From: Jiella marina
Lineage (GTDB): Bacteria > Pseudomonadota > Alphaproteobacteria > Rhizobiales > Rhizobiaceae
Direction: 5' to 3'
Length of the DNA stretch: 64,000 bases
Assembly: GCF_024359545.1 (NCBI RefSeq)
Contig: NZ_JAKQZG010000013.1
Span: 1-64,000, forward strand
The translations under genes and the position numbers were made by a program. Each line of letters opens with the position of its first letter. Within the stretch, counting starts at the first letter, position 1. Below are positions 1 to 64,000 of this stretch, one piece after another. The notes beneath the pieces were generated by a model, which saw only the letters and a list, made by a program, of their open reading frames with translations, made no database searches and was not told the DNA's origin.

Positions 1-134
1 CTGGACCTCAGCCATGGTTAAACCGGACAGCAGTGGGACAAGCCCGAGGATGACGAAGTTTCAGCGGGTGAGCAGATATTGCATCCACCCGGTCCGCCAG
101 GTGACGCAAGTCTTCGCCAAGCCAGATCCCCCAA

Positions 135-818
135 TCAGCGCGACTGACCAAACCGCAGCCGCTCCCTCTGCCGCCCTTCGTGATCGAAATTGCCCGGATC
201 GAGCCACGCCTCAAAGCCCGCTTTCAGTCGCGGCCATTCGCCGTCGAGCATCGAAAACCAGGCCGTGTCGCGGTTTTCGCCTTTTACCACCATGTGCTGG
301 CGGAAGACACCCTCGAAACTGAAGCCGAAGCGGGTCGCGGCGCGCTTCGAGGGCTCGTTGCGATCGTCGCATTTCCATTCGAAGCGGCGATAGCCGAGCG
401 TCTCGAAGACGTGGCGGGCCGTGAGATACAGCGCTTCGGTGGTGATCCGCGTCCGGGCGATTGCTGGACCCCAGAGTATGCTGCCGATTTCGACCGCGCC
501 GTGCTCGGGGGTGATCCGCATGAGGGCCTGCCGCCCCCCGGCCCGGCCGGTCGCCTTGTCGATGACGGCGAAGAACAGCGGGTCGTCGGAGCTCGCGGCT
601 CTTTGCACCCATTCCGCCGATTCGGCTTCGCTCGTGGGCGGCGCCTCGAAGAGGTAGCGATAGCGAGGCGCAGCATCGGCACCTGTCGCAATGGCATGCA
701 GGGTTTCGGCATGTCGTGCGGGGTCGAGCGGTTCGAGCCGTGCATACCGACCGTCGAGCACGAGGCGCTCGGGCCGCTTCGCCGGCACATCGATCACGGG
801 ATTTGCCATTTCGGTCAT
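135..818 (-). CDS. GNAT-family N-acetyltransferase (RimJ/RimL type)
   Basis: This 227-residue protein fits the RimJ/RimL branch of the GNAT superfamily, which transfers an acetyl group from acetyl-CoA to an amine. The core shows the typical order: an N-terminal strand (RLVLDGRYARLEPLD), a central strand (GAVEIGSILWGPAIA), then FETLGYRRFEWKCDDRNEPS followed by an RAATRFGF segment where RimL proteins have their conserved Asn/Ser-Ala-Ala-Phe helix. A GAAGGAGGGGA ribosome site lies just before the ATG at 818, which decides the start over the Met three codons later. It stands alone, downstream of serA and in the same direction but separated from it by a terminator. The substrate cannot be deduced; small molecules are as likely as proteins. 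Confidence 0.85.
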   Translation of the reverse strand: MTEMANPVIDVPAKRPERLVLDGRYARLEPLDPARHAETLHAIATGADAAPRYRYLFEAPPTSEAESAEWVQRAASSDDPLFFAVIDKATGRAGGRQALMRITPEHGAVEIGSILWGPAIARTRITTEALYLTARHVFETLGYRRFEWKCDDRNEPSKRAATRFGFSFEGVFRQHMVVKGENRDTAWFSMLDGEWPRLKAGFEAWLDPGNFDHEGRQRERLRFGQSR

Positions 819-891
819 TCCCCTCCTTCGGCCATCGCACTCACCCGCCGTCTTCTGCTCCTCGGTAGCAGGCTAGATGCGCCCACGCGCA

Positions 892-929
892 CAAAAAAGC
901 GCCAACGAAGCGAGCTTCGCCGACGCTTT
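892..929 (-). terminator. Rho-independent terminator of serA
   Basis: Read on the minus strand this is AAGCGTCGGCGAAGC, a two-base turn, then GCTTCGTTGGCGCTT and a run of T. The 15-bp stem has only G-T type wobbles. It lies 36 bases past the serA stop and ends in T6, a classical intrinsic terminator. Confidence 0.8.
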
Positions 930-964
930 CGGTCCTTGGGAGGGACGTTCGAACCGTATGCCGC

Positions 965-2575
965 TCAGGCCGTCACTTCCGCCACGTCGAAGACGAGCGG
1001 CTTGGCGCTGGCGATCTCCTTGTGGGCGCGCACCTTGTCGAGCACGTCTTCGGGCACCGGCGAATCGACATAGAGCAGCGCGATCGCGTTGCCGCCCGGC
1101 CGGTCGCGGCCGAGCTGGAAGTTCGCGATGTTCACGCCGGCATTGCCGAAAGTCGTGCCGAGAAGGCCGATGATGCCCGGTGCGTCGTTGTTGGTGGTGT
1201 AGACCATGTAGCGGCCGATTTCGGCGTCGAGATTGATGCCCTTGATCTGGATGAAGCGCGGCTTGCCGTCGGAGAAGACGGTGCCGGCGACCGAGCGCGT
1301 CTGCTTCTCGGTGGTCACCGTCAGCTTGATATAGGTCTCGAACACGCCCGACTGGTCGCGGCGCGACTCGGTGATCTGGATGCCGCGTTCCTTCGCCATC
1401 ACCGGGGCCGAGACCATGTTGACGTCCGCGACCTGGCTCTTGATCAGGCCGGACAGCGTCGCCGAGGTCAGCGCCTTGGTGTTCATCGTGGCGACGGTAC
1501 CATCATAGACGATCTCGACCGACTTGATCGGCTCCTCCGTCACCTGGCCGACAAAGGCCCCGAGGCATTCGGCGAGCTTCACGAAGGGGGTGAGGATCGG
1601 AGCCTCTTCCGCCGTGATCGAGGGCATGTTGATGGCGTTCGACACGGCACCGCGCAGGAGATAGTCCGACATCTGCTCGGCGACCTGCAGCGCGACGTTT
1701 TCCTGGGCTTCCGAGGTCGAAGCGCCGAGATGCGGCGTGCAGACGACGTTGTCGAGGCCGAAGAGCGGCGACTCCTTCGCGGGCTCCGTCTCGAAGACGT
1801 CGACGCCGGCGCCCGCGACCTTGCCGGACTGGATCGCGGCGGCGAGATCGGCCTCGACCACGAGACCGCCGCGGGCGCAATTGATGATGCGCACGCCATC
1901 CTTCATCTTGGCGATGGCGGCCGCGTTGATCAGGCCCTTGGTCTTTTCCGTCATCGGCGTGTGGAGCGTGATGAAGTCGGCGCGCTTGTAGAGTTCGTCG
2001 AGTTCGACCTTTTCGATGCCGAGCTGAGCGGCGCGTTCCGCGGAGAGGAACGGATCGAAGGCGATCACCCGCATCTTCAGGCCAACGCCGCGCGAGGCGA
2101 CGATCGAGCCGATATTGCCGCAGCCGATGACGCCCAGCGTCTTGCCGGTGATCTCGACGCCCATGAAGCGGTTCTTCTCCCACTTGCCGGCCTGGGTCGA
2201 GGTATCGGCGGCGGGAAGCTGGCGGGCGACGGCGAACATCAGCGCCACGGCGTGCTCGGCGGTGGTGATGGAGTTGCCGAAGGGCGTGTTCATCACGATG
2301 ATGCCCTTCCGGCTGGCGGCCGGGATGTCGACATTGTCGACGCCGATGCCGGCCCGGCCGATGACCTTCAGATTGGTCGCCGCAGCGATCAGCTTCTCGG
2401 TCGCCTTGGTGGCGGAGCGGATGGCGAGACCGTCATAGTCGCCGATGATTTCGAGGAGCTTGTCCTTGTCCTTGCCGATCTGCGGCTGGAAGTCGACCTC
2501 GATGCCGCGATCCTTGAAGATCTGGACGGCGGTTTCGGAAAGGGCGTCGGAAACGAGAACCTTGGGGGCTGCCAT
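965..2575 (-). CDS. serA: D-3-phosphoglycerate dehydrogenase
   Basis: It catalyses NAD-dependent oxidation of 3-phosphoglycerate to 3-phosphohydroxypyruvate, the first step of serine biosynthesis, in the cytosol. At 536 residues it is the long form. The N-terminal 2-hydroxyacid dehydrogenase domain contains the Rossmann motif GVIGCGNIGSIVA around residue 150 and the catalytic-histidine segment VCTPHLGAST near 280. An intervening ASB-like domain follows, and a C-terminal ACT domain (from about 460) carries the usual serine-feedback fold. The ATG at 2575 is preceded by AAGGAC at good spacing. It follows serC in the same direction, but 431 bases of palindrome-rich DNA separate them, so the two may be only partly co-transcribed. 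Confidence 0.97.
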   Translation of the reverse strand: MAAPKVLVSDALSETAVQIFKDRGIEVDFQPQIGKDKDKLLEIIGDYDGLAIRSATKATEKLIAAATNLKVIGRAGIGVDNVDIPAASRKGIIVMNTPFGNSITTAEHAVALMFAVARQLPAADTSTQAGKWEKNRFMGVEITGKTLGVIGCGNIGSIVASRGVGLKMRVIAFDPFLSAERAAQLGIEKVELDELYKRADFITLHTPMTEKTKGLINAAAIAKMKDGVRIINCARGGLVVEADLAAAIQSGKVAGAGVDVFETEPAKESPLFGLDNVVCTPHLGASTSEAQENVALQVAEQMSDYLLRGAVSNAINMPSITAEEAPILTPFVKLAECLGAFVGQVTEEPIKSVEIVYDGTVATMNTKALTSATLSGLIKSQVADVNMVSAPVMAKERGIQITESRRDQSGVFETYIKLTVTTEKQTRSVAGTVFSDGKPRFIQIKGINLDAEIGRYMVYTTNNDAPGIIGLLGTTFGNAGVNIANFQLGRDRPGGNAIALLYVDSPVPEDVLDKVRAHKEIASAKPLVFDVAEVTA

Positions 2576-2650
2576 GGGTGTTGTCCTTCTGACTGCGACG
2601 CGGGCATTGCCCGGCGGTCGCTGAAACGATCATGCGCCGACCTCTCCGAT

Positions 2651-2788
2651 CGTCATCCCGGCCTCGAGCCGGGACCTATGCCTCGGCGTTTCGGCGGGCA
2701 GTTCGGTCGAAGGGATGCATTCTTCCTCGACCCGATCGGTTCATGTTCGGCGGTTTGGAATGGATCCCGGCTCGAGGCCGGGATGACG
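2651..2788. repeat. Extragenic palindrome, family 1 (two arms)
   Basis: CGTCATCCCGGCCTCGAGCC at 2651-2670 recurs as its inverse complement near 2763-2788 (ending CGAGGCCGGGATGACG). Each arm is itself partly self-complementary (GGCTCGAGGCC-like core). Arms of this kind are widespread REP-like extragenic elements in alphaproteobacteria. The 86 bases between the arms show no gene. Confidence 0.75.
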
Positions 2789-2894
2789 CGGTTGAGATGT
2801 CGGGTGCCTGTGACTGCGGCGTTTGTCATCGATATTGAAAAGACACTGGACGCCACGACGACATTTGACGCGGCCGCAAGCTTCAAGCTCTGAG

Positions 2895-2984
2895 CCCCTC
2901 ATCCTGAGCCTGTCGAAGGACGAGGGGCGGGCCGCCTAGCCTCAGTGCGTCATCCCTCGCCCTTCGACAGGCTCAGGATGAGGG
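2895..2984. repeat. Extragenic palindrome, family 2 (two arms)
   Basis: The arm containing CTGAGCCTGTCGAAGG (2895-2928) recurs inverted at 2954-2984 as CCTTCGACAGGCTCAG, each flanked by a CCCTC/GAGGG border. The two arms can pair into a stem of roughly 30 bases. The unit closely resembles the abundant repeat of Sphingomonas, Caulobacter and relatives. It lies 22 bases past the serC stop and could act as a transcript end or stabiliser for serC. Confidence 0.8.
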
Positions 2985-3006
2985 ATGATGCCAGGCGTCG
3001 GAGCAG

Positions 3007-4182
3007 TTAAGCCGCCTTCTTGAGTTCGCCCTTCTGGGTCTCATAGGCCCAGGCGAGCCAAGGCATCAGCGCTTCCAAATCGGAGGCCTCGACCGTCGCG
3101 CCGCACCAGATGCGCAGCCCCGCAGGGGCGTCACGATAGGCGCCGATGTCGAGGGCGACGCCCTCTTTCTCGAGCAGCGAGGCGACGCCCTTGGCGAAGG
3201 CGTTCTGCGCGTCTTCGGGCTGGGCGACGAGGTCCGGATCGGTGAAGGTCAGACAGACCGAGGTGTTCGAGCGGATCTCGGGGCGCTTCGCCAGAAAGCC
3301 GATCCAGTCATTGGCGGCAACGAAATCCTCGACCACCTTCAGATTGGCGTTCGCTCGGGCCTTCAAAGCGTCCAGACCGCCGATCGACTTGCCCCAGGCG
3401 AGCGCATCGAGATAGTCCTCGACGCAGAGCATGGAGGGCGTGTTGATGGTTTCGCCCTTGAAGATGCCCTCGATCAGCTTGCCGTTCTTGGTCATGCGGA
3501 AGATCTTCGGCAGCGGCCAGGCCGGCTTGTAGCTTTCCAGCCGCTCGACCGCGCGGGGCGAAAGGATGAGCATGCCGTGGGCCGCCTCACCGCCCATCAC
3601 CTTCTGCCAGGAGAAGGTGACGACGTCGAGCTTGTCGAAGGGAAGGTCCTGCGCGAAGGCGGCGGACGTCGCGTCGCAGATGGTGAGGCCCTGGCGGTCG
3701 GCCGGAATGGCGTCGCCATTCGGCATTTTTACGCCGGACGTGGTGCCGTTCCAGGTGAAGACCACATCGCGGTCGAAATCGACCTCGGCGAAATCGACGA
3801 TTTCGCCATAAGGCGCTTCGAAGGTGCGAACGTCGGTGAGCTTCAACTGCTTGACCGCGTCGGTCACCCAGCCGGCGCCGAAGCTTTCCCAGGCGACGAC
3901 GTCGGTGCCGCGCTGGCCGAGCAGCGACCACATCGCCATCTCGACGGCGCCGGTGTCGGACGCCGGAACGATGCCGATGCGATAGTCAGCGGGAACGTTG
4001 AGAATCTCGCGGGTTTCGTCGATCGCCTGGGCAAGTTTCGACTTGCCGATCTTGGCGCGATGTGAGCGTCCGAGCGCGGCATCTTCAAGCGCTTCCAGCG
4101 ACCAGCCGGGTCGCTTGGCGCAAGGTCCAGACGAAAAGCGGGGATTGGCCGGACGCGTGTCCGGCTTGGAGATCTGTGCCAT
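3007..4182 (-). CDS. serC: Phosphoserine aminotransferase
   Basis: This PLP enzyme converts 3-phosphohydroxypyruvate plus glutamate to phosphoserine, the second step of serine synthesis; the family also serves pyridoxal phosphate synthesis. It has 391 residues, the length of the alphaproteobacterial SerC branch rather than the ~360-residue enterobacterial one. The PLP-lysine segment is [11 protein letters not shown], preceded by [18 protein letters not shown]. The N-terminus [21 protein letters not shown]-type signature is typical of rhizobial SerC. The start at 4182 is preceded by AAAGGG within the serC leader RNA. serA lies downstream on the same strand. Confidence 0.96.
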
Positions 4183-4250
4183 CTTGTAGCTACCCTTTCA
4201 GATAGGCGCCTCTCGTTGGGGAGAGGTGTCCCATCCATGGCGCTACTCCC
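4183..4250 (-). ncRNA. serC leader RNA motif
   Basis: The 68 bases before serC, read on the minus strand, begin GGGAGTAGCGCCATGGATGG, contain a CCTCTC/GAGAGG hairpin, then GGCGCCTATCTGAAAGGGTAGC, and run straight into the start codon. GCGCC near the 5' end can pair with GGCGC further on, enclosing the inner hairpin, and TAGC can pair with GCTA at the ribosome site. Recognition rests on recall: this layout and sequence match the serC RNA motif known upstream of serC in Rhizobiales. The ribosome site AAAGGG is inside the element, so control of translation or termination is plausible; no ligand is established to my knowledge. Confidence 0.72.
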
Positions 4251-4325
4251 GGAGCCGCACCGCCGTCAAGCGACATTTTCGAGACGCTTTCCGGCCAAGC
4301 CGGAAAGATCTTTGTCTTCAGATGC

Positions 4326-6137
4326 TTATCCGTAGTGATTTCGCACCACGGCATTGGCGATCTCCTCGCGGCCGATCACGCCGACGATATCTTCCGGCCG
4401 CGGCAGGCCGCGCAGTTCGCGCACGACGATCGCATAGGAGCGGTTGCGGCGGTTCATGCGGGTGACGACCGTGTTCAGGGTGTGGGCCGCGGAGGCGATG
4501 ATGAATTCCTGCGATCCGATCTCGTTCAGGGTCTGCCGGGCAAAGCGGTCGGCCTCGTAGGGGATGGTGCCGAAGCGCACGAAGCCGGTGATTCGGGTGC
4601 CGTCGGTGGTGATGACGCGGGTCTTGTGGACATCGACCTGTTTCAGCGCCTCCGTGACCGTCATCGTGCCCGGCAGGACGACGACGTCGCGAACCATGGT
4701 CTCGCTCGCCTGCTGGACGAGGAACATGTTGGTGGTGCGGTCGGTCGGAATCGGACGGCCGCGGTTCCTCAGCTTGATCGTGTAGATGTCCGCCGTCGTC
4801 ATGGCCCGGCGCACGCCGATGGCGATTGCGACCGCCAGCACTAGCGGCAGGATGATCTCGTAGTCGCGAGTCATCTCGAAGATCATCACGATCGCCGTCA
4901 TCGCGGCCGAGGTGGCACCGCCGACCATGGCGCCCATGCCGATGATCGCGAAGGTCTCCGGCGCAATGTGGGCGCCCGGCAGGAGCGTGTGGCCGATCAC
5001 GCCGATCGCCCCGCCAAGCGTCGCGCCCATGAAGAGACTCGGCGAGAAGATGCCACCGGACGCCCCCGCCCCCAGACTGACGCAGGTCGCCACCAGCTTT
5101 CCGAAGAACAGGAGAAGCAGAAGCAGCGCCGTGGTGATGCCACCGTTCAAGACGTCCTGGATCGTCGAATAGCCAACGCTCATCACATGGTAGTGGCCGG
5201 CGAAGAGGAAGAAGCCGTAACCGAGGCAGCCGACCGCGAGCATGCCGAGAACGTTCTGCACGTATGGATTGACGTTCGAATTGTCGAAGAAGTCCTCGGT
5301 CTTCTGCAGAAGCTTCACGAACGCCCAGGCGGCGACGCCCATGAGGACGCCGGTGAGCGCCGCGAGCACCAGTTCGGCGCCATTGACCGCCTGCCCTTCG
5401 ACCAGACCGTCGAAGGGCACGACGAAGGCCGACTCGACGCCCATCGCCGCGCGGTAGACATAGGTGGAGGTCGCGGTCGCCACGACCACCGGCAGGAAAG
5501 TCCGGGTCGAAACTTCCGGCAAGAGCACTTCCGAGGCGAAGAGCACACCGCCGAGCGGCGTGTTGAAGGTCGCCGCGATGCCGGCGCCGGCACCGGCGGA
5601 CAGAAGCGTGATCTTCTGATGCCGCACGAGGCGCAGCCGGCGCGCGAAGGTCGAGCCGAAGGAGGAGCCGATCTGGATGATCGGCCCTTCGCGTCCGACC
5701 GAGGCGCCGGTGCCGATCGAGATCGCCGAGGCGAGCGACTTCACCGCCGCGACGATGCCGCGGACATTGCCGTTCTGGTGATAGATCGCGAACATCACCT
5801 CCGGCACGCCATGGCCCTTGGCCTCGGGCGCAAACTTCCTGACAAGCCAGACGACGACGAGACCGCCGATCACCGGCACGAAGATGATGCCCGCTCTCCA
5901 CGAACTCTCGGGCCCGTAGGAGTTGGGATCGAGATGGATCGACAAGACGCCGTAGAAGGCGAGATTGTAGATGAAGGCGATCAGGTACTTGAAGACGATC
6001 GCTCCAACGCCGGCGACGATGCCGACGATCAGCGCCAGGACGAGCATCGTCCGCAGTTTCACCTCACGGTCCGGCGGCGCCTCTGCCTCCGATGCGGTGG
6101 ACGCAGCGGGGCGGATGGGCGGACTCTCGACGGACAT
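4326..6137 (-). CDS. ClC-family chloride channel/transporter with CBS domains
   Basis: This 603-residue inner-membrane protein belongs to the voltage-gated ClC chloride channel / H+-Cl- antiporter family. The selectivity-filter motifs are present: GHGVPEVM in place of GSGIPE, GREGPIIQIG (with the gating glutamate), and GIFSPSLFMG. About ten to eleven hydrophobic segments span residues 30-440. The last ~130 residues hold a CBS pair (beginning QASETMVRDVVVLPG), a nucleotide-sensing module. Such proteins serve in acid resistance or anion homeostasis; which of channel or antiporter this is cannot be told here. It is transcribed toward serC but 143 bases away and probably separate. Confidence 0.93.
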   Translation of the reverse strand: MSVESPPIRPAASTASEAEAPPDREVKLRTMLVLALIVGIVAGVGAIVFKYLIAFIYNLAFYGVLSIHLDPNSYGPESSWRAGIIFVPVIGGLVVVWLVRKFAPEAKGHGVPEVMFAIYHQNGNVRGIVAAVKSLASAISIGTGASVGREGPIIQIGSSFGSTFARRLRLVRHQKITLLSAGAGAGIAATFNTPLGGVLFASEVLLPEVSTRTFLPVVVATATSTYVYRAAMGVESAFVVPFDGLVEGQAVNGAELVLAALTGVLMGVAAWAFVKLLQKTEDFFDNSNVNPYVQNVLGMLAVGCLGYGFFLFAGHYHVMSVGYSTIQDVLNGGITTALLLLLLFFGKLVATCVSLGAGASGGIFSPSLFMGATLGGAIGVIGHTLLPGAHIAPETFAIIGMGAMVGGATSAAMTAIVMIFEMTRDYEIILPLVLAVAIAIGVRRAMTTADIYTIKLRNRGRPIPTDRTTNMFLVQQASETMVRDVVVLPGTMTVTEALKQVDVHKTRVITTDGTRITGFVRFGTIPYEADRFARQTLNEIGSQEFIIASAAHTLNTVVTRMNRRNRSYAIVVRELRGLPRPEDIVGVIGREEIANAVVRNHYG

Positions 6138-6264
6138 GGGTGCGGACTGACTTGAAGTTTGGCGGTTGCGGGAACGGCCCCTCTATTTCACCCTCGGCCC
6201 GCGATAGGAAGGGCATGCGGGAAAAAAACGTGGTCGGCGTCCGTTCTTGCAGCCGAGCACCCTG

Positions 6265-6753
6265 CTAGCCGTCCTGCCAGAACTGGAGGGCATCACCCGT
6301 CACCGGATCGGTCTGCGGCAGCGCGAGGGACGCGATCTGTCTTGCGGCCGCTTCGACATCCATTTCGCCGGCACGCGTGATCGCGCCATTCTGGCCGGGT
6401 GGATAGGCGCCGACGACGGCGAAGTCGCTCGTGCCGGACAGGCGCTTGTGGCCGACACCGGCCGGTATGATCACGACGTCGCCCGGGTTCATCTCGACCG
6501 TGATGCCGCTATCGCCGCCGAAGCCGACCGTCGCGGAACCGCAGGCGCAGCCGAGGACCTCATGACCTTCGACATGATAATGCCAGTGGTCGAAGACCGT
6601 GTAGACCCAGGTCCCCTGCCATCCGTTCGTCGTGAAGCAGTCCGCGATCGCATCGGCGTCCGGGTTCTCGAACGCGCCGGGCATCACGACCAGCGGAAGC
6701 CGGCTGTTCGGGATCGTGGCTTCGGGTTCGAGGCAATGGGTCTCGATCGTCAT
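6265..6753 (-). CDS. Cupin-domain protein, YjlB-like
   Basis: This 162-residue protein has a single beta-barrel cupin domain. The metal-binding motif 1 is HWHYHVEGHEVLG with clustered histidines and a glutamate, and motif 2 is PGDVVIIPAGVGHKRL. The FTTNGWQGTWVYTVFDH segment and the overall layout resemble the YjlB family of unknown function. I chose the internal ATG at 6753 because CAGGGAGCG lies just upstream; the longer reading frame adds 21 residues with no ribosome site. It has no obvious operon partner, and no substrate is known for the family. Confidence 0.8.
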   Translation of the reverse strand: MTIETHCLEPEATIPNSRLPLVVMPGAFENPDADAIADCFTTNGWQGTWVYTVFDHWHYHVEGHEVLGCACGSATVGFGGDSGITVEMNPGDVVIIPAGVGHKRLSGTSDFAVVGAYPPGQNGAITRAGEMDVEAAARQIASLALPQTDPVTGDALQFWQDG

Positions 6754-6965
6754 GGCGGCGCTCCCTGGCGTTGCAGCCCGGCTGCAGTGTCGGGCTTTCG
6801 CGAAAGAGACGTTCACAGGGGGCGGGAGTTCCGCTATGAGGGCGTTCCTCTGCGGTCATATCCTTGACGGGACGCTGCATTCGTCCTCACGTCGGCCGCA
6901 AGACAATTCCATGCGAGATCGCGCTCGGCAACCTGCCGCCGTCCCGCTTCGTCCGGTGCCCGACA

Positions 6966-8024
6966 ATGCCGAAATCCCTGCCGACCCTTCCCTCACCCTT
7001 CGTGGTCGAAACCGTCCTGAAGCGCGACATTTTCGGGGAGATCGCCATCGGTCATCTCGAAAGCGACACGGCGACGAAGGTGATCCGGCGTCGGGTCGCG
7101 GCCTCCGCCCGTCCCGTGCGCCGCTTCGCCTGGCATCTGGCCAACCGCGAGATTACCGCGCTGTCCGCCCTGAAGGACGTGGCCGGCGTGCCGCAGCTTC
7201 TCGGCGTCGACAAGGAAGCGCTCTATCGCGGCTATATCGAAGGCGCGCCGCTGCACGTCGCCAAGCCGAAGGGCAATCTCGCCTATTTCCAGGACGCCAA
7301 GCGGCTGATGCGCGAAATCCACCGTGCCGGCGTCGCCCATAACGACCTCGCCAAGCCGCAGAACTGGCTGATCACACCGGATGGTCGCGCGGCCCTCATC
7401 GACCTGCAACTCGCCGTGCGTTTCCGTCGGCGCGGCCCGCTGTTCCGGCTGCTCGCACGCGAGGATCTGCGCCATCTCCTCAAGCAGAAGAAGAGCTTCT
7501 GCAAACAGTATCTGACGCCCTCGGAAAAGCGCATGCTGGCGCAAAAGAGCCTGCCGGCGCGGGTCTGGCTGAAGACCGGCAAGCCCGTCTACAACCTCGT
7601 TACCCGCGGCATCTTCAACTGGTCCGACGGCGAAGGCACCAAGGACCGGCTCGACACCGACGGCAAGACGATCGCCGCACGGCTCGGCAAGGAGCCGGGA
7701 GTGACCGGCCATGTGCTTTCGCTGTTTCCCTATCCGAAGAAGAACGGCGTCGGGATCTACGCCTTCGTGGAGGTCGCGCCCGACGCGACACCTTCGGAGG
7801 TGGAGCGGCGGATCGCCGAAACGCTTCGCCCCCGCCCGGACGTGATCCAGGCCGTCCACGCCCTCCCGCGCGACGCCGCCGGCCAGCCGCGCGAAGATCT
7901 GTTGCGGCTGATCGCGATCAATCAGGTAGACCGTCTTGCCTCCGTCGCCGGCGACGAGGCCTCGCTGGCCGCCGCCATGGCGATCGCCGACGACCGGCGC
8001 AATTTCACCGACCGCCGGCTCTGA
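6966..8024 (+). CDS. Protein-kinase-fold protein with ligase-C-terminal-like tail
   Basis: The first ~160 residues look like a minimal Ser/Thr/small-molecule kinase: a lysine strand (TATKVI, K38), an ANREITAL helix, a catalytic-loop variant VAHNDLAKPQN (D127, N133) and, in place of DFG, IDLQLA (D146). After a basic linker (160-215), residues about 245-325 read as a small alpha/beta domain: HVLSLFPYPKKNGVG, AFVEVAP and HALPRDAAGQPREDLLR. That order (a V..AFV strand, then a LPxxxxGxxxRxxLR end) recalls the C-terminal domain of AMP-forming acyl-CoA synthetases. ATG 6966 is chosen because the protein homology starts there, although no strong ribosome site is visible. The function is unknown; the kinase core is confident, the tail assignment is inference. 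Confidence 0.72.
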   Translation: MPKSLPTLPSPFVVETVLKRDIFGEIAIGHLESDTATKVIRRRVAASARPVRRFAWHLANREITALSALKDVAGVPQLLGVDKEALYRGYIEGAPLHVAKPKGNLAYFQDAKRLMREIHRAGVAHNDLAKPQNWLITPDGRAALIDLQLAVRFRRRGPLFRLLAREDLRHLLKQKKSFCKQYLTPSEKRMLAQKSLPARVWLKTGKPVYNLVTRGIFNWSDGEGTKDRLDTDGKTIAARLGKEPGVTGHVLSLFPYPKKNGVGIYAFVEVAPDATPSEVERRIAETLRPRPDVIQAVHALPRDAAGQPREDLLRLIAINQVDRLASVAGDEASLAAAMAIADDRRNFTDRRL

Positions 8025-9595
8025 TCCCGGCGCCTCCGGCGAAATCACTCACTGCGCCTGATGGACAAAATCCGAAGACGCCCCGCCCTTAGCGCGCTTC
8101 GAGCCTCAGTGTCTTCTCGACGACGCGAGCGAATTGCTGCAACCGGCCCTCGGGGCGCTCGCCGATCAGGTCGGCAAGGCGGGCGGGAATGGCCAGGGTG
8201 AAACCGCCCCGCGGGTCCTGGGCCCATTTGAACTGGTCGAGAATCCCCGGCATCGAGGCGGTCAGCAGATAGGTGGCGCGAAACAGCGAGGCGAGGATTT
8301 GCGCCCGTTTCAGCAGGCGTTCGTCGATCAGGCGTTCCAGTTCGGGAATGTGGCGCTGCTCGACGCTGCCTTCGTGGCGGTAGAAATTGGTGAGGCCAAG
8401 AAAGGCCCGCCCGCGATGGTCGATCGCGGGAATCGCGGCATGGGCGACGATCGAGAGCGCCTGCTTGCCGCGATAGTCGGGATGCGCCCGCCAGCCGATA
8501 TCGGCGAGAAGGCAGGCTGCGGTCCTCAGCCGTTCCTCTTCGGGCGTCTCGTCGATCGACAGGGCCTCGAAGGTGCGCCGGGTCCATTCCACCAGTTCCC
8601 AGGCATGGTCGGGCGAGCGCGAACGCAGGATCGCGAGTTCGCGCGTGGCCTCGATCAGGGGATCCTTGGCCTTTTCGGGCTCGGGCAGGCGGTCGTACAG
8701 GAAGCCCTCGCGCACGCCGAGGGCGGAGAGCACGATCTTTTCGGGTTTGATGAACTTGACGACGCTCTTCAGCGCCACGGCGCCATAGGCCAGCAGCGAA
8801 CGCCGCGACTTGGAGACGGCGGCGATGCCCGGCAACTTCTCCGGCTCGGCACGGATCACCGCGTCGAGAAAGGCTTCGAGACCGGCCGCCGGAATCTCAT
8901 AGGCATGCATGACATGCAGCGGATAGCCGACCTGCTCCATGTGCAGCTTGGCGAGATTGCGCCAGGTGCCACCGACGGCGAAGAAGGCACGCCCCGCGCC
9001 ACGTTCGGCAAGTCCACTGGCCGCGACGTGGCTGTCGGCGAGGGCCTGTGCATTGCCGAGATCGCCGCCGGAGAGATCGCGCAGCCTGAGGCCGCCCAGC
9101 GGCATGGTCATACCCTCGCCGACCGCCCCCTCGGCAATGTCGACGAGTTCCAGGCTACCGCCACCGAGATCGCCGACAATGCCGTCAGGCCTGTTGAAAC
9201 CGGCCAGGACGCCGTTTGCGGCGCCCCGTGCCTCGTCGGCGCCGGAAAGGATGATCACCTTGCGCCCGAGCGCGGCTTCCGCCGCGGCGATGAATTCCGG
9301 CCCGTTCTGCGCCTCGCGGGCGGCGGCGGTCGCCAGCGGGTAGAGGTCCTTGACGCCGGCCTGCGCCGCCAGCCGGGCAAAACGCTTGAGCGCGGCAAGG
9401 GCGTTGTCGACCGCCTGCGGGTCGAGACGGTTGGTCTGAGCCAGTCCCTTGCCCAGACCGCTCAGGACCTTTTCGTTGAACAGGACCGTCAGGACGCGCG
9501 AATGGCCTTCGTAGATCACCAACCGGACCGAATTCGATCCGATGTCGACCACCCCGACCGGGATCGCGCCCGGCAGACGCCCGGGTGCGGAACCT

Positions 9596-12055
<2,460 letters not shown>

Positions 12056-12122
12056 CGGGACAGTCCTCCTTGTTCCGGGTCCGTTAGCCGCCCCGAAAGA
12101 CGCTATGATGACATGGGCCGGG

Positions 12123-12791
12123 TCAGCCGCCGACCATGTCCTCCCGCTCCAATATGCGGCGCAACAGCGGCCGCGTCACCCGGCCCTTCACCGCAAGCGT
12201 CTCCCGATCGACGGCGGCGACAAGCTTGCGCGCCTGATCGAGCGAGCGTTCCATCCGCTCGGTCAGGTAGCGCAGGGATTTCGGATCGATCGCCATCTGC
12301 CGGTCGGCAAACAGCTTGACGAGGACCCCGTCCAGAAGCGCGTCGTCCGGCGCGCCGAGTGTCGCGACGGTGGCGGCGGAAAGGCGCGAGCGCAGATCCC
12401 GGGTCGCGAAATCGATGGCGCCGGGCGGTGTGCTGGCCGTGGCGAGCAGGCTGCCGCCGCCGAGACGGGCGGCATTGGCGAGCGCGAAGAGCTCGGCTTC
12501 GTCATGGACGCCGCCGTCGATGTCGTCGACCACCGCGCAGAAATCCGGAGTCTCCAGGATCGCGTCGATCGAAGCCTCGCCGGAGGCGATGGCCCCCGCC
12601 CGGCGGGCCCAGACATTGGCGAGATGCGTCTTGCCCGAGCCTGGCGGACCGACGATGACGAGGATCGGATGCGGCCAGGCCGGCCAGGCATCGATCGCTT
12701 CCACCGCCATCCGGTTGGCCGCGGTGACTACCAGGTCCTCGCGCGCCAGCGAGGGCCGATGCGGCAGTTCGAGCGGGAGTTGCGCCGGCAT
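12123..12791 (-). CDS. hdaA: DnaA-related regulatory inactivator HdaA
   Basis: In alphaproteobacteria HdaA acts with the DNA clamp to stimulate ATP hydrolysis by DnaA and so limits replication initiation. This 222-residue protein is a short AAA+ domain without the DNA-binding domain of DnaA. It has a Walker [13 protein letters not shown], a Walker B-like [10 protein letters not shown] and a sensor region around TASTPP. The N-terminus carries QLPLELPHR, matching the clamp-binding peptide (QL-LPL) of Hda proteins. It lies between ppk and the permease gene, in the same direction, an order seen in Rhizobiales. Confidence 0.9.
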
Positions 12792-12800
12792 GGGTCTGCC

Positions 12801-13964
12801 CTACCGCTGCGCAGCGTCGGGCGCGTCGCCCGAAGGCGGAATGACGGGGGCCGCGACCCGCGGGCTGATCGCGGCTGGTTCGCGCGACGTCTCGCGGCCG
12901 AAATACATCTCGCTCTGCAGATATTGCGACAGAGCGAAGCGCACGAGAACGCCAACCGCGGCGGCCAGAGGGACGGCCATCAGCAGTCCGACGAAGCCGA
13001 ACAGGGCGCCGAAGGCGAAGAGCGCGAACATCAGCCAGACCGGATGCAGGCCGACCGAGGCGCCCACCAGCTTCGGCTGCAGGATGTTGCCCTCGAAGAA
13101 CTGACCGGTGAAGAAGATGGCGGCGACGACGATGACCCAGATCGCGTCCGGCCAGAACTGCACCAGTGCGACGCCGACCGAGAGGATGAGCCCCAGGACC
13201 GACCCGACATAGGGGATGAAGGAGACCAGACCGGCGAAGAGTCCGATCAGGAGGCCGAAATTGAGCCCGACCATGGTGAGCGCGACACCGTAGAAGGTGC
13301 CGAGAATCAGGCAGACGCTCCCCTGCCCCCGCACGAAGCCCGCCACCGAACGGTCGATGTCGCGGGCGAGCCGCCGGATCGTCGCGGCATGCTGGCGAGG
13401 CGTCCAGCTGTCGACCTTTTCGACCATCCGGTCCCAGTCGAGCAGGATGTAGAAGGCGACGACCGGCGTCACCACGAACAGCGAGACGAAATTGACCACC
13501 GCGAGCGAGGACGACCAGAGCGAGGCGATGAAGGAGGTGACGAAGCCGGACCCCTCGCTGACGAGCTGGGCGAGATCCTGCTTCAGATTGGCTTCGCTGT
13601 CGGGCAAAAGCCAGCCGATCGAACTCGACTCCAGCCAATCCATGAGCGCCTGAAACCGGTCGACATATTCCGGAATGCGCTCGGCGAGGCCGCCGATCTG
13701 GTTTGCCACGACCGGAACGAGGATGCCCAGGACACCGGCGAAGACGAGCACGAACAGTCCAAGGATGATCACCGTCGCGAAAAGCCGCGAGATCCCCCGA
13801 CGCTCCAGCCAGTCGGCCACCGGATCGAGCAGATAGGCCAGCACCATGCCGAGCACGAAGGGCAGAAGGATTTCGGAGAACAGCCAGAGCAGGAAGACGC
13901 CGATGAGCGCGGCCATGCTCCAGAAGAACACCTGCCGCCGAATCAGGGCGCTGCGATCGGTCAT
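12801..13964 (-). CDS. AI-2E family transporter (PerM-like)
   Basis: This 387-residue inner-membrane protein has the AI-2E/PerM layout: two to three N-terminal transmembrane segments, a long periplasmic loop with amphipathic helices (residues ~60-160), then further segments with the VSFIPYVGSVLGLI motif and LQPKLVGASVGLHPVWL, both hallmarks of the family. Members have been linked to export of autoinducer-2 and to Na+/H+ exchange, so the substrate here is open. Its start overlaps the end of the phosphatidyltransferase gene by four bases (ATGA), and hdaA follows after nine bases, so these form one transcript. Confidence 0.9.
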   Translation of the reverse strand: MTDRSALIRRQVFFWSMAALIGVFLLWLFSEILLPFVLGMVLAYLLDPVADWLERRGISRLFATVIILGLFVLVFAGVLGILVPVVANQIGGLAERIPEYVDRFQALMDWLESSSIGWLLPDSEANLKQDLAQLVSEGSGFVTSFIASLWSSSLAVVNFVSLFVVTPVVAFYILLDWDRMVEKVDSWTPRQHAATIRRLARDIDRSVAGFVRGQGSVCLILGTFYGVALTMVGLNFGLLIGLFAGLVSFIPYVGSVLGLILSVGVALVQFWPDAIWVIVVAAIFFTGQFFEGNILQPKLVGASVGLHPVWLMFALFAFGALFGFVGLLMAVPLAAAVGVLVRFALSQYLQSEMYFGRETSREPAAISPRVAAPVIPPSGDAPDAAQR

Positions 13965-14527
13965 GGGCTGCCGCTTTCTGAAGAATCGGAATCGTCGGGC
14001 GACGCCATATGTCGGAGCCAGTCCACGAGATAGGCGGCTGCCGAGGCCACGGTCAAGAGGAGCGTCACGCCGATCAGGAGATCAAGGGCGAAGCCAAGAT
14101 CGATGCCGAAAGCCGCCTCGCCGAGGACGCTGGCCGCCAGCGCGATCTGCGCCACCGTCGTCGCTTTGGAGACGAAGAGCGGGCGCACCGCCATGGGCAG
14201 CCCCATGACATAGCTGAGCAGAAAGGCGCTCACGATCAGGATGTCGCGGCTGACGACCGCGATCACCAGCCAGTCCGGCAGCTGGCCGAGCAGACCGAGA
14301 CTGATGAATACGGCCGTCAGCAGCGCCTTGTCGGCGATCGGATCGAGATAGAGGCCAAGCGTCGATTGCTGGTCGAAATGCCGCGCGATCGCCCCGTCGA
14401 TCCCGTCCGACACGCCGGCGAAAACGAAGATCGCGAAGGCCAGGCCCCAACTCCCGTCGATGAGCGCCCAGACCATCACCGGCACGACCAGAAGCCGGAT
14501 GATCGAGATGATGTTGGGAATGGTCAT
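13961..14527 (-). CDS. CDP-alcohol phosphatidyltransferase
   Basis: This integral membrane enzyme of phospholipid synthesis moves a phosphatidyl group from CDP-diacylglycerol to an alcohol. The full family motif D-x2-DG-x2-AR-x8-G-x3-D-x3-D is visible from SDGIDGAIAR through GLYLDPIADK. Five to six hydrophobic segments fill the 188 residues. The best guess is a PgsA-like or cardiolipin-synthase-like enzyme, but the acceptor alcohol cannot be read from the sequence. It is the first gene of the leftward run to hdaA, with a divergent purM upstream. Confidence 0.88.
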   Translation of the reverse strand: MTIPNIISIIRLLVVPVMVWALIDGSWGLAFAIFVFAGVSDGIDGAIARHFDQQSTLGLYLDPIADKALLTAVFISLGLLGQLPDWLVIAVVSRDILIVSAFLLSYVMGLPMAVRPLFVSKATTVAQIALAASVLGEAAFGIDLGFALDLLIGVTLLLTVASAAAYLVDWLRHMASPDDSDSSESGSP

Positions 14528-14706
14528 GATCGTCGATCCGCACGGGCTGCAACGGCGCCTGACCAGGAATATAGGCTCCGCCGCGAATGGGCGCGACCGT
14601 CATCAAAGCGAGAAAAAGCGGCAGGGATCCGGCACGGCAGAGGGGCCGGGGCTTGCCGACCGGTCGCGATCATGTCAACTCCGGCTGAAAAGGGGCGCGA
14701 AGACAC

Positions 14707-15777
14707 ATGACCGAGGATCGCAGTTCTTTGACCTATCGGGACGCCGGCGTCGACATCGATGCCGGCAACGAGATGGTCCGCCGGATCAAGCCGCATGTGC
14801 GTTCGACGATGCGCAAGGGCGCGGACGGCGAGATCGGCGGCTTTGGCGGTGTCTTCGACCTGAAGGCCGCAGGCTTTTCCGATCCGGTTCTCGTCGCAGC
14901 CAATGACGGCGTCGGCACCAAGGTCAAGATTGCCATCGAGACCGGCCTTCACGCCACCATCGGCATCGATCTCGTCGCCATGTGCGTCAACGATCTGATC
15001 GTCCAGGGCGCCGAACCGCTGTTCTTTCTAGACTATTACGCGACCGGCCATCTGGACCCCGCCGAGGGCGAGGCGATCGTCAAGGGCATCGCCGAGGGTT
15101 GCAAGCTCGCCGGCTGTGCGCTTCTGGGCGGCGAAACGGCGGAAATGCCCGGGCTCTACGCCAAGGGCGACTACGATCTTGCCGGCTTTGCCGTGGGCGC
15201 GGCCGAGCGCGACCAGCTTCTGCCGAAATCGGCGGCGCTCGAAACAGGCGACATGATCCTCGGCCTCGCGTCGTCCGGCGCCCACTCCAACGGCTATTCG
15301 CTGGTGCGCCGGATCGTCGAGCGAAGCGGAGCCGCCTATGACGCGCCCGCGCCTTTCGATGAAACACGGAGCCTGGCCGAAGCGCTGATCGAGCCGACGC
15401 GGATCTACGTCAAGCCGCTCCTGTCGGCGATCCGTCAGTCGGCCGGCATCAAGGCGCTCGCCCACATCACCGGCGGCGGCTTCGTGGAGAACATTCCGCG
15501 CGTCCTGCTCGATCATCTCGCCGCCAATATCGATCTTCCTGCCATCGCTCCGCCGCCGGTCTTCGGCTGGCTCAAGCAGGTCGGCGACGTGGCCGATGCC
15601 GAGATGCTCCGCACCTTCAATTGCGGGATCGGCATGATCGTCGTCGTGGCGGAAGCCGATGCGGCGACGGCCTCGGCGATCCTGCAGGCAGAAGGCGAGA
15701 CGGTGGTGCCGCTCGGCCGGCTGCGGCCGCGCCGTGACGCCGCCGTCACCTTCAACGGGGAGGTGGCGTTCCGATGA
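14707..15777 (+). CDS. purM: Phosphoribosylformylglycinamidine cyclo-ligase
   Basis: PurM (AIR synthetase) closes the imidazole ring in step five of purine synthesis, using ATP. The 356-residue protein shows [15 protein letters not shown] at the N-terminus, the [10 protein letters not shown] strand, the [18 protein letters not shown] core and GGETAEMPG, all diagnostic. The C-terminal half has [13 protein letters not shown] and [19 protein letters not shown] stands 13 bases before the ATG. purN overlaps its end by four bases. Confidence 0.97.
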
Positions 15778-16487
15778 GCCGAAGCCAACGCCAGCGCGTC
15801 GCGGTGATGATCTCCGGTCGCGGCACCAATATGGGAGCACTGATCGCCGCCGGCATGGACCCGCTCTATCCCGGCCAGGTGGTCGCCGTGATTTCCAACC
15901 GACCCGATGCGCCGGGCCTCGAGACGGCGCGCCGCTACGACATCCCGGCCAAGGCGATCGACCAGAAGGCCTATGCGAGCCGGGAACAACACGAAGCGGC
16001 CGTCATCGCAGCGATCGAGGAGTGCCGGCCCGACGTCATCTGCCTTGCCGGCTACATGCGGCTCCTGTCGGAAGATTTCGTCCGGCGCTACGAGGGGCGG
16101 ATCATCAACATCCACCCTTCCCTCCTGCCGCTGTTTCCCGGCCTCGACACCCATCGCCGGGCGCTTTCTGCCGGCATGCGCATCCACGGCTGCACCGTCC
16201 ACTACGTCACCGACCGGATGGACGAGGGGCCGATCATCGCCCAGGCCGCGATCGGCATCGAGCCCGGCGACACGCCGCAGAGCCTTGCGGAGCGCCTGCT
16301 TCGCGCCGAGCACCGGCTCTACCCCCATGCCCTGAAGCTGGTCCTCACCGGCGAGGTTCGGATCGCGAACGGCCGGGCCGTCCTGCGCACGCCCGCTCGG
16401 CGCAGGATCGGAGAAACCGACGATCCCGACCTTCAGGTCCCGCCCGCGACCCCTATCCTGGTCGCGCCGGACGCCAGACAGAACTGA
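15774..16487 (+). CDS. purN: Phosphoribosylglycinamide formyltransferase
   Basis: PurN transfers a formyl group from 10-formyl-tetrahydrofolate to GAR, the third purine step. The N-terminal [13 protein letters not shown] loop binds phosphate, [12 protein letters not shown] carries the catalytic Asn and His, and [13 protein letters not shown] includes the catalytic Asp. It has 237 residues; the last ~30 extend beyond the core. The ATGA overlap with purM indicates translational coupling. Confidence 0.96.
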
Positions 16488-16558
16488 AATTGCCAGAAGC
16501 CACCATCGATAGAGGAAGGCCTGAACCGGGTCGAACCAAACCAGGAGAGGGAACAGCC

Positions 16559-16975
16559 ATGTCCAACCGTATCGCAATGACCGCCATCGCAGGCCTCGGA
16601 TTCGTCGCCGCGGCCTGCTCGAGCACGGCCAACACGCCCGCGCCGCAACGCACGCCCGGCGCGCCCCTGCAGCCGGCGGGGGCTGCCGGCACCGCCGCGC
16701 CCGGCGTCTCCACCGGCGGCTTTCCCGGTGTCGGCGCCGGCGGTCCCGGCACGGCCGGCGCGGGCGGCGGCGGAAGCTGCAATGCCGGCGCGGCGCGTTT
16801 CCTCGTCGGCCAGCTCGCCAATGTCGAGGCCACCGAACAGGCCGAGCAGGCGACGGGCGCGGAAGACGTGCGCATCCTCTATCCCGGCCAGCCCACCACC
16901 CAGGAGTTCATCCCGACCCGGGTGACCCTCGACACCAACAATCAGAACGAGATCACCGCGGTGCGCTGCGGTTGA
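16559..16975 (+). CDS. Small lipoprotein with peptidase-inhibitor I78-like domain
   Basis: This 138-residue exported protein has a lipobox, FVAAACSS, after a short hydrophobic segment, so it is probably a lipoprotein. A linker rich in Gly, Ala and Pro (about residues 25-80) leads to a compact C-terminal domain with two cysteines (SCNAGAARFLVGQ near the start, AVRCG at the end) and VRILYPGQPTTQEF. That pattern matches the I78 peptidase-inhibitor family (PF11720 from memory). AGGAGAGG lies ten bases before the ATG. It may shield the periplasm from proteases; this is family inference. Confidence 0.75.
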   Translation: MSNRIAMTAIAGLGFVAAACSSTANTPAPQRTPGAPLQPAGAAGTAAPGVSTGGFPGVGAGGPGTAGAGGGGSCNAGAARFLVGQLANVEATEQAEQATGAEDVRILYPGQPTTQEFIPTRVTLDTNNQNEITAVRCG

Positions 16976-16988
16976 GCCGAAACGCAAG

Positions 16989-17013
16989 ACGGGCGGATCG
17001 CCGATCCGCCCGT
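16989..17013. terminator. Bidirectional hairpin between convergent genes
   Basis: ACGGGCGGATCG, one base, then CGATCCGCCCGT form a perfect 12-bp stem between the convergent lipoprotein and Hint genes. There is no strong T-tract, so it may act as a weak terminator in both directions. Confidence 0.55.
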
Positions 17014-17053
17014 TCGATGCTTCTCAGGATTTGACCGGGCTGCGCCCGGACGG

Positions 17054-17998
17054 TCAGATCGCCGCGTGAACGCTTGCGCTCGGCCAGGCGCACTGCGCCG
17101 ACAGGTCGGCGTAGAACAAGTCGGCCAGACGCTTGCGCTCAGCCTCGACCAGCGGGCCCTCGGTCTCGACTTCCAGGCAGCGGCCATGCTGGCCGGCCGG
17201 GATCAGGTCGGGATTGGCGAGGACGTCGTCGAGGTCGTTCTCGAACCAGCCGCGCGTGCCCATGTCGAAGAAGCTCTCCGCCGGCAGGCCGTCTGCCAGG
17301 AGCACGTCGTGCTGGTCAAGCTCGACATGCCAGTAGGTGACGGTGTTCATGTGGGTGCGCTCGATGGTCGTACCGTTGATCAGGTTCATGATCGGCACCA
17401 ACACCTCGCGCCCCCCCTGGCGCACCATTACCGGATGGCCGGGGGACAGCATCACGTCGCGCTCGGGAACGCCCGCCCCGAAAGCTCCAGCGCGAACATT
17501 GACCGGGGCGTGATGCCAGTTCTGTCCCCCGCACTCAATCGTTCGCTTCCCAATCCACACGATGGAACGCTTGGTGCCGAAGGCCGTCAAGGCAATGTCA
17601 CCGACAGACAGATCTTCGATGAAAACGGGACCTTGCGCCGTTGTGATCTGGGTGGCAGGTGTGAAGCATTGGATTGCAAAAGAACTTGATGTTATATCCG
17701 CTGTATCTCCGACGCCATAATTCATATTATATTGCGCGATGAAGTAATTACCAGCGCCCGCGGTAAGGATGAAACCATCACCATTGTTCAAGGCTCCAAC
17801 GTATGTGAGACCCGTACCGGGAGAGGAGCCCGGATTAAAAAGGTCATCAGAAACATCGCCTAAGATAAATAGGTTATCGTCTCCGGGAACGCCCTCATCA
17901 TAATCGCTGAAGGTATCTGCAAATCCGCCAGAAAGTACACTGTACGTTCCCAACGATACTTGCGTTACTTGATTAACATACATGCTTCGTGTGGGCAT
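17054..17998 (-). CDS. Stand-alone Hint (hedgehog/intein) domain protein
   Basis: This 314-residue protein has a Hint_2-type domain from residue 111. It opens with CFTPATQITTAQGPV and FIEDLSVGDIALTAFG, has a B-block SPGHPVMVR, and a DQHDVLLADGLPAESF segment typical of bacterial Hint_2 proteins. Cys111 would be the self-processing nucleophile. There is no classical intein C-terminal HN ending and no second host-protein part. The first 110 residues are Gly/Asp/Asn-rich (GVPGDDNLFILGDVSDDLF) and resemble parts of secreted Ca-binding or type I-exported proteins. Their DNA (about 17680-17998) is visibly richer in A and T than the surroundings. The function is unknown; autoproteolytic surface or secreted protein is an inference. 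Confidence 0.75.
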   Translation of the reverse strand: MPTRSMYVNQVTQVSLGTYSVLSGGFADTFSDYDEGVPGDDNLFILGDVSDDLFNPGSSPGTGLTYVGALNNGDGFILTAGAGNYFIAQYNMNYGVGDTADITSSSFAIQCFTPATQITTAQGPVFIEDLSVGDIALTAFGTKRSIVWIGKRTIECGGQNWHHAPVNVRAGAFGAGVPERDVMLSPGHPVMVRQGGREVLVPIMNLINGTTIERTHMNTVTYWHVELDQHDVLLADGLPAESFFDMGTRGWFENDLDDVLANPDLIPAGQHGRCLEVETEGPLVEAERKRLADLFYADLSAQCAWPSASVHAAI

Positions 17999-18381
17999 GA
18001 CTCTTCCCCCGATACCCCAAAGGAATGTGCGCGGTTCCGCGCGCTTCGCGCATTAGGCGGTCTCTCAATGAGATTACAAGTGAAATTCCCTTGTCGCTAA
18101 CGAATTTCGCCTTGTAGAGCCAAAGCGCATCACCATAAAGCGGATGGGCGCGCGGCGTCCCAGGGGTCGGAAAGCGGCCCTATCTCCAATCGCCGCAGGC
18201 GGATTCCCAAAACGTCTTGAAAGCGGTGCTTGCAGCGAAACCTCATGCACCATGGAGCGCAGTCCCGGCTTTCTGGTGCGCTTCAACCGGCGAAACTTGC
18301 CGGCCGTTCTTGTTCAAGGAACCAACGGAAAACGGGCCGGCGAACCGACCCGTTTGAATGCACCCAGAACGTCGAGCTGGA
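17999..18381. other. Intergenic stretch between Hint gene and cytochrome c'
   Basis: No convincing gene is seen here. The part next to the Hint gene holds a TCTCATTGAGA palindrome (minus strand) and a TTGTAA...TAATGC pair about 18 bases apart that could be the Hint promoter. The far end holds the cytochrome c' terminator. A 70-codon minus-strand frame at 18074-18286 has no ribosome site or recognisable family. Confidence 0.4.
18328..18355 (-). terminator. Terminator of the cytochrome c' gene
   Basis: On the minus strand AAACGGGTCGG, a TTCG tetraloop, then CCGGCCCGTTTT forms an 11-bp stem with one wobble and a short T-run. It lies 27 bases after the stop codon of the cytochrome gene. Confidence 0.8.
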
Positions 18382-18843
18382 TCAGTCCTTGTCGAGCCGG
18401 AAGTCTTCGTGACAGCCCTTGCAGTTCTGGGTCACCATGCCGAAGGCCTGCTTGAAGGCGTCAATGTCCTGCGGCGCCGCGTCCATCGCGGCCTGGGTAT
18501 CTTCCTGATACTTCACCAGAGCGGCCTGAAATTCTTCCGGCTGCTCCCAGATCGCCGGAGCAGCCTCTGTATCGCCGCCGGTCTTGGAATCCTCGGGGAA
18601 GTAGTCGCCGAACTTCATCGCGATGTCGTGCATCTGCGAGAAGACCTGAGCCGCCTTGTCGGCGGTGAATTCCTGCTCGCCCTTCAGCATCGCGCCACCG
18701 AGCTTCGCCGCGTCGCCATTGTCCTCCATCAATTGCTGCCGCTTCTCGATCGCTTCCATGTTCTGTGCGATCGCCGGGACGGCGAGGATGGCGGCGCCGG
18801 CGAGAGCCAGCGTTGCAAGGCCGAACGGTCTTTTCTGCATCAT
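18382..18843 (-). CDS. Cytochrome c' / c556-type protein
   Basis: This 153-residue periplasmic c-type cytochrome has a signal peptide (MMQKRPFGLATLALAGAA, cleaved near AIAQ). The four-helix body ends in the heme-attachment motif CKGCHEDFRL, with the motif at the extreme C-terminus as usual for the cytochrome c' family. An AAGGAG site nine bases before the first of two adjacent ATG codons fixes the start at 18843; the longer frame upstream is not supported. Such proteins bind NO or carry electrons; the role here is not defined. A TTCG-loop terminator follows it. Confidence 0.9.
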   Translation of the reverse strand: MMQKRPFGLATLALAGAAILAVPAIAQNMEAIEKRQQLMEDNGDAAKLGGAMLKGEQEFTADKAAQVFSQMHDIAMKFGDYFPEDSKTGGDTEAAPAIWEQPEEFQAALVKYQEDTQAAMDAAPQDIDAFKQAFGMVTQNCKGCHEDFRLDKD

Positions 18844-18983
18844 CGGAACGAACTCCTTTCCCCAAACCGCGAGTTGCCGCGGTATCCGGTTCATCTGGAA
18901 CCATTCCATTGTTAGGCAACAAAGCGAGGGCGGCGTGACGGTCACGAAAGCTTGCGTCCGGCGTGTGCGCCCGAAACGCAATC

Positions 18984-19007
18984 GGCCCCGGCGCGAACGC
19001 CGGGGCC
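18984..19007 (-). terminator. Terminator downstream of sodB
   Basis: A perfect 10-bp stem GGCCCCGGCG / CGCCGGGGCC with a TTCG loop on the minus strand, 39 bases after the sodB stop. The T-tract is weak (GATTGCG follows). Confidence 0.65.
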
Positions 19008-19046
19008 GGTCCATGTCACCAAAGCCTTGCGACCAAGCGCTGCCGC

Positions 19047-19649
19047 TCAGCCGGTCGCCTTTTCGTAGCAGTCCAGGACGTAATCCCAGTTGATGAGATT
19101 GTCGACGAAGGCCGACAGGTATTTCGGCCGGGCGTTGCGATAGTCGATGTAATAGGAGTGCTCCCACACGTCGACGCCGAGGATCGGCACGCCGCCATGC
19201 ACGAGCGGGTTCTCGCCGTTCGGCGTCTTCATGATCTCGAGCTTGCCGTTCTTGACCGCGACCCAGGCCCAGCCCGAGCCGAACTGGCCCGCGCCGGCGG
19301 CTTCGAAATCGGCCTTGAACTTGTCGTAGCCGCCGAGATCGGAATCGAACGCCGCCGCGAGCTTGCCGGGCAGGCTCGTGCCGCCGCCGCCGGGCTTCAT
19401 CCAGTTCCAGAAGTGCAGGTGGTTGTAGTGCTGGCCGGCATTGTTAAAGAGCGCCTGGTCGGTGCCGTAGGACTTCTTGACGATCTCCTCGAGGGGAAGG
19501 TCGGCCATTCCTGCCTTCTCGGCGAGCTCGTTGCCCTTGGTCACGTAAGCATTGTGGTGCTTGTCGTGATGATACTCGAGAGTTTCCTTCGACATGTACG
19601 GGCCCAACGCGTCGTAAGCGTAGGGAAGATCCGGCAGTGTGAACGCCAT
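19047..19649 (-). CDS. sodB: Superoxide dismutase, Fe/Mn family
   Basis: It dismutates superoxide to hydrogen peroxide and oxygen. The 200-residue protein has the family core: LEYHHDKHHNAYV with the first metal His, NNAGQHYNHLHFW with the second, and DVWEHSYYIDYRN with the last Asp and His. The sequence around the second shell favours the iron (SodB) type common in Rhizobiales, though metal use cannot be settled by eye. No signal peptide is present, so it is cytosolic. An AAGGAG site seven bases before the ATG supports the start. Confidence 0.95.
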   Translation of the reverse strand: MAFTLPDLPYAYDALGPYMSKETLEYHHDKHHNAYVTKGNELAEKAGMADLPLEEIVKKSYGTDQALFNNAGQHYNHLHFWNWMKPGGGGTSLPGKLAAAFDSDLGGYDKFKADFEAAGAGQFGSGWAWVAVKNGKLEIMKTPNGENPLVHGGVPILGVDVWEHSYYIDYRNARPKYLSAFVDNLINWDYVLDCYEKATG

Positions 19650-19836
19650 GGTGATCTCCTTCGTCCTTCAGGTTTGAAAATTCCGGCGGCGGACCAGCCT
19701 TGCGGGACCGGAAAGCCATCGCTTTCCGCCGCTCCCGGCAGAGATCGGCCCGAGCCACCTTTCGCGACGAAGAGCTAGGGCGCCGTGGCTGTTTCGCCAC
19801 CTCCCCGAGGCGGGAAGACGAAGGGAATTTCGCGCC

Positions 19837-20709
19837 TCAGCGGCCCGATTTCGCGAAGGCCCAATAGGCCTCGCGCGCTTCGCGATAGACCGGTCCCGGC
19901 TGCAGCGGACGTCCTTCGATGCCATTGACCGGAACCACCTTGGAGTGATTGCCGGTGGAGAAGATCTCGTCGGCCTCCATGAAATCTTCGACCGTGAGCG
20001 TCTTTTCCACGACCTCGCGGCCGGCCTTGCGCAGGAGGTCGATGATGCGCTGGCGGGTGATGCCGTTGAGGAAACAGCCGTTCGGAATCGGCGTGAAGAC
20101 GACGCCGTCCTTGACGAAGAAGATGTTGGACGAGCCCGTCTCGGCGACATTGCCGAGCATGTCCAGGACGAGGGCGTTGCCGAAGCCGCGGCTCCGCGCC
20201 TCGAGGATGGCGCGGGCATTGTTCGGATAGAGGCAGCCGGCCTTGGCGAGCGTCGGCATCGTCTCCGGCGTCGGCCGCCGGAAGGGCGAGACCGTCAGCG
20301 AAAAACCCGCCGGCTCGATCATCGGCGTCTCATAGAGGCAGAGGCAGAAGCGGGTGGATTCGGGCAGCGCCGGCACGCCCATGTAACCGCCCTCTTCGGC
20401 CCAATACATCGGACGGATATAGACCGCCGTCTTGCCGTCGAAGCCTTCGAGCCCCTGGTGGACTAGCGACTCGATCTCCCTGGCCGGAACCGTCGCCTTC
20501 AGGCCCAGCGTCTCGGCCGAGGCGTTCACCCGCTCGCAATGCCGGTCGAGATCCGGCGCCATGCCTTCAAACCAGCGGGCGCCGTCGAACACCGTCGAGC
20601 CCAGCCACATGGCATGGCTCTTCGGGCCGATCAGCGCCGGGCTCCCTTCATGCCAGGTTCCGTCGACGAAGGTGCGGGTTCGAAGCTCGCTGGTGGTGGA
20701 ATGGGACAT
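19837..20709 (-). CDS. ilvE: Branched-chain aminotransferase-like class IV PLP enzyme
   Basis: This 290-residue fold-type IV PLP aminotransferase has the lysine segment TLAKAGCLYPNN, then the EARSRGFGNALVLD strand and VAETGSSNIFFVKDG. Family members exchange amino groups between branched-chain amino acids and 2-oxoglutarate, but closely related proteins act on D-amino acids or aminodeoxychorismate, so ilvE is the likely rather than proven name. I place the start at the internal ATG (20709) because CAGGAG lies upstream and the extra 18 residues of the longer frame are unlike the family. It is divergent from the haloacid dehalogenase gene. Confidence 0.8.
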   Translation of the reverse strand: MSHSTTSELRTRTFVDGTWHEGSPALIGPKSHAMWLGSTVFDGARWFEGMAPDLDRHCERVNASAETLGLKATVPAREIESLVHQGLEGFDGKTAVYIRPMYWAEEGGYMGVPALPESTRFCLCLYETPMIEPAGFSLTVSPFRRPTPETMPTLAKAGCLYPNNARAILEARSRGFGNALVLDMLGNVAETGSSNIFFVKDGVVFTPIPNGCFLNGITRQRIIDLLRKAGREVVEKTLTVEDFMEADEIFSTGNHSKVVPVNGIEGRPLQPGPVYREAREAYWAFAKSGR

Positions 20710-20871
20710 GTCTCGAATGGCTCCTGTTCGAACCGGCAGGCGGGCGAACCGCGCCGGTCGCAAGACGGCCTAGCGCCCGGCGCGCGCGATTTCAATCGCG
20801 ACCCGATGGCCCGATGACAGATCTGCCCCATCTTGCTCGTCGGTGGGAGGATGACGGCCAGGAGGATTGGT

Positions 20872-21534
20872 TTGCCCGCAGCTTACGTGTTCGATGCCTA
20901 TGGAACGCTCTTCAACGTTCATGCTGCCGTTGCCAGGCACGCCGGGGAGATCGGCGAGGCGGGGCAGCAGCTTTCCGACATCTGGCGGCGCAAGCAGCTC
21001 GAATATTCCTGGGTCCGCGGGCTGATGGGCGATTCCAGCCGCGATTTCTGGGATCTGACCGAGGACGCGCTCGACTATGCCTTCCGGAAGGTTCCGAGCG
21101 CCGATCCGAAACTGCGCGACGCGCTGCTGGAATCATATCGCGATCTCGACACGTTCCCGGAAGTGCCCGCCACGCTTCGCACGCTGAAGGAAAAGGGGGC
21201 GCGGCTCGCGATCCTGTCCAACGGCTCGCGCGACATGCTCCACCGCGCCGCGCGCTCGGCCGGAATCGAGACGTTCTTCGACGGGATCTTCTCGGCCGAG
21301 GAGTGCGGCACCTACAAGACGGCGCCCGCCGTCTACGACATGGTGACCACGGCCTTCCGGATCTATCCGGACGCCGTCTCCTTCCAGTCTTCCAATCGCT
21401 GGGACATTGCCGGCGCCAGGAAGTTCGGCTTCCGCACGGTCTGGATCAACCGCTCGGGCGAGCCGGACGAATACAAGGATCTCGCGCCCGACGCGATCCT
21501 GCCCGACCTTGCCGGGCTGACAAAGACGATCTGA
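20872..21534 (+). CDS. (S)-2-haloacid dehalogenase-type HAD hydrolase
   Basis: This 220-residue HAD-superfamily protein belongs to haloacid dehalogenase type II, which replaces the halogen of short L-2-haloacids with hydroxide. The nucleophile motif is VFDAYGTLFNVH, the second motif AILSNGSRDML, the lysine is in CGTYKTAP and motif III in VSFQSSNRWDIAGA. This set (Asp, Thr, Arg region, Ser-Asn, Lys, Ser-Ser-Asn-x-x-Asp) matches type II dehalogenases. I prefer a TTG start at 20872 because a perfect AGGAGG sits six bases before it and homologues begin right at this point; an ATG at 20851 has its ribosome site directly abutting. Confidence 0.85.
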   Translation: MPAAYVFDAYGTLFNVHAAVARHAGEIGEAGQQLSDIWRRKQLEYSWVRGLMGDSSRDFWDLTEDALDYAFRKVPSADPKLRDALLESYRDLDTFPEVPATLRTLKEKGARLAILSNGSRDMLHRAARSAGIETFFDGIFSAEECGTYKTAPAVYDMVTTAFRIYPDAVSFQSSNRWDIAGARKFGFRTVWINRSGEPDEYKDLAPDAILPDLAGLTKTI

Positions 21535-21725
21535 GCCATCGCCGGCGCCGCCCTACACGCGCGGCCGCCAGGCGGACCGCGAGGACGATCCGTTCAACCG
21601 TCCGTGAGCAAGGAACCAGTTCGTCGCAATCTCGTTTTCGCTTCAACCAAAACAAAATGCGCCTGTGGCACGATCCCCGTTCGCAGGCGTCAAGAAATCA
21701 TAAGAAAACGGTAGAGGCTGGAGAA

Positions 21726-22430
21726 ATGACGAATCAAGCGGGTCGCGCCCTGTCGCGTCGGAGTTTCCTGACGGCGGCTGGACTTGGAACCATGGCTACG
21801 GTTGCCGGCTGCAGCAGCACAAGCAATCGTGCCAAGATCATCGGTCTGACGGCATTCGCCGACGACCGCACCAGTTCACGCTATTCCAACATCTACGGTC
21901 GCATGGTCGATCACGGCGAGGTCATCCCGCCGGTCAATCTGCGCCGCGTCCCCGAGCGTTTCCTGCGCCGCGAAGTCGCCGATCCGACGGGTGAGGCGCC
22001 GGGCACGGTCGTGGTCGATACCACCAACAAGTTCGCCTATTTCGTCATGCCCGGCGGGCGTGCCATGCGTTACGGCGTCGGCGTCGGCCGCGAGGGCTTC
22101 GGCTGGAGCGGCCGCGCCGAAGTGCGCGCCAAGAAGGTCTGGCCGACCTGGACGCCGCCGAAGGAGATGATCCAGCGCAAGCCGGAACTCGCCGAATTTG
22201 CCGGCGGCATGCCGGGCGGGATCATGAACCCGCTGGGCGCACGCGCAATGTATCTCTATCAGGGCAACCGCGACACGCTGTACCGCCTGCACGGATCCCC
22301 CGAATACTGGACGATCGGCACCAACGAGTCCTCGGGCTGCATCCGCTTCATGAATCAGGACATCATCGACCTGTATCAGCGGGTGAGCATCGGCGCTCCC
22401 GTCGTGGTGCGCGCAGGCGCCTACGTCTGA
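21726..22430 (+). CDS. L,D-transpeptidase (YkuD domain)
   Basis: This 234-residue cell-wall enzyme is predicted to form 3-3 peptidoglycan cross-links or attach proteins to peptidoglycan. A twin-arginine/lipoprotein-like N-terminus (SRRSFLTAAGL, then VAGCSST with a lipobox cysteine) points to export. The YkuD domain spans residues ~95-230, with VVVDTTNKFAYFV and the catalytic region LHGSPEYW ... SSGCIRF, where His and Cys form the active site. Short GGAG precedes the ATG. A terminator follows. Confidence 0.9.
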   Translation: MTNQAGRALSRRSFLTAAGLGTMATVAGCSSTSNRAKIIGLTAFADDRTSSRYSNIYGRMVDHGEVIPPVNLRRVPERFLRREVADPTGEAPGTVVVDTTNKFAYFVMPGGRAMRYGVGVGREGFGWSGRAEVRAKKVWPTWTPPKEMIQRKPELAEFAGGMPGGIMNPLGARAMYLYQGNRDTLYRLHGSPEYWTIGTNESSGCIRFMNQDIIDLYQRVSIGAPVVVRAGAYV

Positions 22431-22460
22431 TCGAAATCATTCACTGGGAATCTATGAGAA

Positions 22461-22490
22461 GCAAGCGGTCCTCGGGCCGCTCGCTTTTCT
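22461..22490 (+). terminator. Terminator of the L,D-transpeptidase gene
   Basis: GCAAGCGGTCC, a TCG turn, GGCCGCTCGC and then TTTTCTT: a stem of about 10 pairs with wobbles and a good T-tract, 30 bases after the stop. Confidence 0.85.
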
Positions 22491-22569
22491 TATGGGCATT
22501 CCATCCGTTCTGACTGCTGATCGAGCCATCGAGCTTTTGGCCACGACTATGTCCTCCGGCCCGTCGGTC

Positions 22570-23349
22570 TCAAACTCGAGGCCCCCGAGGCGGGGCGACG
22601 GCAATTTCGACCTTCTCGCGATCGAGCGAAGCCCGAAGAGGGCCGGTCGGTGCTGTCTCCGTCACCAGGAGATCGATCTGGCTCCAGCGGGCATAGCGCG
22701 CGGTGAACAAGCGGTCGAACTTGGTCGAATCGCAAGCGACCATGCGCCGCGCGCTGCGCGCGATCATCGCGCCATAGACCTCCGAGGCCTCGATCAGGGC
22801 GTCGCTCGGCCCTTCGGGCGAAATACCGCTGGCGCCGAGGATTGCCCAGTCGGCGTTCAGCCCTTCTAGAAAGCGCAGAGCCTGACCGCCATGGGTGGCG
22901 CCTTCGCCCGCATGATAGATGCCGGGCACGATCATCACGCGGATCGTCGGGTTGATCGACAGCACCGTCGCGACGCTGAAGGAATGGGTGATGACCGTGA
23001 CGTTCTTCAGAACCGTCGCGAGACGACGCGCGATGTGGGTCGTCGTCGCGCCCGAACCGATCATCAGGACCGAGGCGTCGCCGAGCCGGCTCGCCGCATG
23101 ATGGGCGATCGCCGTGCGCTCCTCGACATGCTCGGTATGGCGCTTGGAGAGCGATGGCTCGCTGCGCGAGCGCAGAACCGCACCGCCATAGGTGCGACTG
23201 ATCGTGCCGCGGGCCGACAGATCGTCAAGGTCGCGGCGGATGGTTTCGCCGGTGACACCGAATTCCTCGGCGAGTTCGCCGACGCGCAAGGTCGGATTGG
23301 AACTGAGGCGAGCAACGATGGCGCTCTGCCGGGTGGCCTTCTTGCTCAC
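22570..23349 (-). CDS. DeoR-family transcriptional regulator
   Basis: This 259-residue repressor-type regulator has an N-terminal DeoR helix-turn-helix (LRVGELAEEFGVTGETIRRD, residues ~22-41) followed by the wing TISRTYGGAV. The DeoRC effector domain has IGSGATTTHIARRL and the late FDRLFTARYARW. DeoR proteins usually sense a phosphorylated small molecule. It begins with GTG at 23349, preceded by GAGAGG, 18 bases after the aminotransferase gene, so it is the third gene of the kinase-lyase operon and probably controls it and the divergent transporter genes. Confidence 0.9.
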   Translation of the reverse strand: MSKKATRQSAIVARLSSNPTLRVGELAEEFGVTGETIRRDLDDLSARGTISRTYGGAVLRSRSEPSLSKRHTEHVEERTAIAHHAASRLGDASVLMIGSGATTTHIARRLATVLKNVTVITHSFSVATVLSINPTIRVMIVPGIYHAGEGATHGGQALRFLEGLNADWAILGASGISPEGPSDALIEASEVYGAMIARSARRMVACDSTKFDRLFTARYARWSQIDLLVTETAPTGPLRASLDREKVEIAVAPPRGPRV

Positions 23350-23367
23350 CTTGCCATCCTCTCGCCC

Positions 23368-24696
23368 TCAGCCTTCGGACAACACGCGCTCGAGCGTGTC
23401 GGCGAAGAGATCGGCCTCGGAGCGGTTCAGGCAAAGCGGCGGGCGAATCTTGAGCGTATGGCCATAGGGGCCGGCGGCGCCGATCAGCACGTGCTCGCGC
23501 TTGAGACCGTTGATGAGGCGACTGGCAAGCTCGGGATCGGGACGGTGCGCATCGCCCTCCTCGATGAGGTCGAGGCCGATGAACAGTCCCGCACCGCGCG
23601 GCGTTCCAACCCGGGCGTCCCTGGCCGCAAGATCGTGCAGCCGCGAAAGAAGGTGACTGCCGACATCACGCGCATTCTCCTGCAGCCGCTCCTCCTCGAT
23701 CACGGACAAGACGGCCGCCCCGGCTGCGGCCGCGACGGGATTTCCGCCGAAGGTGTTGAAATAGCCGACCGCCGCCGAGAATCGTGACAGATCCTCGGGC
23801 TTTGCCGCGACGCCGGCCATCGGGAAACCGTTGCCCATGGGCTTTCCCATCGTGACCATGTCGGGCTCGACCCCGTGGCGCGCAAAGCCCCAGAAGGCGT
23901 CGCCGGTGCGTGCGAATCCCGGCTGCACCTCGTCGGCGATATAGACGCCTCCCGCCGCGCGCGCCGCCTCCACCGCCGGCCGCAGGAAGCCGGCCGGATC
24001 GGCGAAGACGCCATCACTGGAGAAGATCGAGTCGCATATGAAGGCGGAGAGGCCATAGCCCCGACCTTTCAGCGTCGCGATCGCCTCCTCGACAGAGGCT
24101 GCGAAACCCCCGGCGATATCCTCCTCGAAGCGGGTTGGCGCCGGCGCCGGGATCGCGACCACATGGGCGGGCGGACTCGCCTGTTTGAAGGCGGAGGGCG
24201 AGATCGCCGTCACAGCAGCGGTGTTGCCGTGATAGGCGGTCTCGGTGACAATCACGCCCCGCGCCCCGGTCACCGCCTCGGCAACGCGCAGCGCCAGATC
24301 GTTGGCTTCGCTGCCGGTGCAGGTCAGGACGATGTTGGAGAGCGGGTCAGGAAGCCGCTCCTTCAGCCGTTCGAGATAGTTGTCGACCACCTGGTTCAGA
24401 TAGCGCGAATGAATGTTGAGGCGGCCCATCTGCCGGGTGACTGCCTCGACGACCTTCGGATGGGTGTGACCGACCGAGGGGACATTGTTGTAGAAGTCGA
24501 GATAGCGCTCGCCATTGGCCGCCTGCATCCAGGCACCCTCGGCGCTGACCATCTCGATAGGCTCGCGGTAGAAGAGGACCGACAGGGCACCGGTGTTGGC
24601 GAGGCGCCGCTTCACCGTCTCGCGGGCTTTCGCCTCGGCATCATCCGCCCGAAAGGCATTCATGTCGAGGATCTGTCTGGTCGATCTCGCCATCAT
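23368..24696 (-). CDS. Class III PLP enzyme, probable amine-phosphate phospho-lyase
   Basis: This 442-residue fold-type I PLP enzyme of aminotransferase class III has [19 protein letters not shown], with the cofactor Asp, and the Schiff-base lysine in [13 protein letters not shown]. The TMGKPMGNG string is the one I recall from animal ethanolamine-phosphate and 5-phosphohydroxylysine phospho-lyases, which remove phosphate and ammonia from a phosphorylated amino alcohol instead of transaminating. The adjacent small-molecule kinase gene, 13 bases upstream, supports that activity. A plain omega-aminotransferase is the alternative. Two adjacent ATGs stand after AAGG; the first is given. Confidence 0.82.
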
Positions 24697-24709
24697 CCGG
24701 GCCTTCCCG

Positions 24710-25708
24710 TCACGCGCCGTTCTTCGAGAGATAATCCTCGGCCAGCCGTACCGTACCGTCGGTATAGCCGGTCCCGAGTTCCTGGGCGGTCTCGGTCTCG
24801 GAATGACTGGCGATCCAGGCGGTCAGCAGCATGCGCCGCAGCATGATGAAGGTCGGGATCATCGTCACATGTTCCTCGCCGAGCGGCGCGACCGTGCGAT
24901 AGCCGCGCACCCAGGCGTCCGCGAGCGCCGGGATGAAGGGTTCTTCCTCGATGAAACTGATGGCGGCGGCGAAGTCGTAGACGAACCAGGAGAAGCCGCA
25001 GTCGTCGAAATCGATGACCGTGGTCCGGTCGCCCTCCACCAGAAGGTTGGCAAGTCGCAGATCCGCATGGACGAGGCCGAAGCGGTCCTCACCTTCGCCA
25101 TAGGCAGCGAGCTTCTTTTCCAGAACGGCGGCCGTCTTCTCCAGCACCGCCTTCCCCTCGGCGGCGAGACCGAGCGCGGCCCGCCAATCGCCCCAGAGCG
25201 GCTTGTCGCCGAGCATGGTTTCGAAACGCCAGGTCTTGCGCACGAAGCCCGCCGGACGCTCCCAGCGCTGGACATGATCATGCAGCCGGGCGCTGATCGC
25301 GCCGAGCCGCTCGAAGCCGGGCTCCAGCGAATGGTCGGCGGGCGGCTCGCGCCCCGGCGCGAGCGCAAAGGCGACCACGTGCCGGGTTTCGCCATCCTGG
25401 TCGAAGGCCGCGATCCGCTCGCCTCCCTGGCGCGGCAAGGGCGGCGGGGTGGTCACCACGTCTTCGCGGCGCAACGCCTCGATCCATTCGAGCTCGGACC
25501 GGATTTCGGCCTCGGTATGGTAGTCCGGCCGGTGGACGCGCAGCACGATCGGCTCCGCCGTGCTCCCATCCCGGGCGAGGAAGGTCGCGTTTTCGGACAG
25601 GTTGAGCAGCGTGACCTCTGCGTCAGGCGACAGGCCCCACTCGCCGAGCAGCGAACGGGCACCCTGTTTCAGCCTTTCGACGAAGTCGTCTGCGTACAGA
25701 CCAGCCAT
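24710..25708 (-). CDS. APH-fold small-molecule kinase
   Basis: This 332-residue phosphotransferase belongs to the aminoglycoside/choline/homoserine kinase fold. The catalytic loop is GLVHADLRLANLLVE and the metal site IDFDDCGFSWFVYD. The N-lobe starts with LSENATFLARD and has a VLRVHRPDYH lysine-position strand. It resembles hydroxylysine kinase and SrkA-type kinases rather than antibiotic-resistance enzymes. It is the first gene of the leftward operon, with the phospho-lyase next, so I infer it phosphorylates the imported hydroxylated amine. Confidence 0.85.
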   Translation of the reverse strand: MAGLYADDFVERLKQGARSLLGEWGLSPDAEVTLLNLSENATFLARDGSTAEPIVLRVHRPDYHTEAEIRSELEWIEALRREDVVTTPPPLPRQGGERIAAFDQDGETRHVVAFALAPGREPPADHSLEPGFERLGAISARLHDHVQRWERPAGFVRKTWRFETMLGDKPLWGDWRAALGLAAEGKAVLEKTAAVLEKKLAAYGEGEDRFGLVHADLRLANLLVEGDRTTVIDFDDCGFSWFVYDFAAAISFIEEEPFIPALADAWVRGYRTVAPLGEEHVTMIPTFIMLRRMLLTAWIASHSETETAQELGTGYTDGTVRLAEDYLSKNGA

Positions 25709-25812
25709 GTGCGCTCTCCGGCATCGAATGTGGGGTTGTGCGATTCTTACGAAAAAAATCTGCGTATCTCAACATTCGCCCTTGCGGGTCGAAAGTTTTT
25801 TTGTGCAGAATT

Positions 25813-25825
25813 CGAACAGTGTTCG
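25813..25825. promoter_or_regulatory. Palindromic candidate operator in the divergent promoter region
   Basis: CGAACAGTGTTCG is a perfect 13-base palindrome between the divergent kinase and binding-protein genes. Two A/T tracts sit nearby (CGAAAAAAAT-like upstream, CGAAAGTTTTTTT at 25788-25802). It is a natural place for the DeoR regulator to act on both operons, but no binding data exist. Confidence 0.4.
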
Positions 25826-25911
25826 CTTCCTGGGCAGACCCAGCGTCATGCCGGTCGGGAGCGGCCTCGACCTGTCACTGCTGCGGATCAACTCTGAAGA
25901 GGCAAAGCGAC

Positions 25912-27048
25912 ATGAACATCTCCAGACGCACATTCACCGCCGGCATGGGAGCGCTCGGCGCCGCCTCCGTCCTGGGCGGAACGCGCAAGGCCTTCGCCCA
26001 GCGCGCGGACGAACTCAACATCCTGTGCTGGGAGGGCTACAACACCGACGACGTGCTCGGCCCCTTCCGCGAGATGCATCCGGATGCGACGGTCCGGGCC
26101 GAGAGCGGCACCTCCGATCCCGACATGATCAACAAGCTGAGAGCCGGCGAGGTGAATGTCTGGGACCTGATCAATCTCAACCAGCCCTGGGCCCGCCAAC
26201 GCCTGATGCCGGAAGGGCTGATCAAGCCGCTCGACAAGGAGCGCTTCATGCCGTTCTTCGAGAGAATGGCGCCGGAATTTTCCAACCCGCCCTACCCGCT
26301 GGCCTTTTCCGACGATGACGAACTGATCGGCATGCCGCAACGCTACGGCCCCTTCAGCTTCGTCGTGAACACCGACAAGATCAGCCGCGAGACCGCCGAG
26401 AACGAGGGCTGGAACATCTTCCTCGACCCGGCCATGCAGGGTCGCTACGGCGTCCTGACCTACGACAACTGGAACCTGATCCACCTGTCGATCACCGCCG
26501 GCATCAACCCGTTCCAGCCGATGGACGACGCGGCCAAGGAGAAGTTCCGCGAAGTCGCCACGCAGATCATGGGCGGGGCGACGCTGAAGAGCGCCGATCT
26601 CGTCGCCATGAACACCGCGCTGATCAATGGCGAGATCGACGCCTATTTCACCGGCGGCACCTACACGGCGAGCCCCGCCCGCCTCGACGGCTTCTCCAAC
26701 ATTCGCGGCATCACGCCGGCAAGCGGCCCGATCGACGGCAAGGGCGGCGTCGCCTGGATCGAACTGACCTCGCTCGTCAACAATCCGGACCCGAGCCCGC
26801 TCGCCGCCGACTTCCTCGAATTCGTGCAGCAGCCGGAAATCTGCAAGGCGGTGGGCTTTGCCGAAGGCACCTACAATCCGGTCGCGCAGATGGGCGATCC
26901 GGACGTGCGCGCGCTCTGGAACGAGGAAGAACTCGACGCGATCCAGTGGGACAGCCTCGAGGAGGAAATGGCACGTTCGGCGGAATACGCCGTCGTCGCG
27001 GACTATGACGAACTGATGGGCATCTACACCCAGGCCCGCCGCGCCTGA
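25912..27048 (+). CDS. PotD-like periplasmic substrate-binding protein
   Basis: This 378-residue ABC solute-binding protein of the spermidine/putrescine (PotD/PotF) class has an N-terminal twin-arginine-like signal, NISRRTFTAGMGALG, with cleavage near KAFAQ. The mature part opens with LNILCWEGYNTDDVL, which matches the LNIYNWxxY start of PotD proteins. ATG at 25912 follows GAGGC. The three importer genes follow it on the same strand after a strong hairpin, an arrangement that lets the binding protein be made in excess. Confidence 0.9.
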   Translation: MNISRRTFTAGMGALGAASVLGGTRKAFAQRADELNILCWEGYNTDDVLGPFREMHPDATVRAESGTSDPDMINKLRAGEVNVWDLINLNQPWARQRLMPEGLIKPLDKERFMPFFERMAPEFSNPPYPLAFSDDDELIGMPQRYGPFSFVVNTDKISRETAENEGWNIFLDPAMQGRYGVLTYDNWNLIHLSITAGINPFQPMDDAAKEKFREVATQIMGGATLKSADLVAMNTALINGEIDAYFTGGTYTASPARLDGFSNIRGITPASGPIDGKGGVAWIELTSLVNNPDPSPLAADFLEFVQQPEICKAVGFAEGTYNPVAQMGDPDVRALWNEEELDAIQWDSLEEEMARSAEYAVVADYDELMGIYTQARRA

Positions 27049-27067
27049 CCGAGGCGGGTTCCGATAA

Positions 27068-27102
27068 GCTCCCGGACTTCGCTGTCCACGCGGTCCGGGA
27101 GC
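27068..27102 (+). terminator. Strong hairpin after the binding-protein gene
   Basis: GCTCCCGGAC and GTCCGGGAGC form a perfect 10-bp stem with a 15-base loop, 19 bases past the stop, followed by GTGTTTCTC. Its position before the ATPase gene suggests partial termination or mRNA protection. Confidence 0.65.
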
Positions 27103-27164
27103 GTGTTTCTCATGGGTTCGCGGGCTGCGCTGAATGCGGTGCGCCCTCCACGACGACGGAAGTA

Positions 27165-28241
27165 ATGAGTCAGAACCAACCCATTCTGCGCCTTGCGGGG
27201 CTCCTCAAGAAATTCAACGGTTTCACGGCGCTCGATTCCGTCGACCTCTCGGTCAGCGAGGGCGAGTTCCTCGCCATCGTCGGCCCCTCGGGAAGCGGCA
27301 AGACGACACTGATCCGTCTGCTCGTCGGCATGGACGAGCAGACGGACGGCACGATCTGGCTGCGCGACGAGCGTCTCGACACCGTCCCGGCCAATGAGCG
27401 CCCGACCTGCATGGTCTTCCAGTCGCTGGCGCTGTTTCCCCACCGCACGGTCGGCCAGAACATCGAATTCCCGCTGAAGATCCGAAAGGTCGACGCGGCC
27501 AGGCGCAAGGAACGCGCGCTTGAGCTTCTGAACCTCCTGCGGCTGCCCGAACATTATTACGATCGCCGCATCAACGAATGCTCCGGCGGCGAGCGCCAGC
27601 GTATCGCACTCGCCAGGGCCCTCGCCTTCGACCCGGAAATCCTGTTCTTCGACGAGCCGCTATCGGCCCTCGACTATCGGCTGCGCAAGACGCTGGAGAA
27701 GGAACTGAAGGATCTCCACCAGCGCACCGGCAAGACCTTCATCTACATCACCCACAGCCTCGAAGAGGCGATGGTGATGTCGGACCGCATCGCGATCATG
27801 CGCAAGGGGCAGTTCGAGCAGATCGGACCGGGCGAGGAGATCTATGCCCGGCCGCAGAGCCGCTTCGTCGCCGAATTCATGGGCGAGGTGAACCTCTTTC
27901 CGGCTCGGCCCGGCGAGGGTGCCCACGCCTTCGAGGGCCTTGCCGTCGACGACAAGGCTGCGGCGCAGCAGGGCCTCATCGCAGCCGAAGGCGCCTATCT
28001 CATGGTCCGGCCGGAAAAGGTCCGCGTCCTGGAGGAAGGCGAGAGAGCAGACTTCACTACCGCCGGAACCGTACATGCCGGCTATCTCCTTGGATCGCGC
28101 CGCCAATATGAGATCGAGCGCGGAGATCAGAAGCCGCTGATCATCGAGATCGTCCAGGACGGCTCGCCGCCGCTCGCCGATGGCGCCAGGGTCCGGCTCG
28201 GCTTCGATGCGGGCGACACCCATCTTGTCGAGAGGGACTGA
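27165..28241 (+). CDS. PotA-like ABC transporter ATPase
   Basis: This 358-residue ATPase drives the importer. Walker A is VGPSGSGKTTLIRLL, the signature is CSGGERQRIALARAL, and Walker B LFFDEPLSALDYRL, followed by the H-loop YITHSLEE. The C-terminal third (from ~240) is a TOBE-type regulatory domain (PARPGEGAH... MVRPEKVRVL), usual in the PotA/MalK group. It starts at ATG 27165 after GGAAG. The two permease genes follow with seven and minus one bases. Confidence 0.93.
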   Translation: MSQNQPILRLAGLLKKFNGFTALDSVDLSVSEGEFLAIVGPSGSGKTTLIRLLVGMDEQTDGTIWLRDERLDTVPANERPTCMVFQSLALFPHRTVGQNIEFPLKIRKVDAARRKERALELLNLLRLPEHYYDRRINECSGGERQRIALARALAFDPEILFFDEPLSALDYRLRKTLEKELKDLHQRTGKTFIYITHSLEEAMVMSDRIAIMRKGQFEQIGPGEEIYARPQSRFVAEFMGEVNLFPARPGEGAHAFEGLAVDDKAAAQQGLIAAEGAYLMVRPEKVRVLEEGERADFTTAGTVHAGYLLGSRRQYEIERGDQKPLIIEIVQDGSPPLADGARVRLGFDAGDTHLVERD

Positions 28242-28247
28242 CGGGCG

Positions 28248-29102
28248 ATGGACGCGCTTCAACGACGTCTCGGCACGCTCTACGCGGTTCCCGCCGTCGC
28301 GCTTCTGGTGCTCAGCTTCGTCGCACCGCTTCTGGTGGTCGCGGCTTTCTCGACCATGCCGCAGGGCGTGTTTTCGCTTCTCCACCTGCCGGACTTTTCG
28401 GCCTATGGCACGCTCGTCACGCAGGGCTATTGGCAATCGCTTCTCTGGTCGCTGTTCATGGCCTTCGCCGCGACGGTGATCCTGTTCGTCATCTCCTGGC
28501 CCCTCGCCTTCGGCATGGCGAAGGTGTTCAAGCGCTTCACGCTCGTCCTGACGATCGGCGTCGTGCTCACACTCTTTGTCTCGGAGAACATCCGGCTCTT
28601 CGGCTGGGTGCTGACCCTGATGAAGGGCGGACTCATCGACGGCTATCTCGGCGCCTGGTTCGGCGGTGGCCTGGAGGGCGCGCTCTACAACGTCCCAGTC
28701 ATCATCTTCGGCCTCGTCTACGTCTATTTCCCCTTCATGCTGTTTCCGCTCGCCCAGGGGATCGCCATGGTGCCGGACGATGCGCGGCAGGCCGCGCGTG
28801 ATCTCGGCGCCAGCCGCTGGCAGATCCTGACGGAAATCGACCTACCGCTTTCGGCGCCCGGCATCGTGGTGGGGAGCCTCTTCACCTTCGTGCTCGCCAC
28901 CGGGGCGCTGGCCGAAGCGAAGCTTCTCGGCGGATCGGCGGTGATCGTCATGGCCGCGGAGGTGGAGACCGCCTTCACCTATGGCCAGGACTGGCCGCTG
29001 GGCTCCGCCCTGTCGATGACGCTGATCGCCATCGTCGCGGTGCTCGCGATCTTCACCATCGCGCGCATCGATCTCGACTCGATCATGGGCCGGAGGGGCT
29101 GA
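28248..29102 (+). CDS. PotB-like ABC permease
   Basis: This 284-residue inner-membrane subunit has about six hydrophobic spans. The EAA-loop, ARDLGASRWQILTEIDLP, contacts the ATPase. The sequence fits the COG1176 (PotB) branch. GAGAGGGAC before the ATG is a good ribosome site. It overlaps the next gene by one base (TGATG). Confidence 0.9.
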   Translation: MDALQRRLGTLYAVPAVALLVLSFVAPLLVVAAFSTMPQGVFSLLHLPDFSAYGTLVTQGYWQSLLWSLFMAFAATVILFVISWPLAFGMAKVFKRFTLVLTIGVVLTLFVSENIRLFGWVLTLMKGGLIDGYLGAWFGGGLEGALYNVPVIIFGLVYVYFPFMLFPLAQGIAMVPDDARQAARDLGASRWQILTEIDLPLSAPGIVVGSLFTFVLATGALAEAKLLGGSAVIVMAAEVETAFTYGQDWPLGSALSMTLIAIVAVLAIFTIARIDLDSIMGRRG

Positions 29103-29908
29103 TGAAGACCGGACGCTTCCTCACCGCCGCGCTCTATCTCTATGGCATCGCGATCCTCGTCGCGCTCTATCTGCCGCTCCTTTCGGTCGGTTTCGCCTCG
29201 ATCTCCAAGTCGCGCTATCTGAGCTTTCCGGTCCGGCGCTATGCTTTCGAATGGTATGGCGAGGCGCTTTCCAGCGGGACGGTGGCCGATCTCGTCGTCA
29301 CCTCGCTCATCACCGCCGCTCTGGTGACGCTCGTCTCCGTGGTCGTCGGCTTCTTCGGCGCGCTGGCCTTCGCGCGCTATTCCTGGCGCTATCGCAAGCT
29401 CTTCCAGAAATTCGTGCTCCTGCCGATCTTCTTCCCTCAGACGGTCCTGGGGCTCGCGCTGCTCATGTGGTTCAACGCCATCGGCATCGTGCCGAGCTGG
29501 AAGACGGCGGTCGTCGCCCATCTCGTGTGGATCACACCGATCACGACGCTGATCATCGCGATCCGCGCCTACAGCTTCGATCCCGCGCTGGAAGAGGCCG
29601 CCCGCGACATGGGCTGCACGACGCTTCAAACCTTGAAGGAAGTGACGCTGCCGCTGCTTGCGCCCGGCATCGTCTCGGCGGGTCTCTTCGCCTTCCTCCT
29701 GAGCTGGGGCAACTTCCCGCTGTCGCTGTTCACCACCGGGGCTGACTCGACGCTGCCCGAATGGCTCTATGCCAAGATGGTCTCCGGCTATTCGCCGCTC
29801 GTGCCGACGGTCGGCATGCTCTCGGTCTTCGCCTCGGCGCTGCTGCTTCTGATCGCCATCGCCATACCGTTCCTCATCAACCGGGCCCGGTCGACGGAAT
29901 CGGCCTGA
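29102..29908 (+). CDS. PotC-like ABC permease
   Basis: The second permease subunit, 268 residues with about six spans, has the EAA-loop ARDMGCTTLQTLKEVTLPLL. It matches the COG1177 (PotC) branch. Its start overlaps the previous stop, so both permeases should be made in equal amounts. Confidence 0.9.
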   Translation: MKTGRFLTAALYLYGIAILVALYLPLLSVGFASISKSRYLSFPVRRYAFEWYGEALSSGTVADLVVTSLITAALVTLVSVVVGFFGALAFARYSWRYRKLFQKFVLLPIFFPQTVLGLALLMWFNAIGIVPSWKTAVVAHLVWITPITTLIIAIRAYSFDPALEEAARDMGCTTLQTLKEVTLPLLAPGIVSAGLFAFLLSWGNFPLSLFTTGADSTLPEWLYAKMVSGYSPLVPTVGMLSVFASALLLLIAIAIPFLINRARSTESA

Positions 29909-29936
29909 CGCTCGCATCGAAAAAGGGAGGCTCGCA

Positions 29937-30716
29937 ATGCTCACGTCAATCAAGGATCGCAGCGTCGTCGTGACCGGCGGCTCGAAGGGGATCGGCCGGG
30001 GCATCGCCCGCGTCTTTGCCGCGCAAGGGGCCAAGGTGATGATTGCGGGCCGCGGCGAGGACGCCGCGAAAGCGGCCGTCGCCGAAATCCGCGACGCCGG
30101 CGGCACGGCCGAATATCATCTCTGTGACGTTTCCGACTGGGAGGCGGTGCAAGGCCTCGTCGACGCGACCGTCAAGGCCTTCGGCGGCCTCGATATCATG
30201 TGTGCCAATGCCGGCGCCTTCCCCCAGACCAAGATGGTCGACATGGACCCGAGCGAATGGGACCAGGTTCTCGCCACCAATCTCAAGAGCAGCTTTCTCT
30301 GCGTGAAGGCCTGCATTCCGGTCTTCGAGAAGGCCGGCAAGGGCCGGGTGATCCTGACTTCCTCGATCACCGGACCCGTCACCGGCTTTCCCGGATGGAC
30401 CCATTACGGCGCCTCGAAATCCGGCCAGCTCGGCTTCCTGAAAACCGCGGCGATGGAGCTCGCGCGCTATGGCGTGACGATCAACGCGGTCATGCCGGGC
30501 AATATCTACACCGAAGGGCTTCAGGATCTCGGCGAAGACTATCTCAAGACCATGGCGGCCTCGATTCCGCTGAAGCGGCTCGGCGCGGTCGAGGATATCG
30601 GCAACGCCGCCCTGTTCTTCGCCTCCGACGAGGCCGGCTACATCACCGGCCAGACGATCATCGTCGACGGCGGCCAGATCCTGCCAGAATCCGTCGAGGC
30701 GATCGAGGAAATGTAG
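29937..30716 (+). CDS. SDR-family NAD(P)-dependent oxidoreductase
   Basis: This 259-residue classical short-chain dehydrogenase has the cofactor motif TGGSKGIGRGIA, the NAG-type motif MCANAGAF, and the catalytic Ser/Tyr/Lys in TSSITGP...HYGASKSGQ. The C-terminal substrate loop is followed by DGGQILPES. It is the last gene of the rightward operon, 28 bases after the second permease, with GGGAGG before the ATG. It may oxidise or reduce the product of the phospho-lyase step; the substrate is not known. Confidence 0.9.
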   Translation: MLTSIKDRSVVVTGGSKGIGRGIARVFAAQGAKVMIAGRGEDAAKAAVAEIRDAGGTAEYHLCDVSDWEAVQGLVDATVKAFGGLDIMCANAGAFPQTKMVDMDPSEWDQVLATNLKSSFLCVKACIPVFEKAGKGRVILTSSITGPVTGFPGWTHYGASKSGQLGFLKTAAMELARYGVTINAVMPGNIYTEGLQDLGEDYLKTMAASIPLKRLGAVEDIGNAALFFASDEAGYITGQTIIVDGGQILPESVEAIEEM

Positions 30717-30930
30717 GCCGCGACAAGCCTGCGGACGTCCGCTCGTCGATCCACGCAGCGGCCGCCTCCGCCCGCACTTCCTCGCGCTGACGCGCCGGGT
30801 CGATACTCTCCGGCACGACCAGTCGAGCGCGAAATCGGGACCCCTTTGACGCGGCGGGGCGACGGAACCCGCCGCTCGCCATCGCCGTTGCCGTTTCATC
30901 GAACCATTCCAAAGAACCGAGCGAGTTTCG

Positions 30931-32505
30931 ATGAAACACGACGTCTGTGCGCTGGCCGATCTGTCGGAGACCGGTCTCCACGAAATCGAAATCGGCGAGA
31001 TGAAGATCCTCCTCGCCCGCGACGGCGACAAGGTCTATGCGACCGGCGCGAACTGCACCCACAAGGGCGCACCGCTCAAGAACGGCGCGCGGGTCGGCAA
31101 CCGGGTCATCTGCCCTTGGCACCACGCCAATTTCGATCTGGAGACCGGCGACCACATCGAGCCGCCGGGCCAGGGCTGCCTGTCGCGCTTTGCCACCGAG
31201 GTTTCGGACGGCCGCGTGATGGTGGAAGTGCCGGAAGGCGCTCAGCCACATCGGCCGGAAGTCGATCCGGCCGAGCGCAAGGCCGGCGGCGAGCGGATTT
31301 TCGCGATCGTCGGCGGCGGGGCGGCCGGCCTTGCCTGTGCGCAGGAACTGGTTCGTCGCGGATTCGACGGTCGCATCGTCATGTTCTCCGACGATGGCGA
31401 GACGCCCTATGACCGCACCGCGCTGTCGAAGACCTACATGCAGGGCAAGACGGACGACGACGACCTGCCACTGGTCGGTGCGGGCGGCCTCGACGAGATC
31501 GGGGTCGAGCGGATCACGGAAAAGGTCTCGCGCATCGACGCGGCCAACCGGACCATCCACTTTGCCGGCAAAGACGGGGTGAACGAAGGCCTCGTCTACG
31601 ACCGCTGCTTCGCAGCCCCCGGCAGCGCCTCCGGCACGCTCCCGCTCGAAAACGCCGACCTGCCGAACGTCTTCACCCTGCGTACCCATGAGGACGCAAT
31701 CCCCATCCGAAAGGCGGCGGAAGCGGCTCAGAACATCGTCATCGTCGGCTCCGGCTTCATCGGCATGGAAGTCGCGGCGGCCCTCGTCCAGCGCGGCAAG
31801 TCCGTCACCGTCGTCTCTCAGGAGACGCTGCCCTTCGCCTCGAAGTTCGGCGATGCGGTCGCCGGTCAGATCGCGGCCCAGCATCGCGAGAAGGGCGTCG
31901 ACCTGAAGACCAACAGCGCCGTATCGAAGATCGAGGAAAAGCGCGGGGCCGTCAGCGCGGTGCATCTGGCAAGCGGCGAGGAAGTGCCGGCGGACATGGT
32001 GCTGATCGCCGTCGGAGCGCGGCCGCGTCTCGACATTTTCGGCGAAGGCGTCGAAGGCGGAATCGAGGTCGGGGCCGACCTGTCGGTCGATCCGGCCCTC
32101 TATGTCGGTGGCGATGTGGCGAAGTTCCCCCTGCCGGGCCAGGGATACAGCACCCGCATCGAGCACTGGCGGGTCGCCGAACAGCATGGACGCCACGCGG
32201 CCCGCGCCATGCTCGGCGACACGACGCCCTTTTCCGGCATCCCCTTCTTCTGGTCGGCGCAATACGGCCCGATCCACTATGTCGGCCATGCGAAAGGGTT
32301 CGACGAGTGCCATATCGAAGGCGATCTCGACGCCGGCAGCTACACCGCCTTCTACATCAAGGACGACAAGGTCGTCGCGGCGCTCGGCCGGGGCAAGGCG
32401 GATGTCACCGACGAGCTTCACGCGCTGATGCTGGCCTCATCGCCGACGCCCGCCAGAAGCGACCTTGCGGCGGTCAACTGGCAGCCGGGCGCCCTGTTGG
32501 TATAA
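30931..32505 (+). CDS. Rieske-FAD pyridine nucleotide-disulfide oxidoreductase
   Basis: This 524-residue two-domain protein is like animal AIFM3. Residues ~1-105 form a Rieske [2Fe-2S] domain: CTHKGAPLKNG and CPWHHANFDLETGD supply the Cys-x-His and Cys-x2-His ligands. The rest is a FAD/NAD(P)H reductase with two Rossmann folds (AIVGGGAAGLACAQEL and NIVIVGSGFIGMEVAAAL) and a ferredoxin-reductase-like C-terminus. It should pass electrons from NAD(P)H to the Rieske cluster and on to an unknown partner. It lies between the catabolic locus and the bufferin locus, 214 bases after the SDR gene; membership in either is not shown. Confidence 0.92.
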   Translation: MKHDVCALADLSETGLHEIEIGEMKILLARDGDKVYATGANCTHKGAPLKNGARVGNRVICPWHHANFDLETGDHIEPPGQGCLSRFATEVSDGRVMVEVPEGAQPHRPEVDPAERKAGGERIFAIVGGGAAGLACAQELVRRGFDGRIVMFSDDGETPYDRTALSKTYMQGKTDDDDLPLVGAGGLDEIGVERITEKVSRIDAANRTIHFAGKDGVNEGLVYDRCFAAPGSASGTLPLENADLPNVFTLRTHEDAIPIRKAAEAAQNIVIVGSGFIGMEVAAALVQRGKSVTVVSQETLPFASKFGDAVAGQIAAQHREKGVDLKTNSAVSKIEEKRGAVSAVHLASGEEVPADMVLIAVGARPRLDIFGEGVEGGIEVGADLSVDPALYVGGDVAKFPLPGQGYSTRIEHWRVAEQHGRHAARAMLGDTTPFSGIPFFWSAQYGPIHYVGHAKGFDECHIEGDLDAGSYTAFYIKDDKVVAALGRGKADVTDELHALMLASSPTPARSDLAAVNWQPGALLV

Positions 32506-32520
32506 GCCCGGCCAACGGCC

Positions 32521-33012
32521 TCACGCGACCTGGCGGAGCCCGCCCGAACGGGCCGGCTTCTGCCAAGGCAGAAGCGCGTCGGCGGAAATCCTGCCCGCGC
32601 CATAGACCATGAGCGCCAACGCCATTGCGGCCCAGGGCAGATGGAAATTCGCCCAGCCGCCGGGCACCGTGATCTGGATCACCGCCGTCATGATCAGGAT
32701 GCCGAAGGCCGCGAAGCGCGTCCCGAGCCCGAGGACGAGGAGAATCGGCAGCACGATCTCGGCGATGCCGGCCAGCGTCGCGGAGACGAGCGGGAACGGA
32801 TAGGCATATTGCGCGCCGAGAATATGCAGCTTGAATTCCTGCTGGAACAGGTATTTCGCGCCGGTCGAGAGCTGCAGGAAGCCCTCCCATTTCGTCAGGC
32901 CGGATTTGAAGAACGGCACGGCCAAGGCGATGCGCAGGGCCAGGAGCGGCAGCGACGCTGGAATGGCGGCGAGCACGGTTTCGGCTCGTTTCAGAGCTTC
33001 AAGCATCGTCAT
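32521..33012 (-). CDS. bufD: DoxX-family membrane protein, bufferin cluster (BufD-like)
   Basis: This 163-residue membrane protein has four hydrophobic segments and the DoxX signature ALAVPFFKSGLTKWEGF. Its first 14 bases overlap the end of the DUF2063 gene, so it is the last gene of the bufferin operon. In the Caulobacter bufferin operon a DoxX protein holds the same position, as I recall. A role in redox or metal handling of the modified peptide at the membrane is inferred. It converges with the Rieske-FAD gene. Confidence 0.85.
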   Translation of the reverse strand: MTMLEALKRAETVLAAIPASLPLLALRIALAVPFFKSGLTKWEGFLQLSTGAKYLFQQEFKLHILGAQYAYPFPLVSATLAGIAEIVLPILLVLGLGTRFAAFGILIMTAVIQITVPGGWANFHLPWAAMALALMVYGAGRISADALLPWQKPARSGGLRQVA

Positions 33013-33772
33013 TCTCCTTGATGATGGGGGCGTCGTCGGAAAAGGCGCCGAGACGGATTAGCGCCGTCAGCGCGCGGCCGAAGTCGAAAGTCGGCTCGTC
33101 AGCTGCGGCCATTGCGGCCTCGCCCAGAGGTGCGCCGTTCAAAAGCGCAGCCGCGAAGGCGACATCCCAAGCAGGCAGAACGGTGAGTTCGCAGCGTATG
33201 TCCGGCCGTGTGATCAGGACGGCTTCCGCGACCCAGTGTTCCACCGGCCGAACCGGCTCCGCCTGATGGTTGGCGAAGATCGTGCCGATCGGGAAGGCAG
33301 ACGAGACGAGCCGGGCCGCCGGATGCGGCGTCAGCCGCGCGGTGCCGAGCCTCTCGGGCGGGACCGCGGCGAGCGCATCCATGGTCAGAAGGCCGGCGTC
33401 CCGCGAATGAAACGCCGAAGCCATGGCATCTTCGAGACGCGCGATATCCGACAGATAGGGAACGCTCCGGGCCGGCTCGAAGCCGGCCACGAAGGCCGGA
33501 AAGCCGCTGCCATAGGTGAGAAGCACCGGCGATGTCGGGCGTTCGACGTCGACATAGGCTCGCGCCATGCCGCGAAAGAAATCCTCGCCCACGAGCCGCA
33601 TCACCAGCGGGTAGCGCCGCTCCAGCGCGCGGGTCAGGCCGACGCCGACATTGTTGCGATAGACCGCGAAGCGCCGGGCATCGAGCCGGCCGCAGCGTGT
33701 GGAAAGCCCCTCCGGCATGACCGCTTCGCGCGCCAGGAGATAGGTCGAGAACATGGCGCCGACCTCCGTCAT
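32999..33772 (-). CDS. bufC: DUF2063 partner protein of the iron enzyme (BufC-like)
   Basis: This 257-residue protein has an N-terminal DUF2063 domain (RFAVYRNNVGVGLTRALERR and VMRLVGEDFFRGMARAYV). In RiPP clusters, DUF2063 proteins pair with DUF692 enzymes and are thought to bring the precursor peptide to them. It overlaps bufB by four bases and bufD by 14. The partner role is family knowledge; the sequence shows only the domain and the operon. Confidence 0.85.
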   Translation of the reverse strand: MTEVGAMFSTYLLAREAVMPEGLSTRCGRLDARRFAVYRNNVGVGLTRALERRYPLVMRLVGEDFFRGMARAYVDVERPTSPVLLTYGSGFPAFVAGFEPARSVPYLSDIARLEDAMASAFHSRDAGLLTMDALAAVPPERLGTARLTPHPAARLVSSAFPIGTIFANHQAEPVRPVEHWVAEAVLITRPDIRCELTVLPAWDVAFAAALLNGAPLGEAAMAAADEPTFDFGRALTALIRLGAFSDDAPIIKENDDA

Positions 33773-34638
33773 GCGGCGGACCGGCTGATAGCCGCCTCCG
33801 AAGACGCTAGGCGAGCCCGGGCAAGCGCCGCCTCGACCTTTTTGGCCTCTGCATAAAGCGCCGGGAATTCAGGGACGTCATTGTCCCATTCGACGAGGGT
33901 CGGGAGCGGTCCGGCCCTGTCGAGCATGTGGGAATAGAGCGCGAAGACGTCGGGCAGGACCGGCGAGGCGTGGGCATCGATCAGAAGCCGCTCGCCCGCC
34001 TCGTCTTCGGTCTCGTCATAGCCCGCGAGATGGATCTCGCCGACCTTCTCCATCGGAAAGCGGTCGATATAGGCGAAGGGATCGAGCCGGTGATTGACCG
34101 CCGAAACCATGACGTTGTTGACGTCCAGCAGCAAGCCGCAGCCGGTCCGATCGCTGATTGCGGCGAGGAAGTCGATCTCTTCGATCGTCGATTCCGCGAA
34201 GATCAGATAGGTGGAGGGGTTTTCGAGCAGCATGCGCGTGCCCACCGCCTCCTGCGTCTCGGCGACGTGCCGCGCGACGCGGTCGAGGGTTTCCGGCGTA
34301 TAGGGCAACGGAAGAAGATCGTTGAAGAACTCGCTGTCATGGGTCGACCAGGCGAGATGTTCCGAAAAGCTCGCCGGGCGGTAGCGCTCGATCAGATGTC
34401 TGAGGCGCTTCAGATGATCGCGGTCGAGATCGCCCTCTCCGCCGATCGACAGGCCAACGCCGTGCAGCGAAAGCGGATAGGGCTCGGCGATCGCGGCAAG
34501 CTGGCGATGCGGCAGACCGCCCTCGCCCATGTAGTTTTCCGCATGAACCTCGAAAAAGCCGAGGGCCGGCCGTGTCTTCAAGATCGTATCGACGTGGTCG
34601 GGCTTGAGGCCGAGGCCGGCGGCGACGGGCAGTGCCAT
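33769..34638 (-). CDS. bufB: DUF692 multinuclear non-heme iron enzyme (BufB-like)
   Basis: This 289-residue TIM-barrel protein is of the MNIO family (MbnB, BufB), which uses two or three iron atoms and oxygen to modify cysteines of a peptide. The ligand-bearing segments are present: FFEVHAENY, LSLHGVGLS, FSEHLAW, LLENPSTY, LLDVNNVMVSAVNH, GEIHLAGY and LIDAHASPV. AGGGAGG is six bases before the ATG at 34638, better spaced than the ATG two codons earlier, which abuts it. It lies 82 bases after bufA with a strong hairpin between. Predicted substrate is BufA, on its central cysteines. Confidence 0.92.
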   Translation of the reverse strand: MALPVAAGLGLKPDHVDTILKTRPALGFFEVHAENYMGEGGLPHRQLAAIAEPYPLSLHGVGLSIGGEGDLDRDHLKRLRHLIERYRPASFSEHLAWSTHDSEFFNDLLPLPYTPETLDRVARHVAETQEAVGTRMLLENPSTYLIFAESTIEEIDFLAAISDRTGCGLLLDVNNVMVSAVNHRLDPFAYIDRFPMEKVGEIHLAGYDETEDEAGERLLIDAHASPVLPDVFALYSHMLDRAGPLPTLVEWDNDVPEFPALYAEAKKVEAALARARLASSEAAISRSAA

Positions 34639-34671
34639 GGTCATCCTCCCTGCGTGTCTTTCCGGATGGCA

Positions 34672-34695
34672 TGGCCCGGCGGGTTCGCCGGGCCA
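34672..34695 (-). promoter_or_regulatory. Hairpin between bufA and bufB
   Basis: TGGCCCGGCG and CGCCGGGCCA form a perfect 10-bp stem with a four-base loop, 25 bases past the bufA stop. No T-tract follows. It probably protects the bufA message or limits read-through, so that precursor peptide is made in excess of enzyme. Confidence 0.65.
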
Positions 34696-34720
34696 CATTG
34701 TGCTTGGAGCGGCCGACGGC

Positions 34721-35014
34721 TCAGCTCGGCAGATCGCGTTCCAGGGGCTCCAGCGAGCCCATGCGATCACCCGGGACTTCCATCGTCTCGCAGGTGCCGG
34801 CCGGAACGGCCTTCCAGGCATTGCCCTGATAGTCGACGGAGGAGGTGCCGGCGCAGGTCGTGCCCTCGCCTGCGGCGCAGTCGTTCTGTCCGGCCAGTGC
34901 CACGCCGTAGCACTTGACCGTCCCCTCCTCCGCGGCGGATGCCGGGACAGCGGAGGTGGCAAGGGCAGCGGCCAGCGAGCCGGCGAGCGCGAGGTGGAAT
35001 GAGCGGCGATCCAT
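34721..35014 (-). CDS. bufA: Bufferin-type RiPP precursor, DUF2282 (BufA1-like)
   Basis: This 97-residue exported protein has a Sec signal peptide ([17 protein letters not shown], cleavage near PASAA). The mature part has four cysteines at 35, 46, 54 and 75 in the DUF2282 spacing: [16 protein letters not shown], then TTCAG and GTCETM. In the Caulobacter prototype the two central cysteines become copper-binding heterocycles and the outer two form a disulfide (recalled from literature). CAGGGAG lies nine bases before the ATG. The last ~20 residues are charged and not part of the conserved core. Confidence 0.92.
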
Positions 35015-35074
35015 GATTTGGTCTCCCTGAGGATTGCACGTTGACGAGGCATGTCATCGGCCTCGTCTTGCCGC

Positions 35075-35100
35075 TTCGCCGGCCGCCGCAATGGCGTTAC
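35075..35100 (-). promoter_or_regulatory. Candidate SigF promoter of the buf operon
   Basis: On the minus strand the sequence is GTAACG, 16 bases, then CGAA, ending about 61 bases before the bufA start. The consensus I recall for Caulobacter SigF is GTAACC-N16-CGAA, so only one base differs and the spacing is exact. It sits between bufA and the divergent sigma factor gene. Confidence 0.7.
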
Positions 35101-35277
35101 GCAGCGTCGGGACCTCTCACGACCATGTGATTGGGCAGCGACGGATCCCATGGGAAAAGAGGGCATGGTCCGGCTCGCCCCGGCCGCTTGCCCCAATCGC
35201 TTGCCACGGGGCCGTGCCGAGGTGAAAATCCTTGGCGGGACTGAAACAAATCCTTGGACCGATCCGAAAGACGAGAC

Positions 35278-35832
35278 ATGCCGCCTGCTTCATCGTCCAA
35301 GCTCCAGGCGCTCGACGATCTGCTCTTGGCCGCCAATGCCGGCGACGAAAAGGCTTATCGCGCGTTCCTGGTCGAGGTTTCGGTGATCGTCAGGCGCTTC
35401 GCCACCCGGCGAATGCCCCGACAATCGGCCGGGTTCGACGTCGAGGATCTGGTGCAGGAGATACTTCTGGCGGTGCACAACAAGCGCCACACCTGGCGGG
35501 CGGGAGAACCCGTCGCGCCCTGGCTGTTCGCGATCGCGCGCTACAAGGCGATCGACGCCTATCGGCGGCGCGGCCGACGGATCGAGGTGGATATCGCCGA
35601 TTTCAGCGATGTCATCGAGGATCCGGACGCCGTTCCCTCCGCGGTCGGCCACGACGTGTCGCGCGCGCTCGATTCGCTCGGCGGACGCCAGCGGGCGGTC
35701 GTCTCGGCGCTGTCGGTGGAAGGCAAGTCGATCGGCGAGACGGCGAAGAAGCTCGACATGAGCGAAGGCGCGGTCCGGGTGGCGTTTCATCGGGGCCTGG
35801 CGGCCATCGCCAAGAAATTCGGACGAGACTGA
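35278..35832 (+). CDS. sigF: ECF-type RNA polymerase sigma factor, SigF-like
   Basis: This 184-residue sigma-70 family protein of the ECF type has only regions 2 and 4. Region 2 reads DVEDLVQEILLAVHNKRHTW with PWLFAIARYKAIDAYRR; region 4 ends with ALSVEGKSIGETAKKLDMSEGAVRVAFHRGL. The gene pair with a DUF1109 membrane protein (next gene, two bases away) and the divergent bufferin operon point to the SigF group, which answers to metal and oxidative stress in Caulobacter. The ATG at 35278 is used; an in-frame TTG 24 bases upstream is possible. Confidence 0.87.
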   Translation: MPPASSSKLQALDDLLLAANAGDEKAYRAFLVEVSVIVRRFATRRMPRQSAGFDVEDLVQEILLAVHNKRHTWRAGEPVAPWLFAIARYKAIDAYRRRGRRIEVDIADFSDVIEDPDAVPSAVGHDVSRALDSLGGRQRAVVSALSVEGKSIGETAKKLDMSEGAVRVAFHRGLAAIAKKFGRD

Positions 35833-35834
35833 CA

Positions 35835-36473
35835 ATGCAGACGCGTGAGTTGATCGAGGATCTGGTGGCAGGCGCCGGGCGGCAGGACCAGGGGTTCGTG
35901 CCGCCCTTCTGGGCCGTGGCGTGCCTGGCGCCGCTTCTCGCCGCCGCCGTCTTCTGGCCGGCGCTCGGACCGCGGCCGGACTTCGCGGCCGCCCTTCAGA
36001 CCGTGCGCTTCGACCTGAAGTTCGTGCAGGCGGGACTGCTCGCGGTGACCGCCTTCGCGACGCTGGTGGCACTGGCGCGGCCAGCCCAGCCATGGCGCCA
36101 TCGCGCCCTCACGATCCTTCTGCCGGCCCTGGTGCTGGCGTCCGCCGTCCTAATGGAACTGGCGCTCGTGCCACCGGAACTCTGGGCCACCCGCGCGGCC
36201 GGGTCCAACGCGCTGATCTGCCTGACGGCGATCCCATCGATCGGCGCTCCGGTGCTTGCCCTGTTTCTCTTCGCCCTCCGCCGCCAGGCGCCAACGCGGC
36301 CGATGCTTTCCGGCTCCGTCGCCGGCCTGGGCGCGGCGGGGACCGCGGCGGTCTTCTACGCCGCCCACTGCACCGACGATTCACCGCTTTTCGTGGCGCT
36401 CTGGTATCCGCTGGCCTCCCTGATCCTCGTGGCCGCCGGCGCCTTGATCGGAAGCCGGGTCTTGCGCTGGTAA
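35835..36473 (+). CDS. nrsF: Membrane anti-sigma factor NrsF, DUF1109
   Basis: This 212-residue protein has six predicted transmembrane segments and matches DUF1109. Two cysteines stand at 129 (SNALICLTAIPSIG) and 179 (FYAAHCTDDSPLF). The Caulobacter homologue NrsF holds SigF inactive and senses stress through two conserved cysteines near positions 131 and 181 (recalled). The short N-terminal cytosolic tail (TRELIEDLVAG) would contact the sigma factor. It starts two bases after the sigF stop. Confidence 0.88.
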   Translation: MQTRELIEDLVAGAGRQDQGFVPPFWAVACLAPLLAAAVFWPALGPRPDFAAALQTVRFDLKFVQAGLLAVTAFATLVALARPAQPWRHRALTILLPALVLASAVLMELALVPPELWATRAAGSNALICLTAIPSIGAPVLALFLFALRRQAPTRPMLSGSVAGLGAAGTAAVFYAAHCTDDSPLFVALWYPLASLILVAAGALIGSRVLRW

Positions 36474-36729
36474 GGGCCGTCGTCAGCGCATTGCTTGTCC
36501 TCGCTAGCCCGGGGCCGGCGAGGCTCCGAGGAAGCGGCAAGGCACTGATGTGTGCGGGTTCCTGCATCCATCTCCGGAGTGAGTCGCAGTGCAGGAATCG
36601 GCGCGGAGCAGCGTTTTCCTCTTTGCGCCAAGGTGTTGCCCGGTCTTCAAACTTTCAAACACCCGCAAAGCGCCTGACATGGAATCTCTCGAATGTGCCC
36701 GCGTCCAGGAACATTCGAAAGGTTCGAAC

Positions 36730-38310
36730 ATGGCCGCCCGAAATCGTTACAGCCAACTCTCCCTTTCCCGCCGCCGCTTCATGGTCGGCACCGGCGCGGC
36801 TGCGCTGACCGCCGCCTCCGGCCTTGCCATGCCGGCGATCAGCCGCGCCCAGAGCCGTCCGCAATTCACCCACGGCGTCCAGTCCGGCGATGTGGATGCC
36901 TCGTCCGGCATGGCCTGGGTCCGCGCCGACCGTCCGGCTCGCGTCGATTTCGAATGGGCGACGACGGAGAGCTTCCAGAACGCGAAGCGCCTCCACAGCC
37001 TCGACGCGACGCCGAACCGCGATCTGGCGGTCAAACGCCTGCTCGCCGACCTGCCTTCCGATCAGGAGATCTTTTGGCGGGCGACCGCGACGGACCTCAC
37101 CGATTCTAACGCCGTTTCCGAGCCGATCATCGGTCGCTTTCGCACCGCCCCGACCTCCAAGCGCTCGATCAAGTTCGCCTGGTCGGGCGACACGGCCGGC
37201 CAGGGCTGGGGCATCGACGAGGACAAGGGCGGCATGAAGACCTACACCACCATGGCGGGTCACGACCTCGACTTCTTCATCCACTCCGGCGACACGATCT
37301 ATGCCGACGGCCCCCTGAAGGAGGAAGTCGAACTCGAGAGCGGCGGAACCTGGAAGAACATCGTCATTCCGGAAAAGGAAAAGGTGGCCGAGACGCTGGA
37401 CGAATATCGTGGCCAGTGGAAATACAACATGATGGACGAGAACCTGCAGGCGTTCAACGCGCAGGTTCCGACCTTCTTCCAGTGGGACGACCACGAGGTC
37501 GTCAACAACTGGTCGAGCAGCAAGGATCTGTCCGAGGACGACCGCTATTCGGTGAAGAACGTCATGCTTCTCGCCGCCCGTGCCGGTCAGGCGTTCCACG
37601 AGATGACGCCGATCCGCTACATGCCGGAGGAGCCGGGCCGGGTTTACCGCACGATCCATTACGGCCCGCTGCTCGACGTCTTCTTCCTTGATCTGCGCTC
37701 CTATCGCGGCGCGAACAGCGACAACACTCAAGAGCAGGCCTCCGACGCAACGGCCATGATGGGCGCCCAACAGATCGCCTGGCTGAAGCGCGAACTGACC
37801 AATTCCAACGCCACCTGGAAGGTGATCGCCTGCGACATGCCGATCGGGCTTCTGGTTCCCGATGGCGATCGCTGGGAGGCCGTGGCCAATGGCGATGACA
37901 GCGACCCCAAGGGCCGAGAAATGGAATTCGCCGAAATCCTGCGCTTCATCAAGGCGGCGGGGATCACCAATACCGTGTGGCTGACGGCGGACGTCCACTA
38001 CACCGCCGCCCATCACTACAGCCCGGACCGCGCCGCATTCCAGGATTTCGAGCCCTTCTGGGAGTTCGTCTCCGGCCCGATCCACGCCGGCACCTTCGGC
38101 CCCAACAAGCTCGACATGACCTTCGGCCCGGAAGTGCGCTACGTGAAGGCGCCGGAGGAAGGCCAGGTCAACCTGCCGCCGTCGATGGGCCTGCAGTTCT
38201 TCGGCCTGGTCGAGATCGACGGGGACACCGAGGCGATGACCGTCCGCCTCATGGACGTAGCCGACACCGAACTCTGGTCGACCACGCTGGAGCCGGTCCG
38301 TCAGGGCTGA
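36730..38310 (+). CDS. phoD: Alkaline phosphatase D, Tat-exported
   Basis: This 526-residue secreted metallo-phosphoesterase cleaves phosphomonoesters or diesters outside the cytoplasm. A clear twin-arginine signal, LSRRRFMVGTGAAALT, ends near ISRAQS. The PhoD N-terminal domain (FTHGVQSGDVDASSGMAWVRAD) and the catalytic domain with FIHSGDTIYADG, QWDDHEVVNNW and LTADVHYTAAHHYSP follow; these carry the Fe/Ca ligands. ATG 36730 is chosen because the signal peptide begins there. A hairpin follows the stop. No Pho box was recognised upstream. Confidence 0.93.
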   Translation: MAARNRYSQLSLSRRRFMVGTGAAALTAASGLAMPAISRAQSRPQFTHGVQSGDVDASSGMAWVRADRPARVDFEWATTESFQNAKRLHSLDATPNRDLAVKRLLADLPSDQEIFWRATATDLTDSNAVSEPIIGRFRTAPTSKRSIKFAWSGDTAGQGWGIDEDKGGMKTYTTMAGHDLDFFIHSGDTIYADGPLKEEVELESGGTWKNIVIPEKEKVAETLDEYRGQWKYNMMDENLQAFNAQVPTFFQWDDHEVVNNWSSSKDLSEDDRYSVKNVMLLAARAGQAFHEMTPIRYMPEEPGRVYRTIHYGPLLDVFFLDLRSYRGANSDNTQEQASDATAMMGAQQIAWLKRELTNSNATWKVIACDMPIGLLVPDGDRWEAVANGDDSDPKGREMEFAEILRFIKAAGITNTVWLTADVHYTAAHHYSPDRAAFQDFEPFWEFVSGPIHAGTFGPNKLDMTFGPEVRYVKAPEEGQVNLPPSMGLQFFGLVEIDGDTEAMTVRLMDVADTELWSTTLEPVRQG

Positions 38311-38334
38311 TCCGGCAAGCCATCGAGAACGATC

Positions 38335-38361
38335 GGACCGGAGGCGTCATGCTTCCGGTCC
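38335..38361 (+). terminator. Hairpin downstream of phoD
   Basis: GGACCGGA and TCCGGTCC form a stem extended by inner pairs, 24 bases past the phoD stop. No T-tract follows, so it may act with Rho or as an mRNA end. Confidence 0.5.
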
Positions 38362-38738
38362 GAAGCCTCGAGATATATGAGGCGGCAGGCGCGGCTTCCC
38401 CCGCATGCCGGGCGAGGGGGCAGTCCGGCGGCGGGGAATTCTGGCGGCCCGGGCCATCCCATTGGCCGAAGCGGACGCTATGCCGGCCGAAGGACCGCGG
38501 CAAATGAACAAGAGATAATCTTCGCGGGCCGCAAATTCTCCATATTCGCAAGCTTACGGCTCTGCGCAGCGGTCGAGGCGAGGGAACGGCAGCCCCTGCG
38601 CTCACTTCTCGCGCGACCGCTCTTTCGCAGTTGCGAATTATTCTGTATAGGCTGGCGCGATCCTGAAACCCGCTCGGTTGCTCGCTGCCTTTTGGCACGG
38701 CGAGACATGAGGCGCGTCACAACTCCGGTACCCATTTT
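38362..38738. other. Upstream region of typA
   Basis: No gene is supported here. A 14-base palindrome, TTCGCAGTTGCGAA, lies at 38624-38637, followed by a TATAGG -10-like hexamer. The region probably carries the typA promoter; the palindrome could be a regulator site. Confidence 0.4.
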
Positions 38739-40565
<1,827 letters not shown>

Positions 40566-40717
40566 CATGGTTATGCCACGGCGCCCGACAGGGCGCTGTG
40601 GTCCAATCAGCAGGCCCGCGACCCCGCCAAGATCATGTGGCTCCCCTGCAACCTTTGCATAACTCGACAAAAAACTTCACCTATGATCTTTTCGGCCGGG
40701 ATCATGAGAGTGAAGGG

Positions 40718-41188
40718 ATGGGATCAGGCGTGCGGAAGACCGACAGGTTGCGGCTCGACGATCAGCTCTGCTTTGCCCTTTACGCCGCAACGAATGCGGT
40801 GACGCGGGCCTATCGTCCGCTGCTGCAAAATCTCAATCTTACCTACCCGCAATATCTGGTCATGCTGACCCTGTGGCAGGACGGGACGTCCTCTTCGCGG
40901 GATATCTCCGAGCGGCTGAAACTCGCGCCGAATGCGCTGACGCCGCTGCTCGATCGACTGGAGAAAGCGGGCTTCATCGCCCGCAAGCGGGACCAGAGCG
41001 ATCGCCGCATCGTGCATATCAGCCTGACGGAGGCGGGCAAGGCGCTGGAAAGCACGGTGGCGGATGCCCAATACAGTGTCGCTTGCCAGACCCGGCTGAC
41101 TGACGAGGGGCTCGCCGAATTGCGCGAGGAACTCTTCGCCCTCGTGGAGCGCATGTCGGACAAGGAACCGGTGAGCGAAGAGGGCTGA
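40718..41188 (+). CDS. MarR-family regulator, OhrR-like
   Basis: This 156-residue winged-helix regulator carries, near the N-terminus, RLDDQLCFALYAATNAVTRA with Cys18 at the place of the peroxide-sensing cysteine of OhrR, followed by PLLQNLNLTYPQYLVMLTLW, an OhrR signature. The recognition helix is LAPNALTPLLDRLEKAGF and the wing RKRDQSDRRIVHI. OhrR normally represses ohr, an organic hydroperoxide reductase; no ohr gene is adjacent here, so its target lies elsewhere. GAAGGG is directly before the ATG. Confidence 0.88.
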   Translation: MGSGVRKTDRLRLDDQLCFALYAATNAVTRAYRPLLQNLNLTYPQYLVMLTLWQDGTSSSRDISERLKLAPNALTPLLDRLEKAGFIARKRDQSDRRIVHISLTEAGKALESTVADAQYSVACQTRLTDEGLAELREELFALVERMSDKEPVSEEG

Positions 41189-41337
41189 CCGCCGACCGAC
41201 AAGGCGCCGCTTCGCACTCCGCCGTCGGATGCATTCCCGAAAAAATCAATCGCCCCGGAGAAGACCGGAGCGATGAACCAAAGGCACGGCATCAGGAATG
41301 TATCGACCCATAGAGGGCCGATGCGCGCCGGGCGAAT

Positions 41338-42039
41338 TCAGGCCGCGCGGCGCAGTTCGACGCCCGGAGCGGATTTCCGCGTCTCGATCTTGCCGAGAAT
41401 ACCGATCGCATAGGCAAGGCTTGCCGCTTCGGCGCGGGCGCGGTCGAGGCCGGGCGCAGCCTCTTCGTCCAGGGTGAAGATCGTGCCGCCGAACAGGAAG
41501 GGCGCTTCGTAGGCTGCACGCTGGACGAGGCCGATCGGCATGCGCTGGGTCGGGCTCGCCTCGACGATCGCCTCGACCGAACGGGCAATGCGGCTCGGAA
41601 TGGTGGCGACGGCGCTCGCGACGAAGCACCAGTCGCGACCGCGCCGACCGCGGCCCGCGTCCTGGCGCAGCATCTCGTCGGTCTCGACCGCAAAGGAGGC
41701 CGAGAGCGGCGAGAAGCGGACCGGGATGATATGACGGTCGCACAGCCGCGCGGCGGTGCGGATCATCTCCGCTTCGTCACCGGCATCGATCACGACCAGT
41801 TCGCCGCGCCGCCGGGCTGCCCGGACCAGCTTTTCAAGCGCCATCTCGTCGCGAACACGCTCCACGCTCACCTTCGCCGGAACGCCATCCCGCTCGGCCC
41901 AGGCCGCGAGATCGCCGTCACGTGCGGCATCGACGAGAACGACGGGAATGTCTGCAGCCGCCGCAACGCTCGCCAAAGTCAGGGCAAGCGTGGACGTCCC
42001 GGAGGTCTTGAGGGAACCGATCGAGATGGCTGAGAGCAT
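41338..42039 (-). CDS. Degenerate ParA/VirC1-like ATPase
   Basis: This 233-residue protein is of the ParA/MinD group. The deviant Walker A position reads ISIGSLKTSGTSTLALTL: the first lysine of the KGGxGKT motif is kept but the P-loop lysine is replaced by Thr. A switch-like VVLVDAARDGDLAAW and VVIDAGDEAEM hold the expected Asp residues. It may bind nucleotide poorly. An AAGGA site seven bases before the internal ATG at 42039 decides the start. A CtrA-like box lies 158 bases upstream. The closest familiar form is VirC1-like; the function is unknown. Confidence 0.7.
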   Translation of the reverse strand: MLSAISIGSLKTSGTSTLALTLASVAAAADIPVVLVDAARDGDLAAWAERDGVPAKVSVERVRDEMALEKLVRAARRRGELVVIDAGDEAEMIRTAARLCDRHIIPVRFSPLSASFAVETDEMLRQDAGRGRRGRDWCFVASAVATIPSRIARSVEAIVEASPTQRMPIGLVQRAAYEAPFLFGGTIFTLDEEAAPGLDRARAEAASLAYAIGILGKIETRKSAPGVELRRAA

Positions 42040-42176
42040 GGGACATCCTTTTCGCGCCAAGGGCGCGGGGTCGAGGGGCGATCAGGTCGGAGCCTTCCGC
42101 CTGGGCTCAAGAGGTTCGGTTCGTCGGGCGAGAAGCCGCCAACAGGCGATACTCGTTGTCTTGCTCAACGATTGAG

Positions 42177-42192
42177 GAATGCTACGGCATTC
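42177..42192. repeat. Small inverted repeat near the CtrA box
   Basis: GAATGC, TACG, GCATTC: a six-base stem with a four-base loop, just before the TTAA-N7-TTAA element. It is possibly part of the same control region. Confidence 0.35.
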
Positions 42193-42196
42193 ATGG

Positions 42197-42211
42197 TTAA
42201 CGAGAGGTTAA
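42197..42211. promoter_or_regulatory. CtrA-type binding box
   Basis: TTAACGAGAGGTTAA fits the full CtrA consensus TTAA-N7-TTAA exactly. It lies in the 349-base gap between the divergent ParA-like and ABC-F genes and could place either under cell-cycle control. Confidence 0.6.
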
Positions 42212-42388
42212 ATTCCGAAGCTTGCGGTAACCCTTTCTCAACCCTTCGGGTGAACTGCCCTTCGATCCCGACGCTCCGGCCTCCGGTTCGCAGGACCCGC
42301 GCCCCACGCAATCAAAATCGCGAATTTCCCCGGTCCGGCCAGTCTTTCGCCTCTTTCACCCGGTGCCGCGGCGTGGCAGAAGACGGCC

Positions 42389-44308
42389 ATGCTACAGATC
42401 ACCGACCTTTCCGCGCGTGTCGCCGGACGCCTGCTCATCGACCATGCGAGCCTGACCATTCCGTCCGGTACGAAGGCTGGCCTCGTCGGCCGCAACGGCG
42501 CCGGCAAGTCGACGTTGTTCCGGGTGATCACCGGCGATCTGGCCGCCGAGACCGGCTCGGTCTCCTTTCCCAAGAACACGCGGCTCGGCCAGGTCGCCCA
42601 GGAAGCGCCCGGCACGAGCGAATCCCTGATCGAGATCGTCCTCAAGGCCGATACCGAGCGTCTGGCGCTTCTCGAAGAAGCCGAAACGGCGAGCGATCCC
42701 ACCCGTATCGCCGATATTCACACGCGCCTTGCCGACATCGCCGCCCATTCGGCCGAGGCGCGGGCCTCGGCGATCCTGTCCGGCCTCGGCTTCGACATGG
42801 CAGCGCAGGCGCGCCCGGCCTCGTCCTTTTCCGGCGGCTGGCGGATGCGCGTGGCGTTGGCCGCCGTCCTGTTCTCGCGGCCCGATCTCCTGCTTCTCGA
42901 CGAGCCGACGAACTATCTCGACCTCGAAGGCACCCTGTGGCTGGAAAATTTCGTCAGCCGCTATCCTCACACCGTGATCGTGATTTCCCACGACCGCGAC
43001 GTTCTCAACAATGCGATCAATTCGATCGTCCATCTCGACCAGAAGAAGCTCGTCTTCTATCGCGGCGACTACGACCAGTTCGAGCGCCAGCGCGCCGAAA
43101 AGCTGGAGCTCCTGCAAAAATCGATTGCCAAGCAGGAAGCCCAGAAGAAGCACATGGAAGCCTTCGTCGAGCGTTTCCGGGCCAAGGCATCCAAGGCCCG
43201 CCAGGCGCAGTCGCGCCTGAAAGCGCTGGAAAAGATGAAGCCGCTCCAGGCGATCGTCGAAGAGAACGTCACGCCCTTCACCTTCCCTGCCCCCGAGAAG
43301 CAGGCCGCCTCGCCGATCATCCGCATGGAGAACGTCTCGGTCGGCTACCAGCCGGGACAACCGATCCTGAAGAACCTCAACCTCAGGATCGACACCGAGG
43401 ACCGGATCGCCCTTCTCGGCCAGAACGGTAACGGCAAGTCCACCTTCGCCAAGCTCCTAGCCGAGCGGCTGAAAGAGGAAACAGGCACGATCACCCGTGC
43501 GCCGGGGCTGAAGATCGCCTTTTTCGCCCAGCACCAGATCGACGATCTGAGGCCCGCCGAGAGCGCCGTCCAGCACTTGCGCCGGCTGATGCCCGAGGCA
43601 CCCGAAGCCAAGGTGCGCAGCAAGGTCGCGCAGATGGGCCTGCCGACCATGAAGATGGATACGGCCGCCGACAAGCTCTCCGGCGGCGAGAAGGCCCGGC
43701 TCCTGATGGGGCTCGCCACGCTCGACGCGCCGAACCTTCTGATCCTCGACGAGCCGACCAACCATCTCGACATCGAGGCCCGCGAAAGCCTCGTCCACGC
43801 GATGAACGACTATCCGGGCGCCGTCATCCTGATCAGCCACGACCGCCATATGGTCGAGGCGACCATGGACCGGCTCTGGATCGTCGGCGACGGGACGGTC
43901 TCGCGTTATGACGGCGATCTCGACGACTACAAGAAGCTGATCCTTTCGGGCTCGCGCTCCGGCGGCGGAGCGGGCGCCGTTCTCGGCGCCGACGACGCGG
44001 TCGAAACGCAAGTCCCGCAGCCGCAGGCGTCGAAGGCGGATCAGCGCCGCCTGGCGGCCGAGCGGCGCGAAACTCTCAAGCCTTTGAAGAAGAAGATCTC
44101 CCAGCTCGAAATCCAGATCTCCCGGCTGCAGAAGACCATCGGCGATTTCGATCAGAAGCTCGCCGACCCGGCGCTCTACACCAAGGAACCCGCCAAGGCA
44201 GCCGACCTCAACAAGCAGCGGGCCGACGCCGTGAAGACGCTCGAATCCTGCGAAGAGGACTGGCTGGCGCTCACCGAAGAGCACGATTCGGCGATGGCTG
44301 CGGAGTAG
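42389..44308 (+). CDS. ABC-F family ATPase (YheS/Uup type)
   Basis: This 639-residue cytosolic protein has two ABC domains without membrane parts. Walker A motifs are GRNGAGKSTLFR and GQNGNGKSTFAK, and the signatures SGGWRMRVALA and SGGEKARLLMG. The linker between them is rich in charged helices (residues ~240-310) and the C-terminal region (~560-639) forms a coiled coil (KKKISQLEIQISRLQKTI). Proteins of this kind act on ribosomes in stalled or difficult translation. ATG at 42389 lacks a strong ribosome site. Confidence 0.92.
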   Translation: MLQITDLSARVAGRLLIDHASLTIPSGTKAGLVGRNGAGKSTLFRVITGDLAAETGSVSFPKNTRLGQVAQEAPGTSESLIEIVLKADTERLALLEEAETASDPTRIADIHTRLADIAAHSAEARASAILSGLGFDMAAQARPASSFSGGWRMRVALAAVLFSRPDLLLLDEPTNYLDLEGTLWLENFVSRYPHTVIVISHDRDVLNNAINSIVHLDQKKLVFYRGDYDQFERQRAEKLELLQKSIAKQEAQKKHMEAFVERFRAKASKARQAQSRLKALEKMKPLQAIVEENVTPFTFPAPEKQAASPIIRMENVSVGYQPGQPILKNLNLRIDTEDRIALLGQNGNGKSTFAKLLAERLKEETGTITRAPGLKIAFFAQHQIDDLRPAESAVQHLRRLMPEAPEAKVRSKVAQMGLPTMKMDTAADKLSGGEKARLLMGLATLDAPNLLILDEPTNHLDIEARESLVHAMNDYPGAVILISHDRHMVEATMDRLWIVGDGTVSRYDGDLDDYKKLILSGSRSGGGAGAVLGADDAVETQVPQPQASKADQRRLAAERRETLKPLKKKISQLEIQISRLQKTIGDFDQKLADPALYTKEPAKAADLNKQRADAVKTLESCEEDWLALTEEHDSAMAAE

Positions 44309-44332
44309 ATTCCGCCTGCCTCGCCGTCGCTC

Positions 44333-44524
44333 TCAGTCGAGTTCGCGCGCTTCCGAGGGCAGCATGATCGGGATGCCGTCGCGGATCGGGAAGGCGAGCT
44401 TCGCCGCCTTCGAAACGAGTTCGTTCTTCTGGCGATCGTAGACGAGGGGAGATTTCGTCAGCGGGCAGACCAGAAGCTCCAGAAGCTTCGGGTCCGGCTG
44501 ACCGTCGTTTTTGCGTTCGCTCAT
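44333..44524 (-). CDS. Trm112-like small zinc-ribbon protein
   Basis: This 63-residue protein resembles YcaR/Trm112: [17 protein letters not shown] at the start and [18 protein letters not shown] at the end. Only one of the usual cysteines is retained, so metal binding may be lost. In eukaryotes Trm112 activates methyltransferases; the bacterial role is unclear. It is last in the operon prolyl-tRNA deacylase, CnoX, LON protein. The internal ATG at 44524 is used; the longer frame is not supported. Confidence 0.75.
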
Positions 44525-44586
44525 CGTCCGTCCCGCAGGCTCAATGTCGACCCTCCGATACCATCGGCTGTCATTCGCCGCGCCAC

Positions 44587-45267
44587 CTATTGCAACGTCG
44601 GGGTCGAGCCGTCGTCGCCGCCTTCCCTGGCGAGGGAAATCTCGGTGATCGCGACCAGGGTTTCCGCCCGCGTCTTCAGATCCGGGGCTTCGAGAAGCGC
44701 CTGCTTTTCGGCCGCGCCATAGGGCGACATCATCGACAGGGCGTTGACCAGCGTCTCGTTCGAGGCCTGGGCGATGCTGTCCCAGTCGGCTTCCATGTCG
44801 TTGGCCTCGAGATATTGCCGGAAGGCACGCAAGAGGCCGTCGCGATCCACGTCGCCGGCCCCCTCGCCCGGGTCGAGATCCCCCAGAAACGCCGCCACGC
44901 GGCAGGAGCGAAAGGGGGTGCGGACCGTCAGCTCTTCGAGCACGCGGAAACGCGCGATGCCGTGAAGGGAAATGATGTAGCGACCGTCCCCCGACTCCGC
45001 GAAGGACACGATCCGTCCCATACACCCTACTTCGCAAAGCAGGGGCTCGCCTTCGCGCTTCATCGCACCGTCGAGGCGTGGCTGGATCATGCCGATCACG
45101 CGCTCGCTCGCCATCGCATGGTCGATCATCTTGAGATAGCGCGGCTCGAAGATGTTCAGCGGCAACTGCCCGCCCGGCAGGAGCAATGCGCCCCCCAAGG
45201 GGAACACCGGGATCGTGGTCGGCAGATGGGCTTCGTCCGTGTAGTTGATATTGCCCGCCTGAACCAA
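44587..45267 (-). CDS. LON substrate-binding-domain protein
   Basis: This 226-residue protein consists of the N-terminal domain of Lon protease alone, with [26 protein letters not shown] and IGMIQPRL, then CEVGCMGRI. There is no ATPase or protease part. Such proteins are conserved next to CnoX and Trm112-like genes in Rhizobiales. A substrate adaptor role is inferred. It starts 153 bases after cnoX ends. Confidence 0.88.
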
Positions 45268-45420
45268 GAAAACCTCCGTCGTTTCAGCACGAATCTGGAA
45301 CGTACGGAGGCGATCTCAAGTGTCGATCGGGCCCGCCGGGAAGCGACAGGATGCCGCCTCTCTCTCACCCAAGCAGTCTGGTCGGGCACAGGCCCAGGGC
45401 GACCGAACGACCCGGTCGTG

Positions 45421-46452
45421 TCAGGAGAACAGGAGCGAGGAGAGACGCCGTCTTGCGTCCTTGGTGGCCGGATCGGTCGGTCCCCAGGCAGCAAAAAACT
45501 CCAGAAGCTTCAGCCGCGCAGCATCCTCGTTGAAGCTGCGGTCGCGGCGAATGATCTCCAGAAGATGGCCGGCGGCCGTCTGGCGGTCACCCATGGCGTT
45601 TGCGATGAGCGCCAGGTCGAAGCGGGCCTGATGGTCGTCGGCATTGCCTTCGATCCGCGCCTGCAGCTGAACCGGATCGCCGAGATGGGCGATCTCCTCC
45701 TGAAGCTTCAGCTTCGCCCTGACGCCTGCGACGGCGGGATCGTCCGCCTTGTCCGCCGGAACCTGGTCGATCAGCGCCTTGGCCCGCTCGGCATCGCCCG
45801 CCTGAAGATAGCATTCGGCAAGGCCCCCGGTCGCGCCGGGATGGCCCGGCTCATGCTGGAGGATCGCCCCGAAGAGCTGAGCGGCATTGCCCGCATCGCC
45901 ATTCGCCAGAAGTGTGTTCGCCTCCTGCAGCGCTTCGGCGATCGGATCCCCGCCGCCCTGCTGGCCCGAAGTCAGGCGATCGATGAAGGCCTTGATCTCG
46001 CTTTCGGGAAGCGCACCCATGAAGCCGTCGATGGGTTGTCCGTTGGCGAAGGCGAAGACCGCCGGAATCGACTGGACGCCGAGCTGGCCGGCCACCGCCG
46101 GGTGCTCGTCGATATTCATCTTGACGAGCTTGACCTTGCCGCCGGCGGCCCGCACCGCCTGCTCCAGGATCGGCGTCAACTGCTTGCACGGGCCGCACCA
46201 GGGCGCCCAGAAATCGACGAGAACCGGCTGGTTCCGCGATTCCTGGATCACGTCGGCGGAGAATTTCGCCGTGGTCGTATCCTTGATCAGGTCGGCGGGT
46301 GCCGGTCCCGCGCCCTCCATCAGCCCTGCCAGGGAGCTACCGCCCTGGGGCTGAGCCCGAGGTTGCGGCTGGGCTGCCGTCGGTTGCGGACCGAGGCCGA
46401 CCGATTGCTGGCCGAAGCCGCCATAAGGATTACCGTAGGGATTGTCGCTCAT
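45421..46452 (-). CDS. cnoX: Thioredoxin-fold chaperedoxin CnoX (YbbN-like)
   Basis: This 343-residue protein has a thioredoxin domain (FWAPWCGPCKQLTPIL, active-site CGPC) at residues ~60-160, then a TPR-like helical region to the end. CnoX proteins guard other proteins from aggregation and oxidation and pass them to GroEL or DnaK. Residues 1-60 form a Gln/Pro-rich leader (YGNPYGGFGQQSVGLGPQ). The start overlaps the prolyl-tRNA deacylase stop by four bases. Confidence 0.9.
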   Translation of the reverse strand: MSDNPYGNPYGGFGQQSVGLGPQPTAAQPQPRAQPQGGSSLAGLMEGAGPAPADLIKDTTTAKFSADVIQESRNQPVLVDFWAPWCGPCKQLTPILEQAVRAAGGKVKLVKMNIDEHPAVAGQLGVQSIPAVFAFANGQPIDGFMGALPESEIKAFIDRLTSGQQGGGDPIAEALQEANTLLANGDAGNAAQLFGAILQHEPGHPGATGGLAECYLQAGDAERAKALIDQVPADKADDPAVAGVRAKLKLQEEIAHLGDPVQLQARIEGNADDHQARFDLALIANAMGDRQTAAGHLLEIIRRDRSFNEDAARLKLLEFFAAWGPTDPATKDARRRLSSLLFS

Positions 46453-46997
46453 CCGCTCGTCCCGTCTGCCTGATCTGTCTCGCCTTCGAGCCCGATGACC
46501 AGCGGCTCATGGCCGGTCGCTCGGAAGAATTTCATCAATCCGTCGGTCGGGATCGTCGTAGTCGCCCGGTTGGTCAACGGATGGCAGTTCACCATATCGT
46601 GCGCAAGGAGCCCCTCATCAAGCACCACCGAGATACGGTGCTCCGTATCGTTGATGACGCCGAAGGCGGTGACGGAGCCGGGTTCGACGCCCAGCATCGC
46701 CATCATCGCCTCGGCATTGCCGAAGGACAGCCGCCCCTGCGCGCCGATCCGCCGATGGAGCGTCTTCAGATCGACCTCCCGGCTCTCTTCGGCGACGACC
46801 AGAAAATACCGGCTCTTCTTGTCCTTGACGAAGAGATTCTTGGTGTGACCGCCGGGGATCGTACCGCGCAGTTCCTGGGATTCGGCGACCGTATGGAGCG
46901 GGGGGTGCTCGACGGTCGAAACCGCGATCCCGAGTTCCTCCAGATACCGCATCAGATCGTCGCGCGTGGCTACCACCGGCTCGTCCTCAAACGCCAT
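46449..46997 (-). CDS. Prolyl-tRNA editing deacylase (YbaK/ProX-like)
   Basis: This 182-residue protein of the YbaK/ProRS-associated domain family frees wrongly charged amino acids, such as Ala, from tRNA-Pro. Visible motifs are PLHTVAESQELRG, GGHTKNLFVKDKKSRYFLV and the late VNCHPLTNRATTTIP. The internal ATG at 46997 marks where homology begins; the longer frame is unsupported. First gene of the four-gene operon; upstream lies the tRNA-Gly gene on the other strand. Confidence 0.88.
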   Translation of the reverse strand: MAFEDEPVVATRDDLMRYLEELGIAVSTVEHPPLHTVAESQELRGTIPGGHTKNLFVKDKKSRYFLVVAEESREVDLKTLHRRIGAQGRLSFGNAEAMMAMLGVEPGSVTAFGVINDTEHRISVVLDEGLLAHDMVNCHPLTNRATTTIPTDGLMKFFRATGHEPLVIGLEGETDQADGTSG

Positions 46998-47118
46998 TGT
47001 ATCGTTCGTCCGCCCCGCAATAGCCGATGGGAGAGCCGCATTGAAGAGCGTCCCGGAAGGGAATCGCAGCACCTGGGAGGCTCGTCACGGAATCTTGGAA
47101 AATCGGCGAAATTCGCTG

Positions 47119-47147
47119 TTGCATTCGCCGTAGCTTTCGGCCATATA
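47119..47147 (+). promoter_or_regulatory. Candidate promoter of the tRNA-Gly gene
   Basis: TTGCAT, 17 bases, then CATATA lies 44 bases before the tRNA. The spacing fits a housekeeping sigma promoter, although the hexamers are only moderate matches. Confidence 0.4.
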
Positions 47148-47190
47148 CCGCCCACCTTCGGGGCTGACGAGTCGGCGCCGATCGGAGCGG

Positions 47191-47265
47191 GCGGGTGTAG
47201 CTCAGGGGTAGAGCACAACCTTGCCAAGGTTGGGGTCGTGGGTTCGAATCCCATCGCCCGCTCCA
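47191..47265 (+). tRNA. tRNA-Gly, anticodon GCC
   Basis: The 75-base gene starts GCGGGTGTAGCTCAG, has the anticodon stem CAACC/GGTTG with loop TTGCCAA (anticodon GCC), GGTTCGAATCC in the T arm, and ends in encoded CCA. The acceptor stem GCGGGTG pairs with CGCCCGC with one wobble. Confidence 0.97.
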
Positions 47266-47372
47266 GTTTCCTTAAAATTTTCAGATAGATAAAGCTCGAT
47301 ACTCCGCAGTCCGGTCGATTGATCGACGGGAGCGCTCTGCGCGTGCACGGCTCACCCGGTCCACTTGCGAAT

Positions 47373-47735
47373 TCAGCCCGCCAATGCTGCGAGCGCATGG
47401 AGGCCGATCACCGCCTCGGCCGCGAAGATCCCCACGAGAATGCGTTGGCCGAAAGCCTGATGGGCCGCGAACCCCACCGCGAGCGAAACGAGGCGCACCC
47501 AGGTCGGAATGTCGGCGAGCGCGCCCGAGGGATAGAACACGAGCTGGGCGATGACCGCCGCGACCAGCGCGGTTGCGATCGTACGGGCCAGCGCAGCCGC
47601 CTGCGACGTCTCGTCGATGCGGCTGGCCGAGACGACTCCGAGATAGCGCCACACATCGGTCGGCAGCCATCCGCCGAGCAGGATGAAGACGTAGGGCCAC
47701 CAGGAAACAGCGTCGGAATAGACCCAGTCGGACAT
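47373..47735 (-). CDS. azlD: AzlD-like branched-chain amino acid transport subunit
   Basis: This 120-residue protein with about four hydrophobic segments fits AzlD, the small partner of AzlC. The motif YVFILLGGWLPTDVWRYLG near the start is typical. The ATG overlaps the AzlC stop by one base, so the two are translationally coupled. Confidence 0.85.
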   Translation of the reverse strand: MSDWVYSDAVSWWPYVFILLGGWLPTDVWRYLGVVSASRIDETSQAAALARTIATALVAAVIAQLVFYPSGALADIPTWVRLVSLAVGFAAHQAFGQRILVGIFAAEAVIGLHALAALAG

Positions 47736-48475
47736 CAGTTCGTCCGAGCCCGGCCGTCGAGAAACGCGCCGCAGACGAACGCCGCCAGCCCACCCCCGAT
47801 TCCCGCGACCAGAAGCTCATAGCCCGGCGTCAGCCAATGCGCCGGTGGCAGCGCGGCCATGCCGAAGAAGAGGGCGAGCCGTCCGGAGCGATCCCTCGCC
47901 GAGCCATAGAGCGAGGTGAAAAAGTAGACGGGCGTGAGAAAGGCCAGCGCCCCCGTCGCAAGCGCCGGCAACTGGCCCATCAGATTGAACACGAGGGCGA
48001 CGAGCACGGTGTTCAATGCGGTCAGCGTCACCGCAAAGCCGCCGAAAAACGCCGTGCGCTTGTCCCGCGGCACCTTGTCGAAGCGCTCCATGGCGAAGAC
48101 CCAGGCGGTGATCGCCACGAAATGCGACAGGAACAGGAGGGTCGGCGTGCGCGTCTTCGGGCCGCGCATTTCGGGCATCAACGCCACCACCATGGGCATC
48201 ATCCGCATGGAGGACAGCGCAACCGCGAGGGCTGCTGCCGGAAGTGACACCCCGGCGGTGATCGCGCCCAGGAGAATGATCTTGGCTGGCAGCGCCCAGA
48301 CGACCGCCGTCATGAAGGCGGATTCCTGCCAGGAAATCCCCGCCTCGCGGCACAAGCCCGCAAAGCCAAAAAAAGCCGTGGTGAGGATAAGGGCCGGCGG
48401 CGTGAAGATGCCTTTTGCACCGATCAACGCCCAGCCGAGGCTTGTCCGCTCGGCTTCAGAATCCGGGATGGTCAT
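47735..48475 (-). CDS. azlC: AzlC-like branched-chain amino acid exporter
   Basis: This 246-residue inner-membrane protein with about six spans belongs to the AzlC/YgaZ family, which exports valine and related compounds with AzlD. The conserved region AKIILLGAITAGVSLP and LSSMRMMPMVVALMPEMR are visible. The internal ATG at 48475 is preferred over the frame's first Met because the family starts there. azlD follows. Confidence 0.88.
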   Translation of the reverse strand: MTIPDSEAERTSLGWALIGAKGIFTPPALILTTAFFGFAGLCREAGISWQESAFMTAVVWALPAKIILLGAITAGVSLPAAALAVALSSMRMMPMVVALMPEMRGPKTRTPTLLFLSHFVAITAWVFAMERFDKVPRDKRTAFFGGFAVTLTALNTVLVALVFNLMGQLPALATGALAFLTPVYFFTSLYGSARDRSGRLALFFGMAALPPAHWLTPGYELLVAGIGGGLAAFVCGAFLDGRARTN

Positions 48476-48565
48476 GAGCCAGCTTGGCCCCGCGCAACGC
48501 AAAACGAAATCGGCCCGCCCTCGCGGGCGAGCCGATGCGTTGATATTGGCCGGAGTGGCGTGTCG

Positions 48566-51025
48566 TCAATTCGCCCGGCGCGGAACCTTGGGAACCGAAC
48601 CGCTGCGCCGGCTCGACTTGGGCTCGCCGCCCTCTTCGGGCTCCGGCGCTTCGTCTTCGATATCCGAACCGTCGGCGGCAACCTTGGCGCGCTTCTTCGA
48701 TTCTGCGCTCTTCTTGGAGCGAGGGGGCGGCACTTCGTCCGCGATCGCCTCCAGCGAGATCTTCTTCTCGCCAGCCTCGTCCTCGACCACGCTGACGCGG
48801 ACCGTTCCGCCCCGCTTCAGCTTGCCGAAGAGCACTTCGTCCGCCAGTGGCTTCTTGATGTGCTCCTGAATGACCCGGCCGAGCGGACGCGCGCCCATGG
48901 CTTCGTCGTAACCCTTCTCGGCGAGCCACGACACGGCATCAGGCGTGAGTTCGAAGATCACGCCCCGCTCGGACAGCTGAGCCTCGAGCTGCATGACGAA
49001 CTTTTCCACCACCTGATGGATCACCGGCGTCGGCAGCGCGCCGAACGGGATGACCGCATCGAGACGATTGCGGAATTCCGGCGTGAACAGGCGGTTGATC
49101 GCCTCTTCGTCGGCGCCGGTGCGCTTGGAGTGGCCGAAGCCGATCGTGGCCTTGGCCATTTCCGCTGCGCCCGCATTGGTCGTCATGATCAGGATCACAT
49201 TGCGGAAATTGATCTGCTTGCCGTTGTGGTCGGTCAGACGGCCGTGATCCATGACCTGCAGCAGGATGTTGAACAGATCCGGATGCGCCTTCTCGATCTC
49301 GTCGAGCAGAAGCACGCAGTGCGGATGCTGGTCGACACCGTCGGTCAACAGGCCGCCCTGATCGAAGCCGACATAGCCCGGAGGCGCGCCGATCAGACGC
49401 GAGACCGTGTGCCGCTCCATATATTCCGACATGTCGAAACGCAGGAGTTCGACGCCGAGCGACGAGGCGAGCTGACGCGCGACCTCGGTCTTGCCGACGC
49501 CCGTCGGACCCGAGAACAGGTAGGAGCCGATCGGCTTGTCCGGCTCGCGCAGGCCGGCGCGGGCCAGCTTGATCGCGGATGCCAGGCTCTCGATCGCCTG
49601 ATCCTGACCGTAGACGACGCGCTTCAGCTGCTCGTCCAGATGGGCGAGAACCTCCTCGTCGTCCTTGGAGACGGCTTTGGCCGGAATCCGGGCCATGGTC
49701 GCGATCGTCGCCTCGATCTCCTTCACGCCGATCTGCTTCTTGCGCTTGTTCTCCGGCATCAGCATCTGCGACGCCCCGGTCTCGTCGATCACGTCGATCG
49801 CCTTGTCCGGCAGCTTGCGGTCGGTGATGTAACGGGCCGAAAGCTCCACCGCCGACTTGATGGCGTCATTGGTGAACTTCACCCGGTGGAAATCCTCGAA
49901 ATAGGGCTTCAGGCCCTTGAGGATCGACACCGCGTCTTCGACAGACGGCTCCTTCACGTCGATCTTCTGGAAGCGACGGACCAGCGCCCGGTCCTTCTCG
50001 AAGAACTGGCGATACTCCTTGTAGGTGGTCGAGCCGATGCAACGGATCGCCCCCGAGGACAAGGCCGGCTTCAGGAGATTGGACGCATCCATGGCGCCGC
50101 CCGAGGTCGCACCTGCGCCGATCACCGTATGGATCTCATCGATGAACAGCACCGCGCCCGGATAGTCCTCGAGCTCCTTGACGACCTGCTTGAGCCGCTC
50201 CTCAAAATCGCCGCGGTAGCGGGTTCCGGCGAGCAGCGTGCCCATGTCGAGCGAAAAGATCGTGGCATCCGCGAGCACGTCCGGCACGTCGCCCTCGACG
50301 ACGCGCTTGGCGAGACCTTCGGCGATTGCCGTCTTGCCGACGCCCGGATCGCCCACATAGAGCGGGTTGTTCTTCGAGCGGCGGCAGAGAACCTGGATCG
50401 TGCGGTTGATCTCGTCGGCGCGGCCGATCAGCGGATCGATCCGACCCGTGCGGGCCTTCTCGTTGAGATTGATGCAGTAGGCGGTGAGAGCGTCAGGCGC
50501 GTTCTTGCGCTTGCCCTCCTCCTCCTGCCCGACCGTCGACTGGTCGTCCTCCGCCCCGCGCACGGGGCGGCTCTCGGAGGCGCCGGGGCGCTTCGAGATG
50601 CCGTGGGAGATGAAGTTGACCGCATCGTAGCGGGTCATCTCCTGCTCCTGCAGGAAGTAGGCGGCATGGCTTTCGCGCTCGGCGAAGATCGCCACGAGCA
50701 CGTTGGCGCCGGTTACTTCCTCGCGGCCGGAACTCTGGACATGGATGACCGCGCGCTGGATCACCCGATGGAAACCGGCAGTCGGCTTGGAATCCTCCTC
50801 GTGCCCGGTGACGAGGTTGGCGAGTTCGGTATCGATGTAGGATGTGAGATTCTTGCGCAGAAGGTCGATGTCGACGCTGCAGCCCCGCATCACGGCCGCC
50901 GCGTCCTTGTCCTCGAGAAGGGCCAGGAGCAGATGCTCGAGCGTCGCGAATTCCTGATGACGCTCATTGGCAAATGTCAGGGCCTGATGAAGTGCCTTCT
51001 CAAGGCTTTGCGAAAATGTCGGCAA
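48566..51025 (-). CDS. clpA: ATP-dependent Clp protease ATP-binding subunit ClpA
   Basis: This 819-residue AAA+ unfoldase feeds substrates to ClpP. The N domain ([18 protein letters not shown]) binds ClpS; two AAA modules carry [17 protein letters not shown] and [16 protein letters not shown], with [11 protein letters not shown] between. The C-terminal ~65 residues extend past the core as a Lys/Glu/Ser-rich tail (from [20 protein letters not shown]), longer than in enterobacterial ClpA. clpS is eight bases upstream in the same operon. Confidence 0.96.
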
Positions 51026-51033
51026 GCTTCACC

Positions 51034-51441
51034 TCAATTCTTTTCCATCACGCATTGCAGCGGATGCTGGTGTTGGCGCGCGAAGTCCATGACTTGCGTG
51101 ACCTTCGTCTCCGCAACCTCGAACGTATAGACTCCGCATTCTCCGACGCCATGATTGTGCACGTGCAGCATAATCCTGGTGGCGGCTTCGTGATCTTTCT
51201 GAAAGAAGCGCTCCAGGACATGAATGACGAACTCCATCGGAGTGTAATCGTCGTTCAGAAGCAGCACTCTGTAAAGGCTCGGGCGCTTGGTTTTCGGTTT
51301 CGTTCGCGTGATGACCGAGGTTCCGCGTTCGTTATTCCCGTCGCCTCCGTCATCTTCCCCCTCGAGCCTGTAGGGGCGGTTGTTAAGCCTTTCGTCCATC
51401 AGCCTTCCGGTCCGTTCAGCCACCATCGCCTTGGCTCTCAT
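51034..51441 (-). CDS. clpS: ClpS adaptor protein
   Basis: ClpS hands N-end-rule substrates to ClpA. The 135-residue protein has a long variable N-terminus and the core [20 protein letters not shown] with [19 protein letters not shown]. The conserved Asn-Asp and His residues of the N-degron pocket are present. Two inner Met codons (residues 6 and 15) could be used instead; the first is given. Confidence 0.92.
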
Positions 51442-51532
51442 GTATGCACTGGGTGAGGAAATTTAAGGAGCCGCGCGAACGCCCTGTGGCGCACGGGCGG
51501 ACACACCGTCATCGTTGACGAAACACTAACGC

Positions 51533-51560
51533 AAAAAGGCCCGGGTGGAACCGGGCCTTT
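51533..51560 (-). terminator. Terminator of the phasin gene
   Basis: On the minus strand AAAGGCCCGG, six bases, CCGGGCCTTT and then TT: a perfect 10-bp stem with five T in all, 55 bases after the phasin stop. Confidence 0.85.
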
Positions 51561-51615
51561 CGATCAAATTCCGTGGTTGCCGACCGCGCTAATGCGCCGC
51601 GGCGTAGACCGGACA

Positions 51616-52011
51616 TCAGTTGGCGGAGGCGCTGGCCTTCTTCTCGGCAGCCGACGCAGTCTCCTTGGCAGCCTTGGTCGCCGTGTTGGAAGCCATCGCA
51701 GCCGTGTTCTCGAACGGCTTGTAGGTCTCCTTGGCGATACCGGCGTAGATATCGTTGATCTTCGTCACCTGCGAGACCCAGTTTTCATAGGCCGTCTTGG
51801 CGAAGTCGGTCTGGACCTCGATGGACTTGTCCAGGGTCTTGGCCTGCACGAGCTTCTCCATCATCGCCGTCTGCTGCTCGTAGGTCTTCTTGGCGAAGTC
51901 GGCGTTCTCGGCGGTGATCTGCTGGAGGCCCTTGGTCATCGCGGCGAAGGACTTCAGCGCGTTGTCCATGGCTTCCTTGGTGACCTTGCCGGCGTCTTCA
52001 TACATGTTCAT
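51616..52011 (-). CDS. Phasin-family protein
   Basis: This 131-residue, lysine- and alanine-rich, helical protein coats polyhydroxyalkanoate granules. The Phasin_2 core reads from KSFAAMTKGLQQITAENADF to FENTAAMASNTATKAAKE. AAAGGA lies seven bases before the ATG at 52011, deciding between two close Met codons. The end is Ala/Lys-rich (ASAAEKKASASAN). It shows that this organism probably stores PHA; the synthase is not in the window. Confidence 0.9.
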   Translation of the reverse strand: MNMYEDAGKVTKEAMDNALKSFAAMTKGLQQITAENADFAKKTYEQQTAMMEKLVQAKTLDKSIEVQTDFAKTAYENWVSQVTKINDIYAGIAKETYKPFENTAAMASNTATKAAKETASAAEKKASASAN

Positions 52012-52437
52012 GGGTTGATCCTTTCCCGTCCTCAAATTCATGATCCGGGAGCGGCGACCCGACTGCTCATCATGTCAGCGACGCCGTCCTCGACTTGCTG
52101 ATCCAAGACATATTGCATCGCACAAAACATTGCAAGGGGGCTATGTTGCGGTGCAGCAAATTTTCGGCGGAGCTTCGCTCGCTCACCGCGGCCGGACGGG
52201 CGGGAAGAGAGCGAATTGGCAATGACGCTCCGTGGCCGGGCCGGACTCAGCGCCGGGGTTGGCTAATAGAGTCAATAAAATACGACGGATATAAACCGAT
52301 TGGTAATCCAACGGGGATTACGGTCTGTGCCATGAAACCGGCGCAACTGCGGGCTAGCGAATTTTCGTATTGGGGCAACAACGCCCACAAGAGCTCTCCA
52401 GTTCGCCGCACCACACAGAAGATTGAAGAGTGACCGC
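52012..52437. other. Divergent control region between phasin and dac
   Basis: No gene is seen here. Near the phasin side, TTGCATCGCACAAAACATTGCAA and, at 52146-52159, TTGCGGTGCAGCAA are inverted arrangements of TTGC/GCAA, a form like the sites bound by PHA regulator PhaR in other alphaproteobacteria. The dac side is AT-richer (52258-52310) and should hold its promoter. Confidence 0.4.
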
Positions 52438-53940
52438 GTGCAATTCGATCTGTCGTATCTAAGACGCGCCGCCCGCCAGTTCACGAAATATGCCGCCCTC
52501 GTCGTGGTCGGCACGGGCGTTGCGCTGACTGCCAATTCGGGCGAGGCAAAAGCCAACTCGAAATATGCCGGCTTCGTCATCGACGCCAATAACGGCAAGG
52601 TTCTCTATTCGGACCGTGCGGACGAATACCGTTACCCTGCTTCGCTGACGAAGATGATGACGCTCTACATGACCTTCGAGGCATTGAAGGCCGGGCGCAT
52701 TTCCAAGACCGACAAGATGCCGGTTTCGAGCTATGCCGCGGGCCGCCCGCCGTCGAAGCTCGGCCTGAAGACCGGCAGCTATCTGACGGTGGAAGAGGGC
52801 ATCTATTCGCTGGTGACCAAATCGGCCAACGACGCCGCGGTGGTCTTGGCGGAATTCCTCGCCGGTTCGGAATCGGCCTTCGCCCGCAAGATGACCGCCA
52901 AGGCCCACAGCCTCGGCATGCCCAAGACCCAGTTCCGCAATGCCAACGGCCTGCCGAACGGCGAGCAGCGCACGACGGCGCGCGACATGGCAACGCTGGG
53001 CATCGCTCTGCGCGAGCATTTCCCGGAGTACTACGGCTATTTCTCGACCCGGTCCTACAATTTTCGGGGTCGCCGGCTCGGAAACCACAATCGCGTTCTC
53101 GGCCGCTACAAGGGCGTCGACGGGATCAAGACCGGCTACATCAACGCGTCCGGCTTCAACCTCGTCAGCTCGGTCAAGACCGATGACGGCAAGAGCGTCG
53201 TGGCGGTGGTGATGGGCGGCCGCTCGGGCCGCTCGCGCGACAATCACATGGTCGACCTGTTGCAGCGCTACATGCCGAAGGCGAGCCGCCGCGATGGCGG
53301 ACCGCTGATCGCCGCCCGGCCGGATCTCGGCGTTGCCGTCGCCGCGCTTCCCAAGGAAGGCCCGGTGCCGGACAGCCGGCCGACGCGTGGCGCCATGTCG
53401 ATCGACGACCGCATCGCCATGGCCTATGAGAGCTCGCCCGGTCAGGACATCGCCGCGCGGCTGCCGCAGCCGACCGCCCGGCCGCTCCAGGGTCGCGATG
53501 CGATCCGCGCCGCCCTGGTCGAAGAGCGCCCGTCGCGGGTGGCCTCGATCATCCCGCTGGCGCGGCCGGCCGCAGCCAGGAACGTGCCGGTTCCCGCCGC
53601 CTCCATTCCGAACGCGACCAGCGATGTGGATCGGGCCACGACCAGCGCAATCGGCCGCAGGGCCCCGGCGAAAGCCGTTCCGTCCCGTATCGACTCCGCC
53701 TGGGTGGTGCAGATCGCGGCAACCGACACGGCACAGCAGGCTCTGAGCATGCTCGACAAGGCCAAGCGCGCGGTCGGTTCACCGCTCCAGGCGGCCGAAC
53801 CCTTCACCGAGACCGTGAATAGCGGTGGCAACACCCTGCACCGCGCCCGCTTCGCTGGCTTCTCGACCAAGGACGAAGCATGGAAGGCCTGCGCCGCCCT
53901 GAAGCAGCGCTCCTACAATTGCTACGCGGTCGCCAACTGA
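52438..53940 (+). CDS. D-alanyl-D-alanine carboxypeptidase with SPOR domain
   Basis: This PBP5-like class C carboxypeptidase trims pentapeptides in peptidoglycan in the periplasm; about 500 residues. A signal segment YAALVVVGTGVALTANSG leads to the penicillin-binding motifs SLTK (in RYPASLTKMM), SAN (in VTKSANDAAVV) and KTG (in GIKTGYINAS). A linker rich in Pro/Arg (from ~290) leads to a C-terminal SPOR domain (WVVQIAATDTAQQALS), which binds denuded glycan at the division site. A GTG start at 52438 with GAAGAG seven bases before is preferred to a TTG at 52423. Confidence 0.88.
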   Translation: MQFDLSYLRRAARQFTKYAALVVVGTGVALTANSGEAKANSKYAGFVIDANNGKVLYSDRADEYRYPASLTKMMTLYMTFEALKAGRISKTDKMPVSSYAAGRPPSKLGLKTGSYLTVEEGIYSLVTKSANDAAVVLAEFLAGSESAFARKMTAKAHSLGMPKTQFRNANGLPNGEQRTTARDMATLGIALREHFPEYYGYFSTRSYNFRGRRLGNHNRVLGRYKGVDGIKTGYINASGFNLVSSVKTDDGKSVVAVVMGGRSGRSRDNHMVDLLQRYMPKASRRDGGPLIAARPDLGVAVAALPKEGPVPDSRPTRGAMSIDDRIAMAYESSPGQDIAARLPQPTARPLQGRDAIRAALVEERPSRVASIIPLARPAAARNVPVPAASIPNATSDVDRATTSAIGRRAPAKAVPSRIDSAWVVQIAATDTAQQALSMLDKAKRAVGSPLQAAEPFTETVNSGGNTLHRARFAGFSTKDEAWKACAALKQRSYNCYAVAN

Positions 53941-53948
53941 TCGCATCC

Positions 53949-54017
53949 GGTTCGCCCGCCAGGCGAACCGCCCCATGGCCCTGAAGCCATGGACCGGCCG
54001 GCCCGAAACGACGGGCC
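53949..54017. repeat. Three tandem stem-loops downstream of dac
   Basis: GGTTCGCC/GGCGAACC (53949-53969), CCATGGC/GCCATGG (53973-53992) and GGCCCG/CGGGCC (54000-54017) lie one after another. None ends in a T-tract. They probably make the 3' end of the dac message. Confidence 0.55.
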
Positions 54018-54224
54018 AGCCCTGACGGTAAAGGGCCGGTGTCGGCCTGTCGTCGAACCTGGCATGACGCCACCGGAATACCGATCGGCACGATCTCCCG
54101 CCCGATCCCGCATCGGGTCGAGCCGCAAGGGATCTGCCGGCGGAGCACACCGCAAACAGTATCGAGTTCTCGGATGCAACCGCCCTGCGGCGGCCGATCC
54201 GAAGGTGCGTTGAGAGGGGAAGTC

Positions 54225-54500
54225 ATGTCCAGCGAAAATCCAGGCCGCGACCTGACCATCGCCAGCCGCTCCGGCCTTCCGGCACCGACCCTTCCGGCCG
54301 GCACCCACCCGCTTCAGCAGGCTGCCCTCCGCCTTTCCGACGCGCGCGACGGCCGCTCGCGCATGAAGGCTAAGGAACTGGTCGGCCTGCTTCTGTCCTA
54401 TGGCGCCCGTGCCTGGCGCGCCTCGCAGCCGGTCAGCCATACGCGGATCTTGAGCTACTCGCCCAAGGGCAGCGTCGCCATCCGCATGCGCTTCCGCTGA
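54225..54500 (+). CDS. Small hypothetical protein, basic C-terminus
   Basis: I do not recognise this 91-residue protein. It has no signal or membrane segment; the N-terminal half is Pro/Leu/Ala-rich, the C-terminal half is Arg-rich and ends IRMRFR. GAGAGGGGA four bases before the ATG is a strong ribosome site and supports it as a real gene. It lies between dac and the DUF1489 gene, convergent with the latter. Confidence 0.6.
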   Translation: MSSENPGRDLTIASRSGLPAPTLPAGTHPLQQAALRLSDARDGRSRMKAKELVGLLLSYGARAWRASQPVSHTRILSYSPKGSVAIRMRFR

Positions 54501-54546
54501 ATGGAATCCTCAAGGTCGGCAGATTTCGCCGGGCCGCCCGCAGTGG

Positions 54547-54984
54547 TCAAAAGACGCCGATCTCCTGAAGCTCGCGATTGAGCTGCGGCGGCAGATCGTC
54601 GTCGCCCTCGCTCAGCGTGGGCAGATCGGGCGGCGCGTCGTCCGGCTTCAGATAACGCCAGCCCTGAAACGGTCGCCGCGGCTGGTTGCGCGTCAGAACG
54701 ACCTGGGGTTCGAGCACGATCCGGCACCGTGTCGTGCCCTCGTGATCGGAAAACGGCTCGATCCCGACGATGGCCTGCCGAGCCTGCACGAAGCCGCGGA
54801 TCACCCAATAGAGCGAACCACCCTCGGCGAGCTCGGAGGCGCGCTTCGGCACCATCCGCGTGATATGGGCGTAGGCCTCGGAATGCCCGGCCGCCTGCGC
54901 ACGGGCACGACGATATTCCACATGCCGGATCAGATCGTCCGGCGCATCGACGCCAACGCAGAGCTTGATGAGGTGCAAGGCCAT
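54547..54984 (-). CDS. DUF1489 family protein
   Basis: This 145-residue protein matches DUF1489, conserved in Rhizobiales and of unknown function: LHLIKLCVGVDAPDDL at the start, YAHITRMVPKRASEL, SLYWVIRGFVQARQ and PFQGWRYLKPDDAPPDL. The internal ATG at 54984 marks the family start; 26 extra codons upstream are unsupported. Confidence 0.82.
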   Translation of the reverse strand: MALHLIKLCVGVDAPDDLIRHVEYRRARAQAAGHSEAYAHITRMVPKRASELAEGGSLYWVIRGFVQARQAIVGIEPFSDHEGTTRCRIVLEPQVVLTRNQPRRPFQGWRYLKPDDAPPDLPTLSEGDDDLPPQLNRELQEIGVF

Positions 54985-55266
54985 GGCGTCAGATGTGGCC
55001 CTGCCCGGCGGGGAGGCCAAGATGCACTCGGCGCTTTTCCACCGGATTCCGCAAACACGCACCAGTGCGGCCCGCGCTGGACGCCGATCACCGACTGGTC
55101 AGCCGGCGATCCGAACGGGCCCTGCTAAAGGGCAGCCGCTCATTTGAGACCGGCGGCCGGCCTTCACGACCAACACAGCGCACGCACCTGCGCGCGCCGC
55201 GAAGCCAGAGCTGAGATTTTCAAGAGAGTTGGCGCCCTTGTGGGGCGCGAAGCGGCGCCGCTCGCG

Positions 55267-55392
55267 TCAGTTCGCAGCGATCGCCACTGTCTCGGCGTTT
55301 TCGAACAAGAAGCCGAGAATCATAAGAGCCGAGAACACCGCGACCGTCCAAACGGTCACGCCCCAGCACGATTTCCGCACGCTGTCATCCAT
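55267..55392 (-). CDS. Possible small single-span membrane protein
   Basis: This 41-codon frame, MDDSVRKSCWGVTVWTVA at the start, holds one hydrophobic segment of about 20 residues (VTVWTVAVFSALMILGFLF) after a short polar part and ends in ETVAIAAN. There is an in-frame stop four codons before the ATG and only a weak AGGA. The clean membrane-segment pattern argues for a real gene, but it is below the size where sequence alone is sure. Confidence 0.42.
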   Translation of the reverse strand: MDDSVRKSCWGVTVWTVAVFSALMILGFLFENAETVAIAAN

Positions 55393-55460
55393 GATCAGAG
55401 ACTATCCTGAACCCCGAATTTCAAGCTCCGCAACATCCCCCCGGCGGCGAGCTCAAGGCG

Positions 55461-55475
55461 TTAATTATCCGTTAA
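55461..55475. promoter_or_regulatory. CtrA-type binding box
   Basis: TTAATTATCCGTTAA fits TTAA-N7-TTAA exactly. It lies 69 bases before the small membrane ORF start and 212 bases before the DUF599 gene. Nearby, TTGCATA repeats at 55520 and 55533. Confidence 0.6.
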
Positions 55476-55686
55476 AGTCGGCCTCTACAAGCGGGTGCCA
55501 AAACGAATTTTATGCGATCTTGCATAGGTGCCTTGCATAAAGCTTGACCATTCTGCCGATGCCACCGCCCATTCATTGGGCTTTGCCGATCCCGCGGGCC
55601 GTGGCACCTGTTTTCACACGCGGCGACTCGCAGTCGCTTGCGATCCGACGCAGTCTGCCGCTCCGCCCTTTCGCAGGCCCTAACAC

Positions 55687-56376
55687 ATGAACCTTCATTT
55701 GAACGATACCCTCGCCGTCACGGTCTTTCTCGCAGCGTGGCTCGGCTACAACATCGTCGTCGATCGCCATGCCCGAGCCGGCCGCGGTCTCACCGGCGCG
55801 ATGAACGCGGAGCGCCGGCGATGGATGCAGGCCATGCTGAAGCGCGATCTTCGCATGATCGACACGGCGATCATGGCCGGGCTTCAACAGGGGACGGCGT
55901 TCTTCGCCTCGGCCTGCATCTTCGCCATCGGCGGCTGTTTCGCGCTACTGGGCTCCGCGGAGGAAATCTCGGCCATCGCCGCCGATCTGCCGTTTTCCGG
56001 CGAACTCGATCGCGCTCTCGTGGAACTGAAGCTCTTCGGCCTGATCGCGATCTTCTGCCACGCCTTCTTCAAGTTCGGCTGGTCGTATCGCCTGTTCAAC
56101 TATTGCTCGATCCTGATCGGCGCCGTGCCGATGCGCGAGGACGCCGCCGCCGACATGCCGGCGGCCGGGGCCGCGATCGAGCGGGCCGCCGGCCTCAACC
56201 AGATCGCCGGTCGGCACTTCAACGCCGGCCTTCGATCGATCTTCTTCGCCGTCGCCTATCTCGGCTGGCTGCTCGGCCCCCTCGCCCTCGTGGCCTCGAC
56301 CGTCATCGTCGTCACGATTCTCGCCCACCGCCAGTTCCACTCGCGGGCGCTCAAGGTCATCGTGCAGGCCCAGTGA
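55687..56376 (+). CDS. DUF599 family membrane protein
   Basis: This 229-residue protein has about four hydrophobic spans and matches DUF599, which has no known function: DTLAVTVFLAAWLGYNIVVD, then RRRWMQAMLKRDLRMIDTA and LFGLIAIFCHAFFKFGWSYR. The C-terminal segment LNQIAGRHFNAGLRSIFFA is the conserved part. ATG 55687 follows a long leader with the CtrA box. Confidence 0.85.
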   Translation: MNLHLNDTLAVTVFLAAWLGYNIVVDRHARAGRGLTGAMNAERRRWMQAMLKRDLRMIDTAIMAGLQQGTAFFASACIFAIGGCFALLGSAEEISAIAADLPFSGELDRALVELKLFGLIAIFCHAFFKFGWSYRLFNYCSILIGAVPMREDAAADMPAAGAAIERAAGLNQIAGRHFNAGLRSIFFAVAYLGWLLGPLALVASTVIVVTILAHRQFHSRALKVIVQAQ

Positions 56377-56383
56377 GGCGCCC

Positions 56384-57241
56384 TCAGCCGCGAGGCGCCG
56401 GCACGAGCGCATCCGTCCGGCCCTCGATCCAGTAGGCGAGGAGGCCGAGATATTCGCGAATCGCGAAATGCACCTTTTCGAGATTGCGCGTCGTCGCGCT
56501 GGACGGGCGCCAGAGCATTGCGCCTGCGGGCGTGCGATAGTCGACCGGATAGGGCACCACGTCGAAACCGACCTGGCGAAAACAGCCGACCGCTCGCGGC
56601 ATGTGATAGGCCGAGGTGAGGAGGAGCCAGGTTTCGCCGGGCTTGGGATTGGCGGCCTGCTTCGCATAGAGGGCGTTTTCGAATGTGTCGCGCGCCTTGG
56701 CTTCCAGCACCAGCCTCTCAGGCGAAAGCCCGGCGCCCAGAAAGAAGGCTCTTGCCGGGATCGTCTCGGCAATATCGTCTTCGAAGATTGCCGCCACGCC
56801 GCCGCTGAAGACCACCCGCGCCTGCGGATAGCGGCGCGCCAGGATCAGGGCCTCGGTCGCCCGGTCCGCCGCCTCGTTGAACTCGACGACGTCTCGGGTG
56901 CGGGCCACTCGGGTGTCGAAGCCCCCGCCGAGGACCACGATCCCGGCGATCCGTTCCGGCAGATCGGGCCGGGGAAAGCGGTTTTCCAGATAGGCGGTCA
57001 TCGCCAAGCCGAGGGGCGTCAGGCTGCAGACGAGAAGGGCGAACAAAGCGAGCCCCATCAGCGCCGCACCCAGCCGCCGATATCGCAAGCGCCTGACGAG
57101 GAAGCCGAAGAGCGCGAGGATGAGGATGGCGACGAGGGGCTGGACGAGAAACCAGCCGATCTTCGCAACGTAGAAAAACAGAGCCTGCCCCCTCTCTTCG
57201 ACCGGCGGCCACCGGCGCCTGCCGATGGCGCCGCAGATCAT
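56384..57241 (-). CDS. YdcF-like DUF218 protein
   Basis: This 285-residue protein has two N-terminal membrane segments (VAKIGWFLVQPLVAILIL and LMGLALFALLVCSL), then a DUF218 domain with GIVVLGGGFD, RVVFSGGV and TSAYHMPRAVGCFRQVGFDV. DUF218 proteins such as SanA and ElyC work in envelope integrity. It begins one base after the mscS stop, so it is coupled to the channel gene. Confidence 0.85.
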   Translation of the reverse strand: MICGAIGRRRWPPVEERGQALFFYVAKIGWFLVQPLVAILILALFGFLVRRLRYRRLGAALMGLALFALLVCSLTPLGLAMTAYLENRFPRPDLPERIAGIVVLGGGFDTRVARTRDVVEFNEAADRATEALILARRYPQARVVFSGGVAAIFEDDIAETIPARAFFLGAGLSPERLVLEAKARDTFENALYAKQAANPKPGETWLLLTSAYHMPRAVGCFRQVGFDVVPYPVDYRTPAGAMLWRPSSATTRNLEKVHFAIREYLGLLAYWIEGRTDALVPAPRG

Positions 57242-57242
57242 C

Positions 57243-58640
57243 TCAGCCCTCGTCCCGGGCTCCGGCGACGCCGCCATTTTGGCGGGTTTGCTTCCGGCCT
57301 TCCGCCCCCTCCGGATCGGCGATTGGCCTCCCCGCCTCCTCTGCTGAAGTCAGCGTCACCGGCGTCCGCAGCAAGACCTCGCGATGCGGGAAGGGTATCT
57401 TGATGCCGTTCTCCTGAAACGCGTCCCAGAGCGCAAGCAGCACCTCGCCCTTGACGTTGGTGAGGCCTGCGGGCGGATCCTTGATCCAGAAACGGATGAT
57501 GAAGTCGAGCGAGGAATCGCCGAAGGCCGTCATCCAGCAGACGACCGGCTTTTCCGAGACCACCCGGCCGACGCTCGCCGTCGCCTCCTTGGCGATGCGG
57601 ATGACGTCGTGCGGGTTGGAATCGTAGGAAACGCCGAAATGGACGTCGATCCGCACGAGTTCGTTGGAGAACGACCAGTTGATCACCTGATTGGTAATGA
57701 AGTCCTCGTTCGGGATCAGATACTCGCGCCCGTCGCGGGTGATGACCGAGACGAATCGGGCGCGCAGTTCGCGGATCCAGCCAAACGTATCGCCGAGCGA
57801 GATCGTGTCGCCGGGTTTGATCGAACGGTCGAGGAGGATGATGATGCCGGAGATGAAGTTCGACACCACCTTCTGAAGGCCGAAACCGAGACCGACGCCG
57901 AGCGCACCCGACAGAACGGTCAGTGCCGTCAGATCGACGCCGACGGCCGCGAGCGCCACGACGCAGGCGATCACGATCAGCCCGACCTTGAGCAGCTTGC
58001 CGATCAGGACCCGTAACGCGGGCGTCAGTTCCTGGCTGCGCTTGACCCTCGTATCCAGGAAATTGCCGACGACCGAGGCGAGCCAGAGGGTGATCGCCAG
58101 GACGATCACTGCCTTGATCACCAGAAGGGCAGATATTCGCGCCTCACCGACGGTGATCGCGGTCGAATCGAGGGCGTTCGAGACCGGCTCGGTCCAGTCG
58201 AGGATCGACAGGGCCGCGACGACCCAGGCGGTGACGGTGATCGCGCGCGCGGCAAGACGATTGCGGACGATCCGTGAGCCGACGTGAATGACGAGGTAGG
58301 CGAGCGCCAGCTTGAAGACGACGGAAACGATCGACGATTGCGGTCCGCCCGCGGCGCTGTCGATCAGGGTGACGAGCCACAGGCAGAGAACGAAATAGAC
58401 GAGCTTCATGCGCCGCCGGATCGCGACGTTGATCCGCAGAAGGCTGGGCGCCGCCTTGATCTTGCGCGCCTGTCGCTCGAGTGGTCCGCGGGTGACGCGA
58501 TTGAGAAGAAAGGCGATGGCGATCGCCACCGCGATCACCGCAAGCTGGGCAAGCGAAGACGGTTCGTGAAAGAAGTCGAGGGCCTGGTTGGCCCAGGTGG
58601 AGACGCGCGCGGTGAACTGCCTCAGCGCCTCCTGCTCCAT
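57243..58640 (-). CDS. Mechanosensitive ion channel, MscS family
   Basis: This 465-residue channel of the larger MscS type opens on membrane tension and protects against osmotic downshock. Several N-terminal spans lead to the pore helix region VALAAVGVDLTALTVLSGAL and the MscS beta domain LGDTFGWIRELRARFVSVITRDGREYLIPN, ending in an alpha/beta cap. Its start overlaps the aldo/keto reductase stop by one base. Confidence 0.92.
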   Translation of the reverse strand: MEQEALRQFTARVSTWANQALDFFHEPSSLAQLAVIAVAIAIAFLLNRVTRGPLERQARKIKAAPSLLRINVAIRRRMKLVYFVLCLWLVTLIDSAAGGPQSSIVSVVFKLALAYLVIHVGSRIVRNRLAARAITVTAWVVAALSILDWTEPVSNALDSTAITVGEARISALLVIKAVIVLAITLWLASVVGNFLDTRVKRSQELTPALRVLIGKLLKVGLIVIACVVALAAVGVDLTALTVLSGALGVGLGFGLQKVVSNFISGIIILLDRSIKPGDTISLGDTFGWIRELRARFVSVITRDGREYLIPNEDFITNQVINWSFSNELVRIDVHFGVSYDSNPHDVIRIAKEATASVGRVVSEKPVVCWMTAFGDSSLDFIIRFWIKDPPAGLTNVKGEVLLALWDAFQENGIKIPFPHREVLLRTPVTLTSAEEAGRPIADPEGAEGRKQTRQNGGVAGARDEG

Positions 58641-59470
58641 CAGGCGCGGTCCCAGTGCGGCGCGAAGGACGGATTGATCAGGCGCTCGCAGCGCAAGGTC
58701 AGGGCCGTGATCGCCGCGTTCTCGTCATCGGTCAGCTCGAAGTCGAATATGTCGAGATTTTCCGCAAGACGCTCGGGCTTTGAGGTGCGGGGAATCGCAC
58801 CGACGCCATCCTGTTCGATCTCCCAGCGCAGGACGATCTGGGCCGGCGACTTGCCGTGTCGGTCGGCCGCTTCACGGATCACCGGATGGTTCAGCACCTC
58901 GCCGCCGCGTCCGATCGGTGAATAGGCGACAAGTCCCATGCCATGACGGCGGCAGGCCGAAAGCACGGCTTCCTGAGACAGGAACGGGTGATACTCCACC
59001 TGATTGCAGACAAGCGGGCGCGCGGCCATGGCAGACGCTTCGTCGACGAGGGTGCTGGGGAAATTGGCCACGCCGACGTGCTGTGTCAGCCCCTGATCCG
59101 CCGTCATGCACAAGGCATCGATGGATTCCTCCAGTGCGACGTCCGGGTTCGGCCAATGGATCAGGAGCAGGTCGAGGGCGCCGATCCCGATCGTCTCGAC
59201 GGACCGGCGCGCCGAGGCGAGAAGGTCCGATTCGGCGAGATCGGTCCACCAGACCTTGCTCGTCACGAACAGCTCTTCGCGAGCGATCCCGCTCTTGCGG
59301 ATCCCCTCGCCCACTTCGCGCTCATTGCCGTACATATAGGCGGTGTCGATATGGCGGTAGCCGATCTCGATCGCCCGCGCCACCATGTCGACGCAATCCT
59401 GTCCTTCCAGCGTGTACGTCCCGAGGCCGATGGCGGGGATTTTCGCGCCGCTCGCATCGATGATCTTCAT
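58640..59470 (-). CDS. Aldo/keto reductase
   Basis: This 276-residue NADPH-dependent carbonyl reductase has the catalytic Asp, Tyr, Lys and His in GYRHIDTAYMYGNE, TSKVWW and LLLIHWPNPD. The cofactor loop IPRTSKPERLAENLDIFDF is near the end. AAGGA is five bases before the ATG at 59470, which removes 57 unsupported codons from the longer frame. First gene of the reductase-mscS-ydcF operon; a link between carbonyl detoxification and osmotic protection is possible but unproved. Confidence 0.92.
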   Translation of the reverse strand: MKIIDASGAKIPAIGLGTYTLEGQDCVDMVARAIEIGYRHIDTAYMYGNEREVGEGIRKSGIAREELFVTSKVWWTDLAESDLLASARRSVETIGIGALDLLLIHWPNPDVALEESIDALCMTADQGLTQHVGVANFPSTLVDEASAMAARPLVCNQVEYHPFLSQEAVLSACRRHGMGLVAYSPIGRGGEVLNHPVIREAADRHGKSPAQIVLRWEIEQDGVGAIPRTSKPERLAENLDIFDFELTDDENAAITALTLRCERLINPSFAPHWDRA

Positions 59471-59625
59471 GGAAGTCCTTTCCAAACACTTCTGCGGCGC
59501 GTAGGCCCGCTTTGGACAGGAAACATAGGCGGCGACGGCACCGTTCCATCCACCGCAAAGCGTAATCCGGGAACGTAAGGGACCCCGTCCCGCAATAATC
59601 GGAGCCCACCGGAATCGAGGAAAGC

Positions 59626-60582
59626 TTGGCAGACAAGGCAAATCCTTCGGCTCGCGGACGCGTCGAGATCATCGACATCGCCAGGGCCGTCGCCATCATC
59701 GCGATGGCGATCTATCATTTCACCTGGGATCTCGAACACTTCTCCTATGTCGCCCCCGGACTGACCGGCCAGGGCTTCTGGCGCATCTTCGCCCGCGCGA
59801 TTGCCTCCAGCTTCCTGTTTCTGGTCGGCGTCAGCCTTGTGCTCGCCCATGGCCGCAAGATCCGCTGGTCAAAATTCGCCGTCAGGCTGGCGCAGATCGT
59901 GGCCGGCGCCCTCGCCGTCACGGTCGCGACCTGGTTTGCCACGCCGAACAGCTTCGTCTTCTTTGGAATTCTCCACCACATCGCACTCGCCAGCGTCCTC
60001 GGGCTGGCCTTTCTGCGTCTCCCCGTCTGGTTCACCGCGCTCTGCGGCGCGCTCGTCGTCGCACTGCCGAGCTTCCTCGACCTGCCGGGCTTCGACACGC
60101 GCTGGACGGCCTGGATCGGCTGGTTTGGCAAGCCGCCGCTTTCCAACGATCTCGTGCCGATCTTTCCCTTTTTCGGTGCCGTGCTCCTGGGGATCGCCGC
60201 GGGGCGCCTTGCCCTGGAGCATGGGCTGATTCAGCGCATGCGCAGCTGGAACGACAGTCTGAGCAGCTTCCGCCTTCTGGGCGTGGCGGGCCGTCACGCC
60301 CTGATCATCTATCTTCTGCACCAGCCGATTCTCTTCGGACTGGTCGCCATCGCCTCGACGATTGTCCCTCCTGATCGCGAAGCGGTCTTTCAGGCGGATT
60401 GCAGCCGTCAGTGCCGAGCAACGCAGAGTAAAGCGTTCTGCCAGCGATACTGCGCCTGCGCACAAGATCGGCTGGAAGCCGAGGGTCTGCTCGACCGGCT
60501 GATGGCGAATGACGCAAGCCCGGAAGACATGACCCGGGTCCGTGAACTGGCCTCCTCCTGCAGCGTCGATTCCGCCCGGTAG
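59626..60582 (+). CDS. DUF1624 membrane acyltransferase-like protein with Cys-rich tail
   Basis: This 318-residue multi-span protein resembles the heparan-alpha-glucosaminide N-acetyltransferase catalytic domain (DUF1624): RVEIIDIARAVAIIAMAIYH with the conserved His, GVSLVLAHGRK and LVPIFPFFGAVLLGIAAGR. After the last span the tail (from ~265) has seven cysteines in CSRQC, FCQRYCAC and SSC. A TTG start at 59626 has GAGG five bases before it. The substrate is not known. Confidence 0.82.
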   Translation: MADKANPSARGRVEIIDIARAVAIIAMAIYHFTWDLEHFSYVAPGLTGQGFWRIFARAIASSFLFLVGVSLVLAHGRKIRWSKFAVRLAQIVAGALAVTVATWFATPNSFVFFGILHHIALASVLGLAFLRLPVWFTALCGALVVALPSFLDLPGFDTRWTAWIGWFGKPPLSNDLVPIFPFFGAVLLGIAAGRLALEHGLIQRMRSWNDSLSSFRLLGVAGRHALIIYLLHQPILFGLVAIASTIVPPDREAVFQADCSRQCRATQSKAFCQRYCACAQDRLEAEGLLDRLMANDASPEDMTRVRELASSCSVDSAR

Positions 60583-60595
60583 GACGCCTGCACGT

Positions 60596-60997
60596 TCAAC
60601 CGGATCGCGACACCTGTCCGACGCCGAGTTCGGCCATGCGCGTGAGGCAGGCTTCCTCGGCCGCTTCGAGTTCGGCCAGCATGCCGTCGATGTCGCGCTT
60701 CTTCTGCTCCAGTTCCGCTCGGCGATCGGCGACCCTGCGCAGAATCGTGCGAAGCTGACCGGCCTCGCCCGGCGGTTCGCGGTACATCTGGATGATCTCG
60801 CGGATCTCGGCGATCGAGAAGCCGAGGCGTTTGCCGCGCAGGATGTTGCGAAGGAGCTGCCGGTCAGACGGGCGGAACAGCCTTGTCCGCCCCCGCCGCA
60901 CCGGCGACAAGAGCCCTTCGTCCTCGTAGAAGCGGATCGTTCTGGTGGATATGCCGAATTCGCGCGTCAGCTCGGTAATCGTATAAAATTCGCGCAT
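60596..60997 (-). CDS. MerR-family regulator, LiuR-like
   Basis: This 133-residue activator has an N-terminal MerR helix-turn-helix (YTITELTREFGISTRTIRFY, EDEGLLSPVRRGRTRLF) and a C-terminal coiled dimer helix without metal-binding cysteines. The form resembles LiuR and related regulators of branched-chain or fatty-acid breakdown. A palindrome in its promoter region suggests autoregulation. No catabolic target gene is adjacent. Confidence 0.85.
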   Translation of the reverse strand: MREFYTITELTREFGISTRTIRFYEDEGLLSPVRRGRTRLFRPSDRQLLRNILRGKRLGFSIAEIREIIQMYREPPGEAGQLRTILRRVADRRAELEQKKRDIDGMLAELEAAEEACLTRMAELGVGQVSRSG

Positions 60998-61045
60998 CGC
61001 TCTCCGGCCGTACGACTCACCCGTGCCCCGACAATGCTTGCGCCA

Positions 61046-61063
61046 TGACTTACGTAAAAGTCA
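61046..61063 (-). promoter_or_regulatory. Palindromic MerR-type operator
   Basis: TGACTTACGTAAAAGTCA holds TTACGTAA at its centre and TGAC/GTCA at the ends. On the minus strand a TTGACT -35 and an AAGCAT -10 flank it with a 19-base spacer, the long spacer that MerR activators act on. It lies about 50 bases before the MerR gene. Confidence 0.55.
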
Positions 61064-61159
61064 AATTGCGACACTCGTTCGCCTCAGCGAACAGTTCCGT
61101 CGCCAGAAATGGGAAGACCGACCTGACACGGCCGAAGGATCGTTGGGGAAGCTGTTTTC

Positions 61160-62569
61160 TCAGATCCCGAACCACCACGCCGCCAGACCCAGAAAGGCGA
61201 AAAAGCCGACCACGTCGGTCACCGTCGTCACGAACGTGCCGGAGGCGATCGCCGGATCGGCGCCGAAATGGTCGAGCACGATGGGGATCAGGATACCGGC
61301 CAGCGCAGCCGCCAGCATGTTGACGATCATGGCGACGGCGATGACGCCACCCAGCCCGAAATTGCCGAACCACAGGGCCGCCACGACGCCGATGAGGATG
61401 GCGAACAGGGCACCGTTCAAAAGGCCGATCAGCGTCTCCCTGCGCACGATCCGCCCGGCGTTATAGATGTCGATGTCGCGCGAGGCGAGCGCGCGCACGG
61501 CCACCGTCATCGTCTGCGTGCCGGCATTGCCGCCCATGGAGGCGACGATCGGCATCAGAACGGCGAGCGCGACCATCTGCTCGATGGTCGCGTCGAAGAG
61601 GCCGATGACCAGCGAAGCGAGGATCGCCGTGGCGAGATTCACCAGGAGCCAGGTGAAACGCGACTGGACGGCGGTGAAGACCGTATCGGAAATCTCTTCG
61701 TCGCCGACGCCGCCGAGACGGCGGATGTCCTCTTCCGCCTCCTGCTGCACGATGTCGATGACGTCGTCGATCGTGAGGATGCCGACCAGACGGTCGGTGC
61801 CGTCGACCACGGCGGCCGAAAGCAGGTCGTACTGCTCGATGATCTGGGCGGCTTCCTCCTGGTCGGTCTCGGCCGGGATCGCATGCCGCGTCTCGTGCAT
61901 GATCTCCTCGATCTTGGCCGGCCGCCGCGTGCGCAGGATCCGGTCGAGATCGACCGCGCCGAGGAGCTTGAACGTCGGATCGACGACGAAGATCTGGGCG
62001 AAGGATTCGGGAAGGTCCTCCTCCTCGCGCATGTAGTCGATGGTCTGGCCGACCGTCCAATAGGGCGGCACGGCGACGAATTCGGTCTGCATGCGCCGGC
62101 CGGCGGATTCTTCCGGATATTCCAGCGAACGGCGCAGGCGAAGCCGCTCGCGGAACGGCAATTTGGCGAGGATTTCCTTGCGGTCTTCCTCTTCGAGATC
62201 CTCCAGAATGTAGACCGCGTCGTCGGAATCGAGCTCGCGCAGCGCCTCGGCGACCTGATCGTTCGGCATGGCGTCGACGATCGACAGGCGGATCGCCTCG
62301 TCGACTTCGGTCAGCGCCGTGTAGTCGAAATCCTCGCCCATGAGGCGCACGAGCGCCTGGCGCTCGTCATGGCCGAGATTGCGCAGGACGTCGCCGAGTT
62401 CGGATTCGTGCAGCGGACCCACGGTCTCGCGCAGGAAGGTCTCGTCTTCCGCCGCGATCGCCGCCTTGACGCGGTCCAGGAACGCCTCGGCGATATAGCC
62501 GTCCTCGTCGTAGATGCCGGCGCGAGGTTCGGACAGAGGCGCATCCAAGACATGCTGTGTGTCAGCCAT
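61160..62569 (-). CDS. mgtE: Magnesium transporter MgtE
   Basis: This 469-residue Mg2+ channel has an N-terminal MgtE_N superhelical domain (ESELGDVLRNLGHDERQALVRL), two CBS domains around 145-275 (TVGQTIDYMREEE and SAAVVDGTDRLVGILTIDDV), and five C-terminal spans with GGNAGTQTMTVAVRALASRDI, the conserved selectivity region. CBS domains sense intracellular Mg2+ and gate the pore. It is upstream of the MerR gene on the same strand but 162 bases apart. Confidence 0.94.
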   Translation of the reverse strand: MADTQHVLDAPLSEPRAGIYDEDGYIAEAFLDRVKAAIAAEDETFLRETVGPLHESELGDVLRNLGHDERQALVRLMGEDFDYTALTEVDEAIRLSIVDAMPNDQVAEALRELDSDDAVYILEDLEEEDRKEILAKLPFRERLRLRRSLEYPEESAGRRMQTEFVAVPPYWTVGQTIDYMREEEDLPESFAQIFVVDPTFKLLGAVDLDRILRTRRPAKIEEIMHETRHAIPAETDQEEAAQIIEQYDLLSAAVVDGTDRLVGILTIDDVIDIVQQEAEEDIRRLGGVGDEEISDTVFTAVQSRFTWLLVNLATAILASLVIGLFDATIEQMVALAVLMPIVASMGGNAGTQTMTVAVRALASRDIDIYNAGRIVRRETLIGLLNGALFAILIGVVAALWFGNFGLGGVIAVAMIVNMLAAALAGILIPIVLDHFGADPAIASGTFVTTVTDVVGFFAFLGLAAWWFGI

Positions 62570-62834
62570 GAAGCCCCCTTCTGAACGAAACGATCTGCAG
62601 CATCCCCGCCACGTGCCCGGACGCGTCTAGCGCATCGTGCAGGAAACAAAAATGGATTTCCTGTGAAATGCACCGCACGGTCATCCGATCGACCGTCTCC
62701 TGTCGGAAACGGATTCGATCACCGGCGTTCGGGAGAGCGCTGTTGCAACACGGCTGCCATTTCAGCCACGGGCCTGCTATACTTCTGTCTGTCGCTCGCT
62801 CGTGCGACGGAAGGGGCATTGTGGGATCCGGGGC

Positions 62835-63035
62835 ATGACGAAGAAGCTTGATACGGCGATCGATTCCATCAGCGATCGCGTGACCGATATCTGCGAATTT
62901 CTCCACGACCTGCAACCCGGAGAACCCATCGATCCCGAGGCGCTCGCCGAGGCCCGGCACGATTGCTCCAACGTCACCCAGTCGATGGGGTCGCTGAAGC
63001 GCGTGGTCAACCGGATCGAGCCCAAGGGGAGTTGA
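62835..63035 (+). CDS. Small hypothetical protein, helical
   Basis: This 66-residue acidic, helix-rich frame begins TKKLDTAIDSISDRVTDI and ends VVNRIEPKGS. I do not recognise it. The internal ATG at 62835 is preferred; GGGG precedes it at a short distance. It is likely a small cytosolic protein, but the call rests on frame length and composition only. Confidence 0.45.
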   Translation: MTKKLDTAIDSISDRVTDICEFLHDLQPGEPIDPEALAEARHDCSNVTQSMGSLKRVVNRIEPKGS

Positions 63036-63248
63036 GGCGTATCCGGCCTCGGCGCAGCTTGAACACCAGTAGCAGCGCCCGAGTGTGTCGGGCTCCTGTC
63101 TGCAAGGCGGCTGGACCCGCAGGCGTCACGACGCGCCGGCTCTCTCTCACGACGAGACGCAGGCAGCCCAAATCTCACTGGCAGGTCAGTTTCAGACCGT
63201 CTCGGGCGCGTAATACAGAGGCGATTCGGTACGCGAACGGAGCGCCTT

Positions 63249-64000
63249 ATGTCTGCCAGACCCCTCACCGCCAAACAGGCTGTCGTCAAGGTACGAACCT
63301 TGGTGCGCAAGGGGGCCGTCAGCGACGCGCTGAAGATCTGCAACACCGCGCTCTCGTCGGCGCCCGAAAACGAAAGCCTGCTCGCCGAGGTCGACAAGAT
63401 CCGCGCGCATCCCCGCGCCAAGGCCGGATCGGTTCATGTCCAGGCCGATCTCGTCAAGGTTCTGGCCTTGCACCGCTCGGGGCGTCACGAAGAACTCGTC
63501 CCGCTGGCGCAGAAACTGGCGCCGCACTATCCGCAATATCCCTTCGTCCCGGAGCTGCTCGGCGAAGCCCTGCACAAGCTCGACGAGTACAACAAATCCG
63601 CCGGCGCCTATAAGGTCGCGGTTCTGCTCAATCCGGGAAAGATCGAAACCCACAAGCCGCTCGGCATCACGCTCTGCAAGGCGATGCGCCACAAGGAGGC
63701 AGAAGAGGCGCTGTCGATCTTCCTTCGCTCCTTCCCCGATGACACCCAGGCGCTGTCCATGCGCGGCAATGCGCTGAGCTGGATGTCGCGGCACGAAGAA
63801 GCGCTGCGGGACTTCGACCGCGCGACCGAACTGGATCCGGACTATATCGGCGCTCATTTCGACCGGGGGCGCGCGCTGATCGCCTATGGCCAGAAGAGCG
63901 AAGCCATCACCGCCATGGAAACGGTGCTGCGCCTGAAGCCGGACCATGGCCAGGCCCATATGAGCTTGAGCGGGCTGAAGAAATACGGCGGCGCGGACGA
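63249..64000 (+). CDS. TPR protein, partial (cut by window end)
   Basis: An open frame of at least 250 residues from ATG 63249 runs past the window edge. GGAG is six bases before the ATG. The visible part is made of TPR units: SDALKICNTALSSAPENESL, EEALRDFDRATELDPDYIGA and SEAITAMETVLRLKPDHGQA. The last residues, HMSLSGLKKYGGAD, resemble the joint after which alphaproteobacterial TPR-sulfotransferase proteins continue; this is a guess about the missing part. Confidence 0.7.
   Translation, partial: MSARPLTAKQAVVKVRTLVRKGAVSDALKICNTALSSAPENESLLAEVDKIRAHPRAKAGSVHVQADLVKVLALHRSGRHEELVPLAQKLAPHYPQYPFVPELLGEALHKLDEYNKSAGAYKVAVLLNPGKIETHKPLGITLCKAMRHKEAEEALSIFLRSFPDDTQALSMRGNALSWMSRHEEALRDFDRATELDPDYIGAHFDRGRALIAYGQKSEAITAMETVLRLKPDHGQAHMSLSGLKKYGGAD

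What the first reader, a model, noticed from the sequence alone, without database searches (positions are those of the whole stretch)
32521..36473. Complete bufferin RiPP operon with its own SigF/NrsF switch
Four overlapping or adjacent minus-strand genes encode a DUF2282 precursor with a signal peptide and four cysteines, a DUF692 multinuclear-iron enzyme, a DUF2063 partner and a DoxX protein. A divergent pair encodes an ECF sigma factor and a DUF1109 membrane anti-sigma factor with cysteines at 129 and 179. All six parts of the copper-protective bufferin system first described in Caulobacter are together in 4 kb, with the sigma pair directly beside the RiPP operon. Order and overlaps are seen in sequence; copper binding and modification are family knowledge; that sensor and product form one unit here is inference.
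Basis: partly seen in the sequence, partly recalled or inferred. Interest (0 to 1): 0.92.

Follow-up and report, generated by a model that had tools for sequence, protein, structure and literature searches.

The report
Copper-buffering peptide operon with stress switch
The six genes are really there: a known kind of operon that makes a modified, probably copper-binding peptide, next to a known kind of stress switch; the less expected part is that related species keep the switch after losing the peptide genes.

Summary
A DUF2282 precursor (four Cys), an MNIO/DUF692 enzyme, a DUF2063 partner and DoxX lie in a row on the minus strand, divergent from an ECF sigma factor and an NrsF/DUF1109 anti-sigma factor (C129, C179). 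It is a Buf1 bufferin operon with an ECF16 SigF/NrsF pair in a Jiella-type alphaproteobacterium. The layout is published for Caulobacter, where copper induces it, and for Sinorhizobium meliloti: a new member of a known kind. "Its own" switch is too strong. The core also precedes an exported methionine sulfoxide reductase in 10 of 10 genus members and a membrane protein/FAD disulfide-reductase pair in 8 of 10. Six of the ten lack bufABC at this locus (relics in two) and DUF2282 anywhere, yet keep SigF/NrsF open and under purifying selection. The bufferin looks like an optional output of a shared envelope-stress switch. Copper binding, peptide modification and the inducer were not testable here.

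The parts
34721..35014 (-). bufA: DUF2282 (Buf1) precursor, 97 aa, signal-peptide-like N-terminus, Cys 35/46/54/75
   Evidence: PF10048 E=7.1e-25; Cys positions; all four core Cys invariant in 11 of 11 aligned sequences, the window's included
33769..34638 (-). bufB: MNIO (DUF692) bufferin maturase, 289 aa
   Evidence: PF05114 E=8.9e-103; NF050167 MNIO_BufB 374 bits, over cut-off 310; aligns with 3bww and MbnB structures
32999..33772 (-). bufC: DUF2063 partner protein, overlaps bufB by 4 nt
   Evidence: PF09836 E=3.1e-21; overlap
32521..33012 (-). doxX (bufD): DoxX-family membrane protein, overlaps bufC by 14 nt
   Evidence: PF07681 E=5.7e-17; overlap
35278..35832 (+). sigF: ECF sigma factor, ECF16/SigF-like
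   Evidence: PF04542 and PF08281; best NCBIfam NF009165 227 bits, cut-off 198; 53% identical to the sigma gene at the six-gene locus of S. meliloti 1021 pSymB, taken to be rpoE7 (that record carries no annotation)
35835..36473 (+). nrsF: NrsF/DUF1109 membrane anti-sigma factor, Cys 30/129/179
   Evidence: PF06532 E=3.4e-48; C129 and C179 invariant in 23 of 23 aligned sequences, the window's included; model with mean pLDDT 83.9
35075..35100 (-). sigma-F type promoter of bufA: GTAACG-N16-CGAA; 60 nt between the -10 element and the ATG
   Evidence: perfect 9-base core before bufA in 11 of 11 NrsF genomes and 0 of 23 without NrsF; 3 of 20000 first-order Markov resamplings of the intergenic region have it on that strand
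35243..35268 (+). sigma-F-like promoter of sigF-nrsF with a weaker -35: GAAACA-N16-CGAA, ending 9 nt before the ATG
   Evidence: GAAAC/CGAA at the same place before sigF in 9 of 10 genus members; in G002 the -10 reads GGAA (read from the sequence)

Best explanation
The locus is a Buf1 bufferin operon controlled by an ECF16 sigma/anti-sigma switch. Proposed working: NrsF, a six-helix inner-membrane protein, holds SigF. When its C129/C179 pair, predicted on the same (periplasmic) face, is oxidised or blocked by metal such as copper, SigF is released and starts transcription at GTAAC-N16/17-CGAA promoters. In this genome those are the bufABC-doxX promoter, probably its own, and two others conserved in the genus: a twin-arginine-type exported MsrB and a VTT-domain membrane protein/MerA-like FAD disulfide reductase pair. 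BufA is then modified on its central cysteines by BufB with BufC and exported to the periplasm, where it would chelate excess copper. Gene content, promoter cores, co-occurrence and losses are shown here; the chemistry, copper binding and actual inducer are taken from the families or inferred.
For: Family matches. Promoter core before bufA in 11 of 11 genomes with NrsF, including two where NrsF is not adjacent (G037, about 11 kb away; G041, another contig), against 0 of 23 genomes with DUF2282 but no NrsF (Fisher p=3.5e-9; one vote per genus, 8 of 8 against 0 of 23, p=1.3e-7). Core columns are identical among 11 bufA promoters of one spacing while spacer columns are 32% identical. Two plasmids with unlinked buf operons have the core, and both then proved to carry NrsF elsewhere on the same plasmid. 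The S. meliloti 1021 locus has the same layout with the perfect core in front of both divergent genes, and RpoE7 overexpression raises the four genes there (PMC6180224, passages). In Caulobacter copper raises the SigF regulon in all tested conditions (PMC8224329, passages). Other targets: exported MsrB 10 of 10, VTT gene 8 of 10 perfect plus 2 of 10 with GTAAT, with the FAD reductase next to it in 10 of 10; the cytosolic MsrB paralogue has 0 of 10 in its whole fetched stretch. sigF in buf-less species has pN/pS 0.13-0.26 in the five pairs computed. C129/C179 invariant in 23 of 23.
Against: The motif alone is not enriched in the own genome: 25 matches against 53 for the reversed control pattern, so single hits mean little without conservation. 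The 34-genome comparison is not phylogenetically independent. The S. meliloti pair was not induced by H2O2, Cd or chromate (PMC6180224), and Caulobacter sigF, CC2906 or CC3255 mutants were not more sensitive to dichromate or cadmium (PMC3511200). The sigF promoter has a degenerate -35 (GAAAC), so autoregulation may be weak; in G003 and G006 the VTT promoter has GTAAT.
Confidence: 0.8

Rival explanations
1. A dedicated copper-sensing unit: NrsF senses copper and the bufferin operon is its main or only target.
For: Direct adjacency and a sigma-F core before bufA. Of the 11 genomes (of 61) with both, 9 have them adjacent. In S. meliloti the operon is the most highly expressed RpoE7 target (PMC6180224). 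In Caulobacter copper induces the regulon and a sigF::Tn5 mutant is copper-sensitive (PMC8224329).
Against: The switch outlives the operon in 6 of 10 genus members and sigF stays under purifying selection. Conserved cores precede exported MsrB and the VTT gene. In Caulobacter, too, SigF drives MsrPQ besides bufferins (PMC8224329). Other ECF16 pairs respond to Cr, Cd, H2O2, singlet oxygen or HOCl.
Confidence: 0.12
2. Neighbours by chance or convenience: the bufferin operon is driven by another regulator, and the sigma pair serves other genes.
For: 23 of 34 genomes with a DUF2282 gene have no NrsF, so bufferins do not need this switch.
Against: The promoter core is before bufA in 11 of 11 NrsF genomes and 0 of 23 without, also where the genes are not adjacent. 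The Caulobacter and S. meliloti experiments show sigma-dependence (PMC3511200, PMC6180224).
Confidence: 0.04
3. The operon is here mainly for another soft metal or oxidant (gold, chromate, hypochlorite), with a copper phenotype secondary.
For: Chromium and cadmium induce SigF targets in Caulobacter (PMC3511200). Co-regulated MsrB and a disulfide reductase fit oxidant damage. The related gig cluster of Cupriavidus responds to gold, silver and copper (as told in PMC8224329, passage).
Against: Bufferins are reported to improve growth under copper stress (abstract of PMC12452194), and Caulobacter sigF mutants are sensitive to copper but not to chromate or cadmium (PMC8224329, PMC3511200). No metal data exist for this organism in what I read.
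Confidence: 0.12

Closest known systems
Sinorhizobium meliloti 1021 RpoE7-EcfR7 with SMb20530-SMb20527 (pSymB)
   Same: Same order of bacteria, same divergent layout of all six genes, perfect GTAAC-N-CGAA core before both divergent genes (locus identified by content and place, the record has no annotation); sigma overexpression activates the four genes (PMC6180224, passages).
   Different: BufA 63%, BufB 54%, SigF 53%, NrsF 47% identical. In some S. meliloti strains switch and operon are missing together (PMC6180224); in the Jiella-type genus only the operon is lost. No twin arginine in BufA.
Caulobacter crescentus/vibrioides sigF-nrsF (CC3253-CC3252) with CC3254-CC3257, the bufferin 1 operon
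   Same: Same six gene families adjacent; GTAACC-N16-CGAA promoter; two conserved NrsF Cys; transcript start mapped 61 nt before the precursor ATG, compared with a -10 element ending 60 nt before the ATG here (PMC3511200). A methionine sulfoxide reductase shares the regulon (PMC8224329).
   Different: Caulobacter SigF also drives a second DUF2282/DUF692/DUF2063 cluster and MsrPQ/yedY. Here there is one DUF2282 and one DUF692 match in the genome, and no core with up to one mismatch in the fetched stretches of the two Oxidored_molyb genes; exported MsrB and a VTT/FAD-reductase pair appear instead.
Bradyrhizobium EcfF-OsrA and Brucella BcrS-AbcS (ECF16)
   Same: ECF16 sigma with DUF1109 anti-sigma whose conserved Cys are numbered 129 and 179; methionine sulfoxide reductases in the regulon (PMC3420878, PMC8315932, passages).
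   Different: Respond to H2O2/singlet oxygen or HOCl; the adjacent Brucella target is a methionine-rich peptide plus MsrQP, not a bufferin.
Buf1 bufferin gene clusters surveyed by Antoine et al. 2025 (PMC12452194)
   Same: DUF2282 + MNIO + DUF2063 + DoxX core; sigma factor and NrsF reported in Buf1 but not Buf2 clusters.
   Different: In the section and passages I read there is no promoter test across genomes and no loss series; precursor signal peptides are described as Sec-type, and the words Tat and twin-arginine do not occur in the main text.

Membership tests
Buf1 bufferin operon | DUF2282 precursor with four conserved Cys | tested here: met
   PF10048 E=7e-25; the four core Cys invariant in 11 of 11 sequences, several of them partial
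Buf1 bufferin operon | N-terminal signal peptide on the precursor | tested here: inconclusive
   By eye only: basic n-region, hydrophobic stretch, small residues near ASA; no signal-peptide program was run, and the RR motif leaves Sec or Tat open
Buf1 bufferin operon | MNIO (DUF692) enzyme of the BufB type | tested here: met
   NF050167 374 bits against cut-off 310
Buf1 bufferin operon | DUF2063 partner and DoxX in the operon | tested here: met
   PF09836 and PF07681 over cut-off; the narrower NCBIfam HvfC and HvfX equivalogs are below theirs
Buf1 bufferin operon | Thiooxazole on the central Cys, copper binding, growth benefit in copper | not testable with these tools
   Needs mass spectrometry and growth tests
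ECF16 SigF / NrsF switch | ECF sigma followed by a DUF1109/NrsF membrane protein | tested here: met
   PF04542, PF08281, PF06532; genes 2 nt apart
ECF16 SigF / NrsF switch | Two conserved Cys of the anti-sigma factor | tested here: met
   C129 and C179 invariant in 23 of 23
ECF16 SigF / NrsF switch | GTAAC-N-CGAA promoters of target genes | tested here: met
   bufA, msrB, VTT promoters; the sigF promoter itself only as GAAAC
ECF16 SigF / NrsF switch | Release of sigma on metal or oxidant stress through the Cys pair | not testable with these tools
   Shown only in relatives (PMC3420878, PMC3511200)
NCBIfam equivalog AntiSigF_NrsF (NF042994) | Score over the equivalog cut-off | tested here: not met
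   91.8 bits against cut-off 300: same Pfam family, not this narrow equivalog

The most novel reading that the evidence does not exclude
In this lineage SigF/NrsF is kept for envelope repair against metal or oxidant damage to thiols and methionines (exported MsrB, VTT membrane protein plus MerA-like disulfide reductase). Copper-buffering peptide synthesis is a plug-in output that has been discarded two or three times within one genus while the switch stayed. A further twist not excluded: the precursor carries an RRx[F/L] twin-arginine motif in this lineage (5 of 5, against 1 of 34 others), so it could leave by the Tat route after modification, which would answer how premature export is avoided.
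Probability: 0.4. Interest if true: 0.5.

Novelty: new member of a known kind. Interest (0 to 1): 0.37.

Why it matters
The operon is a further, well-formed example of a described system. What can be built on is the comparison around it. A promoter core whose presence before bufA matches the presence of the anti-sigma gene in 34 of 34 genomes makes 'sensor and product form one unit' a tested statement and gives a simple predictor for which bufferin operons answer to SigF/NrsF. The genus offers natural with/without pairs (J. pelagia with the operon, J. pacifica with bufABC deleted) in which to ask what NrsF senses and what the bufferin adds.

Tried and rejected
Rejected: the idea that the operon was gained in the buf-positive species. 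The same place between the Rieske/FAD reductase gene and sigF is occupied in the outgroup G035, and relics remain in G006 and G007. Rejected: the Caulobacter-type yedY/msrP target; no core with up to one mismatch in the fetched stretches of either Oxidored_molyb gene. Own-genome hits near gene starts other than bufA, msrB and VTT (DUF547, DUF1344, znuA-like, CcdA-like by eye) were not followed, being 15-nt-spaced, inside another frame or incidental-looking; their conservation was not tested. Genome-wide motif counting led nowhere: 25 matches against 53 for the reversed pattern. No solved structure matches BufA at E up to 1; the best for BufC is E=0.027. The distance between C129 and C179 could not be measured because no model coordinates are in the Python box.

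Limits of the key counts: one bufA per genome was examined; the second DUF2282 matches of G044, G047, G050 and G059 were not looked at. One of the 23 NrsF-less genomes (G052) has a one-mismatch hit 477 nt upstream. The spacer comparison leaves out G037 and G041, whose spacing is one shorter. Of 346 plasmid records with a BufB relative only two were opened around that gene. In one search the upstream window was 260 nt and missed the msrB cores of G004 and G008; the wider one search found them, and the paralogue control was therefore repeated over whole stretches (0 of 10). In one search three cytosolic copies had two-mismatch hits (L096, L098, L104). pN/pS was computed for nine chosen pairs, not all; for nrsF it is higher (0.30-0.51 in buf-less pairs, 0.28-0.49 in pairs with the operon). 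bufB and bufC were not sought genome-wide in the buf-less species. No signal-peptide or Tat program was run. Names for G001, G004, G006, G008, G009 and G035 rest on equal contig lengths.

PMC8224329 (passages) shows copper induction of the Caulobacter SigF regulon, bufferins and MsrPQ included, and a copper-sensitive sigF mutant. I therefore lowered the 'other metal or oxidant' rival from 0.2 to 0.12, the novel case from 0.45 to 0.4 (interest if true 0.55 to 0.5) and overall interest from 0.4 to 0.37.


Full report
What is there. On the minus strand bufA (DUF2282, 97 aa), bufB (DUF692/MNIO, 289 aa), bufC (DUF2063, 257 aa) and doxX (163 aa) follow each other with an 82-nt gap and overlaps of 4 and 14 nt. 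Divergently, sigF (184 aa) and nrsF (212 aa) are 2 nt apart. The Pfam matches are over their cut-offs, and bufB passes the narrow NCBIfam BufB equivalog; bufA, bufC, doxX and nrsF do not pass theirs. NrsF has Cys 30, 129 and 179, BufA Cys 35, 46, 54 and 75. The genome has one match each to PF05114, PF10048 and PF06532. The nearest named genomes are Jiella species and genus mates filed as Aurantimonas and Fulvimarina (names of G-handles by equal contig length). I call the genus 'Jiella-type'.

Known layout. The arrangement is published. In Caulobacter, SigF (CC3253) with NrsF (CC3252) drives CC3254-CC3257 from GTAACC-N16-CGAA under dichromate (PMC3511200, abstract and three sections read). Copper raises sigF, nrsF, both bufferin clusters and MsrPQ in all tested conditions, and a sigF::Tn5 mutant grows poorly in copper (PMC8224329, passages). 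In S. meliloti 1021, RpoE7 overexpression raises the four divergent genes SMb20530-SMb20527 (PMC6180224, passages); I found all six homologues in that layout on pSymB, with the perfect core before both divergent genes. A 2025 survey reports sigma and NrsF genes in Buf1 but not Buf2 clusters (PMC12452194, abstract, one section and passages).

Do switch and operon belong together? The window has GTAACG-N16-CGAA at 35075-35100 before bufA; 3 of 20000 first-order Markov resamplings of the intergenic stretch contain the core on that strand. Of 61 genomes (own plus 60 relatives), 20 have NrsF and 34 have DUF2282; 11 have both, 9 NrsF only, 23 DUF2282 only. A perfect GTAAC-N16/17-CGAA lies within 550 nt upstream of the precursor core in 11 of 11 genomes with both, and in 0 of 23 with DUF2282 only (one of the 23 has a one-mismatch hit). 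In two of the eleven NrsF is not adjacent: G037 about 11 kb away, G041 on another contig. Fisher p is 3.5e-9, or 1.3e-7 with one vote per genus. Among eleven promoters of equal spacing (nine from these genomes, two from plasmids) the nine core columns are identical while the 17 spacer columns are 32% identical on average, so this is not mere shared ancestry. As a forward check, two plasmid-borne buf operons without an adjacent sigma gene (Rhizobium binae p1, Agrobacterium tumefaciens pAt1D1108a) carry the perfect core, and a search then found NrsF elsewhere on both plasmids; the SigF relatives beside those NrsF genes are distant (37% and 41% identical).

The switch is not the operon's own. In the genus, NrsF is in 10 of 10 genomes but DUF2282 only in 4 of 10. 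The locus between the Rieske/FAD reductase gene and sigF is otherwise collinear. In G006 (J. pacifica) one deletion of about 2.17 kb, counted on G001, runs from inside the bufA promoter spacer to about codon 25 of doxX. G007 keeps a doxX fragment, and Aurantimonas marina keeps bufC and doxX fragments. The outgroup G035 has the full locus. On a five-protein tree (node supports 64-99) the losses need two or three events. In the five buf-less pairs computed sigF shows pN/pS 0.13-0.26, against 0.12-0.27 in three pairs with the operon; nrsF is looser in both (0.30-0.51 and 0.28-0.49); all ten sigF and nrsF stretches are free of stops. So something else must keep the switch.

Other likely targets. 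A pattern scan of the own genome gave 25 matches against 53 for the reversed control, so the motif alone is not enriched. I kept only hits with conservation. An exported MsrB with a twin-arginine-type signal (P0007; SelR domain) has the perfect core upstream in 10 of 10 genus members: 107-141 nt before the start of the match in eight, 304 and 317 nt in G004 and G008. The cytosolic MsrB paralogue of the same genomes has it in 0 of 10 over the whole fetched stretches. A VTT-domain membrane protein has it in 8 of 10, with GTAAT instead of GTAAC in the other two, G003 and G006; an FAD oxidoreductase nearest to MerA and lipoamide dehydrogenase, though under those models' cut-offs, follows it in 10 of 10. 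In 574,834 strand-bases of fetched genus loci all 23 core matches (two of them repeats of the same place) sit at bufA, msrB or the VTT gene; these loci were fetched around those genes, so this shows lack of stray matches, not genome-wide specificity. Methionine sulfoxide reductases are also in the ECF16 regulons of Caulobacter, Bradyrhizobium and Brucella (PMC8224329, PMC3420878, PMC8315932, passages).

How it most likely works. NrsF C129 and C179 are invariant in 23 of 23 sequences. In the AlphaFold2 model (mean pLDDT 83.9) C129 is near the start of one long helix and C179 just after the end of the next, so by antiparallel packing they face the same side; counting helices from a cytoplasmic N-terminus puts that side in the periplasm (inference). 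In Bradyrhizobium OsrA, C179 is needed for release on H2O2 and C129 possibly for binding (PMC3420878, passage). I therefore propose thiol oxidation or metal blockage, copper included, as the signal, release of SigF, and joint expression of repair (MsrB, disulfide reductase) and copper buffering (bufferin). The copper and thiooxazole steps rest on the family (PMC12452194, abstract and passages; PMC13097082, start of abstract in a listing and passages).

Verdict. That SigF drives both bufferins and a methionine sulfoxide reductase is already known in Caulobacter. The system is a new member of a known kind; the loss series within one genus, the promoter-tracking result and the MsrB and VTT/FAD-reductase targets are the parts I have not seen in the papers read. 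My literature searches were made, within one open-access library only.

Noticed in passing
window 34913-35014 (BufA N-terminus) and loci L025, L028, L034, L040: BufA starts MDRRSF/MDRRTF/MDRRSL: a twin-arginine RRx[F/L] motif in 5 of 5 precursors of this lineage, against 1 of 34 others examined. The hydrophobic part is nearly the same as in relatives without RR, which speaks against a full switch to Tat.
   Followed up: partly
L086-L095, about 110-320 nt upstream of exported msrB: The sigma-F core of msrB lies in a strong hairpin (z -3.3 to -6.8 in 8 of 8 folded, of 10 promoters), with -35 in or near the loop in most and -10 at the right arm. Three bufA and three VTT promoters do not fold so (z -1.4 to 0.2). 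It may be the terminator of the upstream fasciclin-domain gene, or a regulatory element.
   Followed up: partly
L030 7331-7850 (J. pacifica, G006): A clean deletion joint: the -35 half of the bufA promoter is fused to a headless doxX. In the relative G001 the two deletion ends carry a 16-nt inverted identity.
   Followed up: partly
L031 (G006) and L032 (G007): Both genomes have a second, distant SigF/NrsF pair (44-46% SigF identity), near frames that look like a cytochrome b561 and, in G006, an exported lipoprotein (by eye, no family search).
   Followed up: no
L038 (G025) and L045 (G041): SigF/NrsF pairs with perfect divergent promoters next to frames that look like a cytochrome b561 and an exported protein, with a methionine-rich peptide in G025 (by eye): perhaps the Brucella-type output on the same switch.
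   Followed up: no
window 30931-32505: A Rieske plus FAD ferredoxin-reductase fusion protein ends 15 nt from doxX and stays beside this locus in all ten genus members and in G035, also where the buf genes are gone.
   Followed up: no
plasmids collection: 346 of 72,556 plasmid records hold a BufB relative (E<=1e-30), 129 of them predicted conjugative, with Escherichia (73), Burkholderia (49) and Sinorhizobium (41) most frequent: MNIO operons travel widely.
   Followed up: no
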